Origin: a virus
IMG/VR virus record: IMGVR_UViG_3300040813_000155
Location: 1 to 32,959 of that record
Length of the DNA stretch: 32,959 nucleotides
Direction: 5' to 3' (one strand)
Made by a program: the position numbers and the translations under genes. A model generated the notes under the pieces. That model made no database searches. It was given only the letters and a program-made list of their open reading frames with translations, and had not been told where the DNA came from. This document shows, in pieces, positions 1-32,959 of the stretch; the first letter of the stretch is position 1; each line of letters begins with the position of its first letter.

Positions 1-46
1 GGATATCCGCCTCGCTCTGTTCGCGCGAGCACGCGCGCGCGGGGGA
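1..46. other. G+C-rich low-complexity window edge
   Basis: The first 46 bases begin with the palindrome GGATATCC and continue as CG/GC dinucleotide runs ending in a G run. This is unlike the A+T-rich DNA that follows. It could be a contig-end artefact, a chimeric join or a real genome terminus. In frame with the GroEL-like gene it stays open but encodes an Ala/Arg-rich stretch with no likeness to chaperonins. Confidence 0.5.
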
Positions 47-1237
47 GTGTCTTTCTGCATAAGAAATATGCTATTAGAATCCGTAATAAACTTGGAAAAA
101 ACCTCAGGTTTTGCCGGGTTGATTGCTATGTTATCATGTACTCAATTACTTAAGCATAAATTACATGAAATCATGGTTGGAAAAACAGACACATCTATAG
201 ATTTAGATGATGATATACGCTTGCTCTCTAACCTGTCCAGGAGGACATCTAAGGATATAGCATTTAAGTCCATAAGGAAATATATTAGAAACCCCCTATC
301 CTCTTCTATCATCCTCCAAGCATGCAATATGACAGGACATAATGGCCAACTATATATTGACAAGGATTATACATCATCAACTAGTGTAGAATTAACCAGC
401 GGCTATACATTCCCCCTTTCAGCAGAGAAAAATTTTGCTGCTAGCACAAAACTAAAAGAGTGGAAAGAATATCATCCAAAAATCTTAATAATTGATGGGA
501 TTATAGAGACCGTTGGAGAGATCAATAGAGTCTTAGAGTATTTTCATAATGAAAAAAGGCCAGGGGTAATATTCGCCCGAGGGTTTAATGATGAAGTACT
601 CGGAACATTAGCTGTTAATAAAAGTCGCGAAACGCTAAATGTAATACCAGTTGTTGTACCATATGATCTTAACGGGATTAATATGCTAGTCGACTTAGCA
701 GTTGTTTGTGGGACGGATGTTGTTTCATCGCTTAAGGGTGATGTAATTTCTGGAATTGAACCAGCAGATATTGTAACTGTTGATAAGGTTGTCATTAATA
801 ATAGTGTGATTATATCAAACGAAAAAACAACTCATGATGTGAAAAGACATATCAACAACATCATTGATCAAAAACAAAATACTAGTGTTAGAGACAAAAA
901 GGATTTATTAGACAAAAGAACTAAAGCCTTAAGCTCGGTATGTACAAACATCAAGCTAGCAAGTAATCTTAATAATAAAGAGGCGATATATTTGCAAATT
1001 CAACATGGGATTAATATGCTAAAACATATCTGTAGATACGGGGTGGTTAACTCAGTTGATGCAATCTTACATGTAAAAAATCCGGGAGTTATAACCATGC
1101 TACAGACACTAATTGATAATGAGTTTCAATTTTTATCTGCAAGAGAATTAGCATTAGGACTAAAAACTGGAGAATCGTTAGCTAACAGCATTTTATCTTC
1201 GTCTGCATATCTAATATTAGATACTGATGATGGGTAA
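47..1237 (+). CDS. GroEL-like (group I chaperonin) protein, 5' partial, degenerate ATP site
   Basis: The protein aligns by eye with GroEL from about GroEL residue 75 onward. Residues ~92-120 match the start of the intermediate/apical region. Residues ~144-230 match the apical domain, including 'VIFARGFNDEVLGTLAVNK', corresponding to GroEL 'LIIAEDVEGEALATLVVNT'. Residues ~285-340 and ~370-392 match the equatorial helices. The nucleotide-binding residues are gone: the GDGTTT loop is GFAGLI (residues 21-26), the catalytic Asp398 position is His320, and the VAGGG stretch is VNSVD. It is therefore probably not an ATPase and may be an assembly scaffold or a modifier of host GroEL. The reading frame is open to the window edge, so GTG 47 is only the first usable start seen and ATG 68 is another; the true N-terminus is probably missing. 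The GTG stands beside an odd G+C-rich stretch (1-46). The next gene starts 2 bases after the stop. The family call is from pattern recognition, not a search. Confidence 0.72.
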   Translation: MSFCIRNMLLESVINLEKTSGFAGLIAMLSCTQLLKHKLHEIMVGKTDTSIDLDDDIRLLSNLSRRTSKDIAFKSIRKYIRNPLSSSIILQACNMTGHNGQLYIDKDYTSSTSVELTSGYTFPLSAEKNFAASTKLKEWKEYHPKILIIDGIIETVGEINRVLEYFHNEKRPGVIFARGFNDEVLGTLAVNKSRETLNVIPVVVPYDLNGINMLVDLAVVCGTDVVSSLKGDVISGIEPADIVTVDKVVINNSVIISNEKTTHDVKRHINNIIDQKQNTSVRDKKDLLDKRTKALSSVCTNIKLASNLNNKEAIYLQIQHGINMLKHICRYGVVNSVDAILHVKNPGVITMLQTLIDNEFQFLSARELALGLKTGESLANSILSSSAYLILDTDDG

Positions 1238-1239
1238 TT

Positions 1240-1707
1240 ATGGACTGGAATACTGCAGCATGGTTTGATGGATCTGGAAATTGTCAAACGTTCGAACAAG
1301 TTTTAGACAGCGTCATTAAGCATAATAAAAGTTATGAGATTCATATTGGATCCGACTCCCAGCCCCTTAAAGATGCCGTTGTCTTTGCAGTGACTGTATG
1401 CCTATACCGGCCGGGGTGGGGGGCATTTTATTTTGTTACTAGAAAAAAAGTATCATCCAAACGCTACACCAACCTTGGTGTCCGGCTACAACATGAGTCA
1501 GAGCTAGCAATATCCCTTGCAGATTTAATTCGAAGTGAAACTGGGCTAGATTCAATTACTGTACATGCAGATGTTAGCCCCAACCCTATCAACAAAAGTT
1601 TTAAGTACTCAGGCAAAATTAAAAACTTTATAACATCGATGGGGTTTCGGTGTATGATTAAACCTGAGTCGTGGGCAGCATGGGTAGCGGATAAACATGC
1701 GAAATAG
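1240..1707 (+). CDS. YkuK/DUF458-family RNase H-like protein
   Basis: This 155-aa protein has the pattern of the YkuK (DUF458) family of predicted RNase H-fold proteins. 'IHIGSDSQ' lies near residue 35 on the first strand, with an acidic residue in the usual metal-ligand place. 'VHADVSPNP' near residue 108 and a C-terminal 'ADKHAK' complete the pattern. Its length is close to the family's usual ~160 residues. The biochemical role of the family is not settled; nuclease activity is inferred from the fold. The start ATG lies 2 bases after the GroEL-like stop, with only weak ribosome-binding sequence, which suggests translational coupling. Confidence 0.7.
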   Translation: MDWNTAAWFDGSGNCQTFEQVLDSVIKHNKSYEIHIGSDSQPLKDAVVFAVTVCLYRPGWGAFYFVTRKKVSSKRYTNLGVRLQHESELAISLADLIRSETGLDSITVHADVSPNPINKSFKYSGKIKNFITSMGFRCMIKPESWAAWVADKHAK

Positions 1708-1713
1708 CTAACT

Positions 1714-1743
1714 TTGGTTTACTATAGCTCATGTCGATATACT
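1714..1743 (+). promoter_or_regulatory. Possible sigma70-type promoter
   Basis: TTGGTT (1714-1719), 18 bases, then TATACT (1738-1743), in the 58-base gap before the gene at 1766. Transcription would begin near 1750, right at the ribosome-binding site. Weak match; low confidence. Confidence 0.3.
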
Positions 1744-1765
1744 TTAATAAGGCAAGGAGTTTATT

Positions 1766-2035
1766 ATGTCAAATACATACGAAGCACAACTATATCGTAC
1801 CTTAGTTGATGTTAATTCTGTTACGAAATCAAATATTGGTACAAACCTAATGAATGCAGCTGCTTCAGGTTCGCTAGCAATTGATGATTATCTTTTAAAG
1901 CAAGTAGTTACGATCGTTAATAGCACGGTTGATCAAGCAACGGATACATTGCATTCCCAGGTTTTACGTATACAGGAATCTCAAACAACTACGAGTACTC
2001 GAAAGAAACCGACCGGTCGTAAAACCACGAAGTAA
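1766..2035 (+). CDS. Hypothetical small protein
   Basis: An 89-aa protein of no recognised family. It is mostly helical in appearance, with Ser/Thr/Asn-rich stretches, and ends in a basic Thr/Lys/Arg tail (about residues 74-89, KKPTGRKTTK) that could bind nucleic acid. A good ribosome-binding site (AAGGAG-like, about 1753-1759) precedes the ATG by a normal distance. It is followed within a few bases by the next gene, so it probably opens a small operon running to the tmRNA. No function is offered. Confidence 0.75.
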   Translation: MSNTYEAQLYRTLVDVNSVTKSNIGTNLMNAAASGSLAIDDYLLKQVVTIVNSTVDQATDTLHSQVLRIQESQTTTSTRKKPTGRKTTK

Positions 2036-2039
2036 AAAA

Positions 2040-2513
2040 ATGCGTGGTGTTAAGCATTTAGTACAGTGTCATTGCATATTACCGCAATATAGGGATAGAA
2101 AGAACCCGATATTTCATCAATTTGTAGTTTTCTCTATAATTGATGACAGTGATACTGTTGTACCAAAATATGTACAATGCAACAATTGTGCTGTTGTACA
2201 TAAGGTTATTGATATATGCCGCACTGAGTTAGCTGTCGGAAGAGATGAATTATCAACGATGGTTGCTATTGATGATGTTGCTATAACGATCCCACGAGAC
2301 ATTCGGTCTGTGTTGGAAAGCTATAAAGCAGATATTGCAACATGGGAAAATGTTCAGTTTATTTTGCAGCAAGAACAATGGGGCAGTCACGTGGTATTAA
2401 CCCAGGATTCATTAGATGAAGATACTCAAGGAAAGTTATTGATATTTAATGGGCCCTCAAAATTTAACATTGAAACATTTGTAAGGAAAGATGTTATTAG
2501 CATGGAGGTATAA
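2040..2513 (+). CDS. Hypothetical protein with a CxC...CxxC cysteine pattern
   Basis: A 157-aa protein starting MRGVKHLVQCHC. A longer in-frame start at 1929 exists but would overlap the upstream gene by over 100 bases, so ATG 2040 is preferred. CHC at residues 9-11 and CNNC about 35 residues later could bind a metal in a zinc-ribbon-like way. The remainder is mixed alpha/beta, with an acidic C-terminal half. It lies 4 bases after the upstream stop and 3 bases before the next gene. It is probably a conserved phage protein, but I cannot name a function. Confidence 0.68.
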   Translation: MRGVKHLVQCHCILPQYRDRKNPIFHQFVVFSIIDDSDTVVPKYVQCNNCAVVHKVIDICRTELAVGRDELSTMVAIDDVAITIPRDIRSVLESYKADIATWENVQFILQQEQWGSHVVLTQDSLDEDTQGKLLIFNGPSKFNIETFVRKDVISMEV

Positions 2514-2516
2514 GGT

Positions 2517-2759
2517 ATGAGTATTAAGAAATATGGTACTACTAGTTTAGAGTCTGCTGTGAAGGAAGTTGCAATGTCTAGAGAGATTGTAGCAGAAATC
2601 CTTAATTTTGGTGTCTCACAGCAACAAATCCTTCGTGTAGCCTATTTATTATCACTTGAATTAGAAAATAGAGAGATGATGATAGATATATCTGGATGCA
2701 TTAAGAAGCATATGGATAATTTGGGAGAACCCCAAAAGAAAAGCGTAATTGAAACTTAG
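2517..2759 (+). CDS. Hypothetical small helical protein
   Basis: An 80-aa, predominantly helical protein. Residues ~13-65 look like two or three amphipathic helices rich in Glu, Ile and Leu. No catalytic motif, signal peptide or membrane segment is visible. The ribosome-binding site GGAGGT overlaps the end of the preceding gene and supports the ATG. It is in a tight operon with its neighbours and overlaps none of them. Function unknown. Confidence 0.7.
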   Translation: MSIKKYGTTSLESAVKEVAMSREIVAEILNFGVSQQQILRVAYLLSLELENREMMIDISGCIKKHMDNLGEPQKKSVIET

Positions 2760-2769
2760 TGAGGATAAT

Positions 2770-2961
2770 ATGAGCGCAATTATTGATAAATGGAATGAAA
2801 TAAAGGTTCTAATGGAAAGCCTTGAGCTTGATGTACATAAGAATGCTAATGGAAATGCTTCCGCTGGTGTTCGAGCACGTCGCGGCCTTCGTGCCCTTAA
2901 GTCTTCTTCTGCAGAGCTAGTAAAGTTAACGATTCAAGAGGAGAAGGCCCGTAAAGGTTAG
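2770..2961 (+). CDS. Small Hc1/histone-H1-like protein
   Basis: A 63-aa protein of two predicted helices linked by a turn. The central motif KNANGNASAGVRARRGLRAL (residues ~26-45) resembles the 'GNKAAGxRxRK' core of chlamydial Hc1-type proteins and small phage histone-H1-like proteins. The basic face around the Arg cluster could bind DNA or RNA, so a role compacting phage or host DNA is plausible but inferred. ATG 2770 is preferred over an upstream TTG (2749) because GAGG stands just before it at a normal distance and the TTG would overlap the previous gene. The stop codon lies only 3 bases before the mature 5' end of the tmRNA. Confidence 0.58.
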   Translation: MSAIIDKWNEIKVLMESLELDVHKNANGNASAGVRARRGLRALKSSSAELVKLTIQEEKARKG

Positions 2962-2964
2962 TCA

Positions 2965-3305
2965 GGGGACGAAACGGATTCGACGGGGTAATGGAGATTA
3001 AGAGTGCAAGTAACCAACGGTAACAAGTGGTTTGACAATGTTACAAAATTTTAATTGCCAACAATAACGACAATTACGAATACGCCCTCGCGGCTTAATC
3101 GGGTGGCTGCCTAAAGCCATCTATCCAATTTAGGCTAAGTGGTTGATCCCACCGAAATAAACAAGATCAAAACTCCTTCGGCCACGGACTATGGAGGATA
3201 ACATACAGTGGATGCTTTGTTGGTTTAAAGAAACTAACTAAACTTGTGAATGACTTGAAATTAAAATTGTTTCGGACGCGGGTTCGACTCCCGCCGTCTC
3301 CACCA
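2965..3305 (+). ncRNA. ssrA: Transfer-messenger RNA (tmRNA), one-piece
   Basis: tmRNA rescues stalled ribosomes by acting first as tRNA-Ala and then as a short mRNA that tags the unfinished protein for proteolysis. The 5' acceptor strand GGGGACG (2965-2971) pairs over 7 positions with CGTCTCC (3295-3301). It includes the G3-U70 wobble that marks alanine identity. The T-arm is perfect: GCGGG (3278-3282), loop TTCGACT, CCCGC (3290-3294). Discriminator A (3302) and an encoded CCA (3303-3305) follow. The tag frame resumes at GCC 3057 and reads ANNNDNYEYALAA, then TAA (3096-3098); the ALAA end is the classic ClpXP degron. At 341 nt it is normal in length and not circularly permuted. It has no visible promoter of its own and is squeezed between two coding genes. 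smpB is not in the window. Confidence 0.96.
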
Positions 3306-3318
3306 TATGGAGATTATA

Positions 3319-4461
3319 ATGGCTAGCTATCTTTCTAACATTAGAAAAACTGGTACTAACAAAAGAGGAAAAAAAATGAGTACAAAAGATAAAGAAAACC
3401 AGGACGATACGTATATCAATCCTGCAGAGGATGATTGGGGATTCGTTGGTGGAATGGATGAGTCTGTTGTAGTCGATGATAGGCTGCTTCCAGACAATAC
3501 TGCAAAGAGTGCACTAAATTGCGGGTTTGTAGGAGTCGGCGGTGGCGGTGGCAAGCTGGCCAAGGCATTTTTAGACTTAGGGTTTAATAAGACACTCTTA
3601 GTTAACACTACAGAAAAAGATCAGCCTGGTGGTGTTGATGCTGCACACTTCTTAAACGTACCAGACACCGACGGTGTAGGGAAAGATGTTGATCTTGGTA
3701 AAAAAGTTTTAGCAGATAACAGCGCATTAGTAGAAGATGCATGCCGGAGCCGACTTGGAAAATTAGACTGGTTATTTGTATTAGCCGGCGGTGGCGGTGG
3801 CACTGGATCAGCATGTCATTCACTACATGGTGCTTTTGAACGATACCTTAAGAGCCTTGAATCAGATGGTAATGTGGTGTATATTGTTAGTAAGCCATCA
3901 GCGCAAGAACTATTAAACCCAGCTATCAAAACAAATTATGAAACCCTGCTAAATGATGTTGCAGGGGTACCCCATATCGTAATTGATAATGAAAGGCAAC
4001 TACAGTTGCTGCGCGGTAAGGTGGGTATGTTGAATATGTACCCAGCAGCTAACTCTGCATTTGCAAAAACAGTACATCAGGTACTTAAGCTAGCAGCGAC
4101 ACCATCCGAGATATCAGCGTTTGATTCTAATGATCTTGAAAGATGTTTATCTGTGCCTGGTAGAATATTCTTGGGAAGTACTGTTGTGAAGGACCCAAGT
4201 GGTCGTGATTTAGGCGCAACGGTTTTCCAAGGTAGCCTTAGGGGTTCCGCATGTCCGTCCCCCACAGGACATCCTGCGACCGGTGTGTTGCTGTTACTAG
4301 TAACATCGGCTATGGCTGGTGATCCAGATATTAGTAATAGGCTAGAAGCTGCTAGCGCATATGTTGGTGGTAGAGCAGACACACTTTTCTCTGGCATCTA
4401 TGTTAATGATAGTTTGCCTGGCTTAATTGCGCTAACGATATTCGGCGGAATGAAAGAATAA
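3319..4461 (+). CDS. FtsZ/tubulin-like GTPase
   Basis: A 380-aa protein of the tubulin/FtsZ superfamily. After a polar ~55-residue N-terminal extension, the Rossmann start reads GFVGVGGGGGKLAKA, like the FtsZ nucleotide-binding start. The tubulin signature loop is AGGGGGTGS (residues 156-164). The T7-like catalytic loop keeps the two aspartates of NxDxxD as D269 and D272, although the leading Asn is not kept. Polymerisation and GTP hydrolysis are thus plausible. No FtsZ-type C-terminal tail is seen. ATG 3319 is chosen over ATG 3307 because GGAG (3309-3312) sits correctly before 3319. In jumbo phages, tubulins such as PhuZ position DNA; here the role is inferred only. The gene begins 13 bases after the tmRNA 3' end. 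Confidence 0.82.
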   Translation: MASYLSNIRKTGTNKRGKKMSTKDKENQDDTYINPAEDDWGFVGGMDESVVVDDRLLPDNTAKSALNCGFVGVGGGGGKLAKAFLDLGFNKTLLVNTTEKDQPGGVDAAHFLNVPDTDGVGKDVDLGKKVLADNSALVEDACRSRLGKLDWLFVLAGGGGGTGSACHSLHGAFERYLKSLESDGNVVYIVSKPSAQELLNPAIKTNYETLLNDVAGVPHIVIDNERQLQLLRGKVGMLNMYPAANSAFAKTVHQVLKLAATPSEISAFDSNDLERCLSVPGRIFLGSTVVKDPSGRDLGATVFQGSLRGSACPSPTGHPATGVLLLLVTSAMAGDPDISNRLEAASAYVGGRADTLFSGIYVNDSLPGLIALTIFGGMKE

Positions 4462-4488
4462 CTAAAGACTTTTAAGGTCACCTTTAGT
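4461..4488 (+). terminator. Possible terminator hairpin between convergent genes
   Basis: ACTAAAG (4461-4467) pairs with CTTTAGT (4482-4488) around a 14-base loop. A T-run follows at about 4496-4500. The hairpin starts at the last base of the FtsZ-like stop codon and overlaps the 3' end of the convergent gene. The U-tract is 7 bases away from the stem, so this is weak. Confidence 0.35.
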
Positions 4489-4728
4489 CATTAGCTTTTT
4501 GAAAATTAATTTTTCAATTTGACATATTCTCATTCTGGTCACACCAAAAATATCACCTATTTCTTGGAGTGTTTTTTCACCTTGCCTGGCCGATATCATA
4601 ATACAATTTTGAGATTTATCACAAGACTGCCAATAACGGCAGTCTTTTTTTTGACATGGGACCTTGTGTTTTTCATGTTCATTATGGCATGTGGTGCCTA
4701 ATATTACTAATTCGCTCTTTTTCTTCAC
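4462..4728 (-). CDS. Small sigma-70 region-4-like protein with N-terminal Cys cluster
   Basis: An 88-aa protein on the minus strand. The C-terminal half (residues ~50-80, TLQEIGDIFGVTRMRICQIE) matches the helix-turn-helix of sigma-70 region 4, which contacts the -35 element. The N-terminal half has cysteines at positions typical of a metal-binding knuckle (CxxxxxxxxxxC...KKDCRYWQSC...C). Similar short Cys-rich sigma-like proteins occur in marine T4-like phages. It lacks region 2, so it cannot be a complete sigma factor; a co-activator or repressor role is inferred. The start is GTG at 4728-4726, supported by AGAGG about 6 bases upstream on that strand. The stop codons of this gene and of the FtsZ-like gene are adjacent, tail to tail. 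Confidence 0.72.
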   Translation of the reverse strand: MKKKSELVILGTTCHNEHEKHKVPCQKKDCRYWQSCDKSQNCIMISARQGEKTLQEIGDIFGVTRMRICQIEKLIFKKLMTKGDLKSL

Positions 4729-4741
4729 TACAACCTCTACC

Positions 4742-4753
4742 TATCTTAAGATA
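4742..4753. promoter_or_regulatory. 12-bp perfect palindrome in divergent promoter region
   Basis: TATCTTAAGATA is a perfect inverted repeat between the divergent sigma-like gene and phoH, 14 bases upstream of the sigma-like start. It is a candidate operator for a dimeric regulator. No function is proven, and A+T-rich DNA can give such sites by chance. Confidence 0.3.
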
Positions 4754-4758
4754 TATTT

Positions 4759-4786
4759 TTGCCCGCATCCTAGTTATTAATATAAT
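4759..4786 (+). promoter_or_regulatory. Sigma70-type promoter for phoH
   Basis: TTGCCC (4759-4764), 16 bases, then a perfect TATAAT (4781-4786). Transcription would start near 4793, giving a leader of about 45 bases before the phoH-like ATG at 4838. Confidence 0.5.
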
Positions 4787-4837
4787 CGGACTGTATGATT
4801 TGGATAGATTTAATCGAAACACAAATATGGAGAATGC

Positions 4838-6136
4838 ATGAGTAATAGAAAAATCTTAGTCTTAGACACGTCAGTTTTGCTTTATGATAAGGAAGCGATT
4901 CACTCTTTACCAGGAAATGACATTATAATTCCATTAACGGTATTAGACGAACTAGACCGCTTTAAAGAAAAGAAAGGACTATTAGGAGAAAATGCTAGAT
5001 ATGTTAATCGGTTCCTCGACACATTACGAGAAGAGGGGCGGCTTGACGAAGAAATTAGATTAGAGGAAAATGATCAAACGATTAGAGTAGAAATAGAAGG
5101 TAGCAATGAAATCAAAATACCAGAAGGGCTAGACGCTAAACATGCTGATAACCGGATTCTAGCTACTGCACTTTTCTTACAGAAATCAAACCCGGGTAAG
5201 GTTACCAAAATAATCACTAAGGATATTAACCTACGTGTGAAATCTGATGCTTTAGGTTTGCCGGCTGAGGATTATTATAAGGATCATATCGAGACAGATG
5301 AGATCTATACTGGGGAAACTGAACTGTATCTCAGTGATAAAGATGTTGATCACTTTTTTGAGTATGGAAAAATTGAAGAGCCGGAAATTGATATAGAGTT
5401 GTTGCCTAATCAGTTTGTTTTAGGTAAAGGGGGCTCAGGTGGTTCAATGCTCGGAATATACAGGGATAATAATATTTCGAAATTAACACAGTCCGAGGCA
5501 TGCAAACATGTCGGGATTGAGCCTAGAAACAAAGAACAAAAGTTTGCGTTAACGTTATTAAGTGATCCAGATATTCAGCTAGTGACCCTAACGGGTATTG
5601 CGGGATCCGGAAAAACATTTCTTACCTTACTGTCAGCAATGGGACACCTGGGGTTAGAAAACTATAAGAGAATTATTTTCACACGTTCAATTGAGCCCGT
5701 AGGAAGAGACTTAGGTTACCTACCAGGTGATATGGATGAAAAGATGGCACCATGGCTGGCACCAATAGTTGATAACTTTCGGCATGCATTTGGTGATACA
5801 ACGTACTTTGAATGTATGAGGCAAAAGGGACAGATTGATATTGCTCCCCTATCCTATATTAGAGGTAGAACGTTTAATGATTCTTTTGTGATTGTTGATG
5901 AAGCACAAAATGCTACCATCCATGAACTAAAAACCGTTATAACAAGAATTGGTCATGGGTCAAAGGTGGTACTATTGGGTGATACAGACCAGGTTGATAC
6001 GCCATATATCGATAGCAAATCTAACGGTCTTTCAATCATTATAGAAAAGTTTAAGGATTCTAGTTTGGCTGGACATATAAGGTTAAGCAGAGGTCAGAGA
6101 TCTGATATTGCTACATTAGCATCAAAGATTCTTTAG
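4838..6136 (+). CDS. phoH: PIN-PhoH fusion protein (PhoH2-type NTPase)
   Basis: A 432-aa protein with an N-terminal PIN RNase domain (residues ~1-150) and a C-terminal PhoH ATPase domain (~225-432). The PIN acidic residues are visible: D10 in LVLDTS, E38 in VLDELDRF, D104 in ADNR, D129 in TKDINL. Walker A is GIAGSGKT (253-260) and Walker B is VIVDEAQN (351-358). PIN-PhoH proteins are RNA-unwinding and cleaving toxin-like or housekeeping enzymes in bacteria; PhoH genes are common in marine phages, where their role is unproven. GGAG sits about 6 bases before the ATG. It has its own promoter and is divergent from the sigma-like gene, so it is likely expressed early. All key residues are present, so it looks active. 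Confidence 0.93.
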   Translation: MSNRKILVLDTSVLLYDKEAIHSLPGNDIIIPLTVLDELDRFKEKKGLLGENARYVNRFLDTLREEGRLDEEIRLEENDQTIRVEIEGSNEIKIPEGLDAKHADNRILATALFLQKSNPGKVTKIITKDINLRVKSDALGLPAEDYYKDHIETDEIYTGETELYLSDKDVDHFFEYGKIEEPEIDIELLPNQFVLGKGGSGGSMLGIYRDNNISKLTQSEACKHVGIEPRNKEQKFALTLLSDPDIQLVTLTGIAGSGKTFLTLLSAMGHLGLENYKRIIFTRSIEPVGRDLGYLPGDMDEKMAPWLAPIVDNFRHAFGDTTYFECMRQKGQIDIAPLSYIRGRTFNDSFVIVDEAQNATIHELKTVITRIGHGSKVVLLGDTDQVDTPYIDSKSNGLSIIIEKFKDSSLAGHIRLSRGQRSDIATLASKIL

Positions 6137-6162
6137 ATAAGCTAGACTTTATTCGGATCACT

Positions 6163-6182
6163 CAATATTTACTAAAGTATTG
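6163..6182 (+). other. Small hairpin before the structural genes
   Basis: CAATATTT and AAAGTATTG-type arms form an 8-bp stem (one G-T wobble) with a 4-base loop, ending directly at the ribosome-binding site GGGAG of the GTG-start gene at 6194. No T-run follows, so it is not a standard terminator. It could modulate initiation or stop read-through from phoH. Confidence 0.3.
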
Positions 6183-6193
6183 GGAGATTTGTA

Positions 6194-6538
6194 GTGAGCT
6201 ATACTAAATTCACAAAAAGAGATAGAAACCGTTTTAAGAAGATCTACCCGTTCGTTAAGCGAACTCCGAGGTGGGCATATTGGAGTCCTGTCAATTTTCA
6301 AATGGAGATTGGCGAGGTCGAGTTTGAAGGTGAGACCTATAAGTCATTTTCTTTCGACGAGCCGTTCCCGGCACCTCCGGAAAATCCACCCATCATTACT
6401 GTAACTTCTCTAGATCCGCAAGAAGCTATTAATGCTAGCGTATTTAATATCTCACACACCGGTGCGGATATTAGTGTCACTAACCCTTATTATGGAAAAG
6501 TTATGTGGCATGCGATCTGGATTGAGTGTCCGGAATAG
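6194..6538 (+). CDS. Small beta-rich structural protein, possible H-type-lectin-like fold
   Basis: A 114-aa protein with a basic N-terminus. Its C-terminal ~60 residues read as alternating beta strands: 'PPIITVTSLDP', 'NASVFNISHTGADISV', 'WHAIWIE'. The spacing resembles H-type lectin-like beta-sandwich domains (F..PP.V.V....N..V.N.....W.AI), but the match is weak. The next gene carries the same pattern and looks like a paralogue. Start GTG 6194 is supported by GGGAG 7 bases before it. Position directly before the giant fibre gene suggests a tail-fibre-associated or virion decoration protein. Function is inferred. Confidence 0.6.
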   Translation: MSYTKFTKRDRNRFKKIYPFVKRTPRWAYWSPVNFQMEIGEVEFEGETYKSFSFDEPFPAPPENPPIITVTSLDPQEAINASVFNISHTGADISVTNPYYGKVMWHAIWIECPE

Positions 6539-6546
6539 GTAATAAG

Positions 6547-6816
6547 ATGGGATTAGTAGATACAAAACTAGATGTACCTCAGTGGATTATTGAAGTAAAG
6601 AGCATCGATATGACAGGAAAATATCGAGAAAAATATAAATTCAAAGCAGAGTTTAGATCACCTCCAGTCGTTACCGCGTCTGTCTTAAGCCCTAATGGGG
6701 AACCCATGGGTAATGCAGATGTGCATATTGTGTCAGTCACAAAGAAAGAGGTTGATATCTCAATTAATGCATATGTTCCTGGTATGCATGTTCAACTACA
6801 CGCCGTAGGAAAGTAG
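6547..6816 (+). CDS. Small beta-rich protein, paralogue of the preceding gene
   Basis: An 89-aa protein sharing with its upstream neighbour the pattern 'F..PPVVTASVLSP...NADVHIVSV...VDISINAY.PG.H..LHA'. It lacks most of the neighbour's basic N-terminal region. ATG 6547 is preferred because AGGT lies upstream and a GTG at 6526 would overlap the previous gene. A lectin-like or capping beta-sandwich attached to the fibre is possible. No enzyme motif is seen. The following fibre gene starts 13 bases after the stop, so the three genes are likely translated from one message. Confidence 0.58.
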   Translation: MGLVDTKLDVPQWIIEVKSIDMTGKYREKYKFKAEFRSPPVVTASVLSPNGEPMGNADVHIVSVTKKEVDISINAYVPGMHVQLHAVGK

Positions 6817-6829
6817 GAGTTAATAAGAC

Positions 6830-9800
6830 ATGGGATTTGAAAATAGACCAAAAGATTTTTTCGCCAAACAAATTAGGTCGTCGCATCTAATTGCATCAGG
6901 TGGAATTATTGATCCTGCATCCTCCGATTGGGATGAACAACTTCCCAATCTTAGATTAATGATCTATCCTCGAGATACCTTAGAGGTTGCATCCTCAGCT
7001 ACAGGAACAGATTATATCGAGGGTGCCTTTGAGGGAATTGTACCTCCTCAGTTGCTAGATGATGGCGATGGCTCAGGGCTAAAAGTCGGTGATGACGTTT
7101 GGCTTTTTGTTTCAGGCGCTCAGCATACACATCATACATACACCGAAGATGGTGAAGAAGCATATGCAGAAGTAGAAAAAAGAGCCAAGAGCGGAGTGGT
7201 TCTCTTCGGGGGTGATGTTGTAATTTCTGGTACCTTGTTTGCAGAAAGACAAGTTGTTGAAGTTGATCTATCACAAGAAGGTGAACTATTTATTTCTGGT
7301 AACCTGGTAGCCCAAGACTATACTGCTGACATTAACTTTGTTCAGTTTATGGCACCGGAAGATGATTACCCTCGTGACTGGCTAACAGGTGAAGATGCTG
7401 CACTAACTTTTCATCAAGACGTAATCCAAGCGCTGGTTGATGTTTATATTGATGAGTCAATTTTGAGGTTTACTGCCGGTACTGATCATGTCGGCGAAAA
7501 TGGTAATGACTGTACAATACAGTTTATTAATGGTACCGGCACATCTATAGATAATGCCGCGGCACCTGACTATGTAATTACCTTTGAGCCAGGTGTGTCG
7601 ACCGCTAATGATATAATTGCATTATCAAATGCAGCCGAAGTGGTCATTGAAGCATTTTCTGATGGTGGTAATCTATCTGATGCTATCGATGTTAGTCTAT
7701 CTCTAGAGTTTAGTGGCGGAGGGGATGGAATTCATGAGCTAACCGGAGGTGTTGATGCTTCAGCAACTACGATGTCTTCTGTTCCAGATGCAGAAGGTGA
7801 TTCACACAATTTTTCAGATGCACCTGAAGGTTGGTCGACTAACAGTGTTATAACTGTTGCTGAACTAAATGAAGCAATTGCCTCACATCGTGGAGATAGC
7901 TTAGGTCAATATGAGGATCGTGAGGCTGCTATTATCGGTGGTGCTGTATATGATGCATACGACCCGCGCCCAACAGGGCCACAGGGTACCGGGCATACCT
8001 TATTTAATATTGATTCAATTAATCATTACGTAAGCATTAATGCTCCGATCCCTAGCGCGTCACTAGATATAAGAAGACAAAATTCAGGCGACACAAACAC
8101 CCAGGATCAAATAATCCTTTTATCTGAACCTGGTGACTTAATTGGTGGTACTTCAAATCCATTATTTTCTATGAAGGAAGGTAACACTGGGGGCTCTGGA
8201 CAACATGATGATACTGCATTTTATGTTTGGGGTGTACCAGGTGGAAAGGCTGCATATGCTGGTACTGCAAATTACACAGTGGGCGTCTTCGGCGGGGACC
8301 TGGTGGTTTCCGGTGCTCTATATAATGAGTCCGGATTTTTAGATATATCTTCTACACATGATCATATTGGAAGTCCAGCTAGTGACCCAACGACTGATCC
8401 GGATGTACCGGGTGATGGTACTGTTATTGGTACATTACAATTTTCTGGTACTGAAACAGCTGGAGACCTTGCTAGTGGAAAGGCAGCTAGAATAGAGGCT
8501 GAGGCGGCTGAAGACTGGAGTCCAGGTGACACTCCCGCAAGATTGAATTTCTTTACAAACCATGGCGGCGCTGTTTGGGATGATGACGGACCTATGGGTA
8601 CTAGCGCGGAGAGTACCACCGATGGTTTAGCTATGACGATTGATCATAATCAAACGGTAGGTATTGGTATAGAGATACCCACAGCTAAACTCCATATTAG
8701 TTCGACGTCCTCGCTAGACTCAGATCACCAGTTACTGCTTCATGAGGCTGACACTGGGTTTTCAAGGCTTTCATTTACAAACGAAGAAGATACTTCTGGT
8801 CCGTTTGGGCAATCACACGAATGGACTATAGCTGCGAAACCAGAACCTCAAGGTAGCAACACAGATGCCAGGCTTAATTTTTACTACGGCGATGGCGATA
8901 ATACCGGCGGCGGAGTTGATCACGTCGTTATAACCGGTGCCGGACAGATTGGCGCTGGAGTCGATTCCGCTACTGGGCCGGCAGCAAGGATTCATGCAAA
9001 GATTGGGGACGTTGCAGAAACACTAGCACTCTTAGAGTCAGGTGATACCCCTGCCAAACTACATATCAAGAGTGATAATAGCGCTGTAATTATGCTGGAA
9101 GCGGATGCTAATGATGCAGGGGGTGAAGATAATAACCCATATATTCAGTTTCTTCAAGATGGTGGGTCACATAAAGCTATTATTGGCTTGGTTGGTTCCT
9201 CCGGAGAAGATCCAGAAGGAGAACCATTTTCAGACACTTTAGCAAATAGCTTATTAATCGGTGGAGAAGATACGACTAGCTCAGTTGATCCCCATCTTCA
9301 ATTTGGTACTAGAGATGAAGTGAGGGTAACAATCCGCCGTACAGGTGAAACAGGGATTGGTACTAATGATCCTAATCAACATGTAGAAATTCAAAAAGAT
9401 GATGTACAGCTTAGGCTTTCATATGATGAAACAAACTATATTGATTTTGAAGTTGACAGTACGGGCGATTTAGATGTTACCGGTAGTTCAACTTCTAATA
9501 TCAGGCACAGAGTTACAATTCATGGTGCAGATAGTGGTGTAGCTGATGGTGGGTTTTGGGGGTTACTTGATCCGGAAGATCCATTAAGCGGATACGCGGA
9601 TGTAGCCGGTGAAGCTGCAGCTACTAATCCAATAAAAATAATAGGACTTAAAGAAGATAATACAGACTATGATGATGCTGGTACCCCGGAAGAGCCCAAG
9701 GTACTAGTAATCTTAGAAGATGGCACAGTCGCATACAAATCGGGCGGGCTTGGAGGCGCGCAACTTAAAGATGACAGGGACGGTAGAGAAGATTTAGGCG

Positions 9801-12673
9801 ATCTTAATACAAATGAAATCCATGATGGGCAAGAAGGTGATGATCATGATGGCGCCGGCGCAACTGTTGCCGGCAACCCATATGATAATGGCTTAATTGA
9901 TTGGTGGACCGGGGATACCCAGGTTGGTCATGCACTAGATGACGTCAACCATGCACTGTTAGGCTTATCTAATAGCGCTGCATGGTTATGGCCCGACACA
10001 GATGGCATCTCCGGAGGTGACAAGGTCACCCTAAGGGACGAAACTAACCAAGTTGGTATTGGTACCGATGATCCGATGCAAAAGGTTCATGTGTATGGAG
10101 GAGAGACATCTAATGCTGCCATAAGAATTGAATCAAATGAAACTGATTCAAGCGGAGCAATTGTTAATCCGATCCCGCATACAAAACTAGAATTATCTCT
10201 TAACGGCAATGTACATGGTACACTGTCACAAAATACACGAGCTGGATTCACTACCTCTGACGGAACGGATACAATATTACAAAATCATACACCTGCCGGA
10301 GGCATATACCTATCAACCGTCCACGAAGACTTTGGTCCACCGGTACCGGTTGGTAATGCCACACACCCAGATCTTGATATAACGGTTTTTGACTTTTCCA
10401 GCTGGACGGTATCAACATCCCAACACGCATTTATTTTTGCGGAAACGCCATGGGAAGCAATTCAGTTTCCGATACCTGGTGGTAGTGGGTATAGGCCGGC
10501 TATACCAGGAGATAAGGTAGCTGCATATAGAGAAGATGGGGGAAACAGGTATTATCTTGGGGGTGCACATTGTGTTGATGTTGGTAGTGGTACACAGTGG
10601 GAGTATAAAAATGGTACCATAGTAAGCAACCTAACAATTATGCTAATGGGTAACGACGGGCTAGCCGGTACCAGCGATTATTATAATATAGGAGACATCC
10701 CATACTTCACAGCTTATGATTCTATTGCTGATGTGTTTTGGGATCTAGAGGTATGTGATACAGCTGGAAATGCCTGTGACCAAACGAATGGTGTTGACAC
10801 ATTTGCCGGTGTAGGAACTACATCACTTTATTCAAATCTAACGGCAATAGGCTTGGGTAGCCTAAGTTATGGTGCGCCAACAACTAGCGTCTTAGCACCG
10901 ATTATAGCTGATTCATCTGGAAATGTTGATAAAGAAAGCCTACAGGTTCTAATATTATCTGGTACGCATGGCTCTGACCCGTTATTAAACCCTCGAACTT
11001 TTGCAGATACTAATTTCTATGTTTCAGGCTCAATCGGATCATGCGTTGAGCCAACAGATGATAGCGGAAACATTCTACAATATGGAAATGGAACAAGGGG
11101 GACAGCTGTCTTTGGCGGAGATGTATACGTTTCCGGAACAATATTCGGAGCCGGCGGAGCTCTTGGCGGTGGTGGTGGCTGGCGTACTGCAATGAATGGT
11201 GTCTGTATTGATGTATTCGCAGACGCACCAGCCGGAGAGGCTAGCACCGGTGAAAGCCCTAACGCATCAGTTATGTTGTTTGAGTTCCCAATTGATTCTG
11301 TGGGTGATACGACAATTCGAATAGTTGATACTAACCCGATCGGGCCAATCTTTTTTGGTTTAGGGTATTCCCTAGATCCTGCTAACGGTAACAACGGATC
11401 CTGCCTAACCTGGAATGGGACAAACATCGATAATGGAGGGGGCGGCTGGGATCCAAACTGGCTAGGTGATCAGGCCACGGGGTTTCCGCCTGGTAGGTTA
11501 TTAGGCTTGACTATTGAGGGAAGTAATTCACTAGCTCTTGGATGTGGTTTCGCAGCAGGAGATTTTGTAGCATGGATTAATTCCTTTCAAGCAAATGGAT
11601 CGTCATTAAATGCTACACTTGGAGGAAACAATCCTTCTGCGTCTGCTAGCGTTGATGCATCAATGTTTGGGTTTTCAATTACTTACCCACTGAGCAATGC
11701 TCCAGTAAACATTCATGCATTAGCTCCGACCCACGAGCCTTCGGCAAGATTTGTTTCTTGGGGAGCTGACGGAACGGCAGGGTATACACCAAGTGAAGGT
11801 GCCGCAGCGTTTACCGGTGATACATTTACACGCCAGAATTGGGCACAGGGATTATTAATTCCATTTGATTGTAAAATTGTAGGATACTCTGTACGATATA
11901 TTTCTGAGCATCCTATTAACTTCCCGGGCCTAACCACTGGTGAGAAGGTTACTTGGTCAATCGGTACATTGGGTGATGGTTCAGATCCAGATGAGGGTAC
12001 AACACCTCCTAATCAAACACTGTCATATAATGAGTATACAGGTGTTAGCTGGATTGAATGGAATGCTTCGGATAATAATACATACCCAATGAAATATATT
12101 GGTGAAGGAAATGAGTTAGATATTCCAGTCTTTGCCGGTCAAACGATTGCCATTCGTGCATTGGAAGAAAACTGTGAAGTGATAGACCCTGCATATCAAA
12201 TTGATATTGCAGAAGCATCCATAACGTTATGGTTACAAGGTGGAAATGTTAGCGGAGGTGTTAGCTCTAATGCAGCTAGAACAGTTACCATGGTCCAGCC
12301 TGGAAGTGCCCAGTCAGTCGATGACGGGAGTACTTCTTCACTAACTGATGTTAATGGAAATATAATTGTAGAAAATCTATATGTTCCGGACTTAACTGCA
12401 AATGAAAATTGCTTGTGTGTAGAGTGCCCGACCGGGGAAAACGTCCATATTAGGCTGCCCGACCCTGCAGGACTAGAAGGAAAGACTCTGATGGTTAAAG
12501 ATAAGCTAGGTACTGCTGGTGATACCTACACACATATTCAGGTGTCTCCTCAAGGCAGCGCGACGTTAGACCAATATACATACTGGGGTGGGAACGCTCA
12601 ACCGCTTAAATTTGATCAATCATTCGCATGCGTAATGTTATGGAATGACGGAACTGACTGGTTCGTATCATAA
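6830..12673 (+). CDS. Giant tail fibre/appendage protein (1947 aa)
   Basis: A very long, Gly/Asp/Thr-rich virion protein without Cys-rich or catalytic motifs. Two short motifs recur. 'FGGDxxxSGxL/I' occurs near residues 125, 485 and 1426. 'GIGTxxPxxxxHI'-type turns occur near residues 610, 840 and 1075. Both are common in phage fibres and mark trimeric beta-structured shaft segments. Residues ~205-310 look like a separate beta domain. The region ~1300-1750 carries several possible receptor-binding sections. The C-terminal ~150 residues end in LPDPAGLEGKTLMVKDK...DGTDWFV, a cap-like beta fold seen at fibre or capsid-appendage ends. AGGAG lies about 10 bases before the ATG. It likely attaches to the tail or capsid and contacts the host surface. 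The family is unnamed, but the fibre nature is well supported by repeats and context. Confidence 0.8.
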   Translation: MGFENRPKDFFAKQIRSSHLIASGGIIDPASSDWDEQLPNLRLMIYPRDTLEVASSATGTDYIEGAFEGIVPPQLLDDGDGSGLKVGDDVWLFVSGAQHTHHTYTEDGEEAYAEVEKRAKSGVVLFGGDVVISGTLFAERQVVEVDLSQEGELFISGNLVAQDYTADINFVQFMAPEDDYPRDWLTGEDAALTFHQDVIQALVDVYIDESILRFTAGTDHVGENGNDCTIQFINGTGTSIDNAAAPDYVITFEPGVSTANDIIALSNAAEVVIEAFSDGGNLSDAIDVSLSLEFSGGGDGIHELTGGVDASATTMSSVPDAEGDSHNFSDAPEGWSTNSVITVAELNEAIASHRGDSLGQYEDREAAIIGGAVYDAYDPRPTGPQGTGHTLFNIDSINHYVSINAPIPSASLDIRRQNSGDTNTQDQIILLSEPGDLIGGTSNPLFSMKEGNTGGSGQHDDTAFYVWGVPGGKAAYAGTANYTVGVFGGDLVVSGALYNESGFLDISSTHDHIGSPASDPTTDPDVPGDGTVIGTLQFSGTETAGDLASGKAARIEAEAAEDWSPGDTPARLNFFTNHGGAVWDDDGPMGTSAESTTDGLAMTIDHNQTVGIGIEIPTAKLHISSTSSLDSDHQLLLHEADTGFSRLSFTNEEDTSGPFGQSHEWTIAAKPEPQGSNTDARLNFYYGDGDNTGGGVDHVVITGAGQIGAGVDSATGPAARIHAKIGDVAETLALLESGDTPAKLHIKSDNSAVIMLEADANDAGGEDNNPYIQFLQDGGSHKAIIGLVGSSGEDPEGEPFSDTLANSLLIGGEDTTSSVDPHLQFGTRDEVRVTIRRTGETGIGTNDPNQHVEIQKDDVQLRLSYDETNYIDFEVDSTGDLDVTGSSTSNIRHRVTIHGADSGVADGGFWGLLDPEDPLSGYADVAGEAAATNPIKIIGLKEDNTDYDDAGTPEEPKVLVILEDGTVAYKSGGLGGAQLKDDRDGREDLGDLNTNEIHDGQEGDDHDGAGATVAGNPYDNGLIDWWTGDTQVGHALDDVNHALLGLSNSAAWLWPDTDGISGGDKVTLRDETNQVGIGTDDPMQKVHVYGGETSNAAIRIESNETDSSGAIVNPIPHTKLELSLNGNVHGTLSQNTRAGFTTSDGTDTILQNHTPAGGIYLSTVHEDFGPPVPVGNATHPDLDITVFDFSSWTVSTSQHAFIFAETPWEAIQFPIPGGSGYRPAIPGDKVAAYREDGGNRYYLGGAHCVDVGSGTQWEYKNGTIVSNLTIMLMGNDGLAGTSDYYNIGDIPYFTAYDSIADVFWDLEVCDTAGNACDQTNGVDTFAGVGTTSLYSNLTAIGLGSLSYGAPTTSVLAPIIADSSGNVDKESLQVLILSGTHGSDPLLNPRTFADTNFYVSGSIGSCVEPTDDSGNILQYGNGTRGTAVFGGDVYVSGTIFGAGGALGGGGGWRTAMNGVCIDVFADAPAGEASTGESPNASVMLFEFPIDSVGDTTIRIVDTNPIGPIFFGLGYSLDPANGNNGSCLTWNGTNIDNGGGGWDPNWLGDQATGFPPGRLLGLTIEGSNSLALGCGFAAGDFVAWINSFQANGSSLNATLGGNNPSASASVDASMFGFSITYPLSNAPVNIHALAPTHEPSARFVSWGADGTAGYTPSEGAAAFTGDTFTRQNWAQGLLIPFDCKIVGYSVRYISEHPINFPGLTTGEKVTWSIGTLGDGSDPDEGTTPPNQTLSYNEYTGVSWIEWNASDNNTYPMKYIGEGNELDIPVFAGQTIAIRALEENCEVIDPAYQIDIAEASITLWLQGGNVSGGVSSNAARTVTMVQPGSAQSVDDGSTSSLTDVNGNIIVENLYVPDLTANENCLCVECPTGENVHIRLPDPAGLEGKTLMVKDKLGTAGDTYTHIQVSPQGSATLDQYTYWGGNAQPLKFDQSFACVMLWNDGTDWFVS

Positions 12674-12688
12674 TAAGGAAGAATAAAG

Positions 12689-15412
12689 ATGTCATATAAA
12701 CATACCGGTGTCCAAAACGTTTTAAGTAGTTTAGAACTATTAAAAGCTATCAATTCAAGTGCCTGTCATGATGGACAGTTAATAGCAGTTAAAAATGTTG
12801 TATGGTCTGAAAATAGCGTTGCTAGAAAATTTACGACAGTATATATGTGGGACTCACAAGTTACCGCTAAAAGTCTTTTAATGGATCTGGATGGAGAGAC
12901 CGATGTTGATTTTCCTTCTATAGCAAAAGCATGGTACTGGAACAGAAGCGTTGCTGAGTATGAGGTATTTAATGAAGGTGTACACATGAATGACTATGCA
13001 CACCTAATTGTAATTCCGGAAGATGTTGGAGCTGGTACTGATAGAGATTATGATCAACCAGGTAGATGGGTAGCTACAGACTACGCAACATTTTTACTAC
13101 ACGCTGGATTCACGCAATGGGACGCACGAGCAGATGGAAGTTTAATACCAAAAAATAATGCAGCGTTTGACTTGGGTGATGCGGAGAATAAAGTTAGACA
13201 CTTATTTCTTTCTGACAATTCAATTTGGATTGGCGAAAAACATAGAATATCAATTAGTGACTCCGGAGAACTAAGGTTTCAAAAAAGAAAAAGCGGAAAA
13301 TTGCCAGAAGGATTTATGGGTGCATCCTCAGAAGATATTACAGCAATGAAAACCGAAGCCCAAACAGCATCCGGCGTCGATTCATTTAGTGAGGTCGATC
13401 TTACCTTAGCACAGTGGACGGCCGTCGGCCAGGATAGAATTGATTTTACCCATATTGTTGATGCATTTCAAGAGCCAGACTTTGAAACTGTTTCGTCTTT
13501 AAGCGGAGATGATCAAGCTCCATCAAGTGTAGCATGGGGTAGTATTTCTGAATTACCAACTGAGTTGCAGAATCTTGGTGACATAGTAAGAGCTGAGGAT
13601 ATTTTTGCTGGAGGTGATAAGGCCGGAATGATCGACACCGGAAAATATGTCAATACAGAATATACATTACCATCCGACGTTTTAGTTGCTGAGGATATTT
13701 TTATTGGTGGAGATAAGGCCGGAAAGATTGATACTGGAAAATATGATAATACGCAAATTGGAACAACGGATCTCGAAAGTCTACTTGGCGATATTTCTAC
13801 ACCTTCCAGCTGGACGGACATAGTAAAAACAGATGATATAGCAGATGTATTGAGAGACTCTGATCCAATGCCGGCAGCATGGGAAGCACCTGACGTTGAT
13901 ACTAGCGTATTCGTACAGAAAGATGCATGGAACGGAATATTTGACGATGATGGAGATGGAGGGTATACAGTGAAAACCGCTGTTGTTGAGGGGTTTAACT
14001 TACAACCGGCCGGGGATTACCTTAATAGCTCTGAATTTACTGCTGACGGCCTAAACAACTTGTTGCCTGAAGGTGAGTCATTCCTGAAAACTTCTGATGG
14101 TATCATTAATGATGTCGCCGGCCTACAAGATAAGTTTGGTGACGATGGACTTATTCTTGGTGATATGTTACCGGCTGGTATTCCTCGTGACACAGATGCA
14201 ATTGATACTATTGCCGGCTATTTCACTAACGGTAAATTAAATGTGTCAAACGCACATAATGATCTTAAGAATTCGAACCAGGCCTGGTCGACATTGTCCG
14301 GGGTTCCAAGCGACCTTGCAACAACCGGTGATATCCCGGCAACACCAACGTGGTCAACGCTATCTGGGGTACCGAGTGACCTTGCAACAACCGGTGATAT
14401 TCCGGACAGTACTGCAATCAACGCACTGATTGATGCCAACACAAATGTGCAAAAAGGTGTAACAGTTAACGGCTACTTTAGCGGCGGAAAACTTAAGACC
14501 AATAATATTAATGCTAACCTTAAGACTGCAGTAACAGATCTAGCTGATCATGCTGTTACATATCAGAGTGTTAGTTATAACAATAAGAGCAGTCTTTCAA
14601 TGGGAGGCAAGGGCTTGACAGCTTTCGTATCTGATATGTCTGATGTACAAGCCGGTGTTACTGCAAAGAGTTACTTTAACTCGGGTGGTGTCCTGTCTTC
14701 CGCTAGCCGGGTACCTAACTTAAATGCTAGCAAAATTACTGCGGGATCTTTTGCAACTGGTAGGATACCTAACTTAAATGCTAGCAAAATTACTGCGGGA
14801 TCTTTTGCAACTGGTAGGATACCCTCATTGTCACAATCTAAGATAACAGACTTAACGACCGATCTTGGGAATTTGTCTGACGGCATCAATACCTTAGATA
14901 CATCCCTAGCAGATGCCGAAAGTACCTTAGCCAGTATGAATACTAAGGTAAACAACATCCAGAGTGATATTACGGCAATCGATAGCTCTTATTCATATGC
15001 TGATCTTGACTATAGTCCCCCACCGGAACGGAACCTCGGGATAGGTGACTGGTCGGATAAGGACCTTAAGATTATAACCCGATCGGTACCTACTGCTGAA
15101 ATTACTAGTCAATATAACTTAATTGGCTTAACAGTGTATGAATATGAATGGAAAGCAATTGCAAATATGCTGTTCGGATTATCAGGTACCGTTACAGAAG
15201 GTTTCATGGCTGAACAACTTGAAGTATTATATCCCGCCCCGGATCCGGAAAATCCCCCAACCTCTGAAGCTGACGGTCACATATGGTGGCACTACTATAC
15301 CACAGAAGAAGAACGCGCATTAGGTGCAGACGTACATTCATATTACACAATGTATAGCGAAACAATCCTTCAAGAAGAAATTAATGCAGCTATAGCTAAG
15401 CTAACTAGCTAG
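12689..15412 (+). CDS. Tail fibre protein with C-terminal S74-like intramolecular chaperone
   Basis: A 907-aa fibre. Residues ~155-210 contain 'AAFDLGDAENKVRHLFLSDN', a stretch typical of phage fibre or neck-appendage proteins. Shaft repeats follow: AEDIF.GGDKAG.IDTGKY (twice), WSTLSGVPSDLATTGDIP (twice) and NLNASKITAGSFATGRIP (twice plus a partial). A coiled-coil-like stretch (~715-770) precedes a C-terminal domain starting at WSDKDLK. This resembles the S74 endosialidase-type chaperone: the Ser-Asp pair is S789-D790 with K794 nearby, and 'LIGLTVYEYEW' and 'GFMAEQLEVLYP' follow as in that family. S74 domains assist trimer folding and then cut themselves off before the Ser. The mature fibre would then end near residue 788. 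The tail end (~820-907) is less typical. This is likely a host-recognition fibre. Confidence 0.8.
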   Translation: MSYKHTGVQNVLSSLELLKAINSSACHDGQLIAVKNVVWSENSVARKFTTVYMWDSQVTAKSLLMDLDGETDVDFPSIAKAWYWNRSVAEYEVFNEGVHMNDYAHLIVIPEDVGAGTDRDYDQPGRWVATDYATFLLHAGFTQWDARADGSLIPKNNAAFDLGDAENKVRHLFLSDNSIWIGEKHRISISDSGELRFQKRKSGKLPEGFMGASSEDITAMKTEAQTASGVDSFSEVDLTLAQWTAVGQDRIDFTHIVDAFQEPDFETVSSLSGDDQAPSSVAWGSISELPTELQNLGDIVRAEDIFAGGDKAGMIDTGKYVNTEYTLPSDVLVAEDIFIGGDKAGKIDTGKYDNTQIGTTDLESLLGDISTPSSWTDIVKTDDIADVLRDSDPMPAAWEAPDVDTSVFVQKDAWNGIFDDDGDGGYTVKTAVVEGFNLQPAGDYLNSSEFTADGLNNLLPEGESFLKTSDGIINDVAGLQDKFGDDGLILGDMLPAGIPRDTDAIDTIAGYFTNGKLNVSNAHNDLKNSNQAWSTLSGVPSDLATTGDIPATPTWSTLSGVPSDLATTGDIPDSTAINALIDANTNVQKGVTVNGYFSGGKLKTNNINANLKTAVTDLADHAVTYQSVSYNNKSSLSMGGKGLTAFVSDMSDVQAGVTAKSYFNSGGVLSSASRVPNLNASKITAGSFATGRIPNLNASKITAGSFATGRIPSLSQSKITDLTTDLGNLSDGINTLDTSLADAESTLASMNTKVNNIQSDITAIDSSYSYADLDYSPPPERNLGIGDWSDKDLKIITRSVPTAEITSQYNLIGLTVYEYEWKAIANMLFGLSGTVTEGFMAEQLEVLYPAPDPENPPTSEADGHIWWHYYTTEEERALGADVHSYYTMYSETILQEEINAAIAKLTS
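13592..13753 (+). repeat. Two diverged 66-nt repeat units in the fibre gene
   Basis: Units begin at 13592 and 13688 (96 bases apart). They encode 22-aa segments AEDIF(A/I)GGDKAG(M/K)IDTGKY(V/D)NT. DNA divergence shows an older duplication than the 54-nt repeat further along. Confidence 0.8.
14285..14404 (+). repeat. Two 54-nt units encoding WSTLSGVPSDLATTGDIP
   Basis: Units at 14285-14338 and 14351-14404 are separated by a 12-base linker. The encoded 18 residues are identical although the DNA differs at several silent sites, pointing to protein-level selection. This is a common type of phage fibre shaft repeat. Confidence 0.85.
14713..14820 (+). repeat. Perfect 54-nt tandem duplication in the fibre gene
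   Basis: 14713-14766 and 14767-14820 are identical in DNA. Each encodes the 18-residue cycle NLNASKITAGSFATGRIP, read from a register 3 bases in. A third, diverged part-unit (IPSLSQSKIT) follows. The lack of silent changes suggests a recent duplication by slippage or recombination, able to alter fibre length without a frameshift. Confidence 0.93.
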
Positions 15413-15508
15413 ATCTGATTCAATACTGATCTATTAATAAAGTAAAGCTGATCTAATATTAATAGAATACTGATTATCAGATATTCAGATTCAGTACTGA
15501 ACCAGATC
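15412..15508 (+). ncRNA. Predicted three-way-junction RNA element
   Basis: A long outer stem joins GATCTGATTCAATACTGA (15412-15429) to TCAGTACTGAACCAGATC (15491-15508), 16 of 18 positions paired. Inside are a perfect 9-bp stem, CTATTAATA (15431-15439) with TATTAATAG (15457-15465), and a short hairpin, AATACTGA (15466-15473) with TCAG.TATT (15477-15485), having a one-base bulge. It begins at the last base of the fibre gene's stop codon. It may be a terminator-like or processing element, or a recombination site. No known RNA family is recognised. Confidence 0.5.
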
Positions 15509-15542
15509 CAGTAATTTATATTAGGGCTGTAAAGGAATTTTG

Positions 15543-15550
15543 TATAAGTA
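15543..15550 (+). promoter_or_regulatory. Possible T4-like late promoter box
   Basis: TATAAGTA differs at one base from the T4 late promoter TATAAATA. It lies 70 bases before the sugar-island operon at 15620. A gp55-like late sigma factor is encoded at 23881, which makes such a site plausible. One instance alone is weak evidence. The rest of the 207-base gap holds the structured element at 15412-15508 and a run of nine T at 15561-15569; no gene was seen in it. Confidence 0.3.
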
Positions 15551-15619
15551 ATTGTACATATTTTTTTTTCACTGTACCTTCTTCATAAGCTGATCAAGTA
15601 GCGAGTAGGAGTATAGTGC

Positions 15620-17542
15620 ATGTTTAATAGCCCATTTTCTGAGGGTGAAAATAATAAGATCCCCTCAGAGACAGATATAGTTTTTGTTTCGGATTTTTTT
15701 GTAGAGGATCTTCAGGGTGGTGCTGAACTTACTTCTGAAGCTTTAATTGAGTCTTCCCCCTTTAGTGTTTATAAATTACATGCACGGGATGTGACACAAG
15801 AATTATTGGAACAATGCTCAGATAAACATTGGATATTCGGTAACTATGCACATATGAATCTTAATCTGATCCCTATGATAGTTGCAAATTTAAGCTATTC
15901 TATAGTAGAGTATGACTATAAGTACTGTAAATATCGATCCCCTCAGAAACATATCCATAATGAAGGTGAGTGCGGCTGCCATAATGATATTCATGGAAAG
16001 ATGATATCTGCTTTTATGTATGGAAGCAAGAGCGTTTGGTGGATGTCAGAAGCTCAGCAAAACATTTATTTAGAACACTTTCCTTTCCTTTCAGAAAAAG
16101 ACGGCACTGTACTAAGCTCCGTATTTTCAGAGAAATTTTTTGCTGCAGTTGATTATCTGACTCAACAAAATAAAGATAATGAAAGAAAAGGGTGGCTAGT
16201 TTTAGGAAGTACTTCATGGGTCAAAGGTACAGATGATGCCATTCAACACTGCATTAATCATGATTTAGATTATGAGCTGATTCAGAACCTTGAGTATGGT
16301 GATGTTTTAGATAAATTGTCAAAGGCCGAAGGCCTGGTGTTTCTACCGGCCGGGGCAGATACATGCCCAAGGATCGTTATTGAGGCTAAGCTTCTTGGGT
16401 GTAAGCTAGTATTAAATGAAAACGTACAGCATAAAAATGAAATCTGGTTTGATACCGCTGATGTATATGATACCCAGGCTTACCTCTACGCAGCTCGAGA
16501 AAGATTCTGGAATGGAATCAAATATGCAATGAATTATAATCCAACCCTCAGTGGTTACACAACCACCCTTAATTGTAACGAAGGCGGATATCCATGGGTT
16601 CAATCCATTAAGTCAATGTTAGGCTTCTGCGATGAAGTGGTAGTGGTTGATGGAGGTTCTAAGGACGGTACGTATGAACAGTTACTTGATATGGCAGTTG
16701 AAGAACCCCGGCTTAAGGTTAGCTTAATTGAACGAGATTGGGCTCACCCTCGTTTTGCTGTCTTTGATGGAGTACAAAAAGCTTCTGCTCGAGGATTATG
16801 CAGCATGCAATATTGCTGGCAGCAAGATGCTGATGAGGTTATTCATGAGGATGACTATGAGAAAGTGCGCCGGCTACTAACCGTATTCCCACAGGAGGTT
16901 GATTTAGTTTCTCTTCCCGTGGTTGAGTTCTGGGGTGATCAGGGAAAAACCCGGATGGATGTGACTCCATGGAAATGGCGCATTTCTAGAAATAAACCTG
17001 AGATTACCCATGGGATCCCTAAACATTTGCAGGCTTATGATGGTGATGGCTATCTTCACGCATTGCCAGGTACGGATGGTTGTGATTATATCCATAAGGA
17101 TACTAGTGAACTTATTCCGCATGCTTCATTTTATGCAGAAGATGCCCACAATCTCCGTATGATGGCATTAGGGAATAATGAGGACGCGCATCAGAAATAT
17201 AAAGATTGGTTTTCGCGAAATATTGAAATGTTGCCTACAGCTTATCATTATTCATGGTATGACCTTGAGAGAAAGATTAAGACATATCGCGATTACTGGT
17301 CCCAGCATTGGCAAAGCCTATATGATATACCTCAAGAAGATACATCAGAGAATAATATGTTTTTTGATAAGTCGTGGTCTAAAGTTACGAATAAAGACAT
17401 TAAGCGCTTAGCTACTCAACTTGGAGAAAAAATGGGAGGTTGGGTATTTCATGAAAAAGTCGACTTTGGTAAACCAACCCCAGAATTAGGGATTGATGTA
17501 CGCCACCCATCTCTTATGCTTGAGGATGACGATAGTGAATAA
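15620..17542 (+). CDS. Two-domain glycosyltransferase (GT-B-like plus GT2)
   Basis: A 640-aa fusion. Residues ~10-300 look like a GT-B enzyme: 'GWLVLGSTSWVKGTDDAI' begins the second Rossmann half, and 'GLVFLPAGADTCPRIVIEAKLLGCKLV' corresponds to the donor-binding E-x7-E region of GT4-like enzymes. Residues ~312-560 are a GT-A (family 2) domain: 'TTLNCNEGGYPWVQSIKSML', 'DEVVVVDGGSKDGTYE', and the metal-binding D403-A-D405. The C-terminal ~80 residues are acidic and not assigned. Acceptor and sugar are unknown. AGGAG lies 8 bases before the ATG. It opens a glycosylation cluster after the fibre genes. A fused two-activity enzyme could add two sugars in turn. Confidence 0.83.
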   Translation: MFNSPFSEGENNKIPSETDIVFVSDFFVEDLQGGAELTSEALIESSPFSVYKLHARDVTQELLEQCSDKHWIFGNYAHMNLNLIPMIVANLSYSIVEYDYKYCKYRSPQKHIHNEGECGCHNDIHGKMISAFMYGSKSVWWMSEAQQNIYLEHFPFLSEKDGTVLSSVFSEKFFAAVDYLTQQNKDNERKGWLVLGSTSWVKGTDDAIQHCINHDLDYELIQNLEYGDVLDKLSKAEGLVFLPAGADTCPRIVIEAKLLGCKLVLNENVQHKNEIWFDTADVYDTQAYLYAARERFWNGIKYAMNYNPTLSGYTTTLNCNEGGYPWVQSIKSMLGFCDEVVVVDGGSKDGTYEQLLDMAVEEPRLKVSLIERDWAHPRFAVFDGVQKASARGLCSMQYCWQQDADEVIHEDDYEKVRRLLTVFPQEVDLVSLPVVEFWGDQGKTRMDVTPWKWRISRNKPEITHGIPKHLQAYDGDGYLHALPGTDGCDYIHKDTSELIPHASFYAEDAHNLRMMALGNNEDAHQKYKDWFSRNIEMLPTAYHYSWYDLERKIKTYRDYWSQHWQSLYDIPQEDTSENNMFFDKSWSKVTNKDIKRLATQLGEKMGGWVFHEKVDFGKPTPELGIDVRHPSLMLEDDDSE

Positions 17543-18269
17543 TCATTTTAAGATTGTAATACCTGTTAGAAATGCTGAAGAGCAGGTAGCACGTTGTCTA
17601 TATTCAATCTGGGCCCAGACACATACAAACTGGTCCGTAGTTATAATCGACGATAATTCTACCGATGGTACTGTCACCGAGATTAATCGATTCTTAAAGA
17701 AGTTCGAAAATGCCCAAGATAGGGTTACCGTAATTGAAAATGATAATCAATATCATGCCTTACCGAACATCCTAACAGGAATCAGCCTGGCTAATGATGA
17801 TGATATTATTTGTCATGTTGACGGTGATGATTGGTTATGCGACATGGATGCGCTTACATTAATCAATGAGCAGTATAATCATCCGGAGCAAACTGTAGGG
17901 GCAGTCTGGACAAATCAGCGTTGGGGATTTACAATAACCGGAGGGTCGAAGCCCCTCCCAAAAGATGCAGACGTATACCAGCATGAGTGGGTGTCTAGTC
18001 ATCTTAAAACGTTTCGAAAGTTTTTAATCAATGATATCGATATGGAAAATTTCTACAACGCACAAGGTGAATACTTTAAGAGGATTGCCGATCAAGCAAT
18101 ATACCTTCCAGTACTTGAACGCTGTCAGCAGTTAGAGCTTAGTAGATCATATCTTCCAATATGTGCATATCATTACAATATTGCACAAGGTGCAGACATG
18201 TTTTCAGAGGATTCGTTACAACAACAAGCTGAGTCTTTATTTTTGAGAACTCGTGGTTTTATTGGTTGA
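17535..18269 (+). CDS. Family 2 glycosyltransferase
   Basis: A 244-aa GT-A enzyme starting MNNHFKIVIPVRNAEEQVAR. The nucleotide-binding pattern is complete: 'VVIIDDNSTDGT' near residue 37 and the metal-binding 'HVDGDDWL' near residue 96. GTG 17535 is chosen because GAGG (17522-17525) stands 9 bases before it; in-frame ATGs at 17493 and 17526 lack a site at a useful distance. The gene overlaps the end of the upstream fusion glycosyltransferase by 8 bases, indicating translational coupling and joint action. No membrane segment is seen, so it acts in the cytoplasm. Substrate unknown. Confidence 0.85.
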   Translation: MNNHFKIVIPVRNAEEQVARCLYSIWAQTHTNWSVVIIDDNSTDGTVTEINRFLKKFENAQDRVTVIENDNQYHALPNILTGISLANDDDIICHVDGDDWLCDMDALTLINEQYNHPEQTVGAVWTNQRWGFTITGGSKPLPKDADVYQHEWVSSHLKTFRKFLINDIDMENFYNAQGEYFKRIADQAIYLPVLERCQQLELSRSYLPICAYHYNIAQGADMFSEDSLQQQAESLFLRTRGFIG

Positions 18270-18294
18270 ACTTCTGAACATTATATGATATAAT
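18266..18294 (+). promoter_or_regulatory. Sigma70-type promoter before the epimerase gene
   Basis: TTGAAC (18266-18271), exactly 17 bases, then a perfect TATAAT (18289-18294), 30 bases before the ATG at 18324. The site starts within the end of the preceding gene. It suggests host-polymerase expression of the epimerase apart from upstream late transcription. Confidence 0.62.
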
Positions 18295-18323
18295 TCAATT
18301 GAATCTAATTAGGAGAAATTTAG

Positions 18324-19319
18324 ATGAGTAAAACAGTTTTGATTACCGGTGCAGCCGGACTTTTAGGTGCTAATTTTTCGCGATATCTTACCGGTAAGGG
18401 ATATACTGTTGTAGGTATTGATAATCTTTTTGGGGGATATGAGTCTAGTGTTGATCCCAATTCTGTATTTTATGAAGCAGATCTAAATGATGCTTCTGCG
18501 GTTAACAAGATTTTCGAAGATCATAAGCCAGACTATGTATATCACTTTGCTGCATATGCTGCTGAAGGATTAAGTCCCTATATTCGAAGCTTTAATTACA
18601 CGAATAATGTTGTTTGCTCTTCTAATGTTATCAATGCATGCATTAATAATGAAGTGAAGAAGATTGTTTTTACATCTTCAATGGCTGTTTATGGTGAAGG
18701 TACACCTCCGTTTGTAGAGACCCAACCGCAAACCCCTGAAGATCCATATGGTATTGCGAAGTATGCTGTAGAGATGGATCTGGCATTAGCTAAGGATCAT
18801 TTTGGCCTGGAGTACTCTATCGTCCGGCCACATAATGTGATTGGGGTATATCAAAATATCTGGGATCGATACCGGAATGTAATTGGTATCTGGATTCGAC
18901 AGTCAATGAATAATGAGTCTCTTACAATTTTCGGGGACGGTACTCAAGTTCGAGCGTTTTCTGACATTAGCTTTTACATGAAGCCGTTTGAACAGTTGAT
19001 GACCCAACACCACGGTGAGACATTTAACATTGGTGCCGACAAGTATTGGACTATTAATGATGCAGCCCTAACCGTACAGAAGGTTGCTGCTGAGTTTGAC
19101 AATAATGTTGACCTTGTCCATCTTGAAAAGAGAAATGAGGTTCACACAGCATATTCAGACCATACAAAAGCTCAAGAGCTTTTAGGTTTTAATGATAATA
19201 CCGATCTTGAAACGACTGTTCGAGAGATGTACTCCTGGGCCCAAACCCAGCCGAATCGAAATGTAGAATATTTTGATTATGAGGTTGAAAAAAATCTTTA
19301 TAGTTTTTGGAAGAAATAA
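18324..19319 (+). CDS. NAD-dependent sugar-nucleotide epimerase/dehydratase (extended SDR)
   Basis: A 331-aa extended short-chain dehydrogenase. The NAD-binding TGAAGLLG is at residues 8-15. The catalytic Ser lies in TSSMAVYG (residues 117-124), and the Tyr/Lys pair is Y142 and K146 in YGIAK. Length and motifs fit UDP-glucose 4-epimerase-like or related epimerase/dehydratases acting on nucleotide sugars in the cytoplasm. The exact substrate cannot be read from the sequence. AGGAG about 8 bases upstream supports the ATG. With the UDP-glucose dehydrogenase-like enzyme at 20227 it could turn UDP-glucose products into UDP-uronate or UDP-pentose forms for the neighbouring glycosyltransferases; this is inference. 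Confidence 0.88.
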   Translation: MSKTVLITGAAGLLGANFSRYLTGKGYTVVGIDNLFGGYESSVDPNSVFYEADLNDASAVNKIFEDHKPDYVYHFAAYAAEGLSPYIRSFNYTNNVVCSSNVINACINNEVKKIVFTSSMAVYGEGTPPFVETQPQTPEDPYGIAKYAVEMDLALAKDHFGLEYSIVRPHNVIGVYQNIWDRYRNVIGIWIRQSMNNESLTIFGDGTQVRAFSDISFYMKPFEQLMTQHHGETFNIGADKYWTINDAALTVQKVAAEFDNNVDLVHLEKRNEVHTAYSDHTKAQELLGFNDNTDLETTVREMYSWAQTQPNRNVEYFDYEVEKNLYSFWKK

Positions 19320-19348
19320 CTGAACATTTAGATTTGGTTCGTTATACT
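19320..19348 (+). promoter_or_regulatory. Promoter-like site at the nuclease start, possibly leaderless
   Basis: CTGAAC (19320-19325), 17 bases, then TATACT (19343-19348), with an overlapping TATAAT (19348-19353) touching the ATG at 19354. The predicted RNA start falls on or next to the ATG. It is a near copy in design of the promoter at 18266. Confidence 0.45.
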
Positions 19349-19353
19349 ATAAT

Positions 19354-20217
19354 ATGACGAATTTTCCAACCAACAAAGGGCACATTTCCTATTCTGAAGT
19401 ACGGAACTGGAAAGAGTGCCCTTTTCGCCATAAGCTTCTGTATATCGATAAGTTGCAGACTTTTGATGAGTCGCCTTATTTAGATTATGGTACAATTGTA
19501 CATGAGGCTTGTGAACATTTCCTTAAGACCCGTGAGCTTATATTAGATGAGACTGAAGCTGCATTAAGAGCAGCCTGGGAAGAGAAGGGGTTTGACTCAA
19601 AAGAATTCATTGATGGCATGGTTGCACGTTCGTCTGCACAAGGTTGGAAGTACCGCCACAACAAGATTGATGACTGGGTTGACTGGGCTAAGAATTGTAT
19701 TAAAGATCTCCCAGACTTTATGGAAAAAGAATTTCCAGGTTGGGAGACTGTAGCGGCGGAATATCCTTTGATGGAAGCTGTGTATCGTGATGACACGATG
19801 ACATATAAGGGATATATTGATGCTATTATTAAGTGCCGCGACAAGAGAGGCAATCTCAAATGTTACATCATCGATTGGAAAACAGCTAATTCTAGAGGCT
19901 GGAACTCAGATAAGAGGCGCAGCTTTTTAACTCAAGCGCAGATTGCTCTATATAAAAATTACTGGAGTCGTAAGCTTAACGTTGATCCTAAAGATGTATA
20001 TTGTGGATTCGTTTTACTTAAGCGCGGCGCTAAACCAGGTAAGACATGTGAATTTATAAAAGTTTCAGTCGGCCCGAAAACACAGGAAAAGGCTGATAAG
20101 TTAGTAAGTAGCATGATTTCCACAGTTCGGCGAGGGTTTTTTCCGAAGAATCGTGGTGATGCATGCAAGTTTTGCGATTTCAAAAATACACCGCATTGTC
20201 CCGGTGACGAACTTTAA
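19354..20217 (+). CDS. Cas4/RecB-like PD-(D/E)XK nuclease with Fe-S cysteines
   Basis: A 287-aa nuclease of the RecB/Cas4 type. H50 in GTIVHEA, D156 in GYIDAI, and D174-W-K176 form the PD-(D/E)XK active site, followed by a conserved Gln/Tyr helix (QAQIALYK). Four cysteines, C22 (KECPF), C271, C274 and C282 (CKFC...C), match the Fe-S cluster arrangement of Cas4 and AddB-like enzymes. All key residues are present, so it is probably an active exonuclease in recombination or DNA processing. There is no ribosome-binding sequence before the ATG; the promoter-like site directly adjoins it, which suggests a leaderless message. Its place inside a sugar cluster is odd, and no CRISPR array or other cas gene is seen. 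Confidence 0.88.
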   Translation: MTNFPTNKGHISYSEVRNWKECPFRHKLLYIDKLQTFDESPYLDYGTIVHEACEHFLKTRELILDETEAALRAAWEEKGFDSKEFIDGMVARSSAQGWKYRHNKIDDWVDWAKNCIKDLPDFMEKEFPGWETVAAEYPLMEAVYRDDTMTYKGYIDAIIKCRDKRGNLKCYIIDWKTANSRGWNSDKRRSFLTQAQIALYKNYWSRKLNVDPKDVYCGFVLLKRGAKPGKTCEFIKVSVGPKTQEKADKLVSSMISTVRRGFFPKNRGDACKFCDFKNTPHCPGDEL

Positions 20218-20226
20218 GAGGAAAAA

Positions 20227-21093
20227 ATGAATAAAAAGACAATTGGAATTATTGGTCAGGGGTTTGTTGGCTCAGCCATTCGTGAAGGAATGAGGCATGC
20301 ATTTAATGTTGAGACATGTGATATTGATCCAGCAAAGAATTCTACATGTGAATCAATTTCAGAGCTAGTTGACAGAGTTGATGAAGTGGTCTTTGTGTGC
20401 CTACCTACACCTATGAAAAAGAATGGACGATGTGATACGAGGATTGTTGAAGATGCAATCTCAGAGATTAATGATGCAAATCGCCGGCTTAATAAAAATG
20501 CTATAGCAGTTATCAAGTCTACGATCGAGCCTGGTACAACTGATCGATTAAATGATCGCTACTCGAACGTAACTATTATTTTTAACCCAGAGTTTTTGAC
20601 TGAAGCTAATAGCTTTGAAGATTTTAAGAACCAAAACCGTATTGTCATCGGTGGACCCCGACCGGCATCAACGAAGGTTAAGACAATGTACAGGCGTGCA
20701 TTTCCAAAGGTACCGATTATTAAGACTGGTGCCAACGTTGCAGAGACAGTGAAGTATTTTATTAACTGCTTCTTGGCAACTAAGGTTTCGTTTGCAAATG
20801 AGATGAAACAAGTTTGTGACGGGATGGATATTGATTTTGACAAGGTGGTAGAGTATGCACTATATGACGAACGTATTGGCAAGTCCCATTTATCAGTACC
20901 TGGTCCTGACGGAAGCATGGGCTTTGGCGGTCATTGCTTTCCTAAGGATCTAAATGCTATTAGATTTGTTGCTCAGGACCTAAGCATTGAACCTACTGTA
21001 TTGACTGCTGTATGGCAAAAAAATATGGAAGTCCGGCCTCAGGCTGAACGTGATTGGGAGAACATGGTTGGTAGAGCTGTATCCGAGGATTAG
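20227..21093 (+). CDS. UDP-glucose/GDP-mannose dehydrogenase-like enzyme, short form
   Basis: A 288-aa protein of the UDP-glucose 6-dehydrogenase family. The NAD-binding GIIGQGFVGS is near residues 7-16. The family motif NPEFLTEANS is near residue 120. The catalytic cysteine is C237 in GFGGHCFPKD (usually GFGGSCFPKD). Family members are usually ~390-450 residues; this one ends shortly after the central domain and lacks the C-terminal UDP-binding domain. It may still oxidise UDP-glucose to UDP-glucuronate, or have a changed substrate. Similar short forms may occur in other phages, so this need not be a pseudogene. GAGG before the ATG and a 9-base gap link it to the nuclease gene. Confidence 0.85.
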   Translation: MNKKTIGIIGQGFVGSAIREGMRHAFNVETCDIDPAKNSTCESISELVDRVDEVVFVCLPTPMKKNGRCDTRIVEDAISEINDANRRLNKNAIAVIKSTIEPGTTDRLNDRYSNVTIIFNPEFLTEANSFEDFKNQNRIVIGGPRPASTKVKTMYRRAFPKVPIIKTGANVAETVKYFINCFLATKVSFANEMKQVCDGMDIDFDKVVEYALYDERIGKSHLSVPGPDGSMGFGGHCFPKDLNAIRFVAQDLSIEPTVLTAVWQKNMEVRPQAERDWENMVGRAVSED

Positions 21094-21136
21094 TTTATAT
21101 TATCGGAGGTAGCTATACAATATATCATGAATGTGA

Positions 21137-22390
21137 GTGTGTATCTTGAAGAAAAAGAAAGTATTAGTTTTATCTGATCATGCTTTAAGCACCAGCGGGG
21201 TAGGGGTTCAAACACGCCACCTGATTAATGGTCTCCTTAAAAAGAATGAGTGGACTTTCCGGCAGTTTGGTGCTGCTATGAAGCATGATAATTATGACAC
21301 CGTCCAGGTTAATGAAGACTTTATCATCCGCCCTATTGATGGGTTTGGTAACCCTGAATTACTTAGAGTAACTTTAGCGACAGAGAAGCCTGACCTCCTT
21401 CTTTTATTTACTGATCCCCGTTTCTTCATCTGGGCCTGGGAAATGGAAGATGAAATACACCAAGTATGCCCTATCGCATATTGGCATGTCTGGGATAATA
21501 GACCAACACCAGAGTTTAACAAAGTATTGTATGAATCAACCGACCTGGTGAATTGTCACTCTTATTTGACATATGAGATGTGTAAAGAGCTAGTACCTAA
21601 TAAAGCAAATTTTATTCCTCATGCATTACCAGGTGATGTATACCGACCCTTACCGGCTTCTGAAGTTGCAAAATTTAAGAAACAAGTCCTTGGACAGAAC
21701 CGTACGGATCATTTTGTGGTTTTCTGGATGAATAGAAATGCTAGAAGAAAACGTGCCGGTGATCTTTTATGGGCATGGAAAGAGTTTATGGACCGACTTG
21801 AGTCTAAACATGGCACTAACAAAGCTTCTTTATTGTTACATACAGATCCAGTTGACCGCGAAGGCCAGAACCTTTATGAAGTTGCTGATATGCTGGGAAT
21901 TCGAGACAGTGTTGTTTTCTCTAAAGATAGATTAGACTTTGAGCAAATTAATGTATTACACAACATCTCAGATACATGTATCAATGTAAGCTACGCAGAG
22001 GGCTTTGGGTTGACAACTCTAGAAGCTATGCAGGTTGGTAAGCCAATTATAGCTGTTAAGACAGGAGGCCTAACAAGGCAAGTTGTTGATCACCGTGATG
22101 GTACGGAGAATGGTATTGGATTAGATGTAGAGTTAACAACTTTAGTAGGTAGTCAACAGGTACCGTACATATATGAAGATTTAGTTTCTCATGTTAGTAT
22201 TGCTGATGCTATAGAGAAAATGTATGAGATGGGTCCGGATAGCAGGAAAAATCTTGGCAAAAAAGCCAAAGATTATGTTGACTCAGAGTTTAATTACCAG
22301 GATACCATTGACATGTGGCATGACACGATGAATGATACGATATCAAACTGGAAGAGTCGATACCAGCGCTGGACATGTAAGACACTATAG
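21137..22390 (+). CDS. GT4-like glycosyltransferase (GT-B fold)
   Basis: A 417-aa GT-B enzyme. The N-terminal half begins KKKKVLVLSDHALSTSGVGVQTRHL, with the Gly-rich loop of GT4 enzymes. The C-terminal half has 'YAEGFGLTTLEAMQVGKPIIAVKTGG', the E-x7-E motif that binds the nucleotide sugar. It probably acts in the cytoplasm on a UDP- or GDP-sugar; acceptor unknown. The start is unsure: GTG 21137 or TTG 21146. The only strong ribosome-binding site, GGAGG (21105-21109), is 27 bases away, and no in-frame ATG stands between. A tiny 16-codon frame from ATG 21127 overlaps the start and might couple translation. Confidence 0.82.
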   Translation: MCILKKKKVLVLSDHALSTSGVGVQTRHLINGLLKKNEWTFRQFGAAMKHDNYDTVQVNEDFIIRPIDGFGNPELLRVTLATEKPDLLLLFTDPRFFIWAWEMEDEIHQVCPIAYWHVWDNRPTPEFNKVLYESTDLVNCHSYLTYEMCKELVPNKANFIPHALPGDVYRPLPASEVAKFKKQVLGQNRTDHFVVFWMNRNARRKRAGDLLWAWKEFMDRLESKHGTNKASLLLHTDPVDREGQNLYEVADMLGIRDSVVFSKDRLDFEQINVLHNISDTCINVSYAEGFGLTTLEAMQVGKPIIAVKTGGLTRQVVDHRDGTENGIGLDVELTTLVGSQQVPYIYEDLVSHVSIADAIEKMYEMGPDSRKNLGKKAKDYVDSEFNYQDTIDMWHDTMNDTISNWKSRYQRWTCKTL

Positions 22391-22400
22391 GGATTAATTA

Positions 22401-23549
22401 ATGAAAACAGTAGTAATTAGAGCTCCTCTTTTAAGTTATTCAGGGTACGGTACTCATTCACGACAGATTTTTAAGTGGTTGCTAACACAGGATGTTAATG
22501 TCATAACTCAAGTGGTACCATGGGGAATGACCAGCTGGATGATTAATCCAGAGTATGAGGATGGCTTAGTTGGCGAGATTATGGAACGCTCAAAGCCCCT
22601 TAAAGGCAAGCCTGATGTATCAATTCAGGTTCAACTACCTAATGAGTGGGATCCTTCTCTAGCAAAAAGAAATGTAGGTGTTTCTGCATTTATCGAAACT
22701 GATCAGTGCAACCCAAAGTGGATCTTAAATTGTAATCAAATGGACATGATTGTTGTTCCATCTGAGCATGTACGAGCATGTATACAGAATACCGGAAGTG
22801 TAAGCCCACCGGTTCATGTTGTTCCAGAGTCATATTATGATTCAATTCCATCCAGGGAAGAGCTCAACCTACCCCTTGATACTAATTTTAATTTTTTGCT
22901 CTTTGGCCAGATAACCGGCAGCAATCCCCACAATGATAGGAAAAACACATTTAATACTATCAAGTGGCTTTGCGAAGAGTTCAAAGATAATCCAGATGTA
23001 GGCATCGTAATTAAAACAAATTCCGGAAAAAACACAAAAATTGACAAAGTTGTTACGGAGAAGCTTTTAAGATCTTTATTAAGAGAAGTTCGTCCTGGGG
23101 CCTATCCAAAAGTACATCTGTTACATGGCAGCTTTACTCAGGATGAAATTGCATCACTATATAAGAATAAAAATATTCAGGCGCTGGTTTCTCTAACCAG
23201 GGGTGAAGGATTTGGGTTACCTCTTTTGGAGGCTGCTGCATCCGGATTGCCTATTATTGCAACTAACTGGTCTGGGCATTTAGATTTTCTCAACAGAGGG
23301 AAATTCATTAAGGTGGGCTATAGCCTACAAGAAATTCATAAATCGAGAGTTGACGGTCGGTTATTCCTTCCGGGTATGAAATGGGCTGAGCCAGTTGAAA
23401 AAGATGCCAAGGCTAGATTTCGTAAGTTTTATGAGTCTAATGATATTCCGAATACATGGGCAAGAGATTTAAGTATAGTATTACAGGAAGAATATTCTCA
23501 AGATGCAATTTGCAGAAGGTACGATGAAGTATTTAGTGGGTTAATTTAG
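22401..23549 (+). CDS. GT4-like glycosyltransferase (GT-B fold)
   Basis: A 382-aa GT-B enzyme and a distant relative of the preceding gene. It starts MKTVVIRAPLLSYSGYGTHS with the Gly-rich acceptor loop. The donor-site motif is 'TRGEGFGLPLLEAAASGLP' near residue 270, with the E-x7-E pair. The C-terminal helix (~345-382) packs back across the N domain in such enzymes. AGGGA lies before the ATG and the gap to the upstream gene is 10 bases. It is the last enzyme of the sugar island. Sugar and acceptor are unknown. Two GT4 enzymes in tandem suggest successive additions. Confidence 0.84.
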   Translation: MKTVVIRAPLLSYSGYGTHSRQIFKWLLTQDVNVITQVVPWGMTSWMINPEYEDGLVGEIMERSKPLKGKPDVSIQVQLPNEWDPSLAKRNVGVSAFIETDQCNPKWILNCNQMDMIVVPSEHVRACIQNTGSVSPPVHVVPESYYDSIPSREELNLPLDTNFNFLLFGQITGSNPHNDRKNTFNTIKWLCEEFKDNPDVGIVIKTNSGKNTKIDKVVTEKLLRSLLREVRPGAYPKVHLLHGSFTQDEIASLYKNKNIQALVSLTRGEGFGLPLLEAAASGLPIIATNWSGHLDFLNRGKFIKVGYSLQEIHKSRVDGRLFLPGMKWAEPVEKDAKARFRKFYESNDIPNTWARDLSIVLQEEYSQDAICRRYDEVFSGLI

Positions 23550-23551
23550 AT

Positions 23552-23875
23552 ATGGAATTATGGATTCTAGGGTCGATAGCAGCAGTGCAATTTGTATTAC
23601 TCGCTGCATCAATATATTACAACGTCAAATTTGGTATTAAAATACTAAATATGCAAGATTCTATAGAGGAAGCGTTGGATATATTAGATGAAAGGGAAGA
23701 ATCCATAGGAAAAGTTTTAGAAATACCTCTTTTTTATGATAGTCCTGAAATTAAACGGGTACATCATGATATTAAGCGGACTAAACATGCAATGCTACGT
23801 GTTGCAAATACTTTGGTGGATTCGGTTAACGAACAAGATTCTGATATAGGGGCTGACGATGCAGAAGAAGGATAG
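23552..23875 (+). CDS. Membrane-anchored small protein of marine phages
   Basis: A 107-aa protein with one N-terminal membrane segment (residues ~3-24, LWILGSIAAVQFVLLAASIY) and a helical acidic remainder (~35-107). It contains 'LNMQDSIEEALDILDEREESI' and 'IPLFYDSPEIKRV', a pattern I associate with a conserved unknown family in marine T4-like phages. The soluble part would lie in the cytoplasm if the N-terminus is outside. It starts 2 bases after the glycosyltransferase stop with little ribosome-binding sequence, so it is likely coupled. The role could be tethering a phage process to the membrane, but this is speculation. Confidence 0.7.
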   Translation: MELWILGSIAAVQFVLLAASIYYNVKFGIKILNMQDSIEEALDILDEREESIGKVLEIPLFYDSPEIKRVHHDIKRTKHAMLRVANTLVDSVNEQDSDIGADDAEEG

Positions 23876-23880
23876 AAAAG

Positions 23881-24618
23881 TTGACCAAACCAAAACGAAA
23901 AAGAATTATTCGGCGTCGAAAGTCAGGTAGTAAAAATTATTTTAATTTAGAAACCCAAGACGCGATTATACAATATCAGAACTCAGATTGCCTCGAGGAA
24001 AAGAATAAACTTTATTTAGAGAAAATTCTTCCTGCATTTGAGAAACTAGCACAAAACCTGATTTTTATTTATGGGTTCATCTCACCCGGTGAACCATACG
24101 AACACTTAAAGAATGACTGTGTGTCTTTTTTATTCGAGACGATTCATAAATGGAATCCGGATAAAGGGACAAAGGCATTTTCATATTTTAATGTTGTTGC
24201 AAAAAACTGGTTAATCATTAATTCTCGCCGGCGCATCAAGAGTGAACGGCGGCATGTTAGTGTAGATCACCAGGAAGGAATGTCTAGACGTGATAAGCAA
24301 ACTTATGCTTCTCATGATGTAATATTGCCCCCTGATGAAGAGATGATAAAAGCAAACTTTCGAAATGAAATTATGGAAGTACTTGCGGAGATTAAAGGAA
24401 GAGTCAGCGGGGAGAATGAGAAGAAATGTATTGATGCTGTGATTACCGTTTTCGAAACAGTGGATCAATTAGACTTCTTAAATAAGAGAGCAATCTTTGT
24501 ATATGTTAGAGATATATCAGGTTTGTCCCCCAAGCAATTATCAGTTGCTATGTCGATTATTCGAAAACACTATCGTTCTTTAGTCAGGGGCCCTGATAAG
24601 AAATTTGATATATTCTAG
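23881..24618 (+). CDS. T4 gp55-like late sigma factor
   Basis: A 245-aa protein with a highly basic N-terminus. Residues ~75-125 look like sigma region 2: 'CVSFLFETIHKWNPDKGTKA' and 'FSYFNVVAKNWLINSRRR'-like sequence, as in T4-type late sigma factors that recognise the late promoter through RNA polymerase core. The C-terminus ends KKFDIF, a short hydrophobic and acidic end reminiscent of the sliding-clamp-binding tail of gp55. There is no full region 4, in line with gp55. The start is TTG 23881, preceded by AAGGAT about 9 bases away; no in-frame ATG fits before the conserved region. It would direct transcription of the structural genes together with the small downstream protein. Confidence 0.72.
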   Translation: MTKPKRKRIIRRRKSGSKNYFNLETQDAIIQYQNSDCLEEKNKLYLEKILPAFEKLAQNLIFIYGFISPGEPYEHLKNDCVSFLFETIHKWNPDKGTKAFSYFNVVAKNWLIINSRRRIKSERRHVSVDHQEGMSRRDKQTYASHDVILPPDEEMIKANFRNEIMEVLAEIKGRVSGENEKKCIDAVITVFETVDQLDFLNKRAIFVYVRDISGLSPKQLSVAMSIIRKHYRSLVRGPDKKFDIF

Positions 24619-24626
24619 AGGTAAAA

Positions 24627-24992
24627 ATGAGTACAGTCGAGAAAATGATTGACAAAGTTGATAAGTCGGAAGATAAAATAAAGCAGTTTTCTGATCTCTT
24701 GAATTCAATTGAAAAGTCAGATGACAAAAAAAAGCTTTTATGGAAAGAGATATATGAGAATGCACTTTCTGATAGGGCTCAAGCCCAGCTATTGCTGGAT
24801 GAAGCAAAGTCAGAGATGATGGGTGGTGCTTATGAACACTCTACAATGGGCCCGACATTGTCAAAATATCTAGAACGTATGAGTAAATCAAATGAGCAAA
24901 TTTTGAAGTTAGCTGAACTTATAAGTAAGGCAGAAGAAAGGTCTGAGCGAATTGATCCGGATGATTTATTTTCTCAGATTAATGAGGGGTAA
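24627..24992 (+). CDS. Conserved helical acidic protein next to the late sigma gene
   Basis: A 121-aa protein that is almost all helix, with heptad-like Leu/Ile spacing (residues ~5-60 and ~80-110). The C-terminus is acidic, IDPDDLFSQI. No enzyme motif is visible. I associate similar short proteins with marine T4-like phages but cannot give a proven role. Two ideas fit the context: a late-transcription co-activator like gp33, or a small helical packaging or assembly factor. A clear GAGGT precedes the ATG, 8 bases after the sigma gene's stop. Baseplate genes start 2 bases after it ends. Confidence 0.68.
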   Translation: MSTVEKMIDKVDKSEDKIKQFSDLLNSIEKSDDKKKLLWKEIYENALSDRAQAQLLLDEAKSEMMGGAYEHSTMGPTLSKYLERMSKSNEQILKLAELISKAEERSERIDPDDLFSQINEG

Positions 24993-24994
24993 TA

Positions 24995-26650
24995 ATGGCT
25001 GGTGATCCAATTGGAAAACTGTCAGGCGAAAGCAAAGAGTCTAATGCTAGTGCTATAGCAAAGCAAGCGGCCGAGGCACCTGGTGCACCATCACTATATC
25101 GTGGTGTCGTTATTGATGTAATTCATGATCCTGCTATTCTTGACGAAGAGCAACATGAAGAAATGGGCACTACATGTAAAGATGCGTCTTTATTAGAGAT
25201 AGCGCCACGCAATTCATGCATTGTACAAATCGTTACAGCCGGCCAGGGCTCTAGAGAAGATGCTGCATACATGGTTTGTTTTCCGTTCTTCCCCCCTTAT
25301 CTCGGTATGCCAGTTAAACCTGGAGAACATGTTTGGGTTTTTGTAGAGGATAACGAAGCCGGCCCGTCTGCATCATTAGGGTACTGGATTTGCAGAATAT
25401 CAGAGCCTGACTATGTTGATGATATTAATTTCACACATTCGGATAGGGGGTACAATGCCCTAACATCAGTTCCTGATGAGAGGGAAGTAGAGCCACCAGC
25501 TGAAGATGATCGAGGTGCAGGGTTTCCTAACGGGGCTGGTATACCTGGAAAAATGAGATTACGGAATGAAGGAAAGTATGATCAGATATATTCTGGTTCA
25601 TTAGGCATGCAATCAGTTACTCTAGAGCCAGTGCCTCGTTGGACCAAGCGGCCAGGTGACCTTGTCTTACAGGGCTCAAATAATACTATGATATCCCTTG
25701 GCGAAGACAGAGGTTATACAAAGGACTCACTTGAAGAATCATTTGCCGAGCCACCACAGTGGTCTAATGCAACAACGACGGGTGCTTCTTTAGCTCAGCT
25801 AAATTTTGATGCACCCCCTGAAGATGGTGCAACAGACAAGAATGAAAGAACATTCTCTGGAACTATTGACATGGTCGCCGGCCGGGGCAGGTACCTTCCT
25901 GATCCAGATTCTCCTGCAGAATTAACGGCATGTAGGGTCATAACAAACTCGAGAAATTATGATGAAACCGATAAGAATGCTGTTGGCGCTGGGAATGATG
26001 CAGATAATGTACAAAATAGATTAACAGATGCATCAGAGGGTGATCCGGATTTTTTTAATGATGCATCCCGAATTTATATTTCAATGAATACGCTACCTGA
26101 CTTTAATTTTAGTTTAGAGTATCCCCAGGTTCCACCTGCAGGGGATCCTAATGATGGTGCTGATATTGAAATTTTGGAAGAGTTTGCTGAAGGTATAGGT
26201 CAGGCTGCAATTATTGCAAAGTCCGATGAGGTTCGAATTATTGCTAGGCAGGATCTTGAAGCCCCAGACGGCCCTATCCAGGGCTCTATTACGATTGTTA
26301 AAGAAGGTACTGCAGATGATGAAGCGGGTGAAGGACGAGGGATTATTACAATTCGTCCTGACGGCGTTATTATGATTGACGGCCCAAAGGTAGTTATAGG
26401 CTCTGGAATTGAAAAAGGCCCGGGCGAAGGTGCTCAAGTTTCTCTCGGTTTAGGTGCTACCGAACCGATGCTTTTAGGGGATTTATTTATTACGGCTATT
26501 CATAACTTTGCCAATAATCTAGCTACGACAATTGAAACGTCCATATCAAATCTGGGCGCACCGACGCTTATGCCCCCGCTACGAGGTCATATTGCAACTC
26601 TTAAACAGGAGATGGATGATGCCCGCTCTAAAGTAGCAAAGTTATTATAG
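24995..26650 (+). CDS. Baseplate spike/hub protein with OB-fold and needle-like beta region
   Basis: A 551-aa structural protein. Residues ~35-145 read as an OB-fold like that at the base of T4 gp5 and VgrG spikes ('YRGVVIDVIHDP', 'CIVQIVTAGQG', 'PGEHVWVFVED', 'GYWICRIS'). Residues ~405-475 are beta strands of needle type ('SDEVRIIARQD', 'GSITIVKEG', 'GIITIRPDGVIMIDGPKVVIGSG'), as in the trimeric gp5 beta-helix. The C-terminal ~55 residues are helical. No lysozyme domain is seen, so cell-wall cutting must be done elsewhere. Position just before gp25- and gp6-like genes supports a baseplate role. GAGGGG overlaps the upstream stop. Confidence 0.7.
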   Translation: MAGDPIGKLSGESKESNASAIAKQAAEAPGAPSLYRGVVIDVIHDPAILDEEQHEEMGTTCKDASLLEIAPRNSCIVQIVTAGQGSREDAAYMVCFPFFPPYLGMPVKPGEHVWVFVEDNEAGPSASLGYWICRISEPDYVDDINFTHSDRGYNALTSVPDEREVEPPAEDDRGAGFPNGAGIPGKMRLRNEGKYDQIYSGSLGMQSVTLEPVPRWTKRPGDLVLQGSNNTMISLGEDRGYTKDSLEESFAEPPQWSNATTTGASLAQLNFDAPPEDGATDKNERTFSGTIDMVAGRGRYLPDPDSPAELTACRVITNSRNYDETDKNAVGAGNDADNVQNRLTDASEGDPDFFNDASRIYISMNTLPDFNFSLEYPQVPPAGDPNDGADIEILEEFAEGIGQAAIIAKSDEVRIIARQDLEAPDGPIQGSITIVKEGTADDEAGEGRGIITIRPDGVIMIDGPKVVIGSGIEKGPGEGAQVSLGLGATEPMLLGDLFITAIHNFANNLATTIETSISNLGAPTLMPPLRGHIATLKQEMDDARSKVAKLL

Positions 26651-26659
26651 GAGTAAAAA

Positions 26660-27514
26660 ATGTCAGTACCTGGTGCAGTAGCAGAGCCTTTTAATGCAGC
26701 AATAGCTGTAGCTACGGCATGCATGCCCCTTGAATGCCCACCTCCCCAACCGGAAGAGTCTGCAGACGCTGAGGGTGTATATGAACCTTTTGGAATATGT
26801 AACTTGATGCTTAAGCTAGCACTGGGTTCAATCGCTCCATTTTTACCGATGCTAAATATTGTTTTAGACATTGATATCCCTGGGTTTCTAGAGTTACCAG
26901 GTCTAGCAGTCGAGCTTCCTGCATTACCGTTTAAGTTAATTGCGCCTGGCCTCCCACCAATTCCAATACCTGATATCGGCATAATAGGGGACTTAGATAT
27001 GCCAGAACTGCCAGCATTGGGTGCATTGATCTTTGGATTATTATCTCTGCCGATTGATTTTGCTATTGGGCTTCTAGAGTTTAAGATTCCAGATCTATCT
27101 TTTGATGGCTTACTTGATTTAGTGCTTCCTGCAATCGCATTAGCGCTTGATATTCCAGCATTAATGCTTCCAACATTAGGTCTCTTAGATTTAGCTATCT
27201 GCTTTATCGGTCTTTTAATATTACCAATAATGCTTATTTTTATGTTCATGGAACCTATGCTTGATGCACTTAAGGCTGCAGGTGAAAAAGTACCTAAGGT
27301 ACCTACTGAGGAAGAGATCAAGGCTATGGCGGGTGATTTAACAGACGAAGAAAAGCGCGCTAAGGCTGAAGAAGCCTTGAACAGGCTAGCAGCAAAAGAG
27401 GCAGCAGAAGAAAAAGCTGCAAGACAAGCAGCTGCGGACGCCGAGTCTCGTGCAGGAATAAAAAAGAGGCATGCAGGTTGGAAGCCAGGCCTTGGCGATG
27501 ATTTCTATGGTTAA
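26660..27514 (+). CDS. Very hydrophobic proline-rich baseplate-region protein
   Basis: A 284-aa protein of no recognised family. Residues ~50-205 are dense in Leu, Ile, Pro and Gly, with a recurring (I/L)P-x-(I/L) rhythm such as 'LPPIPIPDIGIIGDL' and 'IPDLSFDGLLDLVLP', and no clear single 20-residue helices. The last ~75 residues are charged and helical (EEEIKAMAG...KAEEALNRLAAKEAAEEK), like a coiled coil. No signal peptide is seen. It lies between the spike-like and gp25-like genes, so it may be a membrane-touching tip, plug or tape-like part of the injection apparatus. A long reverse-strand frame inside it is a shadow. Function is unknown. Confidence 0.75.
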   Translation: MSVPGAVAEPFNAAIAVATACMPLECPPPQPEESADAEGVYEPFGICNLMLKLALGSIAPFLPMLNIVLDIDIPGFLELPGLAVELPALPFKLIAPGLPPIPIPDIGIIGDLDMPELPALGALIFGLLSLPIDFAIGLLEFKIPDLSFDGLLDLVLPAIALALDIPALMLPTLGLLDLAICFIGLLILPIMLIFMFMEPMLDALKAAGEKVPKVPTEEEIKAMAGDLTDEEKRAKAEEALNRLAAKEAAEEKAARQAAADAESRAGIKKRHAGWKPGLGDDFYG

Positions 27515-27578
27515 GAATTAACGTATATTCTCGCCAAGATGATAATTAGTTACTAGATAACTTTTAAAGGGTAGATGT

Positions 27579-28094
27579 ATGTCCGACAACGATAGTTGCA
27601 ATATTCAAAACCAATCCTCCAGGATATATGACTTCAGGTCTGTCGGCATTAAAGATGAGTTCTATCAAGAGAACAAGCGAAGGTGGGATGACAATGAAAT
27701 TCCGATTGGGATTAAGACGCCCTTAGAGATTGGTGATGGGGCTGACGGCCTCTTGAGGATGCACAAGAATTTAGCCGATCAAATCCATGATAACTTTAGA
27801 AATTTAATTCTGACAAATCATGGTGACCGACTGGGGTTTTATGATTTTGGTGCAAACTTAAGTGAGCTTACTCATGAAATCGGTTCTGAGGATGGTGATA
27901 AAGAGGCAATCCGTAGAATAGCTAAAGCAGCTAGAAAATATGCACCCTTTATTTCCTTGAAGACATTCGAGACTTTCACTGACCATCGTGAAAATGAACA
28001 TACAGGAAAGTTAGGTATCAGAATTATTTACGACATTCCCAGAATAGCAGTTAAAGACAAAGCAATCGAAGTAATATTGTATTCGACAGGATAA
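27579..28094 (+). CDS. Baseplate wedge protein, gp25/GPW-like
   Basis: A 171-aa protein of the GPW/gp25 family. Typical parts are 'IPIGIKTPLEIGDGADGLLRMH' near residue 45, 'LILTNHGDRLGFYDFGANLSEL' near residue 80 and a final strand 'LGIRIIYDIPR'. T4 gp25 (132 aa) sits in the baseplate wedge next to gp6 and helps start sheath assembly. The arrangement gp25-gp6 is as expected. The 64-base gap before it holds a 5-bp A+T-rich hairpin (27548-27562) but no clear promoter. The ATG has a GGGTAG-type ribosome-binding site. Confidence 0.82.
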   Translation: MSDNDSCNIQNQSSRIYDFRSVGIKDEFYQENKRRWDDNEIPIGIKTPLEIGDGADGLLRMHKNLADQIHDNFRNLILTNHGDRLGFYDFGANLSELTHEIGSEDGDKEAIRRIAKAARKYAPFISLKTFETFTDHRENEHTGKLGIRIIYDIPRIAVKDKAIEVILYSTG

Positions 28095-28100
28095 TAACTA

Positions 28101-29966
28101 ATGAGTCGCGTAAAGCAAAAAATAAATAATCAAATTAAAAAGAATAGAAACCGCTCTTATATAGCCAGGGATTTTGATTCATTCCGGGCTGAGTTGTATG
28201 ATTACGCTAAATCCTATTTTGGTGACAAGATACGTGACTTCAGCGAAGCCTCTGTTGGTGGACTATTCTTAGATATGGCAGCCATGGTAGGTGACACAAT
28301 GTCATTCTACTTAGATCACCAATTTAATGAGCTAAATTGGGAGACTGCAGTAGAGACCAAGAATATTCACCGCCACCTCCGTGCGGCTGGTGTTAGGCAG
28401 CGGGGGGTTAGCCCTGCGGTTGTTACAGTTAAGTTTACTGCATTTGTCCCATCAAGAATTGAGGACGGAGAATATGTCCCCCACCAAGGCCTATTGCCGA
28501 CTATAGGCGAAGGTACTGTTGTCGCCGGCGGAGGTGTCACATTTGTAACTGTAGAAGATTTATTCATGTGGGAAAAGGACAGGACCGGTAATTTAATAGC
28601 TGGCTCGACAGTGTTCGAGTCTGATGAGAATGGTAACCCTTCCATATTTGAGGTTCAAAGAGAAGTAGTATGCATATCTGGTAAGGAAGCGACTGAGACG
28701 TTTAATATAACAGGTGGCCATAAACCATTTAGGAAAATATCGCTAGCCAGGCAAAGTGTTACTGAGATTCTACAAGTAACAGACTCAGATGGGAATGAAT
28801 ACTATCAGGTTGAGTCGCTTTCCCAAGATACTGTGTTCAGGGGTATCGTCAATATGGACGACGATTATGAACTAGTTGAAAGTAATTTAGAGATTGTACC
28901 GGCGCCTTATAGGTTTATCGTATTGCCCAATGTAACAACAAAGACAACAAAGTTGCAGTTTGGCGGGGGCGATGCGGACTCGCTAGACGACGATATAATT
29001 CCAGACCCTAGTGATTTATCATTGCCGCTTTACGGAAAGACGATGTTTTCACGCTTTTCTATCGACCCAAGCTCAATGCTGGAGACACAGACACTGGGAA
29101 TGGCTCCAAAAAATACAACATTGAAAATTCGGTACCGATTCGGGGGTGGCTTAAATCATAATGTCCAGCCGGGTAGGGTTAGATCAGTAACAACACTCCA
29201 CATCCAATGGCCAATGTTAGAGAACCCTTCGCCTGAAGAGTTAGTTGATATGAGGACGATGAAGACAAAGCTTAAGGTGACCAATGAATATGCTGCAGCT
29301 GGTGGTGCAGCAGCTCCTGATATAGAGGACTTAAGGGCCCAAATTCCTGCAGTACGTTCGATGCAATCTAGAATTGTAAGTAAAGAAGACTTACTAGCAC
29401 GACTATACACAATGCCGTCGTCATTTGGGCGTGTGTTCAGAGCCGGAATACACCAGAACCCGAATAACCCCTTAGCTGCCGAACTATATATTACATGCCA
29501 AGATAGGAAGAGACAATTGTGCACAGCACCTGATAGTCTCAAGAAGAACCTCCGTACATATCTAAATGAATTTAGGCTAATATCTGATGCCATCGAAATC
29601 TTAGATGCACAAATCATAAACTTCAGGGTAGACTTTGATGTAGTAGTTAACCCAAAGTATAATAAGATAATGGTTATTCAGCAAATCATTGCCAAGCTTA
29701 AGGCAGCTTTAGATATTAAAATGTTCCAGATTGATCAGCCTATTATCTTGGTCGACCTAATGAACATTATCATTAATACTGACGGGGTGTTAACGATGAC
29801 CAGTATTAATGTTACGACAATGCGTGGTGTTATTGAAGACAGACTATATAGCGGGATGAGTTTTGATGTTGATTCAAATACTGCGAAGGGGTTGATCGTA
29901 GGCCCTCCTGGCTCAATATTTGAGCTTAGGTATCCCAAATATGATATTGTTGGAAATGCATCTTAA
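28101..29966 (+). CDS. Baseplate wedge protein, gp6/baseplate J-like
   Basis: A 621-aa protein close to T4 gp6 (660 aa) in length. The N-terminus 'YIARDFDSFRAELYDYAKSY' and 'DFSEASVGGLFLDMAAMVGDTMSFYLDHQFNE' are the helical start of gp6/baseplate J proteins, which read 'D..E...G..L....A..ad....Y.d...nE'. The middle (~100-380) is beta-rich. The C-terminal third (~400-590) matches the J-type domain, with 'SKEDLLARLYTMPSSFGRVFRA' and 'VDFDVVVNPKYNKIMVIQQI'. gp6 dimers form the inner ring of the baseplate. It follows the gp25-like gene after 6 bases. Confidence 0.85.
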   Translation: MSRVKQKINNQIKKNRNRSYIARDFDSFRAELYDYAKSYFGDKIRDFSEASVGGLFLDMAAMVGDTMSFYLDHQFNELNWETAVETKNIHRHLRAAGVRQRGVSPAVVTVKFTAFVPSRIEDGEYVPHQGLLPTIGEGTVVAGGGVTFVTVEDLFMWEKDRTGNLIAGSTVFESDENGNPSIFEVQREVVCISGKEATETFNITGGHKPFRKISLARQSVTEILQVTDSDGNEYYQVESLSQDTVFRGIVNMDDDYELVESNLEIVPAPYRFIVLPNVTTKTTKLQFGGGDADSLDDDIIPDPSDLSLPLYGKTMFSRFSIDPSSMLETQTLGMAPKNTTLKIRYRFGGGLNHNVQPGRVRSVTTLHIQWPMLENPSPEELVDMRTMKTKLKVTNEYAAAGGAAAPDIEDLRAQIPAVRSMQSRIVSKEDLLARLYTMPSSFGRVFRAGIHQNPNNPLAAELYITCQDRKRQLCTAPDSLKKNLRTYLNEFRLISDAIEILDAQIINFRVDFDVVVNPKYNKIMVIQQIIAKLKAALDIKMFQIDQPIILVDLMNIIINTDGVLTMTSINVTTMRGVIEDRLYSGMSFDVDSNTAKGLIVGPPGSIFELRYPKYDIVGNAS

Positions 29967-29980
29967 GGAGTTTATAGAGA

Positions 29981-32332
29981 ATGTACTTAAACATAACCGC
30001 TAGCAAAGACACCTATATTCAAAATAAGATTTTAAGTAATAGGTTTAGAACATCTGATGCCAACGTTGGCCAGGCTGGTACACTAGATTTATTTAAGCTT
30101 TATGGAGAGTCATCGTTGCCTACTCTAGAGGCCGTTAATCAAAGCGAAGTAGTAACAATAGTGCTTCCTGATCATGACGGAGACTCAGAGAACTTAGATG
30201 GCCTTTATTTTATAGTGTATGATGATGCCGACATAAAGTATTATGTTTGGTTTGACGTAGATGAGTCAGGAAATGATCCAGCTGTTGTGGGTGCGACAGG
30301 TATCCAGATATCTGTTACGACGACTGATGAAGATGGGGGTGCAAAAGAAACAATCGCATCTACCCTCACCGCTGCACTAGATCTATTAGCGCCATTCTCT
30401 GCTACAAATAAAGGTTCCGGTGAGGTTGAGTTAACCGTTGATGAACCTGGTCCCGTCAAGAATGCGTCGTCCGGTACCATAGCTGATTCGAATTTCTCGA
30501 TTAACGTGACGCAACAAGGCAATAAAGCTGGAACCTATAATCTAGATGTCGACGGTGATCTTGTACCAGAAACCGCGGTTGAGTTATCTAGGATATTTGT
30601 TGATTTTGACCTCAGCATATTAAATGACATGTCGACATTAGATTCTACACATTCTGATTTTAATGCAACACTTTATTTATATGACATCCTCGACGGCCAG
30701 ATGGCACCAACTAATTTTAATGTTGAAGTATTTCCTATGGCACAGTCTTTTACAGAAGGTATAGGACGAGATACCGGTGCATTTAGTGATCTAGATATAT
30801 GCAATTTTGTTACCGCATCATATTCAGCTGAACCGATATTATGGAACTCAGCGGGTGCCGACGCAAAAGGTGTGTTAGGAAACCCTGATTTAGACGTATA
30901 CTGTAGCGCATCTAATGATGAAGGCGGCTTTGATCAGTTATATGTTAGTAAGAACTTTGTCGACGGCACTGAGCCATTTAGTTTTGATGTGACAACATTA
31001 GTAAAAAAGATGCTTGGAGAAACGCCGGATATCACACCTAACGGGTTTAGGATTTCATTTTCTGAGCTTGAAGAACAAGACTCCAAAACATATTTCTTAA
31101 AGAGATTTGCATCTCGACATGCACTAAACCAGTATTTACGTCCAAGGCTTTGTATTTCTTGGAATGATTCATTTAGAGATAATAGCAAGAATGCTATTTT
31201 TGATACCGACAACACATTATTATTTCAAAATAGTGTCAGGGGTGTTGCAACGCATCTTGCTGCCGAAAGAGAAGATTTAACGTTAACCCTCTCTACAGGC
31301 TCATATGAGTCGGCTACACATACTGTAGCTCGGTTAACAGCATATGGTGATTCTGATACTGAGATTGATGGAATGTACTCTGTTATTTTTAGTGAAGATG
31401 AAGGGAACCTATTATCATCCACCGATACATCAATTGTTTCCAGTCAACCTGAGATTGTACGGGTGGTATTAGTTGATCATGATACAGACAGTGAGAACTT
31501 GAGAGGCTACTATTTTACGATTGCAAATAATGATGCCCCGGTAATATACGATTTTTGGTTCGGTTACGTTGATGATGATGCCCCCGCTAGTGATAATACA
31601 CAAGTACATGTAGTAATAGAAGAAGGTGACACAGGGGAGACGATTACCAATACGTTAGTTGCAACAATTAACTCTGGAACATCTGGCCTAACAGCAACAG
31701 CATTTAGTCTTTGCGCTGTACACGTAGAGTTAGACGATGTCGGTGAGCCAGCAAATCTTGCTTCTACAGGAACAGTTCCAGACGAAGACTTTAAGGTGTC
31801 TAGATACCAGGAAGGAAATTCTGTAACGCTACAAGATCATATTGTTGCTAGCGGGTCTATAGATTTTGCTACGTCCTGGGCTGATTCTGATGGTGTAACG
31901 CTTCATACTGGTACACTTACTGTTAATACTCCTATAAGATCAGCATATAATGCTATAGCTAGAAATTTGACATTTTCTGTATTGAATGCCAAGCCAGCAT
32001 ATAAAACATCAGAGCGCGCCAAATTTAGAGTTTTTGCTAAAGACCACAACCAAAATCTCGGTGCTAGTAAGCTCGAGCTAGAAATAGACAGCATTATTTT
32101 TGATGAAATGTATTATAGGATTAGAGACACTGTTTCAGGTGATCTAATAGTTCCATTTGAAAATGACAAAAATGGTACGAGGCTTTCTACGGATTCAAAT
32201 GGAATGTACTTCGAGGTTGTAATGAGCACACTTTTTCCAGGCCGAGCATACACAGTCGATTTATTAATCGTTGAAAATGGCAATGAGATTGTCTATGAAT
32301 GTAAAGGTACAAGGTTTAGGGTTGATCTATAA
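29981..32332 (+). CDS. Virion structural protein with an internally duplicated domain
   Basis: A 783-aa acidic beta-rich protein. It starts MYLNITASKDTYIQNKIL, a pattern seen in phage structural proteins that bind wedge or fibre parts. A domain of ~125 residues occurs twice, at ~57-183 and ~491-613. The shared markers are V.VVL.DHD.DSENL.G.YF, ETI..TL.A and P..ASSGT..D..F.....Q.GN. Residues ~190-400 look like a carbohydrate-binding-like jelly roll ('YLYDILDGQMAPTNFNVEVFPM'), and ~640-783 like Ig-type strands. It is not recognisably gp7 or gp8, but its place after gp6 suits a peripheral baseplate protein. AGGAG precedes the ATG. Confidence 0.72.
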   Translation: MYLNITASKDTYIQNKILSNRFRTSDANVGQAGTLDLFKLYGESSLPTLEAVNQSEVVTIVLPDHDGDSENLDGLYFIVYDDADIKYYVWFDVDESGNDPAVVGATGIQISVTTTDEDGGAKETIASTLTAALDLLAPFSATNKGSGEVELTVDEPGPVKNASSGTIADSNFSINVTQQGNKAGTYNLDVDGDLVPETAVELSRIFVDFDLSILNDMSTLDSTHSDFNATLYLYDILDGQMAPTNFNVEVFPMAQSFTEGIGRDTGAFSDLDICNFVTASYSAEPILWNSAGADAKGVLGNPDLDVYCSASNDEGGFDQLYVSKNFVDGTEPFSFDVTTLVKKMLGETPDITPNGFRISFSELEEQDSKTYFLKRFASRHALNQYLRPRLCISWNDSFRDNSKNAIFDTDNTLLFQNSVRGVATHLAAEREDLTLTLSTGSYESATHTVARLTAYGDSDTEIDGMYSVIFSEDEGNLLSSTDTSIVSSQPEIVRVVLVDHDTDSENLRGYYFTIANNDAPVIYDFWFGYVDDDAPASDNTQVHVVIEEGDTGETITNTLVATINSGTSGLTATAFSLCAVHVELDDVGEPANLASTGTVPDEDFKVSRYQEGNSVTLQDHIVASGSIDFATSWADSDGVTLHTGTLTVNTPIRSAYNAIARNLTFSVLNAKPAYKTSERAKFRVFAKDHNQNLGASKLELEIDSIIFDEMYYRIRDTVSGDLIVPFENDKNGTRLSTDSNGMYFEVVMSTLFPGRAYTVDLLIVENGNEIVYECKGTRFRVDL

Positions 32333-32959
32333 TGGCTATTACTAGTAAGTCGAGAATATTTACCCCCGCGGTAGTTAGAAAAATCATTGGTGGTTCAGGT
32401 CGGATTGAAAATCAAACATTAGCCCACTTATCCGGAACAGTTATTGATGATCGGTCTTTTAAGTTTGATAATCCTGGCCAAGGCTTAAAGTCAACCCAGC
32501 AGTTAAATGTTGACTGGTCTAATTTTGAGAACCACACTTTCTTTAATTCTGCTGAAGCAAAAGTCAATGTTGCATTTGATACAATCATTAATGGGTATCC
32601 TTTTGACGGAACAAAGGAAGAGCTAGAAAAATTCTTTGATAGACTTACGGGTTTTGAGCGATATGTTTTTGACTTATTCCCAAAAAATACCGGTTCATTA
32701 AACTTTTTTGGCGCAGGCTCTGACGGCACATACCTCTCTATTAACGATCGAGCCGGTGCAATGTTTCCAAGCCTTACTGAGAAACGTGGAAATGTTGTCT
32801 TAGATCCGGAAGAGGACTCAATTTCTTTTGAGTCTCAGGTATTTATACCTTCCGGTATTGGCAGGGATTGGGATTCTGACGGAGTACCTGACCACGATGA
32901 TGAGTACAACGAAGCCCAAGTAGTATGTCAAAAGCTGGATGCTTTTGGCGCGACAGGAT
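32332..32959 (+). CDS. Structural protein with ConA/LamG-like region, 3' partial
   Basis: The frame opens at ATG 32332, overlapping the previous stop (TAATG), and stays open to the window end (209 codons seen). Residues ~60-120 include 'HTFFNSAEAKVNVAFDTIIN' and 'LTGFERYVFDLFPKNTG', a pattern I link to large structural proteins of marine phages. Residues ~125-165 ('TYLSINDRAGAMFP', 'VVLDPEEDSISFESQVFIPSG') resemble the start of a concanavalin A/LamG-like lectin domain. 'DWDSDGVPDHDDE' (nt ~32866-32905) looks like a thrombospondin-type-3 calcium-binding loop inside it. This is probably a sugar-binding or wedge-associated virion protein. The rest lies outside the window. Confidence 0.75.
   Translation, partial: MAITSKSRIFTPAVVRKIIGGSGRIENQTLAHLSGTVIDDRSFKFDNPGQGLKSTQQLNVDWSNFENHTFFNSAEAKVNVAFDTIINGYPFDGTKEELEKFFDRLTGFERYVFDLFPKNTGSLNFFGAGSDGTYLSINDRAGAMFPSLTEKRGNVVLDPEEDSISFESQVFIPSGIGRDWDSDGVPDHDDEYNEAQVVCQKLDAFGATG

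Follow-up and report, generated by a model that had tools for sequence, protein, structure and literature searches.

tmRNA rescues ribosomes that have become stuck and tags the incomplete proteins on them for degradation, and the locus described here raises the question of what such an RNA does in the genome of a virus. The window, by which we mean the whole 32,959-base stretch of DNA analysed, is a virus record with contractile-tail baseplate genes, PhoH, and a GroEL-like gene. ARAGORN finds a single tmRNA in it, with the tag ANNNDNYEYALAA (Table 1), and the Rfam covariance model RF00023 matches this gene end to end (128.3 bits against a gathering score of 47, E 4.1e-50, model positions 1-374). 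The acceptor stem reads GGGGACG/CGTCTCC and includes G3-U70, the T arm is normal, CCA is encoded, and the tag frame is open, degron-ending, and closed by a stop codon. This is a complete one-piece tmRNA gene borne by a large phage, the phage origin being supported by baseplate wedge homologues in the window, by the virus record itself, and by the presence of a tmRNA (RF00023 above cut-off) in 37 of 50 whole related viral contigs. An earlier note, written from the letters of the DNA, had proposed a complete phage tmRNA with G3-U70, an encoded CCA, and a 13-residue tag; coordinates, strand, and all of these features agree between ARAGORN, the sequence, and RF00023, and the covariance-model search by which it suggested checking the gene gave the strong full-length match above.

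Table 1. Features of the window, in order of position
Feature	Position	Strand	Basis or detail
GroEL-like protein	47-1237	+	phrog_5725 E 1.8e-21, residues 87-293; without Pfam match
Histone H1-like Hc1 gene	2749-2961	+	PF07432 E 4e-8; stop 3 nt upstream of tmRNA
One-piece tmRNA (ssrA) gene, CCA encoded	2965-3305	+	341 nt; ARAGORN, RF00023
Acceptor stem 5' arm GGGGACG	2965-2971	+	G3 at 2967; pairs with 3295-3301
PK1 (AACCA/TGGTT; GTAACA/TGTTAC)	3012-3044	+	93% and 86% of cells paired; two-sided changes
Tag frame ANNNDNYEYALAA and stop TAA	3057-3098	+	ARAGORN; GCC at 3057, TAA ends at 3098
PK2 (GGTGGCT/AGCCATC; GCCTAA/TTAGGC)	3102-3135	+	92% and 96% of cells paired
PK3 (GTGG/CCAC; TTGATC/GATCAA)	3139-3170	+	93% and 78% of cells paired
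PK4 (CTCC/GGAG; CCAC/GTGG)	3173-3211	+	Drawn for the window only; 48-54% of cells paired in the alignment
T arm, acceptor 3' arm (3295-3301, U70 at 3299), and ACCA	3278-3305	+	Sequence
FtsZ/tubulin-superfamily ORF	3307-4461	+	Begins 1 nt past tmRNA; true start maybe 3319 or later
Small protein with sigma-70 region 4	4462-4728	-	PF04545 E 2.8e-9

The gene directly downstream provides a way into the phage group. Its product has a weak Pfam Tubulin match (E 0.004), and the tubulin-type GGGTGS motif is invariant in 30 relatives. Searching with an AlphaFold model of the protein (mean pLDDT 83), Foldseek matched FtsZ and TubZ at E about 1e-19 (best 6e-20, TM at most 0.78 by target length) as well as phage FtsZ-like proteins and PhuZ, so that the predicted fold appears closest to FtsZ and TubZ. 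A tblastn search of 50,697 phage records did not find this FtsZ-like gene; among viral contigs it recruited 68 relatives, all of them metagenome contigs. Several relatives likewise have an Hc1 gene upstream of their tmRNA.

Within this group the tmRNA has a recurrent position and a wide distribution. A same-strand tmRNA called by ARAGORN lies at most 0.9 kb upstream of the FtsZ-like gene in 31 of the 61 contigs with at least 1.2 kb of upstream sequence. All 27 contigs of at least 65 kb carry a tmRNA, and the 13 contigs without one are all 61 kb or shorter; contigs of the group reach 284 kb. No SmpB gene was found in the 50 related contigs, which extend to 284 kb and may be fragments (PF01668; the same search was positive in 10 control bacterial genomes), and no tyrosine integrase, no SspB, and no ClpX above cut-off was found in the 28 relatives searched for each. 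The presence of the tmRNA in all of the long contigs, together with the non-finding of SmpB and integrase, indicates that it is core equipment of an uncultured group of large phages and argues against the remnant of an attachment site.

The RNA structure shows conservation as well. We aligned the window tmRNA with 22 others from related viral contigs and counted on these 23 sequences the structure drawn for the window. Across its 75 pairs, 87.2% of the cells pair, where shuffled columns give 76% and sliding the partners by 1-3 columns gives 40-48%; since the drawing derives from one of the aligned sequences this share is somewhat favored, which does not explain the two-sided changes found at 48 of the 75 pairs. 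All 23 sequences retain G3-U70 while acceptor pairs 4-6 covary through G-C, A-U, and C-G swaps, the T stem is paired in 100% of cells, and covariation is seen in P1, P2, and PK1-PK3, including two-sided changes at each of the six pairs in PK2's second stem. Four H-type pseudoknots can be drawn on the window sequence, the fourth of which receives no support from its relatives in this alignment. We read these patterns as indicating that the tmRNA structure is under selection.

The same appears to hold for the tag peptide. Sixty-eight distinct phage tmRNAs encode 26 different 13-residue peptides, in which Ala1, Asn2, Asn4, Ala10, Ala12, and Ala13 are invariant (68/68) and Leu11 is kept in 67 of 68, an invariance that is partly by construction because many of the viral sequences were retrieved by the tag pattern itself; the same tag class is found independently in contigs recruited through the FtsZ-like gene alone. 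The codons of Ala10, Ala12, and Ala13 vary in their third bases while the residues stay the same in 68/68. Synonymous changes make up 61% of codon differences among the 68 phage tags as against 22% of possible single changes, a ratio that counts related sequence pairs repeatedly and is not a test. Going by these codon patterns, the tag peptide is evidently under purifying selection. The class seems, moreover, to belong to viruses: a pattern scan found it in 90 viral contigs and in one contig among 84,980 prokaryotic species genomes, and in none of the bacterial chromosomes of those genomes, where the pattern demanded TAA as the stop codon and fixed classes of residue and could miss near variants. 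We rejected the single prokaryotic match (PBIO01000025.1, in a Halobacteriovorax MAG) as a phage contig sorted into a bacterial bin and not a chromosomal tag: it agrees base for base with IMG/VR 2788500220_000014 over its first 8,000 positions, both are 101,404 bases long, and the chromosomal tag of the MAG, ANNDFAPAMAA, is unlike the phage tag.

What would such a gene do? We consider it likely that this is a functional one-piece tmRNA of a large phage that looks non-integrating, serving ribosome rescue and clean-up during infection. Host enzymes charge G3-U70 RNAs with alanine, SmpB is required, and a C-terminal ALAA is a ClpXP-type degron. From this background we infer a course of expression, charging, partnership, and benefit. 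No promoter-like match lies on the plus strand between 2400 and 3857. The tmRNA, sitting in a tight same-strand gene row, would therefore probably be excised from a longer transcript, with trimming by the host's tRNA-processing enzymes. The host AlaRS would charge it through G3-U70, and host SmpB and EF-Tu would bring it to ribosomes that have stalled on broken mRNA, with the phage having to borrow SmpB from the host since none was found in the phages. The 13-residue tag would then be translated, tagged proteins would carry AANNNDNYEYALAA tails, and the ALAA end would direct them to a ClpXP-type protease. The likely benefit would be that, during the destruction of the host genome and its mRNAs, ribosomes are kept cycling and truncated proteins are cleared. 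Such a course presupposes a host whose SmpB, AlaRS, and ClpX are compatible with the phage RNA.

The sequence of the tag invites a different emphasis. The earlier note correctly saw that it differs from ANDENYALAA, and suggested that it could change which proteins are tagged. This second point is mistaken, because substrates are set by ribosome stalling and tmRNA-SmpB entry and not by the tag; the tag could alter only the fate of tagged proteins, never their choice. Changes of fate are the substance of a reading that we hold to be rather unlikely, in which the tmRNAs of phage and host compete and the retuned phage tag alters adaptor binding or the degradation of truncated proteins, which might for example be spared or recycled to the advantage of the phage. 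The virus-only distribution of the tag class fits this reading, and so do the conserved tag residues and the ClpP-like genes, which 17 of the 28 relatives carry and which in two of them lie some 400-500 nt past the tmRNA. However, the ALAA end is kept, which argues that degradation persists and that large changes in protein fate are not to be expected; the phages offer neither SspB nor a ClpX above cut-off; and in comparisons with family models the ClpP-like genes fit head-maturation protease families at least as well as ClpP. Because the head-maturation families score higher, the ClpP-like gene is at most a candidate for a dedicated partner of the tmRNA. Broader still, and in our estimate improbable, is a virus-only tmRNA lineage in which the tag would be selected independently of any single host and would feed a degradation route that suits the phage, perhaps together with the ClpP-like proteins of many relatives.

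Two further explanations are less likely still. The mycobacteriophage DS6A has a tag-less form of tmRNA that is reported to act as a decoy (PMC4131195), and by analogy with this precedent the phage RNA might titrate SmpB and block host trans-translation. A decoy would need none of the tag frame, stop codon, resume region, and PK1-PK3, yet all of these are conserved, and we regard such a role as very unlikely. Scarcely credible is a copy of an attachment site left behind by integration at a host ssrA: temperate phages often integrate at ssrA, and BLAST matches in the phage collection cover only the ssrA 3' end, but the gene here is complete, its structure is kept, and it holds a conserved position beside the FtsZ-like gene. 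We rejected this explanation on the lack of integrase in the 28 relatives. Rescue and clean-up by a functional tmRNA remain the reading that we prefer.

The relatives also show variation in the gene and its surroundings. ARAGORN misses a tmRNA at L012 8976-9315 (-), and likewise in the contigs of L013, L068, and L069; the L012 type has the T loop GGCAGTA instead of TTCGACT and the acceptor stem GGGCCCG/CGGGTCC, with G3-U70 kept. A 434-nt tmRNA in L164 (the contig of L042) and in the contig of L043 ends in CACTCAT, with CCA seemingly not encoded. The tmRNA at L023 5171-5513 (+) is nearly identical to that of the window in its PK3-PK4 part and different in its 5' half, a mosaic that suggests possible recombination within the gene. 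In two lineages (L023 5690-5765 and L057 5838-5911) the tmRNA is followed by a tRNA-Ala gene, and a ClpP-like serine protease gene lies downstream of the tmRNA at L162 3592-4206 (+), L163 5059-5565 (-), and L057 7782-8405 (+); by eye its Ser, His, and Asp seem to be where they should be, and the family models lean slightly towards head-maturation protease. Seven distinct tmRNAs found by the pattern (L091, L100, L111, L121, L124, L143, and L145) gave ARAGORN output that does not start with the acceptor stem, and we read them as apparently permuted, of the two-piece type. Their tags are ANDNVPFD[FY]ALAA or close forms; tags such as AANDNVPFDFALAA are nearly identical to the one-piece tag ANDNVEFDYALAA, a tag common to two gene forms.

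Some observations bear on the host and on the origin of the gene. The earlier note had hoped to infer the host from the nearest host tag, which fails for a tag class whose pattern matched no bacterial chromosome among the 84,980 species genomes. The co-binning with a Halobacteriovorax MAG is a weak hint, a baseplate gene of the window is about 30% identical to those of Flavobacterium and Microcystis phages, and the TerL family PF20441 gave no match. A tree built from 74 phage tmRNAs and 28 bacterial ones splits the two groups with 100/100 support, where the bacteria, a narrow sample for judging the origin of the phage tmRNA, are one Bdellovibrionota family and Salmonella only and the phage rows include L142, which has a false tag call.

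Phage tmRNAs as such are already known, and the earlier statement that only some phages have them is borne out by a survey that found tmRNA genes in 402 of 18,146 phage genomes (PMC9004378), and 79 phage sequences are listed in the current tmRNA database (PMC11915505). The gene described here shares with the bacterial one-piece tmRNAs of RF00023 the acceptor and T arms, G3-U70, CCA, pseudoknots PK1-PK3, and an ALAA-ending tag, with about 67% identity to the Salmonella tmRNA and 63% to the chromosomal tmRNA of a Bdellovibrionota MAG, and differs from them in being phage-borne and in its 13-residue AN[N/D]N tag, unmatched in the bacterial chromosomes searched. Like the older cases of the mycobacteriophage Bxz1 relatives and Bacillus phage G (PMC4131195), and like the huge phages, it is a complete tmRNA in a large phage genome; unlike the present group, in which no SmpB was found, the huge phages are reported to have both tmRNA and SmpB (PMC7162821). 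The marine OM43 phage Melnitz likewise offers the tmRNA of a large myophage, but one that is permuted, in two pieces, and behind a glutamine riboswitch (PMC9004378), whereas the present tmRNA is in one piece and an Rfam scan of the window found no riboswitch. A group-wide, apparently selected tmRNA for which no phage SmpB was found makes the reason that phages have tmRNAs testable by comparison: a tag simply copied from a host would be expected to have its counterpart in one. Phage tmRNAs have usually been recorded genome by genome; here the tmRNA is standard across a whole group of uncultured large phages, and what is new relative to the known systems is this fixed place together with a virus-only class of tag.
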